From Loktanella sp. (GTDB taxonomy: Bacteria; Pseudomonadota; Alphaproteobacteria; Rhodobacterales; Rhodobacteraceae), in contig JAFPBO010000008.1 in NCBI GenBank assembly GCA_017390475.1, positions 62,001-126,000 on the forward strand: 64,000 nucleotides of DNA, written 5' to 3'. The translations under genes were made by a program, and so were the position numbers. The notes beneath the pieces were generated by a model. The model had not been told where the DNA came from, did no database searches, and saw only the letters and a list, made by a program, of their open reading frames with translations. Below are positions 1 to 64,000 of this stretch, in pieces. Position 1 is the stretch's first letter; each line of letters begins with the position of its first letter.

Positions 1-414
1 ATGCCCGTACCGTTTCATTTTGCCTTTCACGTCACCGATCTGGATGAGGCGCGGGAATTCTACAGCGGTGCCTTGGGCGCTGTCGAAGGCCGCTCAACCG
101 ACACCTGGGTTGATTTCGACTTTTTCGGTCATCAGTTGAGCCTGCATCTGGGCGAACCTTTCGCCAATGCACCCACGGGCAAGGTCGGCGATCACATGGT
201 GCCAATGCCGCATTTCGGTGTCGTGCTGCCGCTGGAAGACTGGACTGCGCTGGCTGGACGGCTGGAGGAACGGCAGACCGATTTCATCCTCGCCCCCTCG
301 GTCCGGTTCAAGGGCGAGCCAGGCGAGCAATGGACCATGTTCTTTCGCGACCCAGCGGGCAACCCGATCGAGGTCAAAGGCTTTGCTTCCGACAGCGGCA
401 TCTTTGCTGCCTGA
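1..414 (+). CDS. VOC family protein (glyoxalase/dioxygenase fold)
   Basis: 137 aa, a single vicinal-oxygen-chelate module. The N-terminus (FHFAFHVTDLDEAREFYSGALG) is the usual first beta-alpha unit of the family. A later stretch, MFFRDPAGNPIEVKGF, is the usual closing strand with a metal-ligand Glu (IEVK). Members bind a divalent metal and act as lyases, isomerases, dioxygenases or resistance proteins, and the substrate cannot be read from this sequence. The ATG is the first base of the window, so an upstream start cannot be excluded, but the N-terminus already matches the family start. It lies 74 bp upstream of an MFS transporter on the same strand, so co-transcription is possible. Confidence 0.85.
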   Translation: MPVPFHFAFHVTDLDEAREFYSGALGAVEGRSTDTWVDFDFFGHQLSLHLGEPFANAPTGKVGDHMVPMPHFGVVLPLEDWTALAGRLEERQTDFILAPSVRFKGEPGEQWTMFFRDPAGNPIEVKGFASDSGIFAA

Positions 415-488
415 CAGTGCATCCACCATTGCAGGCTGCCGCAGCCGCGCTTACGCTTTGCGGATGAACCCCGCCTGAAGGCTGCCGC

Positions 489-1733
489 ATGACCAAGGCA
501 TTGATCCGCACCAACCGTGACTATCGGCTGCTGTTATCGGCCAGTTCGGTGTCCAACCTGGGTGACGGGATCGCCATGGTGGCGCTGCCTTGGCTGGCGA
601 CCCTGCTGACCCGCGATCCGCTGCTGATCGCGGCTGTCGCCACGGCGCAACGGCTGCCATGGTTGTTGTTCGCTTTGCCTGCCGGGGTCTGGACCGACCG
701 TTCGGACCGGCGCTTGCTGATGCTGCGCGCCGATCTGATCCGCATGATCCTGATGATCTTTATCGTGTTGATGGTGGTGGCGCAGACCGGGTTGCCCTTG
801 CCGCAAGATGCCGCCCCGACCGCGATCCTGTCATTGATCGTGATCGCCTTTCTGTTCGGCTCGGCCGAGGTGATCCGCGACAATGCCGCCCAGACCATGC
901 TGCCCTCTATCGTGGCCCATGTCGATCTGGAACGCGCCAATGGCCAGATGTGGAGCGCGGAACAAGTGACCGGCCAGTTTATCGGGCCGCCCTTGGCCGG
1001 GGTGCTGATCGCGGCTGCGGTGGTCTGGCCGTTCGGCATTGATGCGTCGATCTATGCGCTGTCGGCTGTTTTGATCTGGATGATCGCGCTGCCGCCCCGC
1101 AAGGCCAAGGTGACCTCCCGGTTCTGGGCTGCACTGCGCGAGGGGCTGGGATGGATGCGCCGCAATCCGGTGATCCTGCGGCTGGCGATCATGCTGGGCG
1201 TGATCAATGCGGTCTTTATCGGTGGCATGACCATCCTGGTGCTTTATGCCCAAGAGGTGCTGGGCCTGTCCGCGACGGGCTATGGCCTGCTGCTGACCTT
1301 TGGCGCGATGGGCGGCGTGGCCGGTGGGGTGCTGGCCCCGGCAGTGGCGGCACGGCTGGGAATGCGGCGCAGCCTGCTGGTGGCGCTTGGCGGTTTTGTC
1401 ATCGTGCAGCTGATGATCGGGCTGTTCAGCACGCCTGCAATGGTGGCGACAGCGCTGTTTTTCGAGGCGGCGGCGGGGATGTTGTGGAATGTGGTCACCG
1501 TCAGCTATCGGCAGCGGCTGATCCCGGATGATCTGCTGGGCCGGGTCAATTCAGTTTACCGGTTCTTTGGCTGGGGCGCGATGCCTTTTGGCGCGATGGG
1601 GGCGGGGGTGCTGGTCACGGTGCTGACGCCGGTGCTGGGGCGGCAAGAGGCGCTGCATGCGCCCTATCTGTTCGCCGCGCTGATCTGCGCCCTTTTGACA
1701 ATCTATGCGATGGCCCGCCTGCGGTTCGACTGA
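489..1733 (+). CDS. MFS transporter, putative exporter (EntS/MFS_3-like)
   Basis: 414 aa, highly hydrophobic throughout with about 12 predicted membrane helices. The N-terminus NRDYRLLLSASSVSNLGDGIAMVALPWLA matches the MFS_3/EntS-like branch, and the loop GVWTDRSDRRLLM between helices 2 and 3 is the family's motif A (G-x-x-x-D-R-x-x-R). This branch mostly exports siderophores or drugs by proton antiport; the substrate here is unknown. The start has only a weak upstream AAGG. A perfect GC palindrome follows the stop at 1738-1757 and may end the transcript. The VOC gene upstream points to detoxification or export of a small molecule, but that is inference. Confidence 0.88.
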   Translation: MTKALIRTNRDYRLLLSASSVSNLGDGIAMVALPWLATLLTRDPLLIAAVATAQRLPWLLFALPAGVWTDRSDRRLLMLRADLIRMILMIFIVLMVVAQTGLPLPQDAAPTAILSLIVIAFLFGSAEVIRDNAAQTMLPSIVAHVDLERANGQMWSAEQVTGQFIGPPLAGVLIAAAVVWPFGIDASIYALSAVLIWMIALPPRKAKVTSRFWAALREGLGWMRRNPVILRLAIMLGVINAVFIGGMTILVLYAQEVLGLSATGYGLLLTFGAMGGVAGGVLAPAVAARLGMRRSLLVALGGFVIVQLMIGLFSTPAMVATALFFEAAAGMLWNVVTVSYRQRLIPDDLLGRVNSVYRFFGWGAMPFGAMGAGVLVTVLTPVLGRQEALHAPYLFAALICALLTIYAMARLRFD

Positions 1734-1737
1734 CTAG

Positions 1738-1757
1738 ACCTTCCCCGCGGGGAAGGT
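1738..1757. repeat. Perfect GC palindrome after the MFS gene
   Basis: Perfect 20-bp palindrome with core CTTCCCCGCGGGGAAG, starting 5 bp after the MFS stop. The same core occurs twice after trkH (39902-39923 and 39930-39949). It has no loop bases and no long T run, so it is either a weak terminator/RNA-end stabiliser or a small dispersed palindromic repeat. Confidence 0.6.
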
Positions 1758-1860
1758 TCTGCGGCCACCAAAAAGCGGATCATCGCCGTAGCGGGCATTG
1801 TCGAACCCTGTCTTGTGTGTCATCCAATGCTGCCGCACAAGCGGGCATGCAAGACGGGAT

Positions 1861-2352
1861 ATGATGCTGATGCGGGAAATCTGGACAACGATTGTGGCAG
1901 AATTTTCAGACCTGCCGGACCTCGCGACGATCACCCTGATCACCGTGCGGCTGGTGATCGCGGCGGTGCTGGGCGGTGTGCTTGGCTATGAACGTGAACG
2001 CAAGGGGCGCAGCGCCGGGGTGCGGACCCATATGCTGGTTGCGGTGGGCGCGGCATTATTCGTCATTGGTCCGATGCAGGCGGGCATGGAGATTGCGGAT
2101 ATGTCCCGCGTCTTGCAAGGCATCGTGCAAGGGATCGGTTTTCTGGGGGCAGGGGCAATCATCGTGCACAGGTCCCAGCATCAGGTAGAAGGGCTGACCA
2201 CTGCCGCCGGGGTCTGGGCCACGGCGGGGATCGGCGTGATCGTCGGTCTGGGGCTGGAGGCGACAGCGATCCTATCGACAGCCGTGGTGCTGATCATCCT
2301 TGCCGTCGTGCCCTATGTGCTGCCCAAAGACAGCGAGACCCCGCGAGAGTAA
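1861..2352 (+). CDS. MgtC/SapB family membrane protein
   Basis: 163 aa from the ATG at 1861, preceded by AAGACGGGAT as a plausible ribosome site. Start codons at 1864 and 1870 are also in frame. It has about five membrane helices and the family blocks GYERERKGRSAGVRTHMLVAVGAALF, then GIGFLGAGAIIVHRSQ, then GLTTAAGVWATAGIGVIVGLG. MgtC-like proteins are inner-membrane proteins linked to Mg2+ limitation, modulation of the F-type ATPase and intracellular survival; most environmental homologues lack an assigned role. It stands alone, with a convergent sulfatase gene 28 bp downstream. Confidence 0.88.
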   Translation: MMLMREIWTTIVAEFSDLPDLATITLITVRLVIAAVLGGVLGYERERKGRSAGVRTHMLVAVGAALFVIGPMQAGMEIADMSRVLQGIVQGIGFLGAGAIIVHRSQHQVEGLTTAAGVWATAGIGVIVGLGLEATAILSTAVVLIILAVVPYVLPKDSETPRE

Positions 2353-2380
2353 GGCAGGCAACAGCCCGGTCTGTCCCCGG

Positions 2381-3676
2381 CTAGATATGCAACCCCCAAT
2401 CGCGGCTGGTGGCAACCAGATCGGCGTAAAGGCCCGCATGGGCGGGGTGATCCGGGCCAAGGTCACGTAATTGCCAGAAATCTTCTTTAATATCATATAT
2501 TTGCGTCGTATTATCAATGTATCGGATGATCCGGTAATCACCTTTGCGCAGCGATGCATTGTTATGAAAAAACGTCGGCACAGCGCGTGGTCTTGGTGGT
2601 TTACCTTCCAGCCAAGGACGCAGGCTTTGTCCGACGCTGCCGCTGATCTCGCCCAGATCAAGGTAATCCAGCACGGTTGGGCCGACATCGATGGTGCTGA
2701 CCGGGTCGTGGATCGCCTGTCCTGTGGTCTGGCCCGGCAGGTGGATGATCAACGGTACATTGGCCACCTGTTCCCACAGGGTGCTTTTCTGCATCCGGTC
2801 CTTGTTGCCCAGATGAAAGCCGTGATCGGCCAGAATGATGACGATCGTGGTGTCGGCATGACGCGACTGACGCAACGCCCGCCAGACCCGACCCAATTGA
2901 TCATCGACCAGCGAATAGGCGGAAAAGTAGTTGCGCACACTTTGCTTCCACCAGCGCAGGCGGCGGTTCAGCAATTCCTTTCGGGGTGGAAAGGTGCTGT
3001 CGGCATAGGCATTGCTGTCATAGCCATTGGCCCAATCCTCGGGTTGTTCAAATTGCGGCAGCCGGTACATGTTCTTGAACCGGGCAGGCGTGGCAAAGGG
3101 TGTATGCGGACTGTGAAATCCGACCTCGCGGTAAAACGGCTGGTCGCGGTCATAGCTGTCCAGAAACGCAATCGCCGATTCCGCGGAACGGGTATCATAG
3201 AAAATATCGTCATCCTTGGGGTCGAGCGTCGCCAGACCGTTCTTGTAGCCGCCGAAATGTGTGGTGGCGATCTGCCGGAAGACCGGGCTCACAAAATCCT
3301 TTTGTTCATCGGAAAATAGGATCGAATGTACCGGTTCCGGCAGTGGCAAATGGCCGTGATGCACCTTGCCGCCTGAAGAACAGAAATAGCCATCCTGTCT
3401 GAGCCGGTAAGGCCACATGATCCTGGGATCATGCAGGTCAAACACATTGTCCTTATTGGCATGAACACCCAGCTGATGGGGCGTGCGCCCGGACATGAAA
3501 CTGGCCCGCGCCGGGTTGCAGACCGTGGCCGGGCTATAGGCGGCGTGAAATGCGGTGGATTGGGCGCAGATCCGGTCCAGGTTGGGGGTCAGCAGCGGTT
3601 GCTGGAACGCCGTTTTATAGGGCCAATAGGCCACTGCATCGTCAAAACTGACCAGCAAGATATTCGGTTTTGTCAC
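2381..3676 (-). CDS. Sulfatase (type I, formylglycine-dependent)
   Basis: 431 aa. The N-terminus has NILLVSFDDA, whose Asp pair is a metal ligand. CNPARASFMSGR carries the C-x-P-x-R signature in which Cys53 would be converted to formylglycine. The C-terminal half has ILADHGFHLGNKDRMQKSTLWEQ, the second metal-site block, resembling iduronate-2-sulfatase/choline-sulfatase relatives. It would hydrolyse a sulfate ester; the substrate is unknown and no signal peptide is visible, so it seems cytoplasmic. The start is GTG with a weak ribosome site and no in-frame ATG nearby. Local base composition is lower in GC than in the neighbours, mainly in the C-terminal codons (2460-2580). A glycosyltransferase-like gene lies 51 bp upstream on the same strand, suggesting sulfated glycan turnover. 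Confidence 0.85.
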   Translation of the reverse strand: MTKPNILLVSFDDAVAYWPYKTAFQQPLLTPNLDRICAQSTAFHAAYSPATVCNPARASFMSGRTPHQLGVHANKDNVFDLHDPRIMWPYRLRQDGYFCSSGGKVHHGHLPLPEPVHSILFSDEQKDFVSPVFRQIATTHFGGYKNGLATLDPKDDDIFYDTRSAESAIAFLDSYDRDQPFYREVGFHSPHTPFATPARFKNMYRLPQFEQPEDWANGYDSNAYADSTFPPRKELLNRRLRWWKQSVRNYFSAYSLVDDQLGRVWRALRQSRHADTTIVIILADHGFHLGNKDRMQKSTLWEQVANVPLIIHLPGQTTGQAIHDPVSTIDVGPTVLDYLDLGEISGSVGQSLRPWLEGKPPRPRAVPTFFHNNASLRKGDYRIIRYIDNTTQIYDIKEDFWQLRDLGPDHPAHAGLYADLVATSRDWGLHI

Positions 3677-3702
3677 CCGGTTTCACCATTTACATACACA
3701 CA

Positions 3703-3720
3703 GGCGGGCCGATGCCCGCC
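3703..3720. repeat. GC hairpin between glycosyltransferase-like and sulfatase genes
   Basis: Inverted repeat GGCGGGC-cgat-GCCCGCC in the 51-bp gap between the two minus-strand genes. There is no T run on either side, so it is more likely an intercistronic RNA-stabilising hairpin than a strong terminator. Confidence 0.45.
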
Positions 3721-3727
3721 GACATTA

Positions 3728-4714
3728 TTACCGCACCCAGAACCCTGCGGCCCTGATCTTGTTGCGGATCGCCTGTTCGCGCCGGGGCAGATCGGCCCGG
3801 TCAAACAACGCCCGTACCTTATGCCCCTGACCCTGATAGACCATCCGTTTGAACGGTTCATGCTGCTTGAGCAGTTTCTTGATCTTGTTGGGCGCGCAGA
3901 CCTCTTCCAGCGTGGCGATCTGGTCATCGGTGGCGCGGGCGTAAAACAATGGCAGCAATCTGTAGTGATAGGTCAGGTCCCCATCCAACCCGCCGAGTTC
4001 CGGGCCCGGCCTGCCGCCCCCCAGCGCGTGGATCACCAACGGCAGCGCCACCTGGTCCAGCCAGGGGTCCAGCGGCTGGATCACCAGTTCGGGCGGTGCA
4101 TCATCGCGGATCGCCACCGCATATTCAGTGAACTTTTGCCCGAAGGCCGCAGGATCAGCCCCGAAAAACCATCCCGCGTTGAAATAAAGATAGCGCTGCC
4201 AGAATTCATCGGGCTGCGAAAGATCGAGCGACGTCTCGAAATCCAGCCCGAATTTATCGTAAAGCGATTTCCAGATCGCAGTATAGCCGGGCCAGTATAA
4301 ATCCTCGACCGGCCAGGTGCCGGTCCGGTTCATCGAGGCGGCAGGGCGGGTGAAATTGAATTCAACCGCGCCGATATCGCCGGTGATCAGCGTGTCGCTG
4401 TCGAAAAACACGAACGGATCCCCTGCGGGCAGGGTCTGGAGCCCTTCGATCTTGTTGCCCTGCGGATAGCTTTGCCCGAAATATTCATTGGTAAACGGCT
4501 GCACCTCGGCATCCAGCGCGACCAGCGCCGCCTTGATATCCGGCATCATTCGCGGGTCATGGTCCCACAGCGGCCCCGGCTGCGGTTCGGCCACGATCAC
4601 GCGTCCGGTAAAGCCCGGTGTCTTGGCACGCAGGCTGGCGACGAACAGCAAAGCCTCGTATTGCAACCTGCCGTTCTGTCCGATGATCATGATATTATAG
4701 GGTATCGTCATCAC
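3728..4714 (-). CDS. Putative glycosyltransferase-like protein (GT-A type)
   Basis: 328 aa with no signal peptide. The central segment PFVFFDSDTLITGD has the D-x-D arrangement that binds the nucleotide-sugar metal in GT-A enzymes, preceded by a Rossmann-like N-terminus (YNIMIIGQNGRLQYEALLFVASLRAK). The rest is rich in Trp, Tyr and Pro, as in glycan-active enzymes. I do not recognise a named family, so the function is inferred from the D-x-D motif. It precedes the sulfatase and was probably transcribed with it. The tRNA-Tyr gene upstream is on the same strand, 83 bp away. Alternative: a non-catalytic GT-like protein of cell-surface glycan assembly. Confidence 0.55.
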   Translation of the reverse strand: MMTIPYNIMIIGQNGRLQYEALLFVASLRAKTPGFTGRVIVAEPQPGPLWDHDPRMMPDIKAALVALDAEVQPFTNEYFGQSYPQGNKIEGLQTLPAGDPFVFFDSDTLITGDIGAVEFNFTRPAASMNRTGTWPVEDLYWPGYTAIWKSLYDKFGLDFETSLDLSQPDEFWQRYLYFNAGWFFGADPAAFGQKFTEYAVAIRDDAPPELVIQPLDPWLDQVALPLVIHALGGGRPGPELGGLDGDLTYHYRLLPLFYARATDDQIATLEEVCAPNKIKKLLKQHEPFKRMVYQGQGHKVRALFDRADLPRREQAIRNKIRAAGFWVR

Positions 4715-4797
4715 GGCAGTCCTTTGTCACGGCCCGCGCAATATTTAGCGCGAAGCGGTGACGCAACGCAACCAAGCTGATGAGTATAAAGGAAAAG

Positions 4798-4881
4798 TGG
4801 TGGGCGACCCTGGAATCGAACCAGGCGTGCGTCTCCGCGAGGGAGTTACAGTCCCCTGCCACACCTTGCGGCCTGTCGCCC
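4798..4881 (-). tRNA. tRNA-Tyr (anticodon GTA)
   Basis: 84 nt on the minus strand with a 7-bp acceptor stem (GGGCGAC with GTCGCCC), discriminator A and encoded CCA. The anticodon loop CTGTAAC gives GTA, the T arm is CCTGG-TTCGATT-CCAGG, and there is a long class II variable arm as expected for tyrosine tRNA. The D arm is GCC-GCAAGGTGT-GGC. Confidence 0.97.
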
Positions 4882-5005
4882 ACTGGCGCGGTGATTACCT
4901 GTGGCCCCCAGTGCCGTCAACAGCAAAAACACCAATATTGTGCGCCCCTTCACAGCGGCGGCAATGTCGCGTATCGACGGGGCAAATGTCAGGACAGGTC
5001 GCGAT

Positions 5006-5782
5006 ATGAAAAAGCCGGATTGGGTGATTGCCAAGGAACAAGCCAAGCGTGTGGCTGCCAATGAAACCATCTGGTTGTTCGGTCTGCATGCTGTGCGCGA
5101 TGCGCTGGAAAACCCCAAGCGCGAAAAGCTGCGCCTTGTCGTGACCCGCAACGCGCTGGAACGGCTGGGTGACGCCGTGCCAGCCAGCGGGATGGAACCC
5201 GAAATCAGCGATCCGCGCAAATTTGCCGCCCCGCTGGACCCGCAATCGGTGCATCAGGGGGCGGCGTTGGAAGTCAAACCGCTGGATTGGGGATCGTTGC
5301 AGGATGTCGCCCTGCGTGAAGGCCCGATGCCGCCGCGTATCGTGCTGCTGGACCGGGTGACCGATCCGCATAACGTGGGCGCGATTTTGCGCTCTGCCGA
5401 GGTGTTCGGTGCGCGCGCGGTTGTGGCGATGCAGCGCCATGCCGCGCCTGAGACGGGCGCGCTGGCCAAGACTGCCAGCGGCGCGCTGGAACGTCAGCCC
5501 TATCTGCGGGTGCGCAATCTGGCCGATGCGATCACAGAATTGCAGCAGATGGGTTATCTGGTACTGGGGCTGGATGGCGAGGCGGAGATGACTATCGAGG
5601 CCGCTGTTGAGGGCAAACGTGACCGTGCCGTCGCCCTTGTGATGGGGGCCGAAGGGCCGGGGCTGCGCGACAAGACGCGCGAGACCTGTGACGCGCTGGT
5701 GCGGATCGATGCGGCGGCGGCTTTCGGCTCTTTAAACGTTTCAAATGCGGCGGCGGTGGCGCTTTACGCGGCCCGCGGTTGA
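5006..5782 (+). CDS. rlmB: 23S rRNA (guanosine-2'-O-)-methyltransferase, RlmB-like (SpoU/TrmH family)
   Basis: 258 aa from the ATG at 5006, preceded 8 nt upstream by AGGACAGG; a longer in-frame reading from 4901 has no ribosome site. The N-terminal substrate-binding domain (WLFGLHAVRDALENPKR) is followed by the SPOUT knotted methyltransferase domain: RIVLLDRVTDPHNVGAILRSAEVFGA (motif 1), VALVMGAEGPGLR (motif 2), and RIDAAAAFGSLNVSNAAAVALY (motif 3). It would methylate the 2'-OH of a 23S rRNA guanosine using SAM. Family assignment is firm; assignment to the exact rRNA site is by similarity only. A structured RNA lies immediately downstream. Confidence 0.88.
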   Translation: MKKPDWVIAKEQAKRVAANETIWLFGLHAVRDALENPKREKLRLVVTRNALERLGDAVPASGMEPEISDPRKFAAPLDPQSVHQGAALEVKPLDWGSLQDVALREGPMPPRIVLLDRVTDPHNVGAILRSAEVFGARAVVAMQRHAAPETGALAKTASGALERQPYLRVRNLADAITELQQMGYLVLGLDGEAEMTIEAAVEGKRDRAVALVMGAEGPGLRDKTRETCDALVRIDAAAAFGSLNVSNAAAVALYAARG

Positions 5783-5825
5783 TCGATTCACGCGGATCAG
5801 CCCGATCACGTTTTTATCACGACTT

Positions 5826-5959
5826 GATGAGGGAACCTTTTGTTGTCTGAAACGCTTACCATGTACCTCCCATGAGGCAGCCTTTGGAACCGGCTGTTTC
5901 AAACTCACTGTCCCTCGTTCCATAACTCGCGCCCGGGCCCAAGCCTGGGCGCTTTTTTA
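5826..5959 (+). ncRNA. Candidate structured small RNA or structured 3' UTR
   Basis: A 195-bp gap between rlmB and the CoA-binding gene can fold as nested stems. An outer stem GAGGGA (5829-5834) pairs with TCCCTC (5911-5916). An inner stem TGAAA (5848-5852) pairs with TTTCA (5897-5901) and encloses two hairpins, CCTC-CCAT-GAGG (5866-5877) and CAGCC-9 nt loop-GGCTG (5878-5896). A strong intrinsic terminator follows at 5929-5959. CTCCC in a hairpin loop could act as an anti-Shine-Dalgarno seed. I do not recognise a known RNA family, and the 5' end and promoter are unclear. It could be its own gene or be processed from the rlmB 3' UTR. Confidence 0.5.
5929..5959 (+). terminator. Strong intrinsic terminator
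   Basis: Ten-base-pair stem GCGCCCGGGC / GCCTGGGCGC (one G-T pair) with a CCAA loop, followed directly by TTTTTTAT. It ends whatever transcript covers the rlmB 3' region or the candidate small RNA. The CoA-binding gene starts only 19 bp beyond, so that gene must be transcribed by readthrough or from a promoter inside this region. Confidence 0.85.
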
Positions 5960-5977
5960 TTCGCAAGGGGTGACCCG

Positions 5978-6397
5978 ATGACAGATGATGATCTTCTCCG
6001 TATTGTTCTGGAACGCACCAAGGTGATTGCTTTGGTCGGTGCCTCGGCCAACCCAGCGCGCCCCAGCCATCAGGTGGGGGCCTATCTGCGCCAGCAGGGC
6101 TATCGCGTGATCCCGGTCAATCCGGGGCTGGCAGGGCAGCAATTGCTGGGTGAGACGGTCTATGCGACCTTGGCGGATGTGCCGGATGACGTTGATATGG
6201 TCGATATTTTCCGTCAATCGGACGCAGTGCCTGCGATTGTTGATGAGGCTTTGGCGCGCTGGCCCGACCTGCAGACGATCTGGATGCAGATTGGGGTGAT
6301 GCATGAAGCGGCGGCGCAAGTGGCGCAGGCACGCGGTGTTGATGTGGTGCAGGGCCGCTGTCCCAAGATTGAACTTGCGCGGTTGTTCGGGCGGTAG
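5978..6397 (+). CDS. CoA-binding protein (YccU-like)
   Basis: 139 aa. A Rossmann-type CoA-binding domain spans nearly the whole protein: VIALVGASANPARPSHQVGAYL near the start is the CoA-binding P-loop-like turn, then YRVIPVNPG, and WMQIGVMHEAAA matches the family. The domain is the same one found at the N-terminus of ADP-forming acyl-CoA synthetases, but the catalytic parts are absent here. The role of stand-alone members is not well defined. Ribosome site AAGGGG lies just upstream. It follows a terminator at 5929-5959. Confidence 0.85.
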   Translation: MTDDDLLRIVLERTKVIALVGASANPARPSHQVGAYLRQQGYRVIPVNPGLAGQQLLGETVYATLADVPDDVDMVDIFRQSDAVPAIVDEALARWPDLQTIWMQIGVMHEAAAQVAQARGVDVVQGRCPKIELARLFGR

Positions 6398-6403
6398 GGT
6401 TCA

Positions 6404-6446
6404 GGGGCTCCGCCCCTTACCCCGGAGTATTTGCAGAAATAAGAAG
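6404..6446 (+). repeat. Interspersed intergenic repeat, GAGTATTT subtype, variant copy
   Basis: GGGGCTCCGCCCC hairpin (6404-6416), then CGGAGTATTTGCAGAAATAAGAAG to 6446 read on the plus strand in separate blocks. It fills the gap between the convergent CoA-binding and hisE genes. It shares the GGAGTATTT...AAGAAG tail with copies at 11533, 23112 and 52723. Confidence 0.6.
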
Positions 6447-6752
6447 TTACCTGTTGGCTTTTTCGCTGATGCCAGAGGTGCCTTGGCGGCGGGCCAATTC
6501 GGCGATGACGTCCGACAATGGCACGTCGCGCGCTGTCAGCATCACCAGCAGGTGGTAGAGGACATCTGCCGCCTCTGATGTCAGCTTTTCACGGTCGCCT
6601 TTGACGGCTTCGATGATCGCCTCAATCGCTTCTTCGCCGAATTTCTCGGCGCATTTTTCCGGGCCTTTGGCCAGAAGTTGTGCTGTCCAGCTGCTTGCCG
6701 GGTCCGCGTCTTTACGTGACGCAATCAGGGCGGCGAGATCGTCGAGTGTCAT
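6447..6752 (-). CDS. hisE: Phosphoribosyl-ATP pyrophosphatase
   Basis: 101 aa, all-alpha NTP-pyrophosphohydrolase (MazG-like) fold. The residues [13 protein letters not shown], then [16 protein letters not shown], give the E-E-x-x-E ... E-x-x-D metal-binding pattern. It removes pyrophosphate from phosphoribosyl-ATP, the second step of histidine synthesis. It is a stand-alone enzyme, not fused to HisI. Its start overlaps the hisF stop by 4 bp (ATGA type), so the two are translationally coupled as the last genes of hisA-hisF-hisE. Confidence 0.95.
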
Positions 6753-7507
6753 GGCCGCACCGCGATTCCTGCGGCGGCCATATGCGCCTTGGCCTGTCCG
6801 ATTGTGAAAGTGCCGAAATGAAAGATCGAGGCCGCCAGCACGGCAGAGGCACCGCCTTCGGTCACGCCTTCGACCAGATGATCCAATGTGCCGACACCGC
6901 CAGAGGCGATCACTGGCACATCCACCGCATCTGATATCGCACGGGTCAGGGGCAGGTTGAACCCGGCTTTGGTGCCGTCGCGGTCCATTGAGGTCAGCAG
7001 GATTTCACCGGCACCTTTGGCCACGACCGTCTGGGCAAATTCCACCGCGTCGATGCCTGTCGCGCGCCTGCCGCCATGGGTGAAGATTTCCCATCTGCCG
7101 GGGGCCACGGTTTTCGCATCAATCGCCACGACGATACATTGCGAGCCAAAGCGCATCGCGGCCTCGGCCACCACATCGGGGTTGGCGACGGCGGCGGAAT
7201 TGAAGCTGACCTTATCCGCCCCCGCCAGCAGCAGGTCGCGCACATCGTGATGAGTCCGCACGCCGCCGCCAATGGTCAGCGGCATAAAGCATTGTTCCGC
7301 CGTGCGGGTGGCGAGGTCGAACATCGTGCCGCGGTTTTCATGGGTGGCTTTGATGTCGAGGAACACCAGTTCATCTGCGCCCGCTGCGTTATAGGCCATG
7401 GCCTGTTCCACAGGATCGCCGGCGTCGATCAGATCGACGAAATTCACGCCTTTCACGGTGCGCCCTTCGGCGACGTCAAGGCAGGGGATGATGCGGGTTT
7501 TCAGCAT
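6749..7507 (-). CDS. hisF: Imidazole glycerol phosphate synthase, cyclase subunit
   Basis: 252 aa, usual family length, (beta/alpha)8 barrel. [23 protein letters not shown] at the N-terminus has the catalytic Asp of strand 1 (CLD). The strand-5 block [17 protein letters not shown] holds the second catalytic Asp, and phosphate loops TIGGGVR and VIASGGVG are present. With HisH it makes imidazole-glycerol phosphate and AICAR from PRFAR and ammonia. It sits 9 bp after hisA and overlaps hisE. The partner hisH is about 1.8 kb upstream in the first his block. Confidence 0.97.
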
Positions 7508-7516
7508 GTTCTTTGT

Positions 7517-8251
7517 CTAGGCTTGTCGTGCGGGTTCGGCAAGGACGCGCAGCGCCTCTGCCAGATCCAGCGCGCCGTCATAGAGCGCGCGGCCCGAGAT
7601 CGCGCCAGCAATGACGCCGGTGTCGCGCAAAGCGGTCAGATCAGCCAGTGATGAGATACCGCCGGAGGCGATCACCGGGATGCTGACCGCGCGGGCCAAA
7701 TCGGCAGTGGCGTCAATATTGGGGCCTTTCATCGCACCATCGCGCATGATGTCGGTGTAGATGATCGCGGCGATTCCGGCATCTTCGAACGACCTTGCCA
7801 GATCGGTGACCATCACATCGGTTTCCTCGGCCCAGCCACGTGTCGCAACGCGCCCGTTGCGGGCATCAAGACCGACGGCGACCTGCCCCGGAAATGCGCG
7901 TGCCGCCTGCCGCACAAGATCAGGGTTTTCCACTGCCACCGTGCCCAGAATCACCCGGGCGAGCCCTTTGTCCAGCCAGGCTTCAATCGTTGCCATGTCA
8001 CGGATACCGCCGCCGAGTTGGGCAGGCACCTTGCAGGCCTTCAGGATCGCCTCGACTGGGGCGGCGTTGACCGGCGTACCTGCGAAAGCACCGTTCAGAT
8101 CGACCAGATGCAACCATTCGCAGCCTGCATCGACAAAGGCGCGCGCCTGTGCCGCCGGATCATCGTTGAACACCGTGGTCTGGTCCATGTCGCCATGCAC
8201 CAGCCGCACGGCTTGCCCGTCTTTGAGGTCGATGGCGGGGTACAGGATCAT
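7517..8251 (-). CDS. hisA: ProFAR isomerase
   Basis: 244 aa (beta/alpha)8 barrel. [21 protein letters not shown] holds the catalytic Asp8 region, [16 protein letters not shown] the second catalytic Asp, and QLGGGIRD and VIASGGISS are the two phosphate-binding loops. It performs the Amadori rearrangement of ProFAR to PRFAR, the substrate of HisF-HisH. First gene of the hisA-hisF-hisE block; a DUF2147 gene starts on the opposite strand 128 bp upstream, so the shared gap should carry the promoters. Confidence 0.97.
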
Positions 8252-8379
8252 GTTTGTGGCCTTTCACGGTATCTGGCCCCGTTATGCATGGCCCGCGCGG
8301 GAATGCAACGCAGCGTCAGACTTGATTGCGCGAAGAGGGCAGGGACAATCTATGCAGAGTTCAAGGGGAGGAGACCCAA

Positions 8380-8769
8380 ATGAGACATCTGATTTTGGCC
8401 GCTGCGGCGGCATTTGCGATGGCCGGTGCGGCGGCGGCACAGGATGCCGCGATCGGCACCTGGCAGACCGAGGTGGATGATGGCGCATTCGCCTATGTCA
8501 CGGTGGAACCATGCGGTGCAGCTGTCTGCGGCACCATTGCCCGCACGTTCAATACAGAAGGCGAATATCAATCCCCCAATATCGGGCGGCAGATCGTCAT
8601 CAACATGGCGCCCAATGGGGATGGGTCCTATGATGGGCAGGTCTGGCGGCCCTCCAATGACCGGATCTATACCGGCAAAATGGGTGTTCAGGGCGATGCG
8701 CTGCGGCTGCGTGGCTGTGTTGCCGGCGGGCTGATCTGCGCCAGCCAGAACTGGGTGCGCGTAGAGTAA
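8380..8769 (+). CDS. DUF2147 family secreted protein
   Basis: 129 aa from the ATG at 8380, which has a strong AAGGGGAGGAG ribosome site at 8363-8373; a longer reading from 8326 lacks one. A Sec signal peptide (RHLILAAAAAFAMAGAAAAQDA) is cut near residue 20. The mature domain has GTWQTEVDDGAFAYV, two Cys (EPCGAAVCGTI) that could form a disulfide, DGQVWRPSNDRIYTGKM, and RLRGCVAGGLICASQNWVRV, all typical of DUF2147. Probably a periplasmic beta-rich protein of unknown role. It interrupts the two histidine gene blocks on the opposite strand. Confidence 0.85.
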   Translation: MRHLILAAAAAFAMAGAAAAQDAAIGTWQTEVDDGAFAYVTVEPCGAAVCGTIARTFNTEGEYQSPNIGRQIVINMAPNGDGSYDGQVWRPSNDRIYTGKMGVQGDALRLRGCVAGGLICASQNWVRVE

Positions 8770-8773
8770 TCTG

Positions 8774-8798
8774 AATGGCCCCGCGTGGCGGGGCCATT
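8774..8798. terminator. Convergent hairpin after DUF2147 and the transglycosylase gene
   Basis: Inverted repeat AATGGCCCCGC-gtg-GCGGGGCCATT, 11 bp of perfect stem in the 33-bp gap between convergent genes. It lacks a long T run on either strand but could end both transcripts. Confidence 0.6.
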
Positions 8799-8802
8799 CG
8801 CA

Positions 8803-9312
8803 TCAGGCAGAGCGTAGGCCGGTTTCAACCAGCAGGCCACGGCGGCGCGCCTCATAGTAATAGCCACGGGCGTACCAGCCTACTGCGCTGGCTTCATCAC
8901 CGTCTGCGACCAGCCAGGCACCGCGCAGATATTTGCCTGCGTATTTCAGGTTGGTTTCCGCATCCAGCAGATCACGCGGTTCACCACGGAACCCCATGGT
9001 GCGTGCGGTCTGGGGGAGGATCTGCATCAGCCCGTAATAAGGCCCGTTGCGTGCCGCAGGATTATGCGTGCTTTCGCGGATGATGACGCGATGCAGTAGC
9101 GTCACCGGGATATCATAAGAATCGGCATATTGGTTAATCAACGCGCGTAATTGCGGTGTTTCATTCGGATGCAGCGGTAAATTGCGCGAGGCAAAGGCGG
9201 CACGCGATCCCAGCGTATTGTCACGCCGCTGGACATCCGGGCTGGCGCAGGCGGCAGTGGCGGCGATGCCGCCCAGCAGGATCAGGCGGCGTGATAGGCG
9301 TGAAGCAGTCAT
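8803..9312 (-). CDS. Lytic transglycosylase lipoprotein (SLT domain)
   Basis: 169 aa. A twin-Arg-like basic start (SRLSRRLILLGGIAATAACASP) ends in a lipobox-like T-A-A-C, so it is likely a lipoprotein. The SLT domain follows: LLHRVIIRESTHNPAARNGPYYGLMQILPQTARTMGF holds the catalytic Glu (in RES) and the G-L-M-Q-I block, and NLKYAGKYLRGAW the later conserved helix. It cleaves peptidoglycan glycosidic bonds to 1,6-anhydro ends. It follows hisH with a 1-bp gap, so it is probably co-transcribed with histidine genes, an odd partner. Confidence 0.85.
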   Translation of the reverse strand: MTASRLSRRLILLGGIAATAACASPDVQRRDNTLGSRAAFASRNLPLHPNETPQLRALINQYADSYDIPVTLLHRVIIRESTHNPAARNGPYYGLMQILPQTARTMGFRGEPRDLLDAETNLKYAGKYLRGAWLVADGDEASAVGWYARGYYYEARRRGLLVETGLRSA

Positions 9313-9313
9313 C

Positions 9314-9952
9314 TTATGGTCTCCATGTCAGGAAATTGCCGATCATCCGCAGACCTGCGGCTTGGCTTTTTTCGGGGTGGAACTGGGTGCCGATGATATT
9401 GTCACGCCCGATGATCGCGGTGACATCACCGCCATAATCGACATGGGCCAGCCTATGTGCAAGATCGGCGACCTGCATTGCATAGGAATGGACGAAATAG
9501 GCATGTTCGCCGGTCGCGATGCCATCCAGCACTGGATGCGGATGGTCGATCACCAGATCGTTCCAGCCCATATGCGGTACTTTCAGCGTGGGATCAGCAG
9601 GCGTAATCCGGCGGATATCGCCTGCGATCCAGCCGAAACCAGGGGTTTCCTCATATTCGTGGCCCATGCTGGCCAGCATCTGCATGCCGACACAGATGCC
9701 AAAGAACGGCACGGCGCGACGGGTCACCGCATCGGTGATTGCCTCGGCCAGACCGCTTTGCGCATAGAGCTGGGCGCGGCAATGCGGATAGGCGCCGTCG
9801 CCGGGCAGAACGATCCGGTCTGCCTTGGCGACGACGTCGGGATCGGCAGTGACGATGATCGGACCGCTGCCTGTCTCTGCGGCCATGCGTTCGAACGCCT
9901 TTTGTGCCGAATGCAGGTTGCCGCTGTCGTAATCAACCAGTGCCGTCGTCAT
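9314..9952 (-). CDS. hisH: Imidazole glycerol phosphate synthase, glutaminase subunit
   Basis: 212 aa class I glutamine amidotransferase. The nucleophile Cys lies in [11 protein letters not shown], and the C-terminal His-Glu pair in [10 protein letters not shown]. It hydrolyses glutamine and passes ammonia through HisF. Its start overlaps the hisB stop by 4 bp (ATGA), giving translational coupling. The N-terminus [22 protein letters not shown] is typical. Confidence 0.97.
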
Positions 9953-10536
9953 AGGCTGCCCTTGGTCGAGGGAATCGCATCACCCTTGCGCGGGTCGGTT
10001 TCCACTGCTTCGCGCAGGGCGCGCGCGACGGATTTGAACGCGGCCTCGGCGATGTGATGCGCGTTGAAGCCGTGCAAACGGTCGATATGCAGGGTGATGC
10101 CGCCATGCGTGGACAGCGCCTGAAAGAACTCGCGCACCAATTCGGTGTCGAACGTGCCGATCTTGCCGAATGGCAGGTCCAGATTGCAGATCAGATAGGC
10201 GCGCGCCGACAGGTCCAGCGCGCAACGCACCTGCGCATCATCCATCGCCAGATGGCAGGAGCCATAGCGCCGGATGCCACGCTTGTCGCCCAAGGCTTGC
10301 GTCAAAGCCTGACCCAGCGCGATGCCGACATCCTCGACCGTATGGTGATCATCGATATGCAGGTCGCCATTTGCGCGGATCGTCATATCAATTAGCGCGT
10401 GGCGCGACAATTGATCCAGCATGTGGTCGAAAAAGCCGACACCGGTGTCGTTGTCATAGATTCCGCTGCCATCCAGATTGATAGTAACTGAAATCTCGGT
10501 TTCCGCAGTTTTGCGGGTTATTGTGGCTGTCCGCAT
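9949..10536 (-). CDS. hisB: Imidazoleglycerol-phosphate dehydratase
   Basis: 195 aa from the ATG at 10536, with AAGGGACAG just upstream; a longer in-frame reading to 10626 has no homology in the extra part. The two metal-binding repeats are clear: [12 protein letters not shown] plus [14 protein letters not shown], and the second half GRRYG-type segment with HGGITLHID and [12 protein letters not shown]. This is the monofunctional, Mn-dependent dehydratase, not the bifunctional enterobacterial HisB. First gene of hisB-hisH-transglycosylase. A 147-bp gap to the divergent receiver-like gene should hold its promoter. Confidence 0.96.
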
Positions 10537-10683
10537 TGTTGCTGTCCCTTGCCTGTTGGCCATGTCTATAGGGCCATCAGCGCCGACCGCCAAGCCTGTC
10601 TGAAATATGCCAGCGCTTTTCAGCAAGTTTTAAGGATTATCTGCCATTGAAAAGGCTGAAGACAGCCTGATCAGGAGAATCCG

Positions 10684-11247
10684 ATGAAAGCAGTGATCTT
10701 GCGCAATGATGCCGGATTGGCGGCGCAGCTGGCCGGTTTTCTGACGGCGCGCGGGGTTTCTGTGCTATGCGCGGCCAGCCGCGACCGGGCGCAAGCGATG
10801 ATCCGGGCTCAGGTGATCGACCTGATCGTGATGGATGAACGGATCGCGGGGCGGCTGACCCATGGGCTGGCGTTATCGGCGGAACGGCGCAATCCCTGCG
10901 TTAACGCGATCCTGCTGACGGATCGCCCGGCAGCGCAGACCGACGATCTGTTTGATCTGATTCCCAGCCTGCATGCCTTGCTTGGTACTGACATTGCAGG
11001 TGATCTACCGGGCCGGATCGCATTATGTGCCTTGTTCAGTCACGATGTCGCGGCAACGCGCGCAGCCTTTCTGGCGGCAGATGATATGCGCGATGATCAG
11101 GGCGTTGGCACAGGGGTGCGTCATGGCTGGGCGCGATTTGCCCATATACGCCCGCATCCGATCAGCCTGGACCGGCGCGCCGATGTCATCACGTCGGTAT
11201 CGGCTGCAATGCAAAAGGCCGCCCTGAAAGGCGGCCTTTGCAGCTGA
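10684..11247 (+). CDS. Degenerate receiver-domain (CheY-like) protein
   Basis: 187 aa. The first 110 residues follow a receiver layout: a hydrophobic beta 1 (MKAVILRNDA), helix, then VIDLIVMDERIAG with an Asp at the phosphorylation position, and NAILLTDRP for the Thr strand. The N-terminal acidic pair and the Lys of beta 5 are not evident, so phosphorylation is doubtful. The C-terminal 75 aa match nothing I recognise and hold no DNA-binding motif. Ribosome site AGGAG precedes the start. Its last codons encode a perfect hairpin at 11214-11239. tRNA-Gly follows on the other strand. Confidence 0.6.
   Translation: MKAVILRNDAGLAAQLAGFLTARGVSVLCAASRDRAQAMIRAQVIDLIVMDERIAGRLTHGLALSAERRNPCVNAILLTDRPAAQTDDLFDLIPSLHALLGTDIAGDLPGRIALCALFSHDVAATRAAFLAADDMRDDQGVGTGVRHGWARFAHIRPHPISLDRRADVITSVSAAMQKAALKGGLCS
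11214..11239. terminator. Hairpin inside the end of the receiver-like gene
   Basis: AAAGGCCGCC-ctgaaa-GGCGGCCTTT, a 10-bp perfect stem formed by the last coding triplets. With only TTTG following it may be a bidirectional terminator serving this gene and the opposing tRNA-Gly transcript. Confidence 0.55.
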
Positions 11248-11268
11248 CCCTGTGGCCAGTGAACCAAT

Positions 11269-11343
11269 TGGAGCGGGCGAAGAGATTCGAACTCTCGACC
11301 CTAACCTTGGCAAGGTTATGCTCTACCCCTGAGCTACGCCCGC
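11269..11343 (-). tRNA. tRNA-Gly (anticodon GCC)
   Basis: 75 nt on the minus strand. Acceptor GCGGGCG pairs with CGCCCGC, discriminator T and encoded CCA. D arm GCTC-AGGGGTA-GAGC, anticodon loop with GCC between AACCT/AGGTT stems, and T arm GAGAG-TTCGAAT-CTCTT (closing G-T pair). Confidence 0.97.
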
Positions 11344-11446
11344 ATCCGTTTGGTAGGGCGTGAATTACAAATAAGCCGCGCGATCCGCAAGGCCAAAATC
11401 GACAGGTTGTGACTTTTTTCGGAACTTCATCATATTGGGTGGGGGT

Positions 11447-11464
11447 GGCGGGGTGAACCCCGCC
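11447..11464. repeat. GGCGGGG/CCCCGCC palindrome
   Basis: GGCGGGG-tgaa-CCCCGCC followed by TTACGG. Same design as palindromes at 25819-25841 and 51602-51627. Confidence 0.5.
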
Positions 11465-11532
11465 TTACGGCGAAGCGGAAACCGGGCAAGGGCAGGGGTG
11501 ACCGGGGAACAAGCGCCGCAAAAAGGATTCTG

Positions 11533-11565
11533 GCCTCCGGCGGGAGTATTTTGGGAAAAAAGAAG
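11533..11565 (+). repeat. 33-bp interspersed intergenic repeat, GAGTATTT subtype
   Basis: Starts GCCTCCGGCGGGAGTATTTT and ends GGGAAAAAAGAAG; 33 bp. A near-identical 33-bp copy lies on the minus strand at 23112-23144. No gene on this strand follows closely. Confidence 0.75.
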
Positions 11566-11670
11566 ATAAGGGACGGGATTTACCGTCGTCTGCGCGTGAC
11601 TACCCCGTGCGGCCCGCGGCATGCATCGCGGGGCAGGGCGTAGGGTGGATCCTGACCCACCCCAAACATG

Positions 11671-14600
11671 CTATTCCAGTTCTATCAACAAGTCCTTGGC
11701 GTCGATCTGGCTGCCCGGCTGGACATTCACCACCTTGACCACGGCATCGCGTTCGGCGTGAATCCCGGTTTCCATCTTCATCGCCTCAATGGTCAGCAAC
11801 AGATCGCCTGCCTTGACCGATTTTCCTGCCACCGCCGCGACACTGGCAACTACACCCGGCATCGGCGCGCCGATATGGTTGGGATTGCCGTTTTCCGCTT
11901 TGGGTCGCATGACCTTATCGGCCGAGGCCAGCCGGTTCATTACCCGGATCGCGCGGGGTTGGCCATTGAGTTCAAAGAACACTTTGACCTCGCCGTCCTC
12001 TGTCATGTCGGCGACCGCCTGCATGCGAATTTCCAGCGTCTTGCCGGGGTCGATCTCGGCGGCGATCTCTTCACCCGGCTCCATGCCGTAAAAGAAGGTC
12101 CGGGTGGGCAGGGTGCGGACCGGGCCATACATCTCGTGTCTTACGGTGTAATCAGTGAAAACCTTGGGATACATCAGATAGCCGTTGAGGTCCTCGTCAT
12201 CGATGATGACATCCTCGAACTGCGCTTCCAGTTCAGCCTTGGTTTTCGCCAGATCGACAGGAGGGAGCGATTTGCCGGGCCGATCTGTCTGCGGCTTTTC
12301 ACCTTTGAGGATTTTTTTCTGCAACTTTTCCGGCCAGCCGCCCGGAGGTTGCCCCAGATTGCCGCGCATCATGTCGATCACGCTGTCGGGGAAGGAGACA
12401 TCGACCTTGGGGTCCTCGACCTGCTGCCGGCTGAGGCCCTGACTGACCATCATCAGGGCCATGTCACCCACCACCTTGGACGATGGCGTGACCTTGACGA
12501 TATCGCCGAACATCTGGTTCACATCGGCATAGGTCTGCGCGACCTCGTGCCAGCGTTCCTCCAGCCCGAGCGACCGTGCCTGCGCCTTGAGGTTGGTGAA
12601 CTGGCCGCCGGGCATTTCATGCAGATAGACCTCGGATGCGGGCGCTTGCAGCCCCGATTCGAAGGCGGTGTAATGCGCGCGGACCTGTTCCCAGTAATTG
12701 CTGATCTCGCGGATCGCGGCGATATCAAGGCCGGTGTCACGGTCGGTGCCGCGCAATGCCTCGACAATCGAGCCCAGGGTCGGCTGGGAGGTATTGCCCG
12801 ATAGCGCATCCATCGCGGCATCGACGCAATCCACCCCCGCAGCAGAGGCGGCGAGGACTGTGGCAATTGCCGCACCCGATGTGTCATGCGTGTGGAAATG
12901 GATCGGCAGGCCGATTTCATCCTTCAGCGCCTTGATCAGCACGCTCGCGGCGGCGGGTTTGAGCAGGCCCGCCATGTCTTTCAGCCCCAGCACATGCGCG
13001 CCTGCGGCCTCCAATTCCTTGGCCATGCCGATGTAATATTTCAGGTCATATTTGCTGCGCGCCGGGTCCAGCAGATCGCCGGTGTAACAGATCGTGCCTT
13101 CGCAGACCTTATTGGCCTCAACCACTGCATCCATCGCCACGCGCATGTTTTCGACCCAGTTGAGGCTGTCGAACACGCGGAACACATCGACACCCGATGT
13201 CGCGGCTTGGGCCACGAAGCTTTGCACGACATTGTCGGGGTAGTTCGTATAGCCGACGCCGTTGGAGGCGCGCAGCAGCATCTGCGTCATGATATTGGGC
13301 ATCACCGCGCGGATATCGCGCAGGCGTTGCCATGGGCATTCCTGCAGGAAGCGGTAAGCCACGTCGAAGGTCGCGCCGCCCCAGCATTCGACGCTGAAAA
13401 GCCCGTGCATTTTGGCGGCATAGGCGGGGGCGGCGTTGATCATGTCGATCGACCGCATTCTTGTGGCGAGCAAGGACTGGTGCCCGTCGCGCATCGTCGT
13501 GTCGGTGATCAGCACCTGTGGCTGGTCAAGCATCCATTGCGCCACCGCCGCTGGTCCTTGTTCATCAAGGATATTGCGTGTGCCGGGGGTCAGGTTGCTG
13601 GTGGGTCGCACCGGCGGGCGCGGCAGGCGGATTTCGGCGGCGGGGCGCGGGCGGCCTGCGGTTTCGGGATGCCCGTTGACGGTGATATCGGCGATATAGG
13701 TCAGAATTTTCGTCGCGCGGTCACGGCGCTTGGTGAAATTGAACAGCTCCGGCGTCTCGTCAATGAATTTGGTGTGGTATTCATTGTTCAGAAAGGTCGG
13801 GTGTTTCAGCAGGTTTTCGACAAAGGCGATATTGGTGCTGACGCCGCGAATACGGAATTCACGCAGGGCGCGGTCCATCCGTGCAATCGCCATTTCCGGT
13901 GTCGGCGCGCGGGCGGTGACCTTGGTCAGCAGGCTGTCGTAATAGCGGGTGATCACCGCACCCGAATAGGCGGTGCCGCCGTCGAGGCGGATGCCCGGCC
14001 CGGTGGCAGACCGATACATCTGGATGCGACCGTAATCGGGGATGAAATTGTTCTGCGGGTCCTCGGTTGTCACCCGGCATTGCAGGGCGTGGCCGTCGAG
14101 TTTGACATCATATTGCGACGCGCAACCCGTTGCCTCGACAATGGATTTGCCTTCGGCGATCAGGATCTGCGCGCGCACGATGTCGATGCCGGTGACTTCC
14201 TCGGTCACCGTATGTTCGACCTGCACGCGGGGGTTCACCTCGATGAAGTAGAATTCCCCATTGTCCATATCCATCAGGAATTCGACTGTGCCCGCGCATT
14301 CGTAATTCACATGGGCGCAGATTTTCTTGCCTAGATTGCAGATCTGTTCGCGCTGGGTGTCGGACAGATAGGGGGCAGGGGCGCGTTCCACCACCTTTTG
14401 GTTGCGCCGCTGGACCGAACAATCGCGTTCCCAAAGGTGATAGATTTGGCCGTGGCTGTCGCCTAAAATCTGCACCTCGACATGGCGGGCGCGCATGATC
14501 ATCTTTTCCAGATAGCCTTCGCCATTGCCAAAGGCGGCCTCGGCCTCACGCCGGCCTTCGCGGACTTTTTCTTCCAGTTCTTTCTCGTTCATGATCGGCC

Positions 14601-15114
14601 GCATGCCGCGCCCGCCGCCGCCCCATGACGCCTTGAGCATCAGGGGATAGCCGACCTCTGCCGCTTCCTTGCGGATCGCGTCCATGTCATCGCCCAGCAC
14701 TTCGGTCGCGGGGATCACCGGCACGCCAGCCTCCATCGCGACGCGGCGGGCAGAGGCTTTATCGCCCAATTGCCGCATGGTTTCAGCCTTGGGCCCGATA
14801 AAGGTGATCCCGTTCGAGGTGCAGGCATCGACGAAATCGGGGTTTTCCGACAAAAGACCATAGCCGGGGTGGATCGCATCAGCGCCGGACATCTTGGCCA
14901 CGCGAATGATCTCATCAATCGACAGATAGGCGGCGACCGGCCCCATGCCTTCACCGATGCGATAGGCCTCATCGGCCTTGAAACGGTGCAGGCCCAGCTT
15001 GTCTTCTTCGGCAAAGACGGCGACGGTTTTCTTGCCCATCTCATTGGCGGCACGCATGATGCGGATGGCAATTTCGCCGCGGTTGGCAATCAGAATCTTC
15101 TTGAAATCGGTCAT
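11671..15114 (-). CDS. pyc: Pyruvate carboxylase
   Basis: 1147 aa, the normal length of a single-chain alpha4 pyruvate carboxylase. Domains in order: biotin carboxylase (KILIANRGEIAIRIMRAA at residues 4-21, ATP-grasp loop WGGGGRGMR, FIEVNPRVQVEHTVTEE), carboxyltransferase from about 540 (LITDTTMRDGHQSLLATRMR; HFHTHDTSGAA metal site), allosteric linker, and C-terminal biotinyl domain (TIEAMKMETGIHA, biotin on the Lys of AMKM). It makes oxaloacetate from pyruvate and bicarbonate, refilling the TCA cycle. Start at 15114 gives the standard N-terminus. A lactate-type dehydrogenase lies 60 bp upstream on the same strand and would supply pyruvate. Confidence 0.98.
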   Translation of the reverse strand: MTDFKKILIANRGEIAIRIMRAANEMGKKTVAVFAEEDKLGLHRFKADEAYRIGEGMGPVAAYLSIDEIIRVAKMSGADAIHPGYGLLSENPDFVDACTSNGITFIGPKAETMRQLGDKASARRVAMEAGVPVIPATEVLGDDMDAIRKEAAEVGYPLMLKASWGGGGRGMRPIMNEKELEEKVREGRREAEAAFGNGEGYLEKMIMRARHVEVQILGDSHGQIYHLWERDCSVQRRNQKVVERAPAPYLSDTQREQICNLGKKICAHVNYECAGTVEFLMDMDNGEFYFIEVNPRVQVEHTVTEEVTGIDIVRAQILIAEGKSIVEATGCASQYDVKLDGHALQCRVTTEDPQNNFIPDYGRIQMYRSATGPGIRLDGGTAYSGAVITRYYDSLLTKVTARAPTPEMAIARMDRALREFRIRGVSTNIAFVENLLKHPTFLNNEYHTKFIDETPELFNFTKRRDRATKILTYIADITVNGHPETAGRPRPAAEIRLPRPPVRPTSNLTPGTRNILDEQGPAAVAQWMLDQPQVLITDTTMRDGHQSLLATRMRSIDMINAAPAYAAKMHGLFSVECWGGATFDVAYRFLQECPWQRLRDIRAVMPNIMTQMLLRASNGVGYTNYPDNVVQSFVAQAATSGVDVFRVFDSLNWVENMRVAMDAVVEANKVCEGTICYTGDLLDPARSKYDLKYYIGMAKELEAAGAHVLGLKDMAGLLKPAAASVLIKALKDEIGLPIHFHTHDTSGAAIATVLAASAAGVDCVDAAMDALSGNTSQPTLGSIVEALRGTDRDTGLDIAAIREISNYWEQVRAHYTAFESGLQAPASEVYLHEMPGGQFTNLKAQARSLGLEERWHEVAQTYADVNQMFGDIVKVTPSSKVVGDMALMMVSQGLSRQQVEDPKVDVSFPDSVIDMMRGNLGQPPGGWPEKLQKKILKGEKPQTDRPGKSLPPVDLAKTKAELEAQFEDVIIDDEDLNGYLMYPKVFTDYTVRHEMYGPVRTLPTRTFFYGMEPGEEIAAEIDPGKTLEIRMQAVADMTEDGEVKVFFELNGQPRAIRVMNRLASADKVMRPKAENGNPNHIGAPMPGVVASVAAVAGKSVKAGDLLLTIEAMKMETGIHAERDAVVKVVNVQPGSQIDAKDLLIELE

Positions 15115-15174
15115 AATGGTTCCTTTTGCAGTTGCAGCAACGCTATGCGGCAAATTTCCCAAGGTCCAGAAAGA

Positions 15175-16314
15175 TTAGCGGTTTTCGCGCAGGCATCCTG
15201 GCAAATCCTTCAGGCTGCGCGCCCCCAATTGCCCCATATTGCTGATCATATCCTGCCGCAGGATATCCAGCACATGTGCCGCCCCCGGCTCTCCCATCGC
15301 GGCCAGCCCGTAATGGAACGCGCGGCCTAGCATCACGAAATCCGCGCCTAATGCCAGCGCGCGCAGCACATCCAGCCCGCCTTCGATGCCGCTGTCGAAA
15401 ATCACCGGCAGATTGGTGGCGGCCCGGATCGCGGGCAGCACCTCGATACTGGCAGGGCCGCCGTCGAATTGCCGCCCGGCATGGGTGCTGACCCAGATCG
15501 CATCGGCCCCTTCATCGGTCAGCCGCGCGGCATCATCGGGGCGACCGACGCCTTTGACGACCAGCGGGCCGTCCCAGGCGTCGCGCAGGGATTTGAAATA
15601 ATCCCAATCGGGTGAGGTGCGCAGCAGATAACCGATATGCTGGTTGGCGGGCAGGGTGGCTTTGATGTCGCTATAGCTTTCCATCAACCGCAGGCGCGGC
15701 ATGCCGGTTTTGCGGATGCCCATCAGCCAGGCGGGGCATTGCGCCGCCTGCAGCGCCAGCCGTGGGGTCAGACGTGGCGGTTGCGTCAGCCCGCCGCGCG
15801 TCTGTCTTTCGCGCCGCGAGGCGACCGGCACATCAACCGTCAGGATCAGCGTATGAAAGCCCGCGTTTTTGGCGCGGCTCAGAATATCATCGCGGATCGT
15901 CGGATCGCGCGGCGGATAAAGCTGGAACCAGCCTTGATCCCCGGCATGCGGCCCGACAGATTCGGGTGTCTGGCTGGCAACAGTGGACAGCCCGTAAGGG
16001 ATGTTCTCGCGCGCCGCCATCCGGGCCAGCATCTGTTCCGCCCCCGGCCAGATCAGCCCGGACATGCCCAAAGGCGCGATGCCGATGGGAATGGGGTGGG
16101 TTTTGCCCAGCAATGTCGTGGTCAGATCGGGGGTGAATTCGCCATGCAGGATTGATGGATTCATCAACACCTGATCCAACATGGTGCGGTTGCGTTTCTG
16201 TGTCGCCTCCACCCCGGTGGCGCTGTCGAGATATTCCCAGACAAAATGCGGGATCCGTCGGCGGGCGCGGGATTTCAGGTCGGCTATGGCGGGGTATTTT
16301 GCATGGGCGTTCAT
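15175..16314 (-). CDS. FMN-dependent alpha-hydroxy-acid dehydrogenase (LldD-like)
   Basis: 379 aa TIM-barrel flavoprotein. PIGIAPLGMSGLIWPGAE is the FMN-binding first strand block. LVVKGVGRPDDAARLTDEGADAIWVSTHAGRQFDGGPASIEVLP holds the active Lys and the S-x-H-x-G-R-Q block with catalytic His and Arg, and VIFDSGIEGGLDVLRALALGADFVMLGRAF the FMN phosphate site. Oxidises L-lactate or a similar 2-hydroxy acid to the 2-oxo acid, probably feeding electrons to the respiratory chain. S-THAGRQ replaces the common S-NHGGRQ, which may shift substrate preference. It precedes pyc on the same strand. Confidence 0.88.
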   Translation of the reverse strand: MNAHAKYPAIADLKSRARRRIPHFVWEYLDSATGVEATQKRNRTMLDQVLMNPSILHGEFTPDLTTTLLGKTHPIPIGIAPLGMSGLIWPGAEQMLARMAARENIPYGLSTVASQTPESVGPHAGDQGWFQLYPPRDPTIRDDILSRAKNAGFHTLILTVDVPVASRRERQTRGGLTQPPRLTPRLALQAAQCPAWLMGIRKTGMPRLRLMESYSDIKATLPANQHIGYLLRTSPDWDYFKSLRDAWDGPLVVKGVGRPDDAARLTDEGADAIWVSTHAGRQFDGGPASIEVLPAIRAATNLPVIFDSGIEGGLDVLRALALGADFVMLGRAFHYGLAAMGEPGAAHVLDILRQDMISNMGQLGARSLKDLPGCLRENR

Positions 16315-16360
16315 ATTGCGGAGTTAGGGGGGATTTCCCGCCATTTGCAATGGCTGGGAT

Positions 16361-16393
16361 GCCTCCGGCGGGGATATTTATGCTCGGAAGATG
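16361..16393 (+). repeat. 33-bp interspersed intergenic repeat, GATATTTA subtype
   Basis: Starts GCCTCCGGCGGGGATATTTA and ends CTCGGAAGATG; 33 bp. It lies between divergent lldD-like and uvrD genes, pointing toward uvrD. Sister copies are at 38326-38358 and 61249-61281, both on the minus strand. Confidence 0.75.
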
Positions 16394-16453
16394 CGATGGA
16401 ACGGAAGTAGAACAAGGGTTTTCTTGGCTGGCGTAAGGCGGTATGGATGAGTG

Positions 16454-19192
16454 ATGAATGATTTTTCCGAAGATGATGCCTTTGAAGCCGCCGCAATCCC
16501 GCTGAGCCAGCGCGCGATGGCGCGGCCTGCGATGCCTGCGGCGATGCCCTATCTGGACGGGCTGAACCCCGCGCAAAGGCAGGCGGTTGAGACGTTGGAT
16601 GGCCCGGTCTTGATGCTGGCAGGGGCAGGGACCGGCAAGACCAAGGCGCTGACATCACGGATTGCGCATGTTCTGGCGACGCGCTCTGCCCGCCCGCAAG
16701 AGGTGCTCGCGGTGACTTTCACCAACAAGGCCGCGCGCGAGATGAAGCATCGGATTGCCGCGCTGATGGGCGAGGCGGTGGAGGGGTTGCCCTGGCTCGG
16801 CACCTTCCATTCGGTCAGCGCCAAGCTGCTGCGCCGCCATGCCGAACTGGTGGGGCTGCAATCGAGTTTCACGATTCTCGACAGCGATGATCAGTTGCGC
16901 CTGCTCAAGCAATTGGTCGTGGCCTCTGATATCGACGAAAAACGCTGGCCGCCACGGATGCTCGCCGGGATCATTGATGGCTGGAAGAACAAGGCGCTGA
17001 CGCCTGACAAGGTGCCGGTCGCCGAAAGCGGTGCCTTTGATGGCAAGGGGATCGATCTTTATGCCGCCTATCAGCGGCGGCTGCGTGATCTGAATGCCGT
17101 CGATTTTGGCGATATCCTGCTGCATATGGTGACGATTTTCCAAAAGCACCCGGATGTGCTGCAGATGTATCAGACAAGGTTCCGTTATATTCTGGTGGAC
17201 GAATACCAGGATACGAACGTGGCCCAATATCTCTGGCTGCGCCTGCTGGCGGCGGGGCATAAGAATATCTGCTGCGTCGGCGATGACGACCAGTCGATCT
17301 ATGGCTGGCGTGGTGCCGAGGTCGGCAATATCCTGCGGTTCGAGGCGGATTTTCCCGGTGCCTATGTCGTGCGGCTTGAACAGAATTACCGTTCGACGCC
17401 CCATATCCTTGCTGCTGCGTCAGGTATTATTGCTGCGAATAAGGGGCGTCTGGGCAAGACACTATTCACCGCTGCTGAAGAGGGTGAGAAAGTCCGCCTG
17501 ATCGGCCATTGGGATGGCGAGGAAGAGGCGCGCTGGATCGGCGAGGAGATCGAGGCCCTCACAAGTGGAAGCTCAGCGATTGCGATGCGGCGTCAAAACG
17601 CCCGGTCTGAGCAGATGGTAAATGAGCTTAGACGACTTTCCGATGAAGATATATTGACGGGTGCGAATAGCCGAGAAGAACTTTTTAGAAAGCTTGAGAA
17701 CCACAAGAGCTTCCTCGCGGAGCAATCGAGAAGAGACTTGATATGGGAACTCAAGTCGCGATTGGATGAAGGGAAATCACTTGAAGCGGCTTTTCTTAAG
17801 TTTGGGCATAGTGAAATTGCTATTCTGGTGCGTGCCAGCCATCAGATGCGCGCCTTCGAGGATCGGTTTCTGACCATCGGTCTGCCTTACCGCGTCATCG
17901 GCGGGCCGCGATTTTATGAACGGATGGAGATCCGCGATGCGATGGCCTATTTCCGCCTCGCCGTGTCGCCCGCCGATGATCTGGCCTTTGAACGGATCGT
18001 GAATACGCCGAAACGTGGCTTGGGTAACGTAGCGCTCCGTAAGATCAGAGATATTGCAGATGACAATTCGATTTCTCAACTGCAAGCAGCACGGATGGTC
18101 TGTCAGGGCAAACTATTGGGGGGAAAGGGATTAAAAGAGCTGACGGAGTTGGTGTCTGGGCTAGACCGATGGCATCGTGTTACCCTTGGGTCTGTAAAGC
18201 AGGCGATAGTCGACGATGATGACAGTGTCATTGATGATGCTGTGCTTGGTAGCTTCGTGCAGGACGAGCCAGACTATGATCATATTGAATTGGCTCAGGT
18301 CATCCTTGAAGAAAGTGGCTATATTGATTCCTTCTTTGCGCCACAGACTGAAAAGGAAATCGCGCTAGGAGAGCCGCGAAGACACAAGGATGTCGAAGCC
18401 CCCGGACGGCTGGAAAACCTCAAGGAACTGGTTAAGGCGCTGGAGAATTTTGAAAACCTGCAAGGTTTCTTGGAGCATGTCAGCCTTATCATGGACAATG
18501 ATACCGAGGAACAGGGCGAAAAGGTCAGCATCATGACCCTGCACGCCGCCAAGGGGCTGGAATTTCCTTCGGTGTTCCTGCCGGGGTGGGAGGATGGTCT
18601 GTTCCCCTCGCAACGCTCGATGGATGAAAGCGGGCTGAAAGGCTTGGAGGAAGAACGCCGCCTTGCCTATGTCGGCATCACGCGCGCCGAAGAGCTTTGC
18701 ACGATCTCTTTCGCCGCCAATCGCCGGGTTTATGGCCAGTGGCAATCGCAGATGCCTTCGCGTTTCATCGATGAACTGCCCGCCGATCATGTCGAGGTGC
18801 TGACACCGCCCGGCCTTTATGGCGGCGCTTATGGGGCTGCGGGCATGGCGGCCAGTGCGTCCCCCGCGATCATGGGGGCGATGGGGTCGGACCTGCACCA
18901 AAAGGCGCATGATGCCGATGTCTATAATTCACCCGGCTGGCGGCGACTGCAAACCCGCAGCCAGCAGCGTGGCATGGCCGTTCCATCCGAGGCGCGGCAT
19001 ATGACGATTGACGCGACCGCTGTTTCGGCCTTCAGCGTGGATGACCGGGTATTCCATCAGAAATTCGGCTATGGCGCGGTGCTGGGGATCGAAGGCGACA
19101 AGCTGGAGATCGCCTTTGACAAGGCGGGCACCAAACACGTCGTCGCGCGGTTCATCGTCAGCGCCGATGCGGCGGATGATGTGCCGTTCTGA
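16454..19192 (+). CDS. uvrD: UvrD/PcrA-type DNA helicase with atypical inserted segments
   Basis: 912 aa, longer than E. coli UvrD (720 aa). SF1A motifs in order: Q/NPAQ motif (LNPAQRQAVE), Walker A (LAGAGTGKTKALTSRIAHVL), FTNKAAREMKHRI, Walker B (ILVDEYQDTN), GDDDQSIYGWRGA, QNYRSTPHIL, VIGGPRFYERMEIRDAMAYFRL, MTLHAAKGLEFPSVFLPGWEDGLFPS, and EERRLAYVGITRAEE. The C-terminal 50 residues (VFHQKFGYGAVLGIEGDKLEIAFD) form the RNA-polymerase-binding Tudor-like domain. It acts in nucleotide-excision repair and related processes. ATG 16454 was preferred to the adjacent GTG 16451. Two in-frame low-GC, rare-codon stretches (residues about 370-456 and 521-650) break the normal composition and add residues. 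Confidence 0.93.
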   Translation: MNDFSEDDAFEAAAIPLSQRAMARPAMPAAMPYLDGLNPAQRQAVETLDGPVLMLAGAGTGKTKALTSRIAHVLATRSARPQEVLAVTFTNKAAREMKHRIAALMGEAVEGLPWLGTFHSVSAKLLRRHAELVGLQSSFTILDSDDQLRLLKQLVVASDIDEKRWPPRMLAGIIDGWKNKALTPDKVPVAESGAFDGKGIDLYAAYQRRLRDLNAVDFGDILLHMVTIFQKHPDVLQMYQTRFRYILVDEYQDTNVAQYLWLRLLAAGHKNICCVGDDDQSIYGWRGAEVGNILRFEADFPGAYVVRLEQNYRSTPHILAAASGIIAANKGRLGKTLFTAAEEGEKVRLIGHWDGEEEARWIGEEIEALTSGSSAIAMRRQNARSEQMVNELRRLSDEDILTGANSREELFRKLENHKSFLAEQSRRDLIWELKSRLDEGKSLEAAFLKFGHSEIAILVRASHQMRAFEDRFLTIGLPYRVIGGPRFYERMEIRDAMAYFRLAVSPADDLAFERIVNTPKRGLGNVALRKIRDIADDNSISQLQAARMVCQGKLLGGKGLKELTELVSGLDRWHRVTLGSVKQAIVDDDDSVIDDAVLGSFVQDEPDYDHIELAQVILEESGYIDSFFAPQTEKEIALGEPRRHKDVEAPGRLENLKELVKALENFENLQGFLEHVSLIMDNDTEEQGEKVSIMTLHAAKGLEFPSVFLPGWEDGLFPSQRSMDESGLKGLEEERRLAYVGITRAEELCTISFAANRRVYGQWQSQMPSRFIDELPADHVEVLTPPGLYGGAYGAAGMAASASPAIMGAMGSDLHQKAHDADVYNSPGWRRLQTRSQQRGMAVPSEARHMTIDATAVSAFSVDDRVFHQKFGYGAVLGIEGDKLEIAFDKAGTKHVVARFIVSADAADDVPF
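17561..17820 (+). other. Low-GC in-frame patch 1 in uvrD
   Basis: Residues about 370-456 of the helicase. A hand count gives 122 G+C in 260 bases (47%), far below the flanks. Codons rare in such genomes are frequent: AGA four times, ATA twice, CTT repeatedly. The frame is open throughout. It sits between the helix ending EEIEAL and the conserved strand EIAILVRAS, where E. coli UvrD has only about 14 residues, so roughly 75 residues are extra. The inserted protein is charged and probably helical. Confidence 0.75.
18014..18400 (+). other. Low-GC in-frame patch 2 in uvrD
   Basis: Residues about 521-650. The hand count over 18001-18400 gives 198 G+C in 400 bases (about 50%). Rare codons AGA, CTA, TTA and ATA occur. 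It spans family-conserved parts (RGLGN..., LAQVILEESGYID) as well as extra acidic sequence (DDDDSVIDDAVLGSF and TEKEIALGEPRRHKD), so it looks partly like a replaced allele and partly like an insertion. The 190 bp between patches 1 and 2 have native composition. Confidence 0.7.
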
Positions 19193-19260
19193 CCAAAGCG
19201 GCTTGAGCTTGCCCGCCTGACACCGCCATACTGGCAGCGACCAGCAAAAAGGACGGCACA

Positions 19261-20937
19261 GTGGAAAGCGGCGGATCTGTCAGAACCGGTTTCAACAAAG
19301 CCGTCAGCCATGTGATCCAGTCCAGCCGCAGCGCATTGGCGGTGATCAAGGCCAAGGGGCCCACCCAGATCCAGTTCTGGTTCATCGCTTTGGCCATTGG
19401 CGTCGCTGCGGGCGGGGCCTCGGTCCTGTTCCGGCTGGGGATCGAGCTGATCCAGACCAGCGTTTATGGCACCGATGATATCCTGACCTTACACACATTC
19501 GCTGCCGGTCTGGCCTGGTATCAGGTGCTGCTGATCCCAATCTGCGGCGGGCTGGTGGTGGGGCTGATCCTGCACCGGTTCACCGATGACGGCCGGGTCC
19601 GGTCAGTTGCGGAAGTGATCGAAGGTGCCGCCCTTGCGCAAGGCCGGGTCGAGGTGCGGCGCGGCTTCGCCTCAACCGCCGCCTCGCTGGTCACCTTGTC
19701 CACCGGCGGGTCGAGCGGGCGCGAAGGCCCGGTCGTCCACCTGGCAGCCGTGCTCTCGACCATGGTCTGCCGTCTGATCAAGGCCAATGGCATCACGGGG
19801 CGCGATCTGTTGGGTTGCGCTGTCGCTGCTGCTGTTTCGGCCAGCTTCAACGCGCCGATCGCTGGGGCGCTTTTCGCGCTGGAGGTGGTGCTGCGCCATT
19901 TCGCAGTGCATGCCTTTGCGCCCATCGTCATTGCCTCTGCCGTGGGGACGGTGCTGAACCGGCTGGTGTTCGGCGATGTTACCGAATTTGTGCTGCCGGT
20001 TCAGAATGCGCTGACGTTCTATGTCGAATTGCCTGCGTTTTTGATGCTCGGTCTGATCTGCGGTCTGGTCGCGGTGGTGCTGATGAAATCAATCTTCTGG
20101 GCCGATGATTGCGCGAATTACGTGCAGGGCAGACTCCATGTGCCGCGCTATCTGCGCCCTGCGGTGGCGGGGGCCTTGCTTGGCGGGCTGGCGATCTGGT
20201 TTCCGCATATCATCGGCGTCGGCTATGAAACCACCACCGCTGCGCTGACCGGGTCGCTGCTGCTACATGAGGCGATCATTTTCGTCGTGCTCAAGGTCAT
20301 TGCCGTTGCCATCACCATCGGTGGGCGGATGGGCGGCGGGGTGTTTTCCCCCTCGCTGATGATCGGGGCGCTGACCGGGCTGGCCTTTGGCCTGATCGCC
20401 ACGGCGGTCTTTCCAAATGTCTCTGGTGAAGGATCGCTTTACGCGCTGGCGGGCATGGGTGCGGTTGCCGCCGCCGTGCTGGGGGCACCGATTTCCACCA
20501 CGCTGATCGTGTTTGAACTGACCGGCGACTGGCAGACCGGGCTGGCCGTGATGGTGGCGGTGTCCTTGTCCAGCGCCTTGTCATCACGGCTGGTGGACCG
20601 GTCGTTCTTTCTGACCCAACTCGAACGTCGCAATGTGCATCTGGCGGCAGGGCCGCAGGCCTATCTGCTGGCGACGATCCCGGTCACCGCCCATCTGCGC
20701 GACGCGCCGGAACAGAAATGCTGGGACCTCGTCGCGCGGGGGCTATACCTTGACCGGATCGCCACACTGGAACAGGCAATGCCATTGTTTGATCGCAGCG
20801 CAGAGCCGTTTTTACCGGTCGTCTCTCTGCGCGGCGAAGGCGACACACCGGAATTGCTGGGCGCGCTTTACAATATCGATGCGCTGCGCGCGATGAACCG
20901 CGCGCTGTCAGATACCGCCGCCGAAGAACATTCCTAG
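19261..20937 (+). CDS. ClC-type chloride channel/transporter
   Basis: 558 aa with about 10-12 membrane helices. GSSGREGPVVH near residue 153 matches the second ClC signature (G-R/K-E-G-P) and keeps the gating Glu, which in bacterial members couples Cl- to H+ exchange. GGRMGGGVFSPSLMIGALTG is the third anion-binding block. The first signature is STGGSSG rather than the usual GSGIP. About 100 C-terminal residues resemble a regulatory CBS-like tail. Start is GTG at 19261 with AAGGACGG 5 bp upstream. Its stop overlaps the stop of the convergent DUF427 gene. Confidence 0.9.
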   Translation: MESGGSVRTGFNKAVSHVIQSSRSALAVIKAKGPTQIQFWFIALAIGVAAGGASVLFRLGIELIQTSVYGTDDILTLHTFAAGLAWYQVLLIPICGGLVVGLILHRFTDDGRVRSVAEVIEGAALAQGRVEVRRGFASTAASLVTLSTGGSSGREGPVVHLAAVLSTMVCRLIKANGITGRDLLGCAVAAAVSASFNAPIAGALFALEVVLRHFAVHAFAPIVIASAVGTVLNRLVFGDVTEFVLPVQNALTFYVELPAFLMLGLICGLVAVVLMKSIFWADDCANYVQGRLHVPRYLRPAVAGALLGGLAIWFPHIIGVGYETTTAALTGSLLLHEAIIFVVLKVIAVAITIGGRMGGGVFSPSLMIGALTGLAFGLIATAVFPNVSGEGSLYALAGMGAVAAAVLGAPISTTLIVFELTGDWQTGLAVMVAVSLSSALSSRLVDRSFFLTQLERRNVHLAAGPQAYLLATIPVTAHLRDAPEQKCWDLVARGLYLDRIATLEQAMPLFDRSAEPFLPVVSLRGEGDTPELLGALYNIDALRAMNRALSDTAAEEHS

Positions 20938-21275
20938 ACTTCTTCGACCGCGACCTTGCTGGTGTAAAATGCCAGATAGCCTTTGATCTGCGCGACAACC
21001 TCTTTCGGGTCTTCATAAGACCACACTGCATCCTTGATCAGCCCACTTTTGGCGGCGATGCCGTAATAGCTCGCCTGACCTTTGAACGGACAGGTCGAAA
21101 TTGTGTCAGAGGGTTCCAGAAACGCCGTGGCGATATCTTCGCGTGGGAAATAGATCACCGGGGGGTAATCGCCCTCGGTCAGTTCCAGCGCGCGGCTGGT
21201 TTCACCCAGAACAGCGCCGCCGGCACGGACGACCCATGTACCGTTCGCAGGGCGAATTGAAATGTGATCAGGCAT
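20934..21275 (-). CDS. DUF427 domain protein
   Basis: 113 aa, the full domain and nothing else. WVVRAGGAVLGETSRALELTEGDYPPVIYFPREDI is the conserved N-terminal part, followed by STCPFKGQASYYGI, with C-P-F/Y-K-G diagnostic for the family, and DAVWSYEDPKEVVAQIKGYLAFY. No enzymatic role is established. Convergent with the ClC gene, sharing 4 bp including both stops. Confidence 0.88.
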   Translation of the reverse strand: MPDHISIRPANGTWVVRAGGAVLGETSRALELTEGDYPPVIYFPREDIATAFLEPSDTISTCPFKGQASYYGIAAKSGLIKDAVWSYEDPKEVVAQIKGYLAFYTSKVAVEEV

Positions 21276-21317
21276 GAGTGATCCTTTTGATATCAGATAT
21301 ATGGGATGACGACAGGG

Positions 21318-23102
21318 TCATAACGGGGCGCAGGCAGCGACCAGCCATTCTGTTGTAGCGTGATCAAGGCGCGAGCCAATGAGGCGGAGTGTATCGGCAT
21401 GATAAAGATCAATCCAGTCCCGTTCTGCGCGGGTCAGCAGATCGACATCAATCAACCGGCGGTCAAACGGCACCCAGGTCAATGTCTCGAAGGCCAGCAT
21501 CTGACGGTCGTCCGCCCCTTGCAGGGCAGGGGCTTCGACCGTGACAATCAGGTTTTCGATGCGGATGCCAAAATTGCCGGGCCGGTAATAGCCCGGTTCA
21601 TTGGACAGGATCATGCCTGCCTGCAAAGCGACCTCTGACCGGCGCGACAGGCTTTGCGGGCCTTCATGCACGCTCAGATAGCTGCCAACGCCATGCCCGG
21701 TGCCATGGTCATAATCCATCCCCGCCAGCCACAAAGGCGCTCGCGCCAAAGCATCCAGATGCTGGCCGCCGACACCTTTGGGAAAGCGCATCCGGCTGAT
21801 CGCAATCATCCCCTGCAAGACCCTTGTGTAACAGGCGCGATGATCGGCGCGCGGTGTGCCGATCACCATGGTGCGGGTGATATCGGTGGTCCCGTCCTGA
21901 TATTGCCCACCGCTGTCGACCAACAGCAATTCGTCGCGGCCCAAGGCGCGGTTGGTTTTCTCGCTGACCCGGTAATGCACGATGGCGCCATGTGGCCCGG
22001 CACCGCAGATCGTCTCAAAGCTGATATCGCGCAACGCATTGGTCTCGCGCCGGAACCCCTCCAGCGCGCGGACCACATCAATCTCGGTCAAACCACCCTG
22101 CGGCGCGGTCGCATCCAGCCAGGCCAGAAACCGCACCATGGCCACCGCGTCGCGTTCATGCGCGGCTTTCGCCCCGGCAATCTCGACCGTATTCTTGCAG
22201 GCCTTGGGCAGGATGCAGGGATCGCTGCCGTGCACAACCTTGGCGGCACCTTCCGCCAAGGTCGTGGCCACCAGTTCAGGGCAGGATTTGGGATCAATCT
22301 GCACTTTGCCGGTCAGATCGCGCAGCGCAGGCAGGAAATCCGCCATATCCGCGATTGTCACATCCGGCCCCAGATGGTCCAGGACATCCGTCGCCTTGCC
22401 TGCACCGGCAAACAGGCGCACCGCGCCCGATCCGTACAGAATGGCAAAGGCCTGCGGCACCGGATTGCGTTCAATATCGCTGCCGCGGATGTTCAACAGC
22501 CAGGCAATACTATCCGGCAAGGTCAGCACGCAGGCCTCTGCGGCAAGATTTTGTGCCAGGCGCGCAGATTTGGCGGCGTGATCTTCGCCCGACAGCGCCA
22601 CGGGATGGGCGGTAAAAGGCGCATCCGGCGCGTCTGGCTGATCATCCCAAATGCGATCCACCAGATTATCGACTGCACGCAGGGTGAACTCAGGTAATGC
22701 TGCCCGCAGCCGCGCCACCTCATCGACACTATGCAACCAGGGATCAAACCCCAAAACGCCACCATCCGGCCGTGCCTGTTTCAGCCAGTCAGCCAGTTGC
22801 ACCTCGGGCCAATGCACCGGCGTGAAACAATCCGCGACCTCTGACAAAACCTGCACGCGGTAGCGGCCATCGATGAACACACCCGCCTGATCCTGCAAGA
22901 CAACGCAAAATCCCGCAGAGCCGGAAAACCCCGTCAGCCAGCGCAGCCGCGCATCGCGCGGGGCAACATATTCGCCCTGATGCGCATCCGCGCGTGGCAC
23001 CAGCCAGACGTCCAGGCCCTGCGCCGCCATCAGATCACGCAAAGCCGAAAGCCGCGCTGGCCCTTGTTCCGGCGTCGATTGGGCCTCGAAAGACTGGAAC
23101 AT
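21318..23102 (-). CDS. Xaa-Pro aminopeptidase (M24, aminopeptidase P family)
   Basis: 594 aa, the three-domain large form: two creatinase-like N-terminal domains, then the pita-bread M24 domain and a C-terminal extension. Metal ligands can be seen as two Asp in LLVDSGGQYQDGTTDITRTMVIG, His in DHGTGHGVGSYLSVHEGPQ, Glu in ILSNEPGYY, and Glu in GIRIENLI. Removes N-terminal residues ahead of proline; cytoplasmic. The start has an excellent ribosome site, AAGAAGGGGGG, supplied by the end of a 33-bp intergenic repeat copy (23112-23144). Confidence 0.92.
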   Translation of the reverse strand: MFQSFEAQSTPEQGPARLSALRDLMAAQGLDVWLVPRADAHQGEYVAPRDARLRWLTGFSGSAGFCVVLQDQAGVFIDGRYRVQVLSEVADCFTPVHWPEVQLADWLKQARPDGGVLGFDPWLHSVDEVARLRAALPEFTLRAVDNLVDRIWDDQPDAPDAPFTAHPVALSGEDHAAKSARLAQNLAAEACVLTLPDSIAWLLNIRGSDIERNPVPQAFAILYGSGAVRLFAGAGKATDVLDHLGPDVTIADMADFLPALRDLTGKVQIDPKSCPELVATTLAEGAAKVVHGSDPCILPKACKNTVEIAGAKAAHERDAVAMVRFLAWLDATAPQGGLTEIDVVRALEGFRRETNALRDISFETICGAGPHGAIVHYRVSEKTNRALGRDELLLVDSGGQYQDGTTDITRTMVIGTPRADHRACYTRVLQGMIAISRMRFPKGVGGQHLDALARAPLWLAGMDYDHGTGHGVGSYLSVHEGPQSLSRRSEVALQAGMILSNEPGYYRPGNFGIRIENLIVTVEAPALQGADDRQMLAFETLTWVPFDRRLIDVDLLTRAERDWIDLYHADTLRLIGSRLDHATTEWLVAACAPL

Positions 23103-23111
23103 GGTGCCCCC

Positions 23112-23144
23112 CTTCTTTTTTCCAAAAATACTCTCGCCGAAGGC
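23112..23144 (-). repeat. 33-bp interspersed intergenic repeat, GAGTATTT subtype
   Basis: Read on the minus strand it starts GCCTTCGGCGAGAGTATTTT and ends GGAAAAAAGAAG; 33 bp. Its AAGAAG end, extended by GGGGGG, forms the ribosome-binding site of the aminopeptidase P gene. The 61-bp gap between cobT and that gene is mostly this repeat. Confidence 0.75.
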
Positions 23145-23164
23145 ATCCGGTTTACAAAACCGGA

Positions 23165-25042
23165 TCAGCCGACCTTGCGCATGCCCAGCACCCGCGCCCG
23201 TTTGCGCGGATCATTGTCGAACAGACTGGCAAGCTGTTCGGTCATCGCCCCGGCCAATTGTTCGACATCGGTGATCGTCACCGCACGCTGATAATAGCGG
23301 GTCACATCATGGCCGATGCCGATGGCGACCAGCTCCACCGCCTTGCGTTTTTCGACCATGGCGATCACATCGCGCAGATGTTTCTCCAGATAATTCGCCG
23401 GATTGACCGACAATGTGCTGTCATCCACCGGCGCGCCATCGGAAATCACCATCAGCACCTTGCGTTGTTCATGGCGCGCGGTGATCCGGCGATGCGCCCA
23501 TTCCAGCGCCTCGCCGTCGATGTTCTCCTTCAGCAAGCCTTCTTTCATCATCAGCCCCAGATTGGGCCTTGTCCGCCGCCAAGGCGCATCGGCAGATTTA
23601 TAGATGATATGGCGCAAGTCGTTCAAACGACCCGGCGTCGCAGGCCGCCCTTCGGCCAGCCATTTTTCGCGGCTTTGGCCGCCTTTCCACGCCTTGGTGG
23701 TGAACCCGAGGATCTCGACCTTCACATCGCAACGCTCCAGCGTCCGCGCCATAACATCGGCACAGATCGCGGCAATGGAAATCGGACGGCCCCGCATGGA
23801 CCCCGAATTATCCAAGAGCAGCGTGACCACTGTATCGCGGAACTCTGTATCCTTCTCGACTTTGAAAGACAGCGGCGTCGTGGGCGATGCGACAACCCGT
23901 GCCAGACGGCCCGCATCCAAGATACCTTCCTCGCGGTCAAATTCCCAAGATCGGTTCTGCTGCGCCTGCAAGCGGCGCTGCAATTTATTCGCCAGCCGCG
24001 ACACAGCGCCTTTCAGTGGTTCCAGTTGCTGGTCCAGATAGGCGCGCAGCCTGTCCAACTCGACAGGCTCTGCCAGATCCTGCGCGCCGATTTCCTCGTC
24101 AAACGCAGTATAGGCGACCTTGTAGTCCGGGTCGGCATCCGACACCGGCGCAGGTTGCGGCGGATCATTCGGTGCCTCGCCCTCGGGCATCTCAGTCTCT
24201 TCGCCCATCTCGGCATCGGCTTGGTCATCCATGCTGACCTGCGCCTGACTGGCATCCTGCTGGCTTTCCTGACTTTGCTCTGGCGAGGCTTCAGCCTCGT
24301 CGCTGTCGCCGTCCTCATCGCCGCTGCTGTCCGGCTCTTCCTGATCGTCGCTACCATCCTCGGCGGCATCATCCTGATCGTCATCCAGCTGATCAGGATC
24401 ATCTCCCAATTGATCGCCATAACCCAGATCAGAAATCAATTGCCGCGCGAATTTCGCAAAAGCCTGCTGGTCTTTCAGCGTCGCCGACAGGTTTTCCAAT
24501 GTCCCGCCGCAATGGTCCTCGATAAACCCGCGCCACATCTCCATGACATTATCAGCGCCCTTGGGCAGATCGCGCCCGGTCGCCAGATGCCGGATCAGAT
24601 AGCCCGCCGCGACCGGCAAAGGCGCGTCAGAGGCTTGGGTGATCTGGTCATAGCCCTTACGCTTGGCCTCATTGCCGATCTTGGCGTCGATATTGCCTGC
24701 CGTGCCGGGCATATATTGCGCGCCGACCGCCTCAATCCGCGCCGTCTCCATCGCGTCATAAAGATCGCGCGCCATCTGGCCTTGCGGCATATATCGTGCG
24801 GAAAGCGCCGCATCATGGAATTTATGCCGCAATGCGAAAGCATCCGCCGTACCGCGCGCCAGCAAGACCTCATCCCGCGTCAACCGGCGCGACACTTGCG
24901 GCAGGCGCATCGTATCCGCTGTCTGGCCAGATGGGTCGACCGAAAAGGTCACCGACAGATCGGGATCATCGGCCATGACTTTGGTCGCCTCGGCCAAGGC
25001 TTTTTTGAACGGATCGGCGGGATTGTCGCTTGGTTTTTGCAT
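23165..25042 (-). CDS. cobT: Cobaltochelatase subunit CobT
   Basis: 625 aa. The N-terminal third is a helical domain ([23 protein letters not shown]), the middle a long acidic Asp/Glu/Gln-rich linker (about residues 205-300), and the C-terminal 200 residues a VWA domain with the MIDAS D-x-S-x-S in [13 protein letters not shown]. With CobN and the AAA+ CobS it inserts Co2+ into hydrogenobyrinate a,c-diamide in the aerobic cobalamin route. CobS is encoded 0.9 kb away on the same strand, with an FMN reductase on the opposite strand between. CobN is not in the window. Confidence 0.95.
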
Positions 25043-25192
25043 GGCAAAGATAAAGCACCGGATGCGGGCAGGGGCAAGGGGGCATAGGGCCTGCGTATTT
25101 CTGCACAGAGGCTGCGCTGGGGTGCCGGTTTCATTGCGCGACCATTTCGCGCATCTTCACTGCATACACGTTTTCACATCTGGAGAGATGAC

Positions 25193-25777
25193 ATGACAAA
25201 TAAACCAAAGATCGCCCTGATCATCGGATCGACCCGTCAAACACGATTCGCCGACAAACCCGCCGCGTGGATGCTGGCCCAAGCGCAAAAGCGTGACGAC
25301 ATGGATGTCGAACTCGTTGATCTGCGCGATTTCGATCTGCCATTGTTCGACGAAGCCGCCAGCAACCTCTGGATGCCATCCAGCGACGAACGCGCCGTGA
25401 AATGGCAGCAGAAGATCGGTGAATTTGACGGCTATATCTTTGTGGTCGCGGAATATAACCGCTCGATCACCGGGGCGCTGAAAAATGCGCTGGATCAGGC
25501 CTATAACGAATGGAACCGCAAGCCGATGTCGGCAATTGCCTATGGTTCCGTCGGCGGCACCCGCGCGCTGGAACATCTGCGCAATATTGCGGTGGAACTG
25601 CAGATGGTGCCGACCCGGAATGCCGTACACATCGGTGGCGGTGATTTCTTTGCGGTTCACCCGCTGGGGTCCAACAATGAGATCGACACGATTGCCGATC
25701 ATCTGCAAGCATCGGTCGACGGGACGCTGGACGATATCGTCTGGTGGGCAAACGCGACCAAAGCGGCGCGTGGGTAA
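25193..25777 (+). CDS. NADPH-dependent FMN reductase family protein
   Basis: 194 aa flavodoxin-like fold. IALIIGSTRQTRFADKPAAWML is the FMN phosphate loop (G-S-x-R), YIFVVAEYNRSITGALKNALDQAYNEW the isoalloxazine-contact region (P/A-E-Y-N-x-S-x-x-x-x-L-K-N-A-x-D), and AIAYGSVGGTRALEHL the third loop. Reduces FMN or quinones with NAD(P)H. Ribosome site GGAGAG 8 bp upstream. It lies between cobT and cobS on the opposite strand; in aerobic cobalamin synthesis a flavin reductase acts on Co(II), so a link is possible but only positional. Confidence 0.85.
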   Translation: MTNKPKIALIIGSTRQTRFADKPAAWMLAQAQKRDDMDVELVDLRDFDLPLFDEAASNLWMPSSDERAVKWQQKIGEFDGYIFVVAEYNRSITGALKNALDQAYNEWNRKPMSAIAYGSVGGTRALEHLRNIAVELQMVPTRNAVHIGGGDFFAVHPLGSNNEIDTIADHLQASVDGTLDDIVWWANATKAARG

Positions 25778-25781
25778 AAAA

Positions 25782-25928
25782 AGGTCGGGGATAACCCCGA
25801 CCTACATATCGGTTACCGTAGGGCGGGGTTTTCCCCGCCTTATTTCATATCGACTAGCACCGTAGGTCGGGGTTAACCCCGACCTACATTTTGACCGGTA
25901 CCGTAAGTCGGGGTTAACCCCGACCTAC
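25782..25928. repeat. Run of four GC palindromes in a convergent gap
   Basis: Four inverted repeats in 150 bp: AGGTCGGGG-ata-CCCCGACCT (25782-25803, one-base offset), GGGCGGGG-tttt-CCCCGCC (25819-25841), and two near copies of GGTCGGGGTTAACCCCGACC (within 25862-25887 and 25903-25928). They fill the gap between the convergent FMN reductase and cobS genes. The spacers differ in sequence and length, so this is not a CRISPR. Related palindromes lie at 11447 and 51602. Confidence 0.8.
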
Positions 25929-25930
25929 TT

Positions 25931-26917
25931 TCACCCCAAGCTCAAACTCGCCGCACTTTCCGGCAATTCCTCGTCAAAACACCGCTGATAGAATTCCGCC
26001 ACGGTCTGACGTTCCAATTCATCGCATTTGTTCAGGAACGACAGCCGAAACGCATAGCCGACATCCTTGAAAATCCGCGCATTCTCGGCCCAGGCCAGCA
26101 CCGTGCGGGGCGACATCAGCGTGCTCAGATCACCATTGATGAATGCCGTGCGGGTCAGATCGGCCACTGTGACCATCTGGCTGATCGTCCGGCGACCCTT
26201 TTCATTATTGTAATGCGGTGACTTCGCCAGCACGATGGCGGCCTCGGCATCATGCGACAGATAGTTCAGCGTCGCGACCAGCGACCAACGGTCCATCTGC
26301 GCTTGGTTGATCTGCTGGGTGCCATGGTAAAGGCCGGTCGTGTCCCCCAGACCCACCGTATTCGCCGTGGCGAACAGACGGAAATAGGGGTTCGGCGTGA
26401 TGATTTCGTTCTGATCCATGAGCGTCAGCTTGCCGTCGGCTTCCAGCACCCGCTGGATCACGAACATCACATCGGCGCGGCCTGCGTCATATTCATCGAA
26501 CACAATCGCCACGGGGTTGCGCAATGCCCAAGGCAGAATGCCTTCGTGGAATTCCGTCACCTGCACACCATCGCGCAGCTTGATCGCGTCTTTCCCGATC
26601 AGATCGATCCGGCTGATATGGCTGTCAAGGTTCACCCGCACGCAGGGCCAGTTCAGCCGTGCGGCAACCTGTTCGATATGGGTCGATTTCCCGGTGCCGT
26701 GATAGCCCTGAATCATCACCCGGCGGTTATAGCCAAACCCGGCCAAAATCGCCAAAGTCGTATCGGGATCGAATTTATAGGTGCTGTCAATCTCTGGCAC
26801 ACGGTCGGTCCGCTCGGCAAAACCTTTGATCTTCATGTCGCTGTCGATGCCAAAGACATCCCGGACAGAGATATCCTCGGTAGGTTTCGCATGCATATCA
26901 GTGGTGCCGTCGGCCAT
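25931..26917 (-). CDS. cobS: Cobaltochelatase subunit CobS
   Basis: 328 aa from the ATG at 26917, matching the usual CobS length; a 20-residue longer reading exists. AAA+ ATPase of the MoxR/CobS group: Walker A in [18 protein letters not shown], Walker B in [15 protein letters not shown], sensor 1 in [13 protein letters not shown]. The N-terminus [30 protein letters not shown] is family-specific. Forms a ring with CobT that powers cobalt insertion by CobN. A DnaJ-like gene lies 81 bp upstream on the same strand, as in many Rhodobacterales. Confidence 0.96.
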
Positions 26918-26998
26918 GTGCCTTGCCTTTTCGTTTAGATCGTCAGTTTCAAGCTTTGGGGCAACATAACGCCCCACGCGCCAAGCGCCAGCCCCGGT

Positions 26999-27634
26999 TC
27001 AATCCGCGTCGCGGAAATTGCGGCTGACCTTGATCTGATCCCAGGCCCAGACGACTTCGGACAATTGTTCTTCCTGAGACCGGTCGCCACCGTTCATATC
27101 GGGGTGCAACACCTTGATCAGCGATTTATAGGCTTTGCGGATCTCCTGTTTCGACCAATTATCCTTGGCCTCCAGAATATCAATTGCGCGGCGTTCGGTG
27201 GGCGGCAGCTTGCGGCCCACGGCAGCGCCACGGCCCGGATTGCGGGTGGCGTTCTGGCCCAGCACCTCATGCGCGTCATTGACACCAAGCCGCGCCCAGG
27301 CGCGTTCCTCGACAGATCGTTTGAACGGTTTCGTAGGCCGGTCCCAGACCCGGTCATTGGTCATCTGGGCGGCCAGTTCGGCCTCTGACGCGGTGTCGAA
27401 GAAATTCCATTTCAGGTTATATTCGCGGACATGTTCCTGGCAGAACCAGAAATAATCATCCAGCACATCGGGGGCCTTGGGCGCGCGGAACGGGGCCGGT
27501 TCCTGACAACCTTCATGATCGCAGACGCGTTTGGACGTCTCGGAAGCGCCCGACATCCCCCGCCGTCCGCGCGGATTTTTCTTCTTGGAGGACGACACGG
27601 ACATATCGAAACCAAAGGGATCATCTTTTTTCAT
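26999..27634 (-). CDS. DnaJ-domain protein
   Basis: 211 aa from the ATG at 27634; a 35-residue longer reading lacks a matching N-terminus. The J domain is C-terminal (IDILEAKDNWSKQEIRKAYKSLIKVLHPDMNGGDRSQEEQLSEVVWAWDQI) with the H-P-D tripeptide that stimulates DnaK. The N-terminal half has a Cys/His pair set (CDHEGCQEPAPFRAP and FCQEHV), suggesting a small zinc site. It is not the canonical DnaJ, which has an N-terminal J domain. Located between cobS and bolA. Likely a specialised co-chaperone with unknown client. Confidence 0.88.
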   Translation of the reverse strand: MKKDDPFGFDMSVSSSKKKNPRGRRGMSGASETSKRVCDHEGCQEPAPFRAPKAPDVLDDYFWFCQEHVREYNLKWNFFDTASEAELAAQMTNDRVWDRPTKPFKRSVEERAWARLGVNDAHEVLGQNATRNPGRGAAVGRKLPPTERRAIDILEAKDNWSKQEIRKAYKSLIKVLHPDMNGGDRSQEEQLSEVVWAWDQIKVSRNFRDAD

Positions 27635-27711
27635 GGTGCTTCTCACTTTCCGACTCGGACGACAGACTCTAGACCCCTGAGCGACAGATAGAAGAGGGGC
27701 GAACGAAAATA

Positions 27712-27963
27712 ATGGCATTACAGGCTGAAATTCACGCAAGACTGATGAGCCTTGCCCCCGAAACGCTCGATGTGATCAACGAAAGCCATAAACACGCAGG
27801 CCATGCCGGTGACGACGGCACCGGCGAAAGCCACTGGCGCGTCGTGATCAAAGCCGCCGTGCTGGACGATATGTCGCGGATCGCGCGACACCGGGCGGTG
27901 CATGATGCGATCGGTTCCGATCTGATGGGACGTATTCACGCCCTCGCCATCGAAATGCGCTGA
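27712..27963 (+). CDS. bolA: BolA family protein
   Basis: 83 aa. Class II KH-like fold: VINESHKHAGHAG...ESHWRVVIKAAVLDDMSRIARHRAVHDAIGSDLMGRIHALAIEM. The conserved S-H-x-H and R-H-R-x-V-x-x-x-I/L positions used with monothiol glutaredoxins for [2Fe-2S] binding are present. Divergent from the DnaJ-like gene with a 77-bp shared gap. Confidence 0.93.
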   Translation: MALQAEIHARLMSLAPETLDVINESHKHAGHAGDDGTGESHWRVVIKAAVLDDMSRIARHRAVHDAIGSDLMGRIHALAIEMR

Positions 27964-27982
27964 CGGGACTTTGCGAAACGAC

Positions 27983-28384
27983 TTATCCCGCAGCGGCGTC
28001 CTTGGGTTTGTCGTCAGCTTCTGCTGATGGTTCTGGCTCTGTGACGATCTTTTTGGTCACAACTGGCGCAGGTGGTGTGACCACAGGTGCCACTGGCGTG
28101 GTCGGTATTGCGGGGGCCTGTCGCTGCGCTTTCATCTTGGGCGCGCCGCTGGCAGGTTTGGCGCGGCGGAACACCAGCATATTCTGATAGACCGTCGTCT
28201 TGCTGATCAGCCCGTCGCGCTGTTCGCAGGGCAATGTATCGGCGCGGATATATTCCCAGCCATCTGCCGCCGCCTCGTTGATCGCGGTTTGCAGCGCAAG
28301 CGCAAAGCGTTCTTCATTGGTCTTGACGCCTGGTGCCTTGACCCCGCGCACCGGGGCCGGAACGACCTTGTATTCATATGTCAT
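27983..28384 (-). CDS. DUF4177 domain protein with Pro/Thr/Val-rich tail
   Basis: 133 aa from ATG 28384, which has GGGGGA 7 bp upstream; a start 15 bp earlier lacks a ribosome site. Residues 1-75 are DUF4177-like (TYEYKVVPAPVRG, ALQTAINEAAADGWEYIRADTLP, YQNMLVFRRA). The remaining 55 residues are low-complexity PTTPVAPVVTPPAPVV then acidic EPEPSAEADDKPKDAAAG, probably disordered. No known function. It lies downstream of gatB on the same strand, after a terminator. Confidence 0.8.
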   Translation of the reverse strand: MTYEYKVVPAPVRGVKAPGVKTNEERFALALQTAINEAAADGWEYIRADTLPCEQRDGLISKTTVYQNMLVFRRAKPASGAPKMKAQRQAPAIPTTPVAPVVTPPAPVVTKKIVTEPEPSAEADDKPKDAAAG

Positions 28385-28419
28385 TGCGTTTTCCCCCATG
28401 GCCGCCGCGTAGCTATAGC

Positions 28420-28449
28420 AAAAGGCGGGCTGATAGGAAAGCGCCCGCC
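28420..28449 (-). terminator. Intrinsic terminator of gatB
   Basis: On the minus strand GGCGGGC-gctttcctatca-GCCCGCC is followed by TTTTG. It starts 2 bp after the gatB stop. Confidence 0.75.
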
Positions 28450-28450
28450 G

Positions 28451-29962
28451 TCACAGCCCAAGTTTCGCTGACACGATCTGGTTGACCGCCGCCGGATTGG
28501 CCTTGCCGCCTGTCGCCTTCATCACCTGACCGACAAACCAGCCCGCCAGTTTCGGGTTCGCCTTGGCCTTTTCGACCTGCGCAGGGTTGGCGGTGATGAT
28601 CTCATCCACTGCCGCCTCGATTGCGCCAGTGTCGGTGACCTGCTTCATGCCTTCGGTTTCGACGATTTCGTCAGGGTCGCGGTTCTGGGTATAGGCGATG
28701 TCGAACACATCCTTGGCGATCTTGCCTGAAATTGTGTCTGACTTGATCAACCCAACGATCTGGCCCAGCCGTTCGGCAGAAATCGGGCTGCTGGCGATAT
28801 CCTTGTCATCCTTTTTCAGACGGCCGAACAATTCGTTGATCACCCAGTTGGCTGCCAGTTTGCCATCGCGGCCTTCGGCGACCTTTTCGAAAAACGCCGC
28901 ATTCTCGCCCTCTGCCGTCAGGACAGAGGCATCGTAATCCGACAGCCCGAAATTCGCGATGAACCGCGCCTTTTTCGCATCCGGCAATTCGGGCAGGGCG
29001 GCGTTGATGTCGTCAACCCAGGCCTGTTCAATCTCCAGCGGCAGCAGGTCGGGGTCGGGGAAATAGCGGTAATCATGCGCTTCTTCCTTGGACCGCTGGC
29101 TGCGTGTCTCGCCTTTTTCGGGGTCAAAGCCGCGGGTTTCCTGCACGATCTCTCCGCCATCTTCCAGAATTGCGATCTGGCGGCGCGCCTCGATCTCGAT
29201 CGCCTGCTGGATAAAGCGGGTGGAGTTCATGTTCTTGATTTCGCAGCGCGTGCCAAGATGGCTGAAATCGCCGGTTTCCATGAATCGTTCGTAATCGCCC
29301 GGACGGCAGACCGACACGTTGACATCGGCCCGCAGATTGCCGTTCTGCATATCGCCATCACAGGTGCCGAGATAGCGCATGATCTGGCGCAGTTTCAGGA
29401 TATAGGCAGATGCCTCTTCCGGCCCACGGATATCGGGGCGGCTGACGATTTCCATCAGCGCCACGCCGGTGCGGTTCAAATCAACAAAAGACATCGTGGG
29501 GTCCATGTCATGGATCGACTTACCCGCATCCTGTTCCAGATGGATGCGTTCGATCCGCACCAGACGGGCCAGACCATTACCCATCTCAACCAACACTTCG
29601 CCTTCACCCACGATAGGATGATAAAGCTGGCTGATCTGATAGCCCTGCGGCAGATCGGGATAGAAATAATTCTTGCGGTCAAAGGCGGATACAAGATTGA
29701 TCTTTGCTTTCAGTCCCAGCCCGGTGCGCACGGCTTGGGCCACGCATTCTTCGTTGATCACAGGCAGCATGCCTGGCATCCCGGCATCCACGAAAGCCAC
29801 ATTGCTGTTGGGTTCGGCACCGAACAGGGTAGAGGCACCGGAAAACAGTTTCGCATTGGTTGCCACCTGCGCGTGGACTTCCAGCCCGATCACCAGTTCC
29901 CAGTCACCGGTGGCCCCGGCGATCACTTTCGGCGCGGGGGAATCGTAGGTCAGGTCAAGCAT
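28451..29962 (-). CDS. gatB: Aspartyl/glutamyl-tRNA amidotransferase subunit B
   Basis: 503 aa from ATG 29962, chosen because AAGGA lies 8 bp upstream and [16 protein letters not shown] is the expected N-terminus. [23 protein letters not shown] is the GatB signature. The catalytic core has the zinc/ADP region and [17 protein letters not shown]-type block ([20 protein letters not shown]). The C-terminal helical/YqeY-like tail reads [35 protein letters not shown]. It forms Gln-tRNA(Gln) or Asn-tRNA(Asn) with GatA and GatC, neither in this window. Confidence 0.97.
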
Positions 29963-30017
29963 CACGGGCATCCTTGGTTCAGGTCTGCAAGTTCTCTAAA
30001 AGAACGCGCAGCCCGCT

Positions 30018-30893
30018 TCAAGGTGCGCTTGACGCATCCTTGCTTAGCCAGGGCCGGGTTGTGGCGATCAGATTGACCACTGGCGCATGTTCGCCGCCCA
30101 ATGCCAGCGTCGCGCGGCGCAGCATATCAATACCCTCATCCGCATCGCGCGGAATGGCCGATGCTGAAATCGGCTCGCCCATGGTCACGACAAAGGGCTG
30201 GCTGCCCTTGTTCAATGTCTCATGAAATAATGTGATATCGCGCAGGGTCGGGTGGATGCGGTCAAACAGATAAAACAGCGCCGAATTGCGGGCCTGAATA
30301 TTGACCGGGATCACCGGCAAATCGAATTTGCGCGCCAGCATCGCGGCAGAGGCCATCCATGGCCTCTCGTGCAGCGACAGCCAACGGCGTTTCGCCAACC
30401 TGCCCGATGGAAAGATCACGCCCAACCGCCCGGCCTCTGTCGCCTGACGGACAAAGGCCATGGTTTCGCGGGTCTTGCCATGGCTGCGCAATTCCTTGCG
30501 CCATTCGACAGGCGCGATCATATCGTCCATCTGCGGAAACACGCGCAAAATGTCGCGATTGGCAAAAAAATAGGCATCAGGCCGCGATTGCGCGATCAAA
30601 TGGTTGAGGATGATCCCATCAGCGATTCCCGTCGGGTGATTGGCCACAATTAGCGCCGGGCCATGCGCGGGCAGATTGGTCAGCCCCTTGGCCGTCACCA
30701 GGCGCGCCAGCTGCCGGGCCATGGCCTGCATGATCTGCGCGGATTGGGCATCCTGCAACCGTTCAGCAATGGCGATGGTCTTGCCGTAGCCCAGCATGCG
30801 ATGCAGCATTTCGCGGGCCAGCCGGGTTCCGGGGCGCGTAGCGTAAAGCCATGGCGCACGTTCGGCGATCAACGGGTCGATGCGGTCTTTCAT
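30018..30893 (-). CDS. 1-acyl-glycerol-phosphate-type acyltransferase
   Basis: 291 aa PlsC-like fold. LIVANHPTGIADGIIL is a variant of the catalytic H-x4-D box, here H-x5-D as in one distinct acyltransferase branch of Rhodobacterales. GVIFPSGRLAKRRW is the phosphate-binding F-P-x-G-x-R box and DLPVIPVNIQARNS the later P box. It should transfer an acyl chain to a lysophospholipid or a lyso-ornithine-lipid-type acceptor; the exact substrate is unclear. Stands alone, upstream of gatB by 55 bp on the same strand. Confidence 0.78.
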   Translation of the reverse strand: MKDRIDPLIAERAPWLYATRPGTRLAREMLHRMLGYGKTIAIAERLQDAQSAQIMQAMARQLARLVTAKGLTNLPAHGPALIVANHPTGIADGIILNHLIAQSRPDAYFFANRDILRVFPQMDDMIAPVEWRKELRSHGKTRETMAFVRQATEAGRLGVIFPSGRLAKRRWLSLHERPWMASAAMLARKFDLPVIPVNIQARNSALFYLFDRIHPTLRDITLFHETLNKGSQPFVVTMGEPISASAIPRDADEGIDMLRRATLALGGEHAPVVNLIATTRPWLSKDASSAP

Positions 30894-31018
30894 AGCGTCC
30901 CTCAGATCACGGGCATGTAACGTTCATGCGACATCATACGCCGGTTTTTACAAAGGCGAAAGGGTGGCACCTTTCCTCACTGCTCGACAACGCGGTCAGG
31001 CCGCCTAGGTTCCCAAAT

Positions 31019-31162
31019 ATGGCGAAAATGCGCAAAAAATCCGATCTTCCACAAAAAACCTGCGCTACCTGCGGCAGGCCTTTCACTTGGCGCAAGAAAT
31101 GGGCCAAGGTCTGGGAATCTGTGCGATACTGCTCAGACAAGTGCCGTGGCACGCGCAATTGA
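31019..31162 (+). CDS. DUF2256 small zinc-ribbon-like protein
   Basis: 47 aa from ATG 31019; a longer reading from 30926 does not match the family. [20 protein letters not shown] is the family core, followed by VRYCSDKCR. The C-x2-C ... C-x3-C pattern suggests a bound zinc. It is often found beside cryptochrome/photolyase genes elsewhere, but none is here. Function unknown. Confidence 0.85.
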
Positions 31163-31260
31163 ATCCGATTGTGCGTGTTGCCTATCGGAAACTTCTGTTC
31201 TAATTCGTGACAAAGGCAGATTTTTGCCGCCGTTTGCCGGAACTCTAAGGGAGCATAGCC

Positions 31261-33408
31261 ATGAATGACCGCGTCGAGAAAAAAGGGCTTCAGGTCGCCA
31301 GTGAACTGGCCGATTTCATCGAAACGCAGGCCTTGCCCGGTACTGGCATTGATGCGGATGCATTCTGGTCCGGGTTCGCCGGGCTGATCGGGACGATGAC
31401 GCCACGCAACCGCGCGCTGTTACAGAAACGCGAAGACCTGCAATCGGCGATTGACACCTGGCATGTCAGTCAGCGCGGCAAAGTGCATGACCGCGTCGCC
31501 TATGAAAATTTTCTGAAAGATATCGGCTATCTCGTCCCCGAAGGCGATGATTTCGAGATCGAGACGCAGAATGTTGACCCAGAGATTGCGACAATCCCCG
31601 GCCCGCAATTGGTCGTGCCGATCACCAATGCCCGTTTTGCGCTGAATGCCGCCAATGCGCGCTGGGGCAGTCTTTATGACGCCTTCTACGGCACCGATGC
31701 GATGGGCGTGCAGCCCCCCGCCGGTGGCTATGAACGTGGCCATGGCGCCCGCGTCGTTGCCCGCGTCCGGGTATTTCTGGACGAGGCGTTTCCGGTCGAG
31801 GGCAAAAGCCATGCTGATGTGTCGCGTTATGCCGTGCAGGATGGCGCACTGTTGGTCGATGACCAGCCCCTGCGCGATCCGGCGAAATTCGTGGGCTTCC
31901 GCGGCGATCCTGCATCGCCCGAGGCTGTGCTGCTGGTCAACAACGGTTTGCATGTCGAATTGGTCTTTGACGGCAACCACCCGATCGGCAGCCGCGATCA
32001 GGCCAAACTGGCCGATGTGCGGCTGGAAAGCGCCATTTCCGCGATCATGGATTGTGAAGATTCGGTCGCCTGCGTCGATGCAGAAGATAAGGTTCTCGCC
32101 TACAGCAACTGGCTGGGCCTGATGAAAGGCGATCTGACCGCCGATCTGGTCAAGAACGGCAAGACGATGACCCGCAAACTCGCTGCGGACCGGGACTACA
32201 CCACGCCCGCTGGTGGCAAGGTCACGCTGAAAGGCCGCGCGCTGCTGTGGATTCGCAACGTTGGCCATCTGATGACCAATCCCGCGATTCTGGATGCAGA
32301 CGGCGAAGAGGTGTTTGAGGGTCTGATGGACGCCATGATCACCACTCTGGTCGCCATGCATGACCTGAAAACCAAAGGCGGCAATTCGGCGCTCGGGTCC
32401 GTCTATGTCGTGAAACCCAAGATGCACGGGCCGGAAGAGGTCGCCTTTACCAACGACATTTTCGCCGCTGTCGAAGATGCGCTTGGCCTGCCGCGCGACA
32501 CCGTCAAGATCGGCATCATGGACGAAGAACGGCGCACGACCGTCAACCTCAAGGAATGTATACGCGCCGCGAAATCCCGTGTCGCCTTTATCAACACCGG
32601 CTTTCTGGACCGCACCGGCGACGAAATCCACACCTCGATGGAGGCCGGGCCGTTCAGCCGCAAGGATCATATCAAGCGCAAGCAATGGATCGGCGCTTAT
32701 GAAGATCAAAACGTCGATATCGGGTTGGAATGTGGTTTCTCGGGCCGCGCCCAGATCGGCAAAGGCATGTGGGCCATGCCCGATCTGATGGCCGCGATGC
32801 TGGAACAGAAAATCGGCCACCCACAATCGGGTGCCAATTGCGCCTGGGTGCCCAGCCCGACCGCCGCGACCCTGCATGCCTTGCATTACCACAAGATCGA
32901 CGTGCTGGCCGTGCAGGCCAAGATGCGCAAAGGCGGGCGGCGCGCGCATGTGTCCAGCATCCTCGACATCCCGCTGGCACAATATCAGCGCTGGTCCGAG
33001 GCGCAGAAAATGCGCGAGGTCGAAAACAACGCCCAAGGCATCCTTGGCTATGTGGTGCGCTGGATCGATCAGGGTGTGGGCTGTTCCAAAGTCCCCGACA
33101 TCAACAATGTCGCGCTGATGGAAGACCGGGCTACCTGCCGGATTTCGTCGCAGGCGCTGGCCAACTGGCTGCATCATGACGTGGTCAGCCGCGATGCGGT
33201 GATGGAAGCGATGCAGAAAATGGCGCGCGTGGTGGATGAACAAAACGCCGATGACCCGGCCTATCGCCCGATGGCCCCCGATTTCACCAGCATCGCCTTT
33301 CAGGCGGCCTGTGATCTGGTCTTCAAAGGCCGTGAACAGCCATCCGGCTATACCGAACCAGTGCTGCACCAGCGCCGGTTGGAACTCAAAGCACAACGTA
33401 ATCACTAG
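31261..33408 (+). CDS. glcB: Malate synthase G
   Basis: 715 aa, the typical G isoform length. The TIM-barrel part holds [74 protein letters not shown] (catalytic Arg and Glu region), and HTSMEAGPF. The C-terminal plug contains the Asp used as base. It condenses glyoxylate and acetyl-CoA to malate. Isocitrate lyase is not in the window. Good AGGGAG ribosome site. glcG follows by 17 bp, so the two form an operon related to glycolate/glyoxylate use, though glcDEF are absent. Confidence 0.97.
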
Positions 33409-33425
33409 ACCGCAAGGAAAGACCA

Positions 33426-33854
33426 ATGGCAGATATCTCGATCAGCAAGGCCCGCATGATCATCCGCAAGGCGCTGGCAACAGGGCGCGAGATGGAATTC
33501 AAACCGCTCTCCGTCGTCGTGCTGGACGCAGGCGGGCATGTGAAAGCCTTTGAACGTGAAGACGGTGCCGCACCGGGCCGTTTCGCGATTGCCCATGGCA
33601 AGGCTTATGGTTCCGTCATGCTCGGCATGGCCGGCAAGGCGCAGATGGCCCGGGCAGAGGCGCAGGCCTATTTCATGGCTGCCGTGAACGGCGTCTATGG
33701 CGGGCAGGTCGTGCCGGTGCCGGGCGGCGTCTTGCTGCGCGACAAGAAAGGTGCCGTGATCGGTGCGGTCGGCGTGACGGGCGATACATCCGACAATGAC
33801 GTGATCGCCGCCATGGCCGGGATCGAAGCTGCCGGGCTGACCGGCGAGGCGTAA
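33426..33854 (+). CDS. glcG: GlcG/HbpS family protein (DUF336)
   Basis: 142 aa. SISKARMIIRKALATGREMEFKPLSVVVLDAGGHVKAFEREDGAAPGRFAIAHGKAYGSVMLGMAG, then VPVPGGVLLRDKKGAVIGAVGVTGDTSDND, the full DUF336 fold. Relatives bind haem or B12-dependent enzymes' cofactors or have unknown function in glycolate operons. Ribosome site AAGGAAAG. Immediately after glcB, and the operon likely ends at the hairpin 33896-33921. Confidence 0.88.
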   Translation: MADISISKARMIIRKALATGREMEFKPLSVVVLDAGGHVKAFEREDGAAPGRFAIAHGKAYGSVMLGMAGKAQMARAEAQAYFMAAVNGVYGGQVVPVPGGVLLRDKKGAVIGAVGVTGDTSDNDVIAAMAGIEAAGLTGEA

Positions 33855-33895
33855 GCCTCAATCACGCGCTATCACCATGAAAACCGCCACAAAAT

Positions 33896-33921
33896 CGGGC
33901 ATGTGCGCCAGCGCATGCCCG
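33896..33921 (+). terminator. Hairpin terminator after glcB-glcG
   Basis: CGGGCATG-tgcgccagcg-CATGCCCG with inner G-C pairs possible, followed by TTTGTGCGTTT, 41 bp after the glcG stop. Confidence 0.65.
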
Positions 33922-33995
33922 TTTGTGCGTTTGGCCTCTCTTCCATTGGTCAGTCTGCCTGACTATCCTTTGTCCAGCACAAACAGGAGAGTCCC

Positions 33996-34763
33996 ATGCC
34001 CCGTCCCGTGATCGGAGTGATCGCAAGTTCGTATCTGATCAATGACCAATACCCCGCGCATGCCTCTGGCGCGATGAATGCCGAGGCGCTTGCCGCTGTT
34101 TCCGGCTGTCTGCCGCTGATCGTGCCCTCGCATCCCGGCATGGTGTGTCTTGATACCTTGATGGACACCTGCGACGGTTTCCTGTTCCCCGGTGCCCGCG
34201 CCAATGTCCATCCAGAGGAATATGGCGAAGAAGAAACCCCCGCCCATGGCACGTTTGACCGCGACCGCGACCGTCTGACCCTGCCGCTGATCCGCGCCTG
34301 TGTGGCGCGTGGCCAGCCGATTCTGGGCATCTGCCGTGGCTTTCAAGAGGTCAATGTCGCCATGGGCGGCACGCTTTTCCCCGAAATTCGCGACCTGCCG
34401 GGGCGCGATAATCACCGGATGCCGCCTGATGGGTCGCTGGACGAAAAATTCGCCTTGCGGCACCGCGTCACCTTCCGCCCCGGCGGTGTATTCCACCGGC
34501 TGATGGACGCGCCCAGCGTCATGACCAACACATTGCACGGGCAGGGGATCAAACAACCCGGCCCCCGCGTGATCGTCGACGGCCATGCCCCTGATGGTAC
34601 GCCCGAAGCGATCTATATCGCCGATGCCCCCGGTTTCACCTTGTCGGTGCAATGGCATCCCGAATGGAATGCGGACGCCGACCCCGTGTCACGTCCACTG
34701 TTCGCCGCCTTTGGCGATGCCTGCCGCGATTGGGCCGCTCGGAGCTTGCGTAAGGCTTCGTAA
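33996..34763 (+). CDS. puuD: Gamma-glutamyl-gamma-aminobutyrate hydrolase-like protein (peptidase C26)
   Basis: 255 aa class I glutamine amidotransferase fold. The nucleophile Cys is in PILGICRGFQEVNVAMGG, and the His-Glu pair in LSVQWHPEWNAD. FLFPGARANVHPEEYG resembles the PuuD oxyanion region. In putrescine breakdown PuuD releases GABA from gamma-glutamyl-GABA, but no other puu gene is here, so the substrate is uncertain. Ribosome site AGGAGAG upstream. The next gene is a D-lyxose isomerase-like sequence 18 bp on, with a 14-bp palindrome (34759-34772) spanning this stop codon. Confidence 0.82.
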   Translation: MPRPVIGVIASSYLINDQYPAHASGAMNAEALAAVSGCLPLIVPSHPGMVCLDTLMDTCDGFLFPGARANVHPEEYGEEETPAHGTFDRDRDRLTLPLIRACVARGQPILGICRGFQEVNVAMGGTLFPEIRDLPGRDNHRMPPDGSLDEKFALRHRVTFRPGGVFHRLMDAPSVMTNTLHGQGIKQPGPRVIVDGHAPDGTPEAIYIADAPGFTLSVQWHPEWNADADPVSRPLFAAFGDACRDWAARSLRKAS

Positions 34764-34781
34764 TCGATTACGTATCGCGCC

Positions 34782-35471
34782 ATGAAAAGATCACGCATCA
34801 ATGATATCATGGCCGAAGCGGATGAGATGATCCGGTCACACGGTTTCGTCTTGCCGCCTTGGGCCTATTGGACCCCCGACCAGTTCAAATCCCGCGCCAA
34901 AGATGCCCAAGCGGTGATCGACGCGCGCTGCGGCTGGGATATAACCGATTATGGCGCGGGCCGTTACGACGACATGGGCCTGTTCCTGTTCACCCTGCGC
35001 AATGGCCGGCTCGCCGATCTGCAACGTGGCGGCGGGATGTGTTATGCCGAAAAACTGCTGATCTCTAAACAGGATCAGCTGTCGCCGATGCATACCCATG
35101 TGATCAAGGCCGAAGATATCATCAACCGGGGCGGCGCGACTTTGGTGGTGGAACTCTACGGCTCAGACCCGGATGGTCATTTCGATGAGAACGCTGGCGG
35201 CACGGTGATGTGCGACGGTATCCGCCGCCCCTTTGCCCCCGGCGACAAGCTGCGCCTCGCGCCGGGCGAAAGCGTCACGCTGATGCCTGGTGACTGGCAT
35301 GCCTTCTGGGGCGAGGGTGGTGACGTGCTGATCGGCGAAGTTTCGACCGTGAACGATGACGAGACCGACAATATTTTCCGCGAGCCCATCGGGCGGTTCG
35401 CGCAGATTGAGGAAGATGTGGCACCGACCCATTTATTGGTCAGCGACTACAAAACATGGCTGCCCGCGTAG
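34782..35471 (+). CDS. D-lyxose/D-mannose isomerase-like cupin protein
   Basis: 229 aa. KRSRINDIMAEADEMIRSHGFVLPPWAYWTPDQ is the D-lyxose ketol-isomerase start, and the cupin core gives metal ligands H-T-H in LSPMHTHVIKAEDIINRGG (with Glu) and a distal His in LMPGDWHAFWGEGGDVLIGEVSTVNDDETDN. These enzymes convert D-lyxose and D-xylulose or D-mannose and D-fructose with Mn2+. The start has a weak ribosome site and probably relies on coupling to the amidotransferase-like gene. AT-rich palindromes follow the stop. Confidence 0.82.
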   Translation: MKRSRINDIMAEADEMIRSHGFVLPPWAYWTPDQFKSRAKDAQAVIDARCGWDITDYGAGRYDDMGLFLFTLRNGRLADLQRGGGMCYAEKLLISKQDQLSPMHTHVIKAEDIINRGGATLVVELYGSDPDGHFDENAGGTVMCDGIRRPFAPGDKLRLAPGESVTLMPGDWHAFWGEGGDVLIGEVSTVNDDETDNIFREPIGRFAQIEEDVAPTHLLVSDYKTWLPA

Positions 35472-35524
35472 AAATTTTTTGTCAAAAAATTTCGGCGCAC
35501 CAAAAATTTTCGACGAAAATTTTT
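35472..35524. terminator. Pair of AT-rich palindromes between convergent genes
   Basis: AAATTTTTT-gtc-AAAAAATTT (35472-35492) and AAAAATTTTCG-a-CGAAAATTTTT (35502-35524). The first begins immediately after the isomerase stop codon; the second ends 13 bp before the oxidoreductase stop. Each gives T runs on both strands and they could end both transcripts, but the stems are AU-only, unlike normal terminators of this genome. Confidence 0.45.
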
Positions 35525-35537
35525 GCCTGCAAGCGCA

Positions 35538-37772
35538 TCACAGGATCAGATCATAGCTCTTGATCAACGGCAATTCCCGCGCCCTGACACCTGTCAGATC
35601 GAACAAAGCATTCCCCAACGCGGGCATCGCTGGCGGCGTGCCGGGTTCACCGATGCCGCCGATATGCGGGTTTGTTTCCAATATCCGCACCTCAAACGCA
35701 GGTGTATTATGCATCCGCAGCGCATCATAATCGGTGAAATTATACTGCTCTGCCTGACCATCGGCAAAGGTGACCTCTTCCTGCATCGCCGCGGAAAAAC
35801 CATAGATCGCGCCCGATACCATCTGCGCCTCGATGATCGCAGGGTCCAGCGCCACACCCGGATCGCAGGCGATCCAGCATTTGTTGATGCGGATGCCGTT
35901 GCCGGTATCCTCGACCTCGACAATCTGTGCGGTCGGCGTGCCGAAAGAATAGCAAAAGCCGATCCCGCGCCCGATCCCGTCCGGGGTCTGCCCGGTCCAG
36001 CCTGCCATCTCGCCCACGGCACGGATCACACCGGCCGAGGGCGCATGTTCCCGTTCCGCCAGCGCCAACCGGAACTGCAACGGATCAGCGCCCGCCGCAT
36101 GGGCCATCTCGTCCATGAATGTATCCATGAAGAACCCGTTGAACGACGCCGCGACCGACCGCCAGAAACCGATTGGCACCGCCAGATCGGTCAGATGGCC
36201 GGTGATGCGGAAATTGGGGATCGCATAGGGCTGATCCGCCGCCCCTTCGACATGGGCACGGTCGGGGCCGGGCGGGACCTGCCCCATCTGGCGCATGATC
36301 GATTGATGCGACACCGAGGGTGCCGCGATCTGCCCGTCAACCAGCAAGGCTGTGCCATCCGCCACCACACCGCGAAACTGCGCCATGGCCGCAGGGCGGT
36401 AGAAATCGCGCTGCATGTCTTCCTCGCGCGTCCAGGTCATGCGGATCGGCGTGCCGGGCAAGGCGGCGGCAATCTTGGCCGCTTGCACCGCGTAATCCGT
36501 CTCACCCCGCCGCCCGAAACCGCCACCCATCAAGGTGGTATGGACGGTGACCATTTCGGGGTCGACCCCCGCTGCCGCTGCGCATTTGTCACGCGTCATG
36601 ACGGGTGCCTGATTGCCGGTCCAGATCTGCAACCCGCCATCCTGCAACAGCGCCGTGGCGCTCATCGGTTCCATCGTCGCATGGGCGAGGAAGGGGACGC
36701 TATAGTCCGCGACAACTTCAGTGCCAGCAACGGCAGCATCCACATCGCCATCATTGCGCGCCGTGCTGTCGGGGGCCGCATCCAATGATGCCGCAATCAC
36801 CGCCATCATCCCCGCCGTATCGGCGGGGTAGGGCGCTTCGTCCCAGGTGATCTCAACCGCCTCTGCCGCCTGCATGGCAAGCCATGTATTGCTGGCGACA
36901 ACGGCGATCCCATCGCCCAGATCGACGACAGCCTGTACCCCCGCCATGTCGCGCGCGGCCGTATCATCATAGGACACCATGCCCGCCCGTTTCGGGTTCA
37001 TCCGGACCGTGGCAAATTTCATCCCGTCCAGCGCGACATCGGTGCCGAATTCTGCGGTCCCGGTCACCTTGCCGAGCATGTCCACGCGCGGCATGGATTT
37101 GCCCAGATATTTCCATTCCGACCGTGGCCGCAGCGCCACGTCAGGCGGGGTGATGTCGCGCACAGCCTCGGCCAGCGCCGTATAGGCAAGGCGCGTGCCG
37201 TCCGGCGCGATGACATGGCTGGCCTCGGTGCGCAGATCACCCACCGGCACGCCCAGTTGCTCCGCCGCTGCCAGTTTCAGCGCTTCGCGGGCCGAGGCTC
37301 CGGCATGGCGCATGCGCTCATAAGCGTCGCGGATTGAGGTCGACCCACCGGTCACCTGCAGATGCAGCAATTTGCCGACCAGCCCGATATTCTGGCGCAG
37401 GCTGTTGCGGAATTCATTATCGGCATAATGCCGGAACGGCAGGGCGATCCCCAGCAAGGCCTGATTGTAATAGGCCTGCGCGGGCGGGCCATGCAGGACG
37501 GTGATATCCTCCCACGCCACATCCATCTCCTCCGCGACCAGCGCGGCCAGCGTGGTATGCACGCCTTGCCCCATTTCGGCGCGCGGCGCGATGATGGTGA
37601 CCCCGTCCTGATTGAGCAACACATAGGGCGTCAACGCGACCTCGCCGTCGCCTGTGATCAAAGGATTGGGCGCGTCCTTGCGCAGATGATAGATTCCAAA
37701 GGCCGCGCCACCGGCGATTGCCACCGACCCGACCAGAAACGTGCGCCGCGCGATTTTCCCGATACTTGCCAT
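35538..37772 (-). CDS. Molybdopterin-binding subunit of a xanthine-dehydrogenase-family oxidoreductase (IorB-like)
   Basis: 744 aa from ATG 37772. A Tat signal peptide (KIARRTFLVGSVAIAGGAAFG) points to the periplasm. It has the duplicated aldehyde-oxidase-type fold of the isoquinoline-1-oxidoreductase beta group: GQGVHTTLAALVAEEMDV, TTLMGGGFGRRGETDYAVQAAKIAAAL (Mo-cofactor loop), GFWRSVAASFNGFFMDTFMDEMAHA, and C-terminal NPHIGGIGEPGTPPAMPALGNALF (active-site Glu region). Oxidises an aldehyde or N-heterocycle using water oxygen. Substrate unknown. Pairs with the 2Fe-2S subunit 2 bp upstream. Its electron acceptor cytochrome is not in the window. Confidence 0.9.
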   Translation of the reverse strand: MASIGKIARRTFLVGSVAIAGGAAFGIYHLRKDAPNPLITGDGEVALTPYVLLNQDGVTIIAPRAEMGQGVHTTLAALVAEEMDVAWEDITVLHGPPAQAYYNQALLGIALPFRHYADNEFRNSLRQNIGLVGKLLHLQVTGGSTSIRDAYERMRHAGASAREALKLAAAEQLGVPVGDLRTEASHVIAPDGTRLAYTALAEAVRDITPPDVALRPRSEWKYLGKSMPRVDMLGKVTGTAEFGTDVALDGMKFATVRMNPKRAGMVSYDDTAARDMAGVQAVVDLGDGIAVVASNTWLAMQAAEAVEITWDEAPYPADTAGMMAVIAASLDAAPDSTARNDGDVDAAVAGTEVVADYSVPFLAHATMEPMSATALLQDGGLQIWTGNQAPVMTRDKCAAAAGVDPEMVTVHTTLMGGGFGRRGETDYAVQAAKIAAALPGTPIRMTWTREEDMQRDFYRPAAMAQFRGVVADGTALLVDGQIAAPSVSHQSIMRQMGQVPPGPDRAHVEGAADQPYAIPNFRITGHLTDLAVPIGFWRSVAASFNGFFMDTFMDEMAHAAGADPLQFRLALAEREHAPSAGVIRAVGEMAGWTGQTPDGIGRGIGFCYSFGTPTAQIVEVEDTGNGIRINKCWIACDPGVALDPAIIEAQMVSGAIYGFSAAMQEEVTFADGQAEQYNFTDYDALRMHNTPAFEVRILETNPHIGGIGEPGTPPAMPALGNALFDLTGVRARELPLIKSYDLIL

Positions 37773-37774
37773 GA

Positions 37775-38239
37775 TTACACCTCGCCCAGACGCTGTGCTG
37801 CGTCTTTGATCGCCGCGCGAATGCGTGGATAGGTCCCGCAGCGGCACAGGTTCCCCTGCATCGCATCATCGATATCCTGATCGGTGGGCGTAGGTATGTC
37901 CGCCAGCAAGGCCGCCGCATTCATGATCTGTCCTGACTGGCAATAGCCACATTGCGCGACCTGATGATCGATCCAGGCCTGCTGGATCACGGCAAGGTTT
38001 CCGGGCTGACCCAGCCCTTCAATCGTGGTCACGTCACCCCAGACATCGGCAAGCGCCACCTGACAGGACCGCACCGCCTGCCCGTCGATATGCACGGTGC
38101 AAGCGCCACAAGCCGCGATCCCGCAGCCGAACTTGGTGCCAGTCAACCCGATCTCATCCCGCAAGACCCAAAGCAAAGGCACATCCTCGGGCAGATCAAC
38201 GCTGTGCTGCCTGCCGTTGATCGTCAGTGAAATCGCCAT
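37775..38239 (-). CDS. 2Fe-2S subunit of the molybdenum hydroxylase (IorA-like)
   Basis: 154 aa. Plant-type [2Fe-2S] site [20 protein letters not shown] plus a later Cys (VRSCQVAL), and a second [2Fe-2S] helical domain with [11 protein letters not shown] and [11 protein letters not shown]. Carries electrons from the Mo cofactor of the large subunit. It lacks its own export signal, and probably rides with the Tat-exported partner. Upstream is the 211-bp divergent gap shared with trkH, containing one 33-bp repeat copy. Confidence 0.93.
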
Positions 38240-38325
38240 GATGCGCCTCTGAAATTTTCTGAACCGTTTCGTTTAGAATAGGGCGCGGCACCCCGCGTAT
38301 CAAGCAAATTGGCAGGAATCTTTCG

Positions 38326-38358
38326 CATCTTCGGAGCCTAAATATCCCCGCCGGAGGC
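38326..38358 (-). repeat. 33-bp interspersed intergenic repeat, GATATTTA subtype
   Basis: On the minus strand GCCTCCGGCGGGGATATTTA then GGCTCCGAAGATG, 33 bp, pointing toward the iron-sulfur subunit gene 86 bp away. Confidence 0.75.
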
Positions 38359-38449
38359 TCCCAGATCGCCCCACGCGCCGTCGGTTGCGCCTTCACGCAC
38401 CGGTCGCCCGCTTCTTGACACCGGCGCGGGGCCGGGCCAACGCTGCGGC

Positions 38450-39898
38450 ATGTTTGATCTGCGCCCTGTCGGATATGTGATCGGTCTGCTTATCGCCTCT
38501 CTCGGGGGGACGATGCTGGTGCCATTGGCGGCGGATCTTTTCGCGGGCAACGGCCATTGGTTCGTGTTTTTCGAAAGCGCGGTCATCACGATCCTGACCG
38601 GCGGGCTGTTGTCGTTGGCCTGTGCCAATGGGGTGACGGCGGGGCTGACTTTGCGGCAGATCTTTCTGCTGACCTCGCTTGTCTGGCTGACCCTGCCGTT
38701 TTTCGGCGCGTTGCCGTTCATCCTTGGCGCGACAGATGCCACGATCACCGATGCGTTTTTCGAGGCGATGTCAGCCTTGACCACCACCGGGGCCACAACC
38801 TTTACCGAACTGGAAACCTTGCCTGTCGGTCTGCTGCTCTGGCGGGGGACGCTGCAATGGCTGGGGGGCATCGGGATTGTCGTGGTGGCGATGGTGTTCC
38901 TGCCGGAACTCAAAGTCGGGGGGATGCAGATTTTCCGGTCAGAGGCTTTTGATACCATGGGGAAAATTCTGCCCCGCGCAGGTCAGATCGCAAGGCAGAT
39001 ATCCGAAATTTACGTTGGCGTCACGGTGGCCTGCGCGCTGACCTATTCCGCGCTGGGGATGAGCAATTTTGACGCCTTCGTTCATGCCCTGACCACCGTA
39101 TCCACCGGCGGGATGGCCAATACCGATAATTCATTCGCGCTGTATGGGGCGGGCATCCATTATGCGGCAGTGTTTTTCATGTGCCTGTCGGCGCTGCCTT
39201 TCGTGCGGTTCATCCAGTTGATGGCGGGCTCTGCGCAGCCGTTGTGGCGCGACAGTCAGGTCAGGACATTCTTTGCGATCATGGCGACGGCGATCCTGCT
39301 GATCACCGCATGGCTTTGGGCGCGTGAAGGCAGCTTTACCGAACTGGCCTTTCGCGAGGCTTCATTCAACGTTGTCTCGATCATTTCTGGCACCGGCTAC
39401 AGCAGCGCCGACTACATGGGCTGGGGCACGTTTCCGGTGGTGATGTTCTTTTTCATCGGGCTGATCGGCGGCTGTGCCGGGTCCACATCCTGTTCGGTCA
39501 AAGTGTTCCGTTATCAGATCCTGTTCGCCGCGATCAAAAGCCAGATCCGCCAGATCCACAGCCCGCATGGCGTATTCACGCCGCGCTATGATGGCCGCGC
39601 CGTCGGCGATGACGTGCTGAATTCGGTGGTCGCATTCTTTGTGGCCTTCGTGGGCTTGCTGGGGGTGATCACGGTGTTGCTGGGGCTGACCGGGCTGGAT
39701 TTCATCACCTCGGTCTCCGGTGCTGCGACGGCCATCGGCAATATCGGTCCCGGTCTGGGGCCACAGATCGGACCGGCAGGCAATTTCGCAGAGATCAATG
39801 ATCCGGCGAAATGGATTCTGGCGATTGCGATGTTCGTGGGCAGGCTGGAGGTCATGGTGGTCCTGACCATCCTGTCGGTCCGGTTCTGGCGGAACTGA
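38450..39898 (+). CDS. trkH: TrkH-family potassium uptake protein
   Basis: 482 aa, about 10 membrane helices in four M1-P-M2 repeats. Pore loops carry the selectivity Gly, for example [39 protein letters not shown] and [35 protein letters not shown] is the intracellular gating loop. Imports K+ with a peripheral TrkA-like regulator, which is not in the window. The ribosome site is weak. Two perfect GC palindromes follow the stop. Confidence 0.93.
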
Positions 39899-39901
39899 CA
39901 A

Positions 39902-39949
39902 AACCTTCCCCGCGGGGAAGGTTCCGGTGATCTTCCCCGCGGGGAAGAT
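39902..39949. repeat. Two perfect GC palindromes after trkH
   Basis: AACCTTCCCCGCGGGGAAGGTT (39902-39923, read in two halves around CCGCGG) and ATCTTCCCCGCGGGGAAGAT (39930-39949), 6 bp apart. Both share the 16-bp core of the palindrome at 1738-1757. They separate trkH from glyQ and may act as terminators or RNA stabilisers. Confidence 0.7.
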
Positions 39950-40004
39950 TGACCCTCGCCGCGCCGGGGCCTATGTGTCGCGCAACATGATCACGAGGGT
40001 TCCG

Positions 40005-40922
40005 ATGTCCGACAAACCACGCAGTTTTCAGGAAATCATCCTGCGGCTTCAATCCTATTGGGCCGCCAAAGGCTGTGCGATCCTGCAGCCATATGATATG
40101 GAAGTCGGTGCCGGTACGTTCCACCCCGGCACGACATTGCGGTCACTGGGGGCAAAACCCTGGGCCGCCGCCTATGTCCAGCCATCACGCCGCCCGACGG
40201 ATGGACGGTATGGTGAGAACCCCAACAGATTGCAGCATTATTATCAGTATCAGGTGCTGATCAAGCCCAGTCCGCCGGATTTACAGGATCTTTACCTTGG
40301 ATCATTGGCCGCCATTGGAATCGACGCGCATCTGCATGATATCCGCTTTGTCGAGGATGATTGGGAAAGCCCGACCTTGGGCGCCTGGGGGCTGGGCTGG
40401 GAGGTCTGGTGCGACGGGATGGAAGTCAGCCAGTTCACCTATTTCCAACAGGTCGGCGGGCACGATTGCCGTCCTGTGTCGGGCGAGCTGACTTACGGTC
40501 TCGAACGTCTGGCGATGTATGTGCTGGGCGTGGATCATGTCATGGACATGCCGTTCAATGACCCGCAATCGCCCAGCCCGCTGACCTATGGCGATATTTT
40601 CCGCCAGACCGAACAGGAATATGCCCGCTGGAATTTCGACGTGGCCGATACGGATATGCTGTTGCAGCATTTCAAGGATGCAGAGGCCGAATGCCACCGT
40701 ATCCTGTCCGCCCCGGCGCATGACCCCAAAAAGGACATGCAGATCATCATGGCCCATCCCGCCTATGACCAATGCATCAAGGCGAGCCATCTGTTCAACC
40801 TGCTGGATGCGCGCGGCGTGATTTCCGTGACCGAACGGCAGGCCTATATCGGCCGGGTGCGGGCGCTGGCGAAGGCCTGCGCCGATGCTTTCGTGCAGAC
40901 AGACGCAGGGGCTGCCGCCTGA
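40005..40922 (+). CDS. glyQ: Glycine--tRNA ligase alpha subunit
   Basis: 305 aa from ATG 40005, preceded by [48 protein letters not shown] is the standard N-terminus. Class II motifs follow, with [22 protein letters not shown] binding glycine/ATP. Catalytic subunit of the alpha2beta2 bacterial GlyRS. Its stop overlaps the next start (ATGA). The gene for the beta subunit follows after the small intervening gene. Confidence 0.97.
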
Positions 40923-41449
40923 TGGGCCGTATCCTGATCGTCGCAATGCTGGCGCTGGCTGTCGTCGTCGGTGGGGCCATGTATTATCTTCAGGTCTATG
41001 CCTATTACGAAGATGTCGTTGCAGAACCGGGGGACATCACCTTGCCGGTCACGCCGGCGGGTGGCGACCCGCTTGAAGTGCCGTTCAGCAATTTCCGTGG
41101 CATTGATTCCAACTCCAGCCCCTTGCGTTATCGTGCCTGTTTCGACACCGACATCAGCATGATCACCCTTGCGGCGGCGGCGCAGGCGCTGCCCTTTGCC
41201 GAACCGCGCGTCGCGCCGCGCTGGTTTGACTGCTTTGATGCCGCGCAGATCGGTGCCGATCTGCAAAGCGGTGCGGCCTCTGCCTATCTCAGCATTCCCA
41301 ATATCCAATATGGCATCGACCGTGTCATCGCCTTTTACCCCGACGGGCGCGGCTATATCTGGCACGAGATCAACCCTTGTGGTGAAGCCGTGTTCAACCG
41401 CAATCCTGCGCCTGAAAATTGCCCCGAACCACCCGAAAGCCTCCAATAA
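40922..41449 (+). CDS. DUF6446-like membrane-anchored protein between glyQ and glyS
   Basis: 175 aa, starting in the glyQ stop (ATGA at 40922) and ending in TAATG shared with glyS, so all three are translationally coupled. One N-terminal membrane helix (ILIVAMLALAVVVGGAMYYLQVYAYYEDV) is followed by a periplasmic or cytoplasmic domain containing SSPLRYRACFDT, PRWFDCFDAAQIGADLQSGAASAYLS, and C-terminal PCGEAVFNRNPAPENCPEPP. Four Cys could form disulfides. The family is known only in Rhodobacterales as far as I recall, and has no assigned function. Conserved placement inside glyQS is its most informative feature. Confidence 0.75.
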   Translation: MGRILIVAMLALAVVVGGAMYYLQVYAYYEDVVAEPGDITLPVTPAGGDPLEVPFSNFRGIDSNSSPLRYRACFDTDISMITLAAAAQALPFAEPRVAPRWFDCFDAAQIGADLQSGAASAYLSIPNIQYGIDRVIAFYPDGRGYIWHEINPCGEAVFNRNPAPENCPEPPESLQ

Positions 41450-43740
41450 TGCCTGATCTGCTGATTGAACTCTTTTCCGAGGAAATCCCGGCCCGGATGC
41501 AAGCCCGCGCCGCCGATGATCTGAAAAAACTGGTCACCGATGGGCTGGTCGAGGCTGGGTTGACCTATGCCGGTGCTGCCGCGTTTGCTACGCCGCGCCG
41601 GTTGACGCTGGCGATTGACGGGCTGACCGGCGAAAGCCGTGCGGTGCGCGAAGAACGCAAAGGGCCAAAGGTCGGCGCGCCGGATGCGGCGATTGACGGG
41701 TTCCTGCGCGGGGCGGGGATCAGCCGCGAGGCGCTGGAAATCCGCGATGATAAGAAGGGCCAGACATATTTCGCCGTGATCGAAAAACCGGGGCGCAAGG
41801 CGGCAGAGATTATTGCCGAGGTGCTGGATGCGACCGTGCGCAATTTCCCTTGGCCGAAATCCATGCGCTGGGGGACGGGCAGCCTGAAATGGGTGCGCCC
41901 GCTGCATTCCATCATCTGTCTGTTGTCGGATGAAGCCGGGGCAGAAATTGTGCCGCTGACCATCGACGGGATCACCGCCGGGCGGACCACCTATGGCCAC
42001 CGGTTCCTTGCGCCTGCGGCGATCACAGTCAACGGCTTTGACGATTACGAGGCAAAGCTGAAACGCGCCCATGTCATCCTGCGTGCCGAAGAACGCGCGG
42101 AAACGATCTGGAATGACGCGACCCAGCAAGCCTTTGCGCGCGGTCTGGAACTGGTCGATGATCGCGGGTTGCTGGCCGAGGTGGCGGGGCTGGTCGAATG
42201 GCCGGTCGTGCTGCTGGGCCGGATTGACGATGCCTTTCTGGGCCTGCCGCCCGAGGTGCTGCAAACCTCGATGAAGGAGCATCAGAAGTTTTTCTCGGTC
42301 CGCAACCCCAAGACGGGGCGGATCGAATGTTTCGTGACGGTCGCCAATATGGAAACCGCCGATAAGGGCGCGACCATTCTGGCGGGCAATCAAAAGGTGC
42401 TGGCAGCGCGGCTGTCGGATGCGAAATTCTTTTGGGAGAATGATCTGCGGACGGTCAAGGCCGAGGGTCTGGAAGGCATGGGGGCCGGGCTGGCCAATGT
42501 GACCTTCCATAACAAGCTGGGCTCGCAGGCCGACCGGATCGCGCGGATTGCGGCGCTGGCGCGCGAGATTGCGCCGCATGTGGGTGCCGATCCTGATCTG
42601 GCAGAACAGGCGGCGAAGGTCGCCAAGGCCGATCTGCAATCGGAAATGGTTGGGGAATTTCCTGAATTGCAGGGGCTGATGGGGCGGTATTATGCCGCCG
42701 CTGCCGGGCTGGATGAGGCCGTTGCCGCCGCCTGTCAGGACCATTATTCGCCGCTGGGGCCGTCGGATGCCGTACCGACCGCGCCGGTATCGGTGGCCGT
42801 GGCGCTGGCGGACAAGATCGACACGCTGACCGGGTTCTGGGCGATTGACGAGAAACCGACCGGGAGCAAGGACCCCTTTGCGCTGCGCAGGGCCGCGTTG
42901 GGGGTTATTCGGTTGGTGTTGGAGAATAATGTTTCTCTACAACTGTCAGAGATTATTGCGACGTCATTTTTGAACCTTATTTGGCCACTTCTTCAAGATG
43001 GACGAATGAGATTTATGGGCAAGATTTGGGATGACCCAGAGCATGAATTGATACCACGTCACTTTTTCGGGGGTGGATATGGACCAGTTGAAGGCGATTT
43101 TATTGGTTGGGATCGTTTCGACGAGGCGTGTGGAGCAGGGAAGTGTCTATGCTTAGAGGATCAAACAACTGAGAACTCTCCGTCGTGGCGTCCTGTTGCT
43201 CGTGGTGTTGTGCTGAAAGACCTCATCTCCTTCTTCCACGACCGCCTCAAGGTCTACCTGCGTGACCAAGGCATCCGTCATGACATCATCGACGCTTGCA
43301 TCGCGATGCCCGGGAATGACGATCTGACCTTGCTCGTCAAACGCGCCCGCGCCTTGGCGGCAACGCTGGCCACGGATGATGGCGAAAACCTGATCCAGGG
43401 GTTCAAGCGGGCCAATAATATCCTGACGCAGGCCGAGGCCAAGGATGGCGTCGAATATTCCTTTGGCGCGGACCCGAAATTTGCCGAAGATAATGCCGAA
43501 AAGGCGCTTTTCGCTGCGTTGGATGCTGCAGATGCAAACATCCTGCCCGCGATGAAAGCCGAGGATTTCAGCACCGCGATGACCGCTATGGCGGCACTTC
43601 GTGGGCCGATTGATGCTTTTTTCACCGCTGTGCAGGTCAATGACGACCGGCAGGTGATCCGGCGCAACCGGCTTAACCTCTTGTCGCGGATCAGGAAAAC
43701 CTGTCTGTCGGTGGCTGACCTGACGAAAATCGACGGCTAG
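41449..43740 (+). CDS. glyS: Glycine--tRNA ligase beta subunit with a low-GC patch
   Basis: 763 aa, longer than E. coli GlyS (689 aa). PDLLIELFSEEIPARMQARAADDLKKLV is the usual start. Mid-protein VKTSMKEHQKFFSV-type block reads VLQTSMKEHQKFFSVRN; SDPFALRRAALG-type block reads KDPFALRRAALGVIRLVL. The C-terminal anticodon-binding helices include NDRQVIRRNRLNLLSRIR. It binds tRNA-Gly and supports GlyQ. The segment from residue 485 to about 588 has low GC, rare codons and roughly 60 extra residues. Starts in the stop of the preceding gene. Confidence 0.95.
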   Translation: MPDLLIELFSEEIPARMQARAADDLKKLVTDGLVEAGLTYAGAAAFATPRRLTLAIDGLTGESRAVREERKGPKVGAPDAAIDGFLRGAGISREALEIRDDKKGQTYFAVIEKPGRKAAEIIAEVLDATVRNFPWPKSMRWGTGSLKWVRPLHSIICLLSDEAGAEIVPLTIDGITAGRTTYGHRFLAPAAITVNGFDDYEAKLKRAHVILRAEERAETIWNDATQQAFARGLELVDDRGLLAEVAGLVEWPVVLLGRIDDAFLGLPPEVLQTSMKEHQKFFSVRNPKTGRIECFVTVANMETADKGATILAGNQKVLAARLSDAKFFWENDLRTVKAEGLEGMGAGLANVTFHNKLGSQADRIARIAALAREIAPHVGADPDLAEQAAKVAKADLQSEMVGEFPELQGLMGRYYAAAAGLDEAVAAACQDHYSPLGPSDAVPTAPVSVAVALADKIDTLTGFWAIDEKPTGSKDPFALRRAALGVIRLVLENNVSLQLSEIIATSFLNLIWPLLQDGRMRFMGKIWDDPEHELIPRHFFGGGYGPVEGDFIGWDRFDEACGAGKCLCLEDQTTENSPSWRPVARGVVLKDLISFFHDRLKVYLRDQGIRHDIIDACIAMPGNDDLTLLVKRARALAATLATDDGENLIQGFKRANNILTQAEAKDGVEYSFGADPKFAEDNAEKALFAALDAADANILPAMKAEDFSTAMTAMAALRGPIDAFFTAVQVNDDRQVIRRNRLNLLSRIRKTCLSVADLTKIDG
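42901..43213 (+). other. Low-GC in-frame patch in glyS
   Basis: The hand count over 42901-43200 gives 138 G+C in 300 bases (46%). Codons CTA (twice), TTA, ATA and AGA occur in a region where the rest of glyS hardly uses them. The frame stays open. It lies between RAALGVIRLVLE and DLISFFHDRLKVYL, a variable stretch in the family. The extra sequence is aromatic-rich (GGGYGPVEGDFIGWDRFDE) and holds three Cys in CGAGKCLC. Confidence 0.75.
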
Positions 43741-43819
43741 GTTACACGCCAGTCAACTTTGCTTTACCCAAGGCCCTGTCCTGCATTATGCTGCACCTAC
43801 ATAATGGAGCAATGCCGCA

Positions 43820-46372
43820 GTGCAGCAACAGATCGTCTATCCCCCCGTGACAGAGATCACGCCGACCGCGCCGATGAAGGCACAGGTCTATGGGGACCGC
43901 GCGAAATGCCTGCAACGGCTGATCCGGCTGGACATGCCGGTGCCGGTGACGGTGGCGCTGTCGTTTGATGCGGTGCGCGATGCGGCGCTGGGGCATTTGC
44001 CGGATATGGCGGCGCTGATGGCCCCGTTTGGGCCGCAGCCTTTGCTGTCGGTGCGCCCGTCCAGCGAGAATGCGGATTGGGGCGGGCCGTCTGCGATCCT
44101 GAATGTGGGCATGAATGACGCGCGTTTCGCCACGATGGCGGCCGCGATGGGGGAACAGCCTGCCGCGCAGCTATATCTGCATTTCGTGCAATCCTACGCG
44201 GTGCATGTCGCCCGGCTTGACCCGGATGAATTCGATCTGCCCGATGTAGCGGACAAGGCCAGTGTGCAGGCGATGCTGGCGAATTATGAGGCCGAGACTG
44301 ACGCGCCGTTCCCGCAGGACCCTGCGGTGCAATTGGCCGAGGTGTTGCGGTCCATGGCCCGCGCCTGGGATGGCACTTCTGCGCGGTTGTTGCGGCAGGC
44401 CAAAGGCGCGCCTGCGGATGCCGGGCTGGGGCTGGTGGTGCAGGCGATGGCGCTGGGTCTGGGGCAGGGCGAATGCGGCACCGGGATCGTGCGGTTTGTC
44501 GATTCCACGACCGGCGCGCCCAGGATCGTCGGCCGCTATGCGGCGCAACGCATTCCGCAATTGGTCAAGACCGATACCGAAGGTGCGCTGTATCTGACCC
44601 GCGATCCGCGTGGCGCATCGCTGGAGGATCGCTGCCCGGATATTTTTGCATATCTGCTGGATTGCGGTGCTTTGTGTCGCAAACATCTGCGCGAAGAGAT
44701 GCAGATCAAATTCGCCATCGACGCGGGCCATCTGTATATTCTGGATGCGGTGCGGGTGCAGCGGTCATCGCGCGCCTCGGTCCGTATTGCCGTGGCTTTG
44801 GCCGAAGATGGCGTGATCACGCGGCAAGAGGCGGTGATGCGCGTTGAACCTGTCGCCTTGTCGGAATTGCTGCACCGGCAGGTTGACCCGCGCGCGCCCC
44901 GCGATGTGTTGGTCACCGGGATCGCCGCCAGCCCCGGTGCCGCATCGGGCCGGATCGTGCTGACCGCGAACGAGGCGCAGGCAAGTGCGGCGCGCGGCGA
45001 ACCTTGCGTACTGGTCCGGCGCGAGACGACGCCAGAGGATATCCGCGGGATGCATGCCGCATCCGCCGTGCTGACGATGCGCGGCGGGATCACCAGCCAT
45101 GCTGCCGTGATCGGGCGGGGGCTGGGTGTGCCTTGCGTGGTCGGCGCGTCCGATCTGCTAATTGATCGTAAGGCGAACCGGGTTGTCGCCCCCGATGGCC
45201 GGGTTTTTGCGGCTGGGGATATCATTACGGTGGATGGCACCACCGGTCAGGTGCTGGTCGGCGCTCCCGCAACGCTGGAGGCGGCGCTGGACGGCGCCTT
45301 TCAGACCTTGCTGGAATGGGCCGATATGTTCCGCGATATCGGGGTGCGCGCCAATGCCGATACCCCCGCCGATGCCCAGACCGCCCGCAATTTCGCCGCC
45401 GAAGGCATCGGGCTGTGCCGCACGGAACATATGTTCTTTGAAGGCGACCGGCTGGGTGTGATGCGGGAAATGATCTTTGCCGAAGGCAGCGATGACCGCC
45501 GTGCCGTGCTGGACCGGTTGTTGCCGATGCAGCGCGCCGATTTCGCGGAATTGTTCAGCATCATGGAAGGGCGCAGCGTCTGCGTGCGTCTGTTCGACCC
45601 GCCTCTGCATGAATTTTTACCCTCGGACAAGGCAGGGTTGCGCGATCTGGCGGAACAATTGGCGCTGCCTTTGCCGGATGTGACGGAACGGGTTGCCGCG
45701 CTGAGCGAATATAACCCGATGCTGGGGATGCGGGGGGTCCGACTCGGCATAGCGATTCCCGAAATCTATGACATGCAGGCGCAGGCAATTTTCGAGGCGA
45801 TGATCGCTGTCGGCAAAAAAGGCATTGCCCCGGCGGTGGATATCATGCTGCCGCTGGTCTCTGCTGTGCGCGAGGTCGAACTGATGAAATCGCGGGTGGA
45901 ACGGGTCGCCAATATGGTGGCAGGCCGGGCGCGCGCGACGTTGAATTACCGGCTGGGCGTGATGGTTGAAACCCCGCGTGCCGCGTTGCGCGCACAGGAT
46001 ATCGCCGCCCATGCCGCGTTTTTGTCTTTTGGCACCAATGACCTGACACAGATGACCTATGGTCTGTCGCGCGATGATGCCGGGCGGTTCATGTCCACCT
46101 ATGTGCAGCAGGGCGTCTATGTTGAGGACCCGTTTCACACCCTCGATATCGAAGGTGTGGGCGAGCTTGTCGCCATGGGTGCAGAGCGTGGCCGCAAGGG
46201 GCGGCCTGATGTGGTGCTGTCGATTTGTGGCGAACATGGCGGCAGCCGCAGCGCGATTGCATTCTGCCGTGAGCATCGGTTTGACTATGTGTCCTGCTCG
46301 CCTTTCCGGGTGCCGGGGGCGCGGCTGATGGCGGCGCAATTGGCGCTGACGGACCTGATCAATAAAACGTGA
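43820..46372 (+). CDS. PPDK-like PEP-binding protein with eroded ATP domain
   Basis: 850 aa, near pyruvate phosphate dikinase length (about 880). The central swivel domain is intact: VLTMRGGITSHAAVIGRGLGVPCVVG holds the phosphorylated His. The C-terminal PEP/pyruvate barrel has the usual blocks including GIGLCRTEHMFFEGDR, GVMVETPRAAL, FLSFGTNDLTQMTYGLSRDD, and CGEHGG with catalytic Cys. The N-terminal ATP-grasp part is poor: GGKGANLAEM is replaced by YGDRAKCLQRL, and the G-N-x-x-x-x-S-G-T-G segment by GLGQGECGTG. So it may use another nucleotide or no longer make PEP from pyruvate. Start is GTG at 43820 with GGAG upstream. Lies 79 bp after glyS, a recurrent neighbour in this family. Confidence 0.8.
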   Translation: MQQQIVYPPVTEITPTAPMKAQVYGDRAKCLQRLIRLDMPVPVTVALSFDAVRDAALGHLPDMAALMAPFGPQPLLSVRPSSENADWGGPSAILNVGMNDARFATMAAAMGEQPAAQLYLHFVQSYAVHVARLDPDEFDLPDVADKASVQAMLANYEAETDAPFPQDPAVQLAEVLRSMARAWDGTSARLLRQAKGAPADAGLGLVVQAMALGLGQGECGTGIVRFVDSTTGAPRIVGRYAAQRIPQLVKTDTEGALYLTRDPRGASLEDRCPDIFAYLLDCGALCRKHLREEMQIKFAIDAGHLYILDAVRVQRSSRASVRIAVALAEDGVITRQEAVMRVEPVALSELLHRQVDPRAPRDVLVTGIAASPGAASGRIVLTANEAQASAARGEPCVLVRRETTPEDIRGMHAASAVLTMRGGITSHAAVIGRGLGVPCVVGASDLLIDRKANRVVAPDGRVFAAGDIITVDGTTGQVLVGAPATLEAALDGAFQTLLEWADMFRDIGVRANADTPADAQTARNFAAEGIGLCRTEHMFFEGDRLGVMREMIFAEGSDDRRAVLDRLLPMQRADFAELFSIMEGRSVCVRLFDPPLHEFLPSDKAGLRDLAEQLALPLPDVTERVAALSEYNPMLGMRGVRLGIAIPEIYDMQAQAIFEAMIAVGKKGIAPAVDIMLPLVSAVREVELMKSRVERVANMVAGRARATLNYRLGVMVETPRAALRAQDIAAHAAFLSFGTNDLTQMTYGLSRDDAGRFMSTYVQQGVYVEDPFHTLDIEGVGELVAMGAERGRKGRPDVVLSICGEHGGSRSAIAFCREHRFDYVSCSPFRVPGARLMAAQLALTDLINKT

Positions 46373-46556
46373 ATATCTACATATAGTGGCACCTGTTTTT
46401 GGTGAGGCATCATGTGGGGCGATTTTACCTTATTTTAAGGCGATTTAGGCGGGGTTCCGCCGCAGACCCCCCTAGGGGTAGACTCTTTGGAATGATTGCC
46501 CTAACCACCGCGATGCCTAACGTGGGGCTTTCCGCGTGGTCGCTTTGGTTGTAGAA

Positions 46557-47225
46557 ATGTCGCCTTTGAAAATGATTGCCGCCGCTTGTGTCGCGGCGCA
46601 ACTGGCTTTGGTAGCCATCCCCGCCTCTGCGGAAGAGACAATGGCCAGCCGTCTTGGCGCGGTTCTGAGCCAGGAACGCGCAGCGCTGTCTGTGGTTCCC
46701 GATGCGCGTATGGCGCAGCTGACCAGCCTGCCTCCGGCAGGCGAACGGGGTATCCAGACTGAACCCGTCGTCATCTATGATGATGCCTATCTGGCCAGCC
46801 TGCCCGCCGCCTCTGGAAATGATCAGTGGCAATGCCTGGCAGAAGCTTTGTATTTCGAGGCCCGCGGTGAATCCGTGCGCGGCCTGTTCGCCGTCGGCGA
46901 AGTTATCCTGAACCGTGTCGATAATGCCGCCTATCCCGGGTCGCTGTGCGGTGTGATCAATCAGGGCACCGGGCGTCGCTATGCCTGTCAGTTCAGCTAC
47001 ACCTGCGATGGTAAATCCAAAGCGATCCACGAACAGGCCGCTTGGGAACGTGTCGGCAAGGTCGCCAAGCTGTTGCTGGATGGCACGCCGCGTGAATTGA
47101 CTGGCGGGGCCACGCATTTCCATACCACTGCGGTCAGCCCGTCATGGTCGCGCCGGTTTACCCGGACCGCGACGATCGGTGCGCATCTTTTTTACCGCGA
47201 ACCTGTGCGGACTGCGTCGAACTAA
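46557..47225 (+). CDS. Secreted cell wall hydrolase (SleB/CwlJ, Hydrolase_2)
   Basis: 222 aa from ATG 46557 (a GTG at 46536 and another ATG at 46572 are alternatives). Signal peptide SPLKMIAAACVAAQLALVAIPASAEE. The catalytic domain is C-terminal: QWQCLAEALYFEARGESVRGLFAVGEVILNRVDNAAYPGSLCGVINQG with the catalytic Glu in YFEARGE, then CQFSYTCDG, and TGGATHFHTTAVSPSWSRRF. In non-sporing proteobacteria such proteins cleave peptidoglycan in growth or envelope remodelling. Monocistronic, 184 bp after the PPDK-like gene. Confidence 0.88.
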   Translation: MSPLKMIAAACVAAQLALVAIPASAEETMASRLGAVLSQERAALSVVPDARMAQLTSLPPAGERGIQTEPVVIYDDAYLASLPAASGNDQWQCLAEALYFEARGESVRGLFAVGEVILNRVDNAAYPGSLCGVINQGTGRRYACQFSYTCDGKSKAIHEQAAWERVGKVAKLLLDGTPRELTGGATHFHTTAVSPSWSRRFTRTATIGAHLFYREPVRTASN

Positions 47226-47237
47226 GACTGCGCATTG

Positions 47238-47295
47238 GCCCGCAAAGCTTGTCCTGCGGGCGGGGGCGCTGTATCGCTGGCGGCAATAACGCCAG
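47238..47295. repeat. Two hairpins between the hydrolase gene and folB
   Basis: GCCCGCA-10 nt-TGCGGGC (47238-47261) and GCTGGCG-gcaata-CGCCAGC (47274-47295 region). No T run follows either one; probably ends the upstream transcript or stabilises the folB leader. Confidence 0.4.
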
Positions 47296-47311
47296 CTGAC
47301 CGGACCCCGCG

Positions 47312-48232
47312 ATGAGTGATGATATCCGCCTTGCCTTTGCCCATCCCAGCGAAAGGGCCGAGGCCAGCACAACCAACCCCTGTGACCGGATATCGCTGCG
47401 CGATTATATCGTATCGGTTGAAATCGGGGCCTTCCAGCAAGAGCGCGGCACCTTGCAGCGCGTTCGTTTCAACGTGGTGGTTGAGGTGCCGCGCCTGACC
47501 GGCCCGATTGACGACGATGTCGACCGCATCCTGTCCTATGACCGCGTGACCGAGGCGATTGCCGCAGAATTAGAGGCGGAAAGGCTGAACCTGCTGGAAA
47601 CGCTGGCAGCCCGTGTCGCGGATCGCATTCTGCTGGAACCACAGGCGCAGCGCGTTTTCGTGCGGATCGAAAAACTGGACCGCGGGCCTTTTGCACTGGG
47701 GGTCGAGATTATGCGCGCCCGGGACGGGCAATCCCCCGGCGGGCAGGTCCATATCCCGGTGCCGCATCCGCGGGTGGTGTTTCTGTCCAATGATGCACTT
47801 GCCTCGCCATATCTGATCGGTTGGATTGATCAACTGGCTGCGATGCCTGCGCCGGTGATCATCTGCGTCGGCCCGGCTGACATCCGTGCGCCGCAGGTGT
47901 CCAACCGGCTGGCGCAGCGCCGGATTGATCTGCTGGCGATTGAACAGAATGCCTGGACACTGGCCGCGCGTGACCCGCGTTGTGTCGTGGTCCAGACCCG
48001 TACAGAGCTGGATTGGGCAATGAAAAACGGCCAGATCAGCACTTGGGCCCCGTCCAAGATCGTATTGGATGCGGTCGATGGTCCCTCTGCCAGCCCTGCG
48101 GATGCCGCTGCTTTAGTGGCTTGGTTCGCAGGGCAGATGCAGGCGGCGGAACTGGTGCTGATCGGACATGTGGCACCGCAGACGGACCTGCCGCTACAGG
48201 TCTATCCGGTGGATCAGGCGGTGCTGGCATGA
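47312..48232 (+). CDS. folB: Dihydroneopterin aldolase with C-terminal extension
   Basis: 306 aa, more than twice a typical FolB (about 120). Residues 25-140 form the aldolase domain: DRISLRDYIVSVEIGAFQQERGTLQRVRFNVVVEV, then ILSYDRVTEAIAAEL, LNLLETLAARVADRIL, RVFVRIEKLDRGPFALGVEI, with the Tyr and Glu of the active site. Residues 150-306 are an extra alpha/beta domain (VVFLSNDALASPYLIGWIDQL, APVIICVGPADI, KIVLDAVDGPSASP, LVLIGHVAP) that I do not recognise. It splits 7,8-dihydroneopterin in folate synthesis. First gene of folB-folP-glmM; stop overlaps folP (ATGA). Confidence 0.85.
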   Translation: MSDDIRLAFAHPSERAEASTTNPCDRISLRDYIVSVEIGAFQQERGTLQRVRFNVVVEVPRLTGPIDDDVDRILSYDRVTEAIAAELEAERLNLLETLAARVADRILLEPQAQRVFVRIEKLDRGPFALGVEIMRARDGQSPGGQVHIPVPHPRVVFLSNDALASPYLIGWIDQLAAMPAPVIICVGPADIRAPQVSNRLAQRRIDLLAIEQNAWTLAARDPRCVVVQTRTELDWAMKNGQISTWAPSKIVLDAVDGPSASPADAAALVAWFAGQMQAAELVLIGHVAPQTDLPLQVYPVDQAVLA

Positions 48233-49236
48233 AACTGTATCACCGCCCCGTCGTTTTGTCCGAACCCACCAGCGATGCCTTGCCATTGGCAGGCGGGCCG
48301 TGCTGGTTTCGCGAGGTCGCGATTTTTCAACGCAATGTGCCATCGTTCATCGCACCGGCCGCCGATCTGCCTGCCGCTGTTCTGGACCGGCTGACCGCGC
48401 AGCGTGCGCCAGTTGCGGGGCTGAGCATGGACCGTCCCCGGATCATGGGAATCCTGAACGTGACGCCTGACAGTTTTTCTGACGGTGGCGATCATGCCGA
48501 CCCGGATCAGGCACTGACCCATGCGCTGGCGATGCAGGCGGATGGCGCGGATATCATCGACATCGGCGGCGAAAGCACGCGTCCCGGTGCCGTGACGGTG
48601 GCCGATGCGGTGGAAATCGACCGGACCGCCCCGGTGATTGCCGCGATCCGGGCCCGATCAGATGTGGCAATCTCTATCGACACCCGCAAGGCGGCGGTCG
48701 CGCAGGCGGCGATTGCCGCCGGGGCCAGTATGGTGAATGATGTCGCGGCCTTCAGCTATGATCCGGCTTTGGCGCAGGTGACAGCACAGGCAGGTCTGCC
48801 GGTCTGTCTGATGCATGCCCAGGGCGATCCGGCCACGATGCAGAACAACCCTGTCTATGATGACGTGTTGCTGGATGTTTATGACTTTCTCGAAGCCCGG
48901 ATTGCGCAGGCAGAGGCGGCGGGTATCGCCCGTGCGCAGATCGTGGTCGACCCCGGCATCGGTTTTGGCAAGACGCAGGATCATAATCTGACCTTGCTGC
49001 GCCATCTGGCGATGTTTCACGCGCTTGGATGCCCGATCCTGCTGGGGGCGTCGCGTAAAAAGTTCATCGGCACCATCGGCGGCGGGACCCAGGCCAAGGA
49101 CCGGATGGCCGGGTCGGTTGCGGTGGCTTTGCATGCGGCAACGCAAGGGGTGCAGATTATCCGCGTCCATGATACGTTCGAGACCAAACAAGCGATCGCC
49201 CTCAGGGCGGCTATCACTGGGACAAAAATCAGATGA
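48229..49236 (+). CDS. folP: Dihydropteroate synthase
   Basis: 335 aa, with about 65 extra residues before the core. The core begins [21 protein letters not shown] (DHPS signature 1), then [16 protein letters not shown] (signature 2), [57 protein letters not shown], and [11 protein letters not shown], closing with VHD near the end. It joins pABA to the pterin diphosphate, and is the sulfonamide target. folK, which makes the substrate, is not here. Overlaps glmM start by 4 bp. Confidence 0.95.
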
Positions 49237-50576
49237 CACGCAAATTCTTTGGCACTGACGGCGTGCGCGGCACCGCCAATACCTATCCGATGACGGCCGA
49301 TATGGCGCTGCGGATCGGGGCGGCGGCGGGGCGTTTTTTCCGCAATGACGGGTCAAATGGCCACCGGGTGGTGATTGGCAAGGATACAAGGCTGTCCGGC
49401 TATATGTTTGAAAACGCGCTGACTGCGGGGCTGACCAGCACCGGAATGAATGTGCTGTTGCTGGGGCCGGTACCGACGCCCGCCGTCGGCCTGCTGACGA
49501 CATCGATGCGCGCCGATCTGGGGATCATGATCTCGGCCAGTCACAACCCGCATTACGACAACGGGATCAAATTCTTTGGCCCGGACGGGTTCAAGCTGTC
49601 CGATGCGGCAGAAGCGGAGATCGAGGCCCTGATCCTGTCCGAGATCGAACCCGCGCAGGCGATCAATATTGGCCGGGCCAAACGGATTGATGATGGCCGG
49701 TTCCGTTATGCTGAACGGCTCAAGGCGACCTTTCCGGCGGGGATGCGACTTGATGGGCTGAAGGTCGTGATCGATTGTGCGAACGGGGCCGCTTACCGCG
49801 TCGCGCCAGAGGTGTTGTGGGAATTGGGTGCCAGCGTGATCAAGATGGGCGTTGACCCTGATGGCTATAATATCAACGATGGCTGTGGCTCTACCCATCC
49901 TGAACGCGCGGCAGAGCTGATCCGCCAGACCGGGGCGCATGTCGGCATCTGTCTGGACGGCGATGCGGACCGGGTGATGATTCTGGATGAAACCGGCAGC
50001 GTCGCGGATGGTGATCAGATCATGGCGCTGATGGCGGCGCGTTGGGCGGCGCAGGGGCGGCTGAAAGGTGATACACTGGTTGCGACCGTGATGTCTAATC
50101 TGGGGCTTGAACGGTTTCTGGACGACAAAGCGCTGCATCTGCATCGCACCAAGGTCGGTGACCGCTATGTGGTCGAGGCGATGCGCGCGGGCGGTTTCAA
50201 CCTTGGTGGTGAACAATCCGGCCATATCGTGATGACCGATTATGCGACAACCGGCGATGGTTTGCTGGCCGGTCTGCAGTTTCTGGCTGCGATGGTCGAT
50301 ACTGGTCAGAAGGCCAGCACTTTGGCGCAGAATTTTGAAACCGTGCCGCAATTGTTGAAAAATGTACGCTTTGCCGCCGGGAAAGACCCTTTGGGCAACA
50401 GTGCCGTGGCGGCCTCTATCGCTGATGCGGAAATCAAACTCGCGGGCAAGGGCCGGTTGCTGATCCGCAAATCCGGCACCGAACCGCTGATCCGGGTGAT
50501 GGCCGAATGCGAGGATGCTGCATTGCTGGCGCAGGTGGTCAATCAGATCGTGGGTGAGGTTGAAGCGGCAGTCTGA
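49233..50576 (+). CDS. glmM: Phosphoglucosamine mutase
   Basis: 447 aa alpha-D-phosphohexomutase. [25 protein letters not shown] at the N-terminus, active Ser in [21 protein letters not shown], Mg2+ loop [12 protein letters not shown], sugar loop GGEQSGHIV, and phosphate loop [14 protein letters not shown]. Converts glucosamine-6-phosphate to glucosamine-1-phosphate for UDP-GlcNAc, so peptidoglycan and LPS. The folP-glmM pair is a widespread operon, here coupled by overlap. Confidence 0.97.
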
Positions 50577-50618
50577 GTCTGCCCATCGTCCGAGCCGTTG
50601 AAAGCGCGCATTCAACGA

Positions 50619-50638
50619 CATATCCCCGCCGCAGGCTC
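50619..50638 (-). repeat. Partial copy of the GATATTTA-type repeat
   Basis: On the minus strand GAGCCTGCGGCGGGGATATG, right after the EamA exporter stop, in the gap convergent with glmM. Only the GC half of the repeat is kept. Confidence 0.5.
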
Positions 50639-50640
50639 TT

Positions 50641-51549
50641 TCATCGCTGTTCGCTTGCGAACAGCCGCTTCAGCCCGGCCCATTGGCTGATCACAAGCCC
50701 GAAAAGGATCAGCGCCAGTGCCGCGAAGAACCGCAAGGGCAGGACTTCGGCCAGGACCAGCACGCCAAACAGCATCGACCAGAGCGGCACCTGATAATTC
50801 ACCAGCGTCAGGAATACGGTGCCTGCGCTGCGGATTGTGGCGACGCGGATCAGGGCCGCGAGGGCGGTGGGCACGACGCCCAGAAACAGGATCGCGATGG
50901 TGGGGCGCAGCGGCGCGGGATCGGGGATGCCTTCGATCAGCAGCATTGCAGGGATCAGCGCGACTGATCCAATGGTCAGCAAAAGCGCTGTCATCGTGAT
51001 CGGGTCAATCGGCGGGCAGCGCCGGGTCATGATGCTGGACACGGCATAGGACAGGGCAGCCGCGATACAGGCCAGTTGGCCCAGAGGTTCCCATCCGGTG
51101 CCGATGCGCAAAACGCCGGGGCCGATCAGGACCAGCGCGCCGGTGAAGCCGATGATCACGCCAAGCGCGCTGCGCCATTGCATCTTTTCGTCGGTGAACA
51201 GATGCGCCAGCGGCAGCACGAAAAGCGGCAATGCAGCCATGGAAATACCGGCAAAGGCCGATGGCACATATTGCTGGCCCCAGGACAACAGCGCAAAAGG
51301 CAGGGCGGTATTGAGCAGCCCGATCCAGATCAGATAGCCACGTATCTGGCGGCTGAACTGTGGCAACGGGCGGCGCAGCAACGCCATCAGCGCCAGCATG
51401 GTCGCCGCGCCCAACGAGGTGCGCGCACAGGCCACCGTCAGCGGACCGTAACCTTCGAGCGCGATGGCGACGACCATGAAGGTCGCGCCCCAGATCAACC
51501 CGAGCGTCAGGATCGAGAGCCAGTTAAACAGGGTCGGTTGCTGCGGCAT
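50641..51549 (-). CDS. EamA/DMT family transporter
   Basis: 302 aa, ten predicted membrane helices in two EamA repeats. LGLIWGATFMVVAIALEGYGPLTVACART opens repeat 1, and GVIIGFTGALVLIGPGVL ends it; repeat 2 runs from LGQLACIAAALSYAVSSIMTR to the C-terminus. Members export amino acids or metabolites. It lies downstream of ilvC's stop on the same strand but is separated from it by a terminator at 51571-51595, so it is upstream-independent; the substrate is unknown. Confidence 0.87.
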   Translation of the reverse strand: MPQQPTLFNWLSILTLGLIWGATFMVVAIALEGYGPLTVACARTSLGAATMLALMALLRRPLPQFSRQIRGYLIWIGLLNTALPFALLSWGQQYVPSAFAGISMAALPLFVLPLAHLFTDEKMQWRSALGVIIGFTGALVLIGPGVLRIGTGWEPLGQLACIAAALSYAVSSIMTRRCPPIDPITMTALLLTIGSVALIPAMLLIEGIPDPAPLRPTIAILFLGVVPTALAALIRVATIRSAGTVFLTLVNYQVPLWSMLFGVLVLAEVLPLRFFAALALILFGLVISQWAGLKRLFASEQR

Positions 51550-51570
51550 GGTGGGGCTTTCAGACGGAAA

Positions 51571-51595
51571 AAGGCCCGGATGTGACCGGGCCTTT
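51571..51595 (-). terminator. Intrinsic terminator of ilvC
   Basis: On the minus strand AAAGGCCCGG-tcacat-CCGGGCCTTTTT, a 10-bp stem followed by a short T run, 37 bp after the ilvC stop. Confidence 0.8.
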
Positions 51596-51601
51596 GATCG
51601 G

Positions 51602-51627
51602 GTAAGGCGGGGCGAGCCCCGCCCTAC
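51602..51627. repeat. GGCGGGG/CCCCGCC palindrome after ilvC
   Basis: GTAAGGCGGGGCGAGCCCC then GCCCTAC, near-perfect inverted repeat between the ilvC stop and its terminator; same design as the units at 25782-25928 and 11447-11464. Confidence 0.6.
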
Positions 51628-51631
51628 GTAT

Positions 51632-52762
<1,131 letters not shown>

Positions 52763-52781
52763 TCAGAATATGGCGTGATCT

Positions 52782-53237
52782 ATGCTTGATGATGTTGATC
52801 GCCGTTTGTTGCGCCTGTTGCAGGTTGATCCGGGGCGGGGCGTGCCGGATCTGGCCGAGGCTGTGGGCAGCACGCCTGCGCGGGTGACCCGCCGTCTTGA
52901 TACGATGCGCGAGGCGGGGGTTCTGTTGGGCAGTCGGATCGCGATTGACTGGCGCGCGCTGGGATATGCGGTGGCGGTCAGTCTACGGATCACGCTGGAC
53001 AAGACCGCGTCGCGCGCCTTTGATGAATTTCTGGTAGCGGCGCGGTTAGTGCCCGAGGTGATCGAGATTCAGACCTTTCTGGGCCAGGTTGATGTGCGGC
53101 TGTCGCTGATCGCGCGTGATCTGGCGGATTATCAGCGGATCTACCGGGAGCTGATTCTGGAACTGCCGCATATCGCCGATATCGAGGCGCTGATGAATGT
53201 CGCAACGATCAAGGCCGATGAAAGCCTGCCGCTATGA
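52782..53237 (+). CDS. Lrp/AsnC family regulator 1
   Basis: 151 aa. N-terminal winged HTH (VDRRLLRLLQVDPGRGVPDLAEAVGSTPARVTRRLDTMREAGVL), then the RAM ligand domain (VAVSLRITLDKTASRAFDEFLVAARLVPEVIEIQTFLGQVDVRLSLIARDLADYQRIYREL). It would act as an octamer sensing an amino acid. Divergent from ilvC and overlapping the next regulator by 4 bp (ATGA). A role in branched-chain amino acid control is likely but inferred only from position. Confidence 0.88.
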   Translation: MLDDVDRRLLRLLQVDPGRGVPDLAEAVGSTPARVTRRLDTMREAGVLLGSRIAIDWRALGYAVAVSLRITLDKTASRAFDEFLVAARLVPEVIEIQTFLGQVDVRLSLIARDLADYQRIYRELILELPHIADIEALMNVATIKADESLPL

Positions 53238-53686
53238 GCCTTGATGATCTGGATCGCGCCATTCTGCGGGCGCTGGTCGCGAATGCCGATCAATCGACGA
53301 CACGGCTTGCCGCCAAGCTGGGGTTGAGTCAGCCCGCCACATGGCGCCGGATCAAGCGTCTGCAGGAGGCGGGCGTGATCGCGGGCCGCCGTTTGCAGCT
53401 TGACGCGGCCAAGGCGGGTTTTGGCGTGACTGTGTTTCTGGGTGTGAAACTGGCCACCAAGGGCCGGGTGTCGCTGGAAGATTTCGAACGGGCGGTGGGG
53501 GCGATCCCCGAAGTACAAAGCGTGGAACATGTGCTGGGGCTTTATGATTATCGCCTGCGCGTTGTCGCCCGTGATCTGGCGGATTTCGAACGGGTCTTGC
53601 GCCGCCGGTTGATGACCTTGCCCGGTGTCGGCGCGGTCGAGGCCAATGTGCTGTTGTCCGAAGAGCGTCGTCCGGGGCCGATCTGA
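53234..53686 (+). CDS. Lrp/AsnC family regulator 2
   Basis: 150 aa, same architecture as its neighbour. HTH: LDDLDRAILRALVANADQSTTRLAAKLGLSQPATWRRIKRLQEAGVIAGRRLQLD. RAM domain: VTVFLGVKLATKGRVSLEDFERAVGAIPEVQSVEHVLGLYDYRLRVVARDLADFERVLRRRLMTLPGVGAVEANVLL. The two are clearly different in sequence, so they could form heteromers. The start is coupled to regulator 1. Confidence 0.9.
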   Translation: MSLDDLDRAILRALVANADQSTTRLAAKLGLSQPATWRRIKRLQEAGVIAGRRLQLDAAKAGFGVTVFLGVKLATKGRVSLEDFERAVGAIPEVQSVEHVLGLYDYRLRVVARDLADFERVLRRRLMTLPGVGAVEANVLLSEERRPGPI

Positions 53687-53795
53687 CGCGGATCGGAAAC
53701 CTGTTGCGGGTAAAATCACGCGATACGGGCCAGATAGCTTTTGATTTCGCGGCGGCGGCAATTTAGCAAAGATCAACCAAGCAAGGGAGAGCGGG

Positions 53796-54923
53796 ATGGA
53801 TGGTGCAGTCAAGGCGATTGATCCGGATGGATTGATGGAATTTTCGGTCGTGTTCACCGACCGGTCGCTCAACCATATGTCCAAAGTGTTTCAGGGGGTG
53901 ATGAATGATATCTCATCCATGCTGAAACAGGTTTATGCCGCCGATCATGTCGCGATTGTGCCGGGCGGTGGGACCTATGCGATGGAAGCCGTAGCGCGCC
54001 AGTTCGGGGCAGGCGCGCATGCGCTGATTGTCCGCAACGGCTGGTTTTCCTATCGCTGGAGCCAGATTTTTGATGCCGGTCAGTTCACCGCCCAGACCAC
54101 AGTGATGAAGGCGCGGCAGGCGGGCAATGACAGCCGCGCGGCTTTCGCGCCTGCGCCGATTGAGGATGTTGTCGCCGCGATCAAGGCCGCGCGCCCGGAT
54201 GTGGTGTTTGCGCCGCATGTGGAAACCTCTGCCGGGATCATCCTGCCGGATGATTACCTGACGGCTTTGGCCGCTGCGGCGCATGAGGTTGACGCGATCA
54301 TGGTGCTGGATTGCATCGCCTCGGGCTGCGTCTGGGTTGATATGAAAGCGACGGGTGTGGATGTGCTGATCTCTGCCCCGCAAAAGGGATGGTCGTCGAC
54401 GCCTTCTGCCGGGCTGGTGATGCTGTCGCAGCGCGCTGTGGAAAGGATGGCGGAGACTGCGTCCAATTCCTTTGCCGTTGATCTGAAGAAATGGCATGGC
54501 ATCATGCAGGCCTATGAAAATGGCGGCCACGCCTATCATGCGACCATGCCGACCGACGCCCTGCGGGCCTTCCGCGATACGATGGTCGAGACGCGGGATT
54601 ATGGTTTTGACCGGCTGAAGGCGGCGCAATGGGAATTGGGCAATGCCGTGCGCAAGGTGCTTGCCGAGAAGGGCGTCCTGTCCGTGGCAGCGCCGGGCTT
54701 TGAAGCGCCCGGTGTCGTGGTCAGCTATACCGATGATCCGGCGGTGCAGAACGGGTCGAAATTCGCAGCCGAAGGTATGCAGATCGCCGCCGGTGTGCCG
54801 CTGCAATGCGATGAACCTGCCGATTTCCGCACCTTCCGGCTGGGGCTGTTCGGGTTGGACAAGCTTTATGATGTGCAGGGGACTTTGGCGCGGCTGGTGC
54901 CGGTGCTGGAAAGAGTGCTTTAA
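53796..54923 (+). CDS. Class V aminotransferase (alanine/serine-glyoxylate type)
   Basis: 375 aa PLP enzyme, fold type I. VPGGGTYAMEAVARQFG is the cofactor phosphate loop, VFAPHVETSAGIILPDDYL the substrate side, MVLDCIASGCVWVDMKATGVDVLISAPQKGWSSTPSAGLVML holds the pyridine Asp and the Schiff-base Lys (in PQKGW), with FRTFRLGLFG near the C-terminus for the carboxylate Arg. Transfers an amino group between alanine, serine or glycine and an oxo-acid; the exact pair is uncertain. Ribosome site AGGGAG. It follows the two Lrp regulators by 109 bp. Its stop overlaps the stop of the convergent hydroxylase gene by 4 bp. Confidence 0.87.
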   Translation: MDGAVKAIDPDGLMEFSVVFTDRSLNHMSKVFQGVMNDISSMLKQVYAADHVAIVPGGGTYAMEAVARQFGAGAHALIVRNGWFSYRWSQIFDAGQFTAQTTVMKARQAGNDSRAAFAPAPIEDVVAAIKAARPDVVFAPHVETSAGIILPDDYLTALAAAAHEVDAIMVLDCIASGCVWVDMKATGVDVLISAPQKGWSSTPSAGLVMLSQRAVERMAETASNSFAVDLKKWHGIMQAYENGGHAYHATMPTDALRAFRDTMVETRDYGFDRLKAAQWELGNAVRKVLAEKGVLSVAAPGFEAPGVVVSYTDDPAVQNGSKFAAEGMQIAAGVPLQCDEPADFRTFRLGLFGLDKLYDVQGTLARLVPVLERVL

Positions 54924-56110
54924 CCAGCGCCAAGGCCCAGTTGCATCAGGCTGCGCCGTACCGGGGTGATGCCGTAAAGGGCGGCGATCCCCCTGGCGCG
55001 CAGATCCTGCGCCATGGGGTTGCCCAGCATGGAAGCGCGGTTCAGCGCGTCGATCCCGGCGACGCGCAGTTTGATATCGGGGTGGCGCTGGCGGGCATAG
55101 CTGTCGAGCATCGTCTGGCTGCCCAGATCGGCGGGCTTGGCCGTTGCCAGATCCAGCAGACATGCCAGATCGCGTAGTGACATGTTCAGCCCCTGCGCGC
55201 CGATAGGGGGCATCACATGCGCGGCCTCGGCCACCAGCGCTGTGCGCGGGCCGATGATCTGATCAGAGGTCTGGCTGATGATCGGCCAGACCATCCGACG
55301 CGAGGCCAGTTTCAGCGGGCCATAATGCCAGGCGGAACGGTCGTTCGCCTCAGCCTCGAAATCCTCTGGATCAAGGGCCGCACGGCGCAAAGATTCCGCC
55401 CCGTGATCCATCCAGACCACGGCAGAACAAGGCTTGCCATCATGATCCGGCAGCGGGACCAGCGTGAAAGGGCCACCGGCGCGGTGGATTTCGGTCGAGA
55501 TATTTTCATGTGGCGCGTCATGGGTCACGGCGAAGGTCACGGCCTTTTGCCCATAGCGCATAGTGGTTGCAGAAATCCCCAAGGCTTGGCGGACGGGCGA
55601 ATTGCGCCCGTCAGCGCCGATTACCAGCCTTGCCGCGACCTGTTTACCGTCCGTCAGGTTGACGAGAGCCGCATCCAGACGTGGCACCATGCTGGCAAAG
55701 CCGGTACCGGGGCGGAAATCGACATTGGGCAGATCGTGCAACCGCGCGACAATCTCGCGCCGCAGCAGCCAATTGGGCAGGTTCCAGCCAAAGGGCAGGT
55801 CGGAAATGTCGGAGGCATCGAAATCACGCTGCACCGGTGGGTGGGCGGCGGCATCGACGATACGCATGATCTGCAAAGGGGTGGCGTGATCGGCAAGGCG
55901 CGGCCAGATGCCAGCAGTTTCCAGAAAGGCCTGTGCCGGTTGCAAAAATGCCGTTGTGCGCAGATCGGCCCCTTTGCTGACGGCATCGGTGATGGGCGGT
56001 GTGGGATCGACAATCACCACGGTAAAGCCAGCAGAGCCAAAGGCGGCGGCGGCGGTCAGCCCGGCGACACCGCCCCCGGCGATCAGAATATCAGCGTGTT
56101 TGCGTTCCAT
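54920..56110 (-). CDS. UbiH/UbiF/VisC-type FAD monooxygenase
   Basis: 396 aa from ATG 56110 (a GTG 9 bp earlier is possible). FAD-binding dinucleotide fold DILIAGGGVAGLTAAAAFGSAGFTVVIVD, the DG motif RLVIGADGRNSPVRQALG, and the second FAD block TALVAEAAHVMPPIGAQGLNMSLRDLACLLDL, in which the usual G-D is A-E. Hydroxylates the ring of the ubiquinone precursor; which position is uncertain. Membrane-peripheral. Convergent with the aminotransferase gene, and 38 bp after the HAD nucleotidase on the same strand. Confidence 0.88.
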   Translation of the reverse strand: MERKHADILIAGGGVAGLTAAAAFGSAGFTVVIVDPTPPITDAVSKGADLRTTAFLQPAQAFLETAGIWPRLADHATPLQIMRIVDAAAHPPVQRDFDASDISDLPFGWNLPNWLLRREIVARLHDLPNVDFRPGTGFASMVPRLDAALVNLTDGKQVAARLVIGADGRNSPVRQALGISATTMRYGQKAVTFAVTHDAPHENISTEIHRAGGPFTLVPLPDHDGKPCSAVVWMDHGAESLRRAALDPEDFEAEANDRSAWHYGPLKLASRRMVWPIISQTSDQIIGPRTALVAEAAHVMPPIGAQGLNMSLRDLACLLDLATAKPADLGSQTMLDSYARQRHPDIKLRVAGIDALNRASMLGNPMAQDLRARGIAALYGITPVRRSLMQLGLGAG

Positions 56111-56148
56111 GACCTGCACATAGTCCGCATCCGCCGTGTTGAGAAGGA

Positions 56149-56796
56149 TCAGCGCGCAAGCTGCGACAAGAAAGCTGCCAGATCGGGGGCGCCGTGGTGG
56201 ATATGGGCCGCGGTTTCGGGGCTTTCATGGACATGCACCGTGCGCATCCCCAGATCATGCGGCACGACAAGGTTGCGTGCTTCATCCTCGAACATGGCGG
56301 CTGTGGACGGGGTAATCCCGTCGCGCGTGAAAATCGTGGCAAAAGCCTCTGCTGTCGGTTTGGGGCGGTAATTGGCGTGTTCAACGCCATAGACTGCGTC
56401 AAAATACCGGGTCAGCCCGCGTGCGGCCAACACCCGTTTGGCATGGTTTTCGGACCCGTTGGTATAGACGATCCGGCGCCCCGGCAATGTGGCGATCGCG
56501 GCTGATAACACCGGGTCGGGCGTCAGGTGGTTGATGTCAATATCATGGACATCGGCCAGAAATTCTGTCGGGTCTACGTCATGTTGGGCCATCAGCCCGG
56601 CCAGTGTCGATCCGTGATCGACCCAATATTCATGGGCCAAAGCCAGGGCGCGGGCCTGATCCAGCCCGGTGATCCGCATGACATAGGCCGCGAAACGCAC
56701 ATCCATCTGCGCGAATAGGCCCGCCGACGGGTGATAGAGCGTGTTGTCGAGGTCAAAGACCCATGTGTCGATATGTGTGAAATGTTGGGCTACCAT
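56149..56796 (-). CDS. HAD-family pyrimidine 5'-nucleotidase
   Basis: 215 aa. HAD motif I is WVFDLDNTLYHP (the two Asp), motif II the IVYTNGSENHAKRVL Thr, motif III a Lys in ANYRPKPTAEAF, motif IV EDEARNLVVPHDLGM. This matches the SSM1/Sdt1 branch, which dephosphorylates pyrimidine nucleoside monophosphates or acts as a general phosphatase. First gene before the UbiH-type gene; a 100-bp divergent gap separates it from the GntR gene. Confidence 0.87.
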   Translation of the reverse strand: MVAQHFTHIDTWVFDLDNTLYHPSAGLFAQMDVRFAAYVMRITGLDQARALALAHEYWVDHGSTLAGLMAQHDVDPTEFLADVHDIDINHLTPDPVLSAAIATLPGRRIVYTNGSENHAKRVLAARGLTRYFDAVYGVEHANYRPKPTAEAFATIFTRDGITPSTAAMFEDEARNLVVPHDLGMRTVHVHESPETAAHIHHGAPDLAAFLSQLAR

Positions 56797-56896
56797 GCTG
56801 CTTGCTTAATTTCGGTATTGCGCGGGTGCAACCGCTTTGGCTTGCTTGCAGGCGGGCAAGCGGCGTAAGATCATCCGATCAACGACAGGCCCGCTC

Positions 56897-57550
56897 ATGC
56901 AAGATCCTCGCCATTCTCAAAAAGACGCCTATGCCCTGATATTGGAGGCGATCGACAGCCATCTGTATAAGCCGGGTGACCGGCTGGTCGAAAGCGAGCT
57001 GGCGGAACGGTTCGGCGTGTCGCGTACGCCGATCCGTGAGGCATTGCAGCGGCTGGAAACCCAATCGCTTTTGACCCGTGACGGGCGGTCCTTGATTGTC
57101 GCGTCATTGGATCATTCGCAATTGTCCGAACTTTATGTCGTGCGTGGCGAATTGGAAGGGTTGGCCGCCCGTCTGGCCGCGCGTCACGCTGCCCCCGAAG
57201 AGATCAAGGTGCTGCAGGACATGCTGGAGGCGGATAAAAAGCTGATCAATGACCCGGCCGCCCTGTCGCGCGCCAACCGGCGGTTTCACAAACAGATCCA
57301 TCTGGCCTCGCATAACCGGTTTCTGGTGCAGCAGCTGGATCTGGTGCATCGGTCGATGGCGCTGCTGGCGACGACATCGCTGGCGGCAGAGGGGCGTGGC
57401 GTCCAGACGCTGGAAGAACATGCCGGGATTGTCGCGGCCATAGCGGCGGGTGACGGCGATGCGGCCTATCAAGCTTTGCGTGATCATATCTCTGCCGCCT
57501 TTGTCACCCGGTTGAAACTGGATGCAGCGGCGGTCGAAGCGGCGGAATAA
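56897..57550 (+). CDS. GntR family transcriptional regulator, FCD type
   Basis: 217 aa from ATG 56897; a longer reading from 56837 has no HTH similarity in the extra part. N-terminal winged HTH AILEAIDSHLYKPGDRLVESELAERFGVSRTPIREALQRLETQSLL-like, then an all-alpha FCD effector domain (LSELYVVRGELEGLAARLAARHAAPEEIKVLQ, FHKQIHLASHNRFLVQQL, EEHAGIVAAIAAGDGDAAYQALRDHISAAF) with His/Asp metal positions. Ligand unknown. Divergent from the HAD nucleotidase. Its last 67 bp overlap the 3' end of the convergent glycosyltransferase gene. Confidence 0.9.
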   Translation: MQDPRHSQKDAYALILEAIDSHLYKPGDRLVESELAERFGVSRTPIREALQRLETQSLLTRDGRSLIVASLDHSQLSELYVVRGELEGLAARLAARHAAPEEIKVLQDMLEADKKLINDPAALSRANRRFHKQIHLASHNRFLVQQLDLVHRSMALLATTSLAAEGRGVQTLEEHAGIVAAIAAGDGDAAYQALRDHISAAFVTRLKLDAAAVEAAE

Positions 57551-59397
57551 CGCGGCCCTGCCTGAATAACGCCATGGGCGGTCTTGTCCCAATAGAACGG
57601 CCTGTGCGCCAGTTCCGCAAGCCCACGATAGGCGGCCAGAGCCCCCAGCGGGAAATAGACCGGCAAGGTCAGCGCCCAGCCCCATAAGTGTTGTTTTCCT
57701 GCCTTGTGCAATCCGGCAAGATTGACCAGCAAGGCCATGATTTCTGACAGAAAAAACCCGACCCAGACAGCCGTGAACACTGCCGGTGACAGCCAGTCCT
57801 GCAGCGGATGACCCAGCCCCAGCGGCAGCAGCCAAAGCGACCAGAACAAGGGCATCAGGGCGAATAGGCACAATGTGCCGGCAAACATGATCTGCACACC
57901 GATGAACCGCCACAGGCCTAGATCCCGCAGCAAAAGCACCGGGTTGCGCATATGCACACAATAGGTGATGGCGTAGCCTTTCAGCCAGCGGGACCGTTGT
58001 TTGACCCACGGCCAGGCGCGGCCATTCGCCTCTTCCAATGTAACGGTCGGGATCAGGGCGGTGGTATAGCCATGCCGTGCCAGCCGCAGGCCCAGATCGG
58101 CGTCTTCGGTTACATTATGCGCGTCCCAGGCACCCAGAGCGACCAGCGCGTCGCGGCGGAAAAACAGCGTTGTGCCGCCAAGGGGGACGACCAGCCGCAT
58201 CCGTGCCAGCCCGGGCAATACCACCTGGAACCATGCGGCATATTCGATGGTGAAACACCGTGTCAGCCAGTTCGTGCCGGTGTTGTAATAATCCAGAACC
58301 CCCTGCAGGCAGGCCACATCGGGTGCGGCATGGGCGAAATGACGCGCGACGACATGCAATTGATCGGGCGCTGGCGCATCTTCTGCATCCCAGACGCCGA
58401 TGATGCTGCCGCGCGCAAAGGGCAGGGCGTAATTCATTGCGCGTGGTTTGGTCCGCACCTGACCGGGGGGCACTGTGACCGCCCTGATCCAGCCGGGCAG
58501 CCGGGTGCGGGCCAGTGTCGCGCGCGTGGTCGCATCATCCTGTTCCAGCACCAGACAGATATCCATCTTGGCGCGCGGATAGCGCAGGGCCGCCAGCCGC
58601 ACCAACAGATGCGAGGCAATTGCGGTTTCGCGGTAGAGGGGCACCAATATGGTGATCACCGGCAAATCCGGCTCTGCCACCGGGGCCAACGGCGGGGGCG
58701 GTGCCCGCAGGCAGAGGATGGCGGCGGCGACTTTGAGCGCGGTGATCACTGCCAGCACCGCCATCGCCCCGACAAGGATTGCCATCAACAGCGTCACCGG
58801 TGCCGCCAGGGCCAGCGCCGCCAGCAGCACAAGGCCACCAGCGGCAATGCGGCTGGCGCGGGCTGTGTCCCAATTGCGGCAGCTTTCCGTTGCGGGCACA
58901 AAGTTTTCGGCCTGCGCGGTCAGCGCCGGACCGTAAAGCGCGACAATCGCGTCGGTCAGTGCAGCCTCTGTCATGACGGCCATCCGCAGTTTACCGAAAA
59001 TCTGTTCCAGATCAGCCCGTTGCGTGGCAAATTCATCAGGGCGTGATGTCAGGATGACGGTCAACCCGCCGAAGCGCCGCCAGGGCAATATGCCACGACG
59101 CAGACAGGCCTGCGCGCCGATCTGGTCCACCAGAAGCGGATCGGGCGGCCGATTGCCGGGGTCAATCTGTTTGACCCGATACAGCCGCGCCTGATGCCGG
59201 GCCAGCATCACCGGATCCAGATCAAGCTGCCGCAGCAACACATCCGCGACCGGCACGTCCAACCGCCGCGCCGCCGCCATCGCACGGTCACTGTCGAGCG
59301 GCGATATTACATCACCGGCAACCAATCCGGCCAGCAAGGCCGGATCAAGGCCCGCAGGTCGCGCCAAAATTACAGAATCATCTATTGCATCGAGCAT
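57484..59397 (-). CDS. MshEN-domain family 2 membrane glycosyltransferase
   Basis: 637 aa. Residues 1-165 resemble the GspE/MshE N-terminal (MshEN) domain that can bind cyclic di-GMP, with the MAAARRLDVPVADVLLRQ and LARHQARLYRV pattern. Two membrane helices follow (about 190-235). The GT2 core then shows PVITILVPLYRETAIASHLLVRL, MDICLVLEQDD, VWDAEDAPAPDQL (D-x-D), NVTEDADLGLRLARHGY, and KQRSRWLKGY (Q-x-x-R-W), and four more C-terminal helices. This is the layout of a processive polysaccharide synthase, likely making a secreted glycan under c-di-GMP control. Its 3' end overlaps gntR by 67 bp. Product unknown. Confidence 0.82.
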   Translation of the reverse strand: MLDAIDDSVILARPAGLDPALLAGLVAGDVISPLDSDRAMAAARRLDVPVADVLLRQLDLDPVMLARHQARLYRVKQIDPGNRPPDPLLVDQIGAQACLRRGILPWRRFGGLTVILTSRPDEFATQRADLEQIFGKLRMAVMTEAALTDAIVALYGPALTAQAENFVPATESCRNWDTARASRIAAGGLVLLAALALAAPVTLLMAILVGAMAVLAVITALKVAAAILCLRAPPPPLAPVAEPDLPVITILVPLYRETAIASHLLVRLAALRYPRAKMDICLVLEQDDATTRATLARTRLPGWIRAVTVPPGQVRTKPRAMNYALPFARGSIIGVWDAEDAPAPDQLHVVARHFAHAAPDVACLQGVLDYYNTGTNWLTRCFTIEYAAWFQVVLPGLARMRLVVPLGGTTLFFRRDALVALGAWDAHNVTEDADLGLRLARHGYTTALIPTVTLEEANGRAWPWVKQRSRWLKGYAITYCVHMRNPVLLLRDLGLWRFIGVQIMFAGTLCLFALMPLFWSLWLLPLGLGHPLQDWLSPAVFTAVWVGFFLSEIMALLVNLAGLHKAGKQHLWGWALTLPVYFPLGALAAYRGLAELAHRPFYWDKTAHGVIQAGPRYSAASTAAASSFNRVTKAAEI

Positions 59398-59398
59398 T

Positions 59399-59432
59399 GC
59401 CGGATTCCCCCTCTTTCAGGGCATTATCCGGC
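59399..59432. repeat. Inverted repeat between carA and the glycosyltransferase gene
   Basis: GCCGGAT-20 nt-ATCCGGC in the 61-bp gap upstream of the glycosyltransferase ATG and downstream of carA; on the minus strand it is preceded by CCTTTTTTTC. Too long a loop for a good terminator; might be a regulator site. Confidence 0.3.
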
Positions 59433-59458
59433 TATCTGATGAAAAAAAGGTTAACGCG

Positions 59459-60607
59459 TCAGGCGGGCACGCGCGCATCCATGGCTTCGGCAAAGCGTTC
59501 GAACAGGTAATAGCTGTCCTGCGGGCCGGGGCTGGCTTCGGGGTGGTATTGCACGCTGAACACTTGGCGGCCATCAAGGCGGATGCCACAATTGGACCCG
59601 TCGAACAGCGACACATGGGTTTCGATCACACCAGCAGGCAGCGTCTGACTGTCCACGGTAAAGCCATGATTCATCGAGGTGATTTCAACCTTGCCGGTTT
59701 CCATATCCTTGACCGGATGATTGGCCCCGTGATGGCCGTGGTTCATCTTGATCGTGCGCGCGCCCAAGGCCAGCGCCAGCATCTGATGGCCCAGACAGAT
59801 CCCGAAAACCGGGATGTCCGTGGCCAGCACGCCCTTGATCATCGGCACGGCATAGGCGCCGGTGGCCGCCGGATCGCCCGGTCCGTTGGACAGGAACACA
59901 CCATCGGGGTTCAGCGCCAGCACGTCTTCGGCGGTGGCGGTGGCGGGCAGAACGGTGACATCGCAACCGGCAGAAGCCAGACAGCGCAGGATATTGCGCT
60001 TGGCACCGAAATCGATCGCCACGACCTTGTGGCGCGCATTGGTCTGTGGCTGATAGCCTTCGGGCCAGGCCCAACGCATCTCGTCCCAATGATAGGATTG
60101 CGCGCAGGTGACGTCCTTGGCCAGATCAAGCCCTTCCAGCCCGGCAAAGGCGCGGGCCTTGGCAACAAGGCGTTCCAGATCGAAACGGCCATCGGGATCA
60201 TGCGCCAAGGCGACATGCGGCGCGCCTTGCTGGCGGATCGCACGGGTCAGCCGGCGGGTATCGACGCCGCCCATGCCAATGCGGTTGCGGCTGGACAGCC
60301 AGGTTTTCAATTCACCAGTGGCCCGCCAGTTCGATGCATCGGTCGGGTCCCATTTGACCACCATGCCTTCGGCAACGGGATCAGCGGTTTCATCGTCATC
60401 AAGATTGATGCCGGTATTGCCGATATGGGGGAAGGTAAAGGTGATCACCTGCCCGGCATAGGACGGGTCGGTCATGATTTCCTGATAACCGGTCATGGCG
60501 GTGTTGAAACACAGCTCTGCCACAGTCTCGCCTGTTGCACCGAAACCGATACCATAGAAGATTGTGCCATCCGCCAGTGCAAGGCAAGCCGTTGGTTTCT
60601 GCGTCAT
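59459..60607 (-). CDS. carA: Carbamoyl phosphate synthase small subunit
   Basis: 382 aa from ATG 60607, with GGAG 8 bp upstream; a TTG 21 bp earlier is in frame. N-terminal CarA domain (ALADGTIFYGIGFGATGETVAELCFNTAMTGYQEIMTDPSYAGQVITFTFPHIGNTG) and a class I glutamine amidotransferase domain with the nucleophile Cys in FGICLGHQMLALALG, and His-Glu in VQYHPEASPG. Supplies ammonia from glutamine to CarB for arginine and pyrimidine synthesis. CarB is not adjacent. Divergent from the YqeY gene with a 172-bp gap. Confidence 0.97.
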   Translation of the reverse strand: MTQKPTACLALADGTIFYGIGFGATGETVAELCFNTAMTGYQEIMTDPSYAGQVITFTFPHIGNTGINLDDDETADPVAEGMVVKWDPTDASNWRATGELKTWLSSRNRIGMGGVDTRRLTRAIRQQGAPHVALAHDPDGRFDLERLVAKARAFAGLEGLDLAKDVTCAQSYHWDEMRWAWPEGYQPQTNARHKVVAIDFGAKRNILRCLASAGCDVTVLPATATAEDVLALNPDGVFLSNGPGDPAATGAYAVPMIKGVLATDIPVFGICLGHQMLALALGARTIKMNHGHHGANHPVKDMETGKVEITSMNHGFTVDSQTLPAGVIETHVSLFDGSNCGIRLDGRQVFSVQYHPEASPGPQDSYYLFERFAEAMDARVPA

Positions 60608-60779
60608 GACCCGAACTCCATCCGTCAAATTGGTCCGGTCTTACGGGGGCCAGAGCCAAGGGTCAAGGCCCGATACCAGCCTTGCAAACAAGGCATGGCG
60701 TGGCGTCAGGGCTGCTTGTCAGCAAAGTGGCAAAGCGGTAAGGTGCGGTTTCTTTGGTGCATTAAACACAGGATATTCC

Positions 60780-61241
60780 ATGCAATTGCGCGACCGGATC
60801 ACGGCGGCCTTGAAAGATGCGATGCGGGCGAAAGAGGCGGACAGATTGTCCACCCTACGCCTGATCAATGCCGCCATCAAAGACCGCGATATCGCCCTGC
60901 GCGGCACCGCAGATGAAGGTACCGGGCTGACCGATGCCGATGTGCTGGCGATCATGGGCCGGATGGTCAAACAACGTCAGGAAAGCGCGCGCGCCTATGA
61001 AGAGGGCGGCAGGCTGGAACTGGCGGAAAAGGAACTTTCAGAGGTCAAGGTGATCGAGGAATTTCTGCCGCGCCAATTGTCCGAAGACGAGGCAGAAGCC
61101 GCCGTTGATGCCGCCATTGCCGCGGTAGGTGCCGAAAACATCCGCGACATGGGCAAGGTCATGGCCGAACTGAAAGCCAATTACACCGGCCAGATGGATT
61201 TCGCAAAAGCCGGGCCGCTGGTGAAATCGCGGCTGGGATAG
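60780..61241 (+). CDS. GatB/YqeY domain protein
   Basis: 153 aa from ATG 60780, with AGGA upstream. LRDRITAALKDAMRAKEADRLSTLRLINAAIKDRDIALRG, then MVKQRQESARAYEEGGRLELAEKELSEVKVIEEFLPRQLSEDE, and GAENIRDMGKVMAELKANYTGQMDFAKAGPLVKSRL: the whole YqeY fold, equal to the tRNA-binding tail of GatB as a free protein. Possible role in tRNA-dependent amidation, not proven. It pairs by position with carA on the opposite strand. Confidence 0.92.
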   Translation: MQLRDRITAALKDAMRAKEADRLSTLRLINAAIKDRDIALRGTADEGTGLTDADVLAIMGRMVKQRQESARAYEEGGRLELAEKELSEVKVIEEFLPRQLSEDEAEAAVDAAIAAVGAENIRDMGKVMAELKANYTGQMDFAKAGPLVKSRLG

Positions 61242-61248
61242 CCGCCTT

Positions 61249-61281
61249 CATCTTCAGAGTATAAATATCCCCGCCGGAGGC
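61249..61281 (-). repeat. 33-bp interspersed intergenic repeat, GATATTTA subtype
   Basis: On the minus strand GCCTCCGGCGGGGATATTTA then TACTCTGAAGATG; 33 bp. In the 76-bp gap between convergent YqeY and DUF2244 genes. Confidence 0.75.
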
Positions 61282-61317
61282 ATAAAAGTTTTTGCCCCCG
61301 GCCTGACGCGAGACCAG

Positions 61318-61818
61318 CTACGGCGCGCCATCCCCGCGCAAGGCGCGCTTGAGATCGCCATAAAGCGCCAGCCTTTCCGACACATCCAGAAACGCGCCAA
61401 TCTCAACCTCGCGGTCGCCGCCGCGCAGGGTGATGTAGTTTTCCACTGGTCCGCCTTTGGGATACAAATGCACCGTCACCCAATACCGATTGGCGCGCCA
61501 TTCCTGACGGTCGCCTTTGGGATTAAAGCGGGTCAGATGCGCGGTGGTGTCATCGACCACCAGCTCTTCCAGTATCTCACCACGTTTGTAGCTGATGTTC
61601 AGCGCAGTCCAGAGCCCCCAGAACATCAGCCCAAAGAAGGGCAGCAAGGCCCAGAGGATCACCGTCCCCAGAAGGGTAATCAGCGGCAAGGCAACCAGCG
61701 CCGCGGTTGCCCCCATGAACAGCACGAAATCCTTGCGCAGCAGTGACCGGTAAGGCCAGAGGCTCAATTGCCAGTCAGGGCCGTCGTTAGGGTGTTCTGG
61801 AGACCATTCATAGGGCAT
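61318..61818 (-). CDS. DUF2244 membrane protein
   Basis: 166 aa from ATG 61818, with GAGG 8 bp upstream; an earlier ATG at 61842 lacks a ribosome site. Two membrane helices near residues 35-75 (FVLFMGATAALVALPLITLL and LWALLPFFGLMFWGLWTALN), then YKRGEILEELVVDDTTAHLTRF and a basic C-terminal domain, typical of DUF2244. Downstream of ctaD on the same strand but after a terminator. The family is often found with terminal oxidase genes in Rhodobacterales; no function is established. Confidence 0.87.
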   Translation of the reverse strand: MPYEWSPEHPNDGPDWQLSLWPYRSLLRKDFVLFMGATAALVALPLITLLGTVILWALLPFFGLMFWGLWTALNISYKRGEILEELVVDDTTAHLTRFNPKGDRQEWRANRYWVTVHLYPKGGPVENYITLRGGDREVEIGAFLDVSERLALYGDLKRALRGDGAP

Positions 61819-61918
61819 CTGCTCAACCTCGCTGGTGCGCAACTTGCGCCTGCGGTGAAGATAGGTCCATGCGTGAAACTGTCACTCTCCGTCACTGCGA
61901 TTTACAGCGCCACGCATA

Positions 61919-61948
61919 AAAAAAGCCCCCGAAAACGGGGGCTTTTTT
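61919..61948. terminator. Bidirectional intrinsic terminator after ctaD
   Basis: AAAAAAGCCCCCG-aaaa-CGGGGGCTTTTTT, perfect stem with A/T tracts on both sides, 15 bp after the ctaD stop on the minus strand. Confidence 0.93.
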
Positions 61949-61962
61949 GTTGTCTACAAAGG

Positions 61963-63621
61963 CTAGTGGGAATGCTGTTTGTCCCAGTCTTCCCGCTTTG
62001 GCAGCGTCTCGAACGTATGCTCTGGCGGTGGGCAGGGCAGGGTCCATTCCAGCGTATCGGCATATTCGTTCCAGGGGTTGTTTTCTGTCACGCGACGTCC
62101 GCGCAGCAGGGTCCAGGCCAGTACCCCGATGAAGAACAGGAAAGAGGCGAAGGACAGGAAGGCACCCCAGCTTGATACCAGGTTCCAGAAGGCGAAAGCT
62201 TCTGGATAGTCGATATAGCGACGCGGCATCCCCTGACGACCCAGAAAGTGCTGTGGGAAGAAGGTAATATTGGCACCGATGAACATCGCCCAGAAATGCA
62301 GCTTGCCAGCCCATTCAGGATACATCCGGCCCGACATCTTGGGCAGGTAGAAATAGATCCCTGCAAAGATTGCAAACACGGCACCCAGGCTCATCACATA
62401 GTGGAAATGGGCAACGACATAATAGGTGTCGTGGTAAACCCGGTCGATCCCGGCCTGCGACAGCACGATGCCGGTAACACCGCCGACGGTGAAGAGGAAC
62501 AGGAACCCGAATGCCCAGAGCATCGGTGTCTTGAACTCGATCGAGCCGCCCCACATCGTGGCAATCCAGCTAAAGATTTTCACACCTGTCGGCACCGCGA
62601 TGACCATGGTCGCCAGCATGAAATAGCTTTGCTGGGTCAGGGACATGCCCACCGTATACATGTGGTGCGCCCAGACGACAAAGCCCAGAACCGCAATCGC
62701 CACCATCGCATAGACCATCGGCAGATAGCCAAAGATCGGCTTGCGGCTGAACGTGGCGATGACATGGCTGATGATACCAAAGCCGGGGATGATGATGATG
62801 TAAACTTCGGGGTGACCGAAGAACCACAGGATGTGCTGATAGAGCACCGGATCGCCGCCACCTTCTGGTTGAAAGAAGGTCGTGCCGAAATTCCGGTCGG
62901 TCAGCAGCATGGTGATTGCACCGGCCAGAACGGGCAGGGCGAGAAGGATCATCCAGGCGGTGACAAAGATCGACCAGGCGAACAGCGGCACTTTATGCAG
63001 GGTCATGCCCGGTGCGCGCATATTCAGGAAGGTCGTGATGATGTTGATTGCCCCAAGGATAGAAGAGGCACCCGACAGGTGAACCGCGAAGATCGCGAGA
63101 TCCATCGACAGGCCAGCCTCATTGGTGGACAGCGGCGGATACATGACCCAACCGACACCCGACCCAAGCTGGCCATTGCCGCCCGGTGCGAACATCGAAG
63201 CCACACCCATCGCGCCACCGGCGATGAACATCCAGAACGAGAGGTTGTTCAGCCGTGGAAACGCCATATCCGGCGCGCCGATCTGCAATGGCATGAAATA
63301 ATTGCCGAACCCACCAAACAGCGCCGGGATGACGACGAAGAACATCATCAGCACGCCGTGATAGGTGATCAGCACGTTCCACAGATGGCCATTGGGTGTG
63401 CAGGGATCGGTCATGAACCCTTCGGTACACATATATTGCACACCGGGATGCATCAGTTCGAGCCGCATATAAACCGTGAATGCGACCGACACGAACCCCA
63501 GAATACCTGCGGCGAACAGATACAGGATCCCGATGTCCTTGTGATTGGTGGACATGAACCACCGGGTAAAGAAGCCCCGGTTGTCTTCGTGTGCATCGCC
63601 GTGGATGGCTGCGTCCGCCAT
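61963..63621 (-). CDS. ctaD: Cytochrome c oxidase subunit I (aa3 type)
   Basis: 552 aa from ATG 63621, with GAGGAGAG upstream. Twelve membrane helices. Haem a ligand His in [12 protein letters not shown], CuB His with cross-linked Tyr in [16 protein letters not shown], the CuB His pair in WAHHMYTVG, haem ligands in [18 protein letters not shown]-channel Asn/Asp positions are seen in [26 protein letters not shown]. Reduces O2 to water with proton pumping using cytochrome c. Subunits II and III are not in the window. The 225-bp upstream gap holds its promoter, shared with the following ATPase gene. Confidence 0.97.
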
Positions 63622-63846
63622 GTGGCTCTCCTCGTATTGGCTACAGATCGACGCCGCCGATTCAAGCATTGGGCGGTCGTTGCCAAGCGTTCTAGTCGCT
63701 TGGGCCGGGCGGGGCAACTACGGATGCATGTGCAGCGTTGGGTTATATTGGCGCAGGGGTGGGGCGCAAATGACCCTGCGGTTGACGGCATAAGATGCTT
63801 CGCCCACTGATTGCAGGATCAGTTTTTTGCAAAGGTTCGATGCCAT

Positions 63847-64000
63847 ATGCCTGTCTACCTCGAAGGGATCGCCGTTCAGTTCTACCGGGGCATCGGCCCC
63901 GAGACGCAATATATTGCGCCCTTCGCCGGGATGAATTTCTTCGTTGGAGCGAACAATGCGGGCAAGTCGGTGGTGCTGAATTTGATCAGGGATCGGTTGC
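63847..64000 (+). CDS. AAA family ATPase, 5' part (cut by window end)
   Basis: First 51 codons and one base, continuing past the window end. It starts PVYLEGIAVQFYRGIGPETQYIAP, then GMNFFVGANNAGKSVVLNLIRDRL with a clear Walker A (G-A-N-N-A-G-K-S). The pattern F-Y-R-G-I-G at residue 12, followed by a P-loop near residue 36, is that of SMC/RecF-like or OLD-family ABC ATPases (AAA_15/AAA_21). Such genes often occur in defence islands or in DNA repair. Ribosome site AAAGG lies upstream. Function beyond ATP binding cannot be read. Confidence 0.8.
   Translation, partial: MPVYLEGIAVQFYRGIGPETQYIAPFAGMNFFVGANNAGKSVVLNLIRDRL

What the first reader, a model, noticed from the sequence alone, without database searches (positions are those of the whole stretch)
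17561..17820. In-frame low-GC, rare-codon insertion in the UvrD/PcrA helicase
Seen in sequence: 260 bases at 47% GC (122 of 260 by hand count) inside a gene whose flanks are clearly GC-rich. AGA codons occur four times and ATA twice. The frame is open and the segment adds about 75 residues where E. coli UvrD has about 14, between EEIEAL and EIAILVRAS. All helicase motifs around it are intact. Inference: an inserted or imported piece tolerated by an essential-type enzyme. If the same element occurs in other genes of this organism it would be a class of in-frame mobile or mosaic element, comparable in concept to Rickettsia palindromic elements.
Basis: partly seen in the sequence, partly recalled or inferred. 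Interest (0 to 1): 0.7.

Follow-up and report, generated by a model that had tools for sequence, protein, structure and literature searches.

The report
Swappable loop module in UvrD helicase
A DNA-repair helicase carries an extra in-frame domain, written in foreign-looking DNA, that appears to belong to a pool of alternative pieces exchanged between related bacteria at the same loop of the same enzyme.

Summary
It is neither an isolated insertion nor a repeat. It belongs to a family of loop modules (65-92 aa) at one site in domain 2A of UvrD in Rhodobacteraceae; the alternative is a 15-16 aa loop. Modules are scattered: 2 of 56 genomes of the genus (two different types), 12 of 394 sampled over the family, and only the window among 385 sampled over the class. 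Several sister species lack them; a single clade is rejected (AU p 0.005). All 22 parsed modules have too little third-position G/C for their own gene (z -3.0 to -10.8). The protein is constrained, and in 13 genomes checked it is the only UvrD orthologue. The window gene carries a second low-GC imported tract in domain 2B. Another essential gene in the window, glyS, shows the same phenomenon more strongly. Best reading: recurrent import, probably by homologous recombination between conserved helicase motifs. The function (a changed contact surface, perhaps escape from an antagonist) is inferred, not shown.

The parts
16454..19192 (+). uvrD/pcrA, 912 aa; the only UvrD orthologue found in the genome
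17561..17818 (+). site 1: low-GC in-frame module in domain 2A (aa 370-455; 71 residues more than G016), predicted helical (H375-378, 383-397, 407-415, 424-438)
17381..17398 (+). left conserved anchor QNYRST (aa 310-315), candidate recombination flank
   Evidence: invariant columns in A2; role inferred from identity profiles
17828..17869 (+). right conserved anchor VRASHQMRAFEDRF (aa 459-472); identity with G016 is back at 91% over aa 456-500
18026..18403 (+). second low-GC, low-identity tract in domain 2B (aa about 525-650)
18179..18277 (+). site 2: acidic linker (aa 576-608), absent from G016 and most of the genus members aligned
18329..18388 (+). aa about 626-645: longer replacement of the otherwise conserved WQNDKTPEAPGRL stretch
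41449..43737 (+). glyS, glycyl-tRNA synthetase beta: second gene with the same kind of replaced loop
42928..43227 (+). glyS alien low-GC loop; holds the lowest 80-codon synonymous-GC window of the scan

Best explanation
The insert is one allele of an exchangeable loop module at a fixed site in domain 2A of UvrD, circulating among Rhodobacteraceae. SHOWN: in the 117 parsed UvrDs the site is either a 15-16 aa loop or a 65-92 aa module of one diverse family; the module is low in synonymous GC in all 22 parsed hosts, scattered over the tree, single copy in the window's genome, in the only UvrD orthologue of the 13 genomes checked, and constrained as protein. INFERRED: it enters by homologous recombination or gene conversion between near-invariant helicase blocks on either side (QNYRST left, VRASHQMRAFEDRF right), replacing the short loop, in some pairs with 30-70 codons to its left; transformation, gene transfer agents or phages are possible carriers. 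The modelled protein carries a small helical bundle on the 2A surface. Most likely role (inferred, about 0.35): it changes a contact surface of UvrD, so that a phage, plasmid or toxin protein no longer binds, or so that coupling to RNA polymerase or repair partners is altered; repeated replacement then keeps the site foreign in composition. The window gene took a second import in 2B.
For: Loop length 15-16 aa in 95 and 65-92 aa in 22 of 117; 18 changes on a quick motor-domain tree, at least 11 forced by starred branches; AU test rejects one clade, p 0.0046, lnL difference 687 (quick tree). Plus/minus neighbours: window/G016, L031/L035, L032/L072, L033/L053, L034/L074. Survey: 2 of 56 in the genus, window included; 12 of 394 over the family, window included; 1 of 385 over the class, the window itself. 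GC3 of 22 of 22 modules below amino-acid-matched expectation, z -3.0 to -10.8, median -6.0. Close cores can carry different module types: L038/L039 core 94%, module 32%; window/G022 86% and 28%. Second-position divergence 0.24-0.38 against third 0.62-0.75 inside modules. In four of five plus/minus pairs identity is lower just left of the insert than in most of the gene, and recovers directly on the right. No neighbouring gene clearly marks long alleles (15 long, 65 short loci). One UvrD orthologue in each of 13 module genomes. glyS in the same window repeats the pattern.
Against: No donor with native-composition modules was found: one module type was sought in plasmids, three in phages (25, 60, 61), two in viral contigs (26, 91). 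Module identity still correlates weakly with core identity (rho 0.25, 24 of 2000 permutations as high). In the window/G016 pair the left flank (83% at aa 341-369) is no lower than in the plus-free control pair L006/L002 (83%). Third positions in modules are near saturation, so tracts and dates cannot be read. Clustering on the tree is slightly better than shuffled (18 against mean 20.5, 33 of 500 as low), and 41 of 114 forks are weak. GC3 is not normal in every other variable region: of short-loop genes, 7 of 36 at site 2, 11 of 95 at aa 790-860 and 4 of 95 at aa 501-575 have z below -2. Function has no direct evidence. Module pLDDT is 65-85, pTM of the models 0.55 and 0.39.
Confidence: 0.65

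Rival explanations
1. Neutral permissive loop: site 1 tolerates in-frame foreign DNA, and composition merely reflects AT-rich donors; no selection for variation.
For: Surface loop between a helix and a strand; most genomes sampled have no module.
Against: Modules form one family with shared residues (R11, R15, E22, L60 invariant, G3, N13 and R25 nearly so in 16 aligned members); second positions are constrained; few genes showed such replaced segments.
Confidence: 0.2
2. Low GC is selected in the module itself (codon choice for slow co-translational folding, or an RNA-level signal), not a mark of import.
For: 22 of 22 modules are low whatever the host GC, and third positions are near saturation, so the family is old.
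Against: No unusual RNA folding of the window's module (z -0.57). In glyS the recurrent inherited loop type at the same place is mostly normal in GC3 (11 loops, median z -0.5, two below -2), while 32 other loops there have median -5.25.
Confidence: 0.15
3. Repetitive in-frame mobile element comparable to Rickettsia palindromic elements.
For: In frame, low GC, tolerated in an important enzyme.
Against: One copy in the genome by profile and DNA; no inverted repeat inside it; all 12 family hits printed lie at the same place after NYRST in uvrD.
Confidence: 0.02
4. Genus-wide native extension of UvrD.
For: An open frame only.
Against: 54 of 55 other genomes of the genus have no hit, and GC3 is foreign.
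Confidence: 0.02
5. Decayed mini-intein or translational bypass element.
For: Insertion in a helicase gene, a common intein host (recalled).
Against: No intein or other convincing domain hit; no stops inside any of the hits listed; not in a conserved motif.
Confidence: 0.03

Closest known systems
UvrD/PcrA (E. coli UvrD 2IS1, PcrA 1PJR)
   Same: Motor core aligns in three blocks
   Different: No module at the 2A loop of E. coli UvrD; 2B of the window gene is partly replaced
Mosaic alleles of contested genes (HsdS target-recognition domains, neisserial surface proteins; recalled)
   Same: Variable segment exchanged between conserved flanks, patchy over the tree
   Different: Here a cytosolic housekeeping helicase, with a present-or-absent module of foreign composition
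Rickettsia palindromic elements (recalled)
   Same: In-frame insertion tolerated in a coding gene
   Different: Single copy, not palindromic, one fixed site
Lineage-specific insertion domains, as SI1 of RNA polymerase beta (PMC8318588, passages read)
   Same: Extra domain in a core enzyme, possible interaction site
   Different: SI1 is called lineage-specific there; here sister species differ in presence and type

Membership tests
UvrD/PcrA SF1 helicase | UvrD_N, UvrD_C and tudor domains | tested here: met
   Pfam above cut-off; long invariant blocks in A2
UvrD/PcrA SF1 helicase | NCBIfam PcrA equivalog score | tested here: not met
   739.4 bits against cut-off 911.2; best stretch ends at aa 374, where the insert begins. 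The name rests on Pfam and on the syntenic G016 gene
Rickettsia-palindromic-type element | dispersed related copies in the genome | tested here: not met
Rickettsia-palindromic-type element | palindromic, stable hairpin | tested here: not met
Rickettsia-palindromic-type element | in-frame insertion | tested here: met
Intein | splicing-domain homology | tested here: not met
   no such hit in Pfam, NCBIfam or PDB; 86 aa is short for an intein (recalled)
Mosaic allele exchanged by recombination | discordance of segment and gene tree | tested here: met
   a weak positive correlation remains
Mosaic allele exchanged by recombination | identified donor of near-identical DNA | tested here: not met
   closest module held is 57-59% at aa level (Sagittula salina L032)
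Antagonist-escape (target-site variation) locus | altered sensitivity to a named phage, plasmid or toxin | not testable with these tools
   needs experiment

The most novel reading that the evidence does not exclude
Rhodobacteraceae keep a shared pool of low-GC, in-frame loop cassettes that are repeatedly swapped into fixed loops of a few indispensable enzymes (UvrD, glycyl-tRNA synthetase beta), as target-site variation against phages, plasmids or toxins: a moving-target defence written inside housekeeping genes.
Probability: 0.3. Interest if true: 0.88.

Novelty: new variant of a known kind. Interest (0 to 1): 0.68.

Why it matters
Core repair and translation enzymes are usually taken to evolve mainly by descent. 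Here one loop of UvrD and one of glycyl-tRNA synthetase are replaced again and again by foreign-looking coding DNA, so that species of one genus carry loops with no detectable likeness. If selection drives it, these loops mark where something attacks or binds essential enzymes, a question that loop swaps can test directly. It also warns against using these genes whole as phylogenetic markers.

Tried and rejected
Repeat, hairpin and own-genome copy searches were negative. Family, PHROG and PDB searches of the module gave only weak hits taken as chance (best DUF4268 at E 0.026). No module was found in plasmids (window's type only), phages (three types; the three Bacteroides phage rows have E 0.3) or viral contigs (two types; 90, the glyS loop). 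Full-length UvrD matches in plasmids and phages gave no sign of the module. A linked neighbour gene was not established (one family in 4 of 15 long and 0 of 65 short loci, not followed up). Between uvrD and clcA in G016 lie about 28 kb of division and cell-wall genes (names recalled from the sequences), not an obvious mobile element. Literature: eight searches, of which I saw the capped listings and starts of abstracts, showed no report of such modules; open-licence papers only. Fold searches never ran (131, 132, 138 busy).

Limits of the counts. The 117-gene set is enriched for long alleles: one search kept the best 80 of 586 and ranks contiguous matches first, and L116-L127 were fetched by their module. 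In some searches at most 14 candidates per genome were scored, so these are lower bounds. L041 (long loop) was lost by the parser and is not among the 22; seven duplicate loci were dropped. A low-GC patch scan finds site-1 patches in 18 of 22 long and 0 of 95 short genes, but a 15-aa loop cannot fill its 30-codon window, so the short genes are a weak control; the better controls are the other variable regions and the glyS loop types. In glyS 48 of 59 loci parsed (11 not); 5 loops under 34 aa were left out of the native/alien comparison. The 121 ORF pairs include ORFs that are probably not genes, and its filter did not pick up the 2B tract of uvrD; the scan of 655 kb of G016 does not pick up G016's own 42-aa glyS loop. 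Both are therefore lower bounds. One search stopped at an error after 10 of 27 GC rows; one search replaced that part. Alignment A2 holds 79 of the 80 named loci (L094 left out), A3 40 of them besides the first row's set; one search scanned 10 of 48 glyS loops.
Full report
OBSERVATION. The patch is as described. Window 17561-17820 has 122 G/C in 260 bases, 4 AGA and 2 ATA codons, in an open frame. The gene is uvrD/pcrA, 16454-19192, 912 aa. All nine AGA/ATA codons of the gene lie either in this patch or in a second stretch of domain 2B, and 0.16% of 260-base windows in the 64 kb are this poor in G/C.

COMPARISON WITH THE GENUS. All 60 genomes of the first relative search have a match. The closest, G016, is 95% identical over aa 1-376, 80% over 450-575 and 90% over 609-912, and lacks both extra segments. 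In nucleotides, identity with G016 is 82-91% in bins up to aa 300, 78% and 83% over 301-340 and 341-369, and 91% over 456-500 directly after the insert; it is 80% over 501-530, falls to 52-62% over 531-650 and returns to 87%. I read this as two foreign tracts: the site-1 module and a 2B tract (aa about 525-650) with an acidic linker and a longer replacement near aa 626-645. Against same-genus pairs the window is normal at 301-369 (mean 0.88 against 0.90) but low at 501-575 (0.68 against 0.85) and 609-665 (0.66 against 0.93).

A FAMILY OF MODULES. Among named Rhodobacteraceae, several UvrDs carry a long segment at the same place, with a shared start (consensus GxSxxAKxRxNxRSxxxxQExDRL) and then several types. 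In 117 parsed genes the loop is 15-16 aa in 95 and 65-92 aa in 22, with nothing between. Less biased frequencies, window included: 12 of 394 genomes drawn over the family; 2 of 56 in the genus, the second (G022) having a different type; 1 of 385 genomes drawn over the class, the window itself. In the genus of G321 1 of 4 genomes has it (taken as Sagittula because its module equals that of Sagittula salina L032). All 12 family hits were printed and lie after NYRST in a uvrD frame. In 13 of 13 module genomes the module gene is the only UvrD orthologue at E 1e-20; G022 also has a 37% helicase.

SCATTER AND EXCHANGE. On a quick tree of motor domains the long state needs 18 changes, at least 11 forced by starred branches, against a shuffled mean of 20.5 (33 of 500 shuffles as low), so it is barely clustered. 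Holding all 22 together costs 687 log-likelihood units (AU p 0.0046). Neighbours on the tree that differ: window and G016, L031 and L035, Sagittula salina and marina, Shimia haliotis and SK013, Cognatishimia activa and maritima; others, such as the two Roseicyclus and the two Ruegeria, both have modules but of different types. Module identity follows core identity only weakly (rho 0.25, 24 of 2000 permutations as high): the two Roseicyclus cores are 94% alike and their modules 32%; window and G022 have 86% and 28%. In five plus/minus pairs nucleotide identity is 71-83% over aa 341-369 and 81-92% over 456-500. The control pairs without modules have 83% and 89% in the left bin, so the left drop is clear in L031, L033 and L034, modest in L032 and absent in the window pair.

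COMPOSITION. Against the codon usage of the rest of its own gene, matched by amino acid, GC3 of the module is depressed in 22 of 22 genes, z -3.0 to -10.8, median -6.0. Other variable parts of the same genes are mostly normal, with exceptions (L122 site 2 z -6.8; L038 and L126 site 2; the window's aa 501-575 z -2.9). In short-loop genes 7 of 36 at site 2, 11 of 95 at aa 790-860 and 4 of 95 at aa 501-575 fall below -2. A free scan over the 117 genes gives 40 patches, 22 of them at site 1, in 18 of 22 long genes. Two further sites take occasional long segments: aa about 134 (L082 z -8.6, L125 -2.3, L111 -1.7; three shorter ones normal) and site 2 (L122 -5.8, L098 -4.7, L115 -3.6, L025 -3.4, L097 -2.1; L086 normal).

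CONSTRAINT AND STRUCTURE. Within module types mean divergence at codon positions 1, 2, 3 is 0.39-0.42, 0.24-0.38, 0.62-0.75, against 0.10-0.15, 0.08-0.09, 0.42-0.52 in the flank aa 250-365 (one type rests on a single pair). The module is constrained as protein, less than its flank, and third positions are more diverged than in the flank. That suits a pool older than the host splits, though saturation and composition blur it. AlphaFold2 places it as helices 375-378, 383-397, 407-415 and 424-438 between helix 355-371 and strand 455-459 of 2A (block pLDDT 65-85, pTM 0.55). A type-B module (L054) also comes out all-helical with a similar order, in a poorer model (pTM 0.39). Domain names follow E. 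coli UvrD (recalled) through the alignment.

NOT A REPEAT ELEMENT. One copy in the genome by profile and DNA (four other matches of 16-21 bases at E 0.9 or more), no inverted repeat inside it, ordinary folding, no convincing hit in Pfam, NCBIfam, PHROGs or PDB, none in plasmids, phages or viral contigs for the types tried. Neighbouring genes do not clearly distinguish 15 long from 65 short loci.

A SECOND GENE. In the same window glyS has an alien loop at 42928-43227: 103 aa in the window, 42 in G016 between near-identical anchors, GC3 0.39 against 0.72 expected. Of 59 glyS loci examined, 48 parsed. Eleven loops form one recurrent type, presumably native, with mostly normal GC3 (median z -0.5, two below -2). 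The 32 other loops of 34 aa or more have median z -5.25, 26 of 32 below -2 by printed values (Mann-Whitney p 1e-5). The 42 loops over 35 aa fall into 25 clusters at phmmer E 1e-3, the 25 of the window's genus into 21; remote kinship may be missed. Three non-native clusters link the genus with other genera (L152/L162/L203, L156/L165/L212, L151/L189). So the site by itself does not impose low GC3. Modules of uvrD and loops of glyS are not detectably related (best E 0.12). Among 121 ORF pairs of the window's contig and G016 only uvrD and glyS passed a filter for internal replaced segments, and 655 kb of G016 gave only 7 ORFs at z -4.0 to -4.6, none examined further. Both filters are insensitive to shorter cases.

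MECHANISM. Shown: alternative modules at a fixed loop, scattered distribution, foreign composition, protein constraint. Inferred: transfer by homologous recombination between the conserved blocks on both sides. Gene transfer agents are said to be well conserved in Rhodobacterales (PMC9836097, start of abstract in the listing only) and would be one carrier. The role is inferred: the 2A domain of PcrA is protected on binding RNA polymerase near the RNA exit, and MutL acts through 2B (PMC8318588, passages read), so both imported tracts of the window gene lie in partner-contact domains. Escape from an antagonist would explain the diversity in both uvrD and glyS, but no antagonist is known to me or was found.

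NOVELTY. The listings of eight searches of open papers showed no described case of low-GC cassettes recurrently exchanged into fixed loops of UvrD or glycyl-tRNA synthetase. The mode (mosaic exchange between conserved flanks) is known; the target genes and the present-or-absent foreign modules are the new part.

Noticed in passing
window 42928-43227 (glyS, 41449-43737): Glycyl-tRNA synthetase beta carries a roughly 100-aa low-GC loop; 25 parsed loops of one genus fall into 21 sequence clusters.
   Followed up: partly
L237 (G022 glyS): In G022 the glyS frame is broken inside the loop into two overlapping frames of 602 and 203 aa; a real split or a sequencing error.
   Followed up: no
L133 2496-4730 (G016 glyS): G016 differs from the window at a second place near the glyS N terminus, with a longer alternative segment; window-like sequence occurs in G022 and G815.
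   Followed up: no
L082, L111, L125 UvrD near window-equivalent aa 134: A further insertion site in UvrD with 54-66 aa in the segment, very low GC3 in L082 (z -8.6).
   Followed up: partly
L025, L115, L122 UvrD site 2: Unusually long, low-GC3 segments (66-89 aa) in place of the 2B linker.
   Followed up: partly
window 19192-19261 against L134/L135: In G016 about 28 kb with division and cell-wall genes lies between uvrD and the chloride channel gene; in the window they are adjacent.
   Followed up: no
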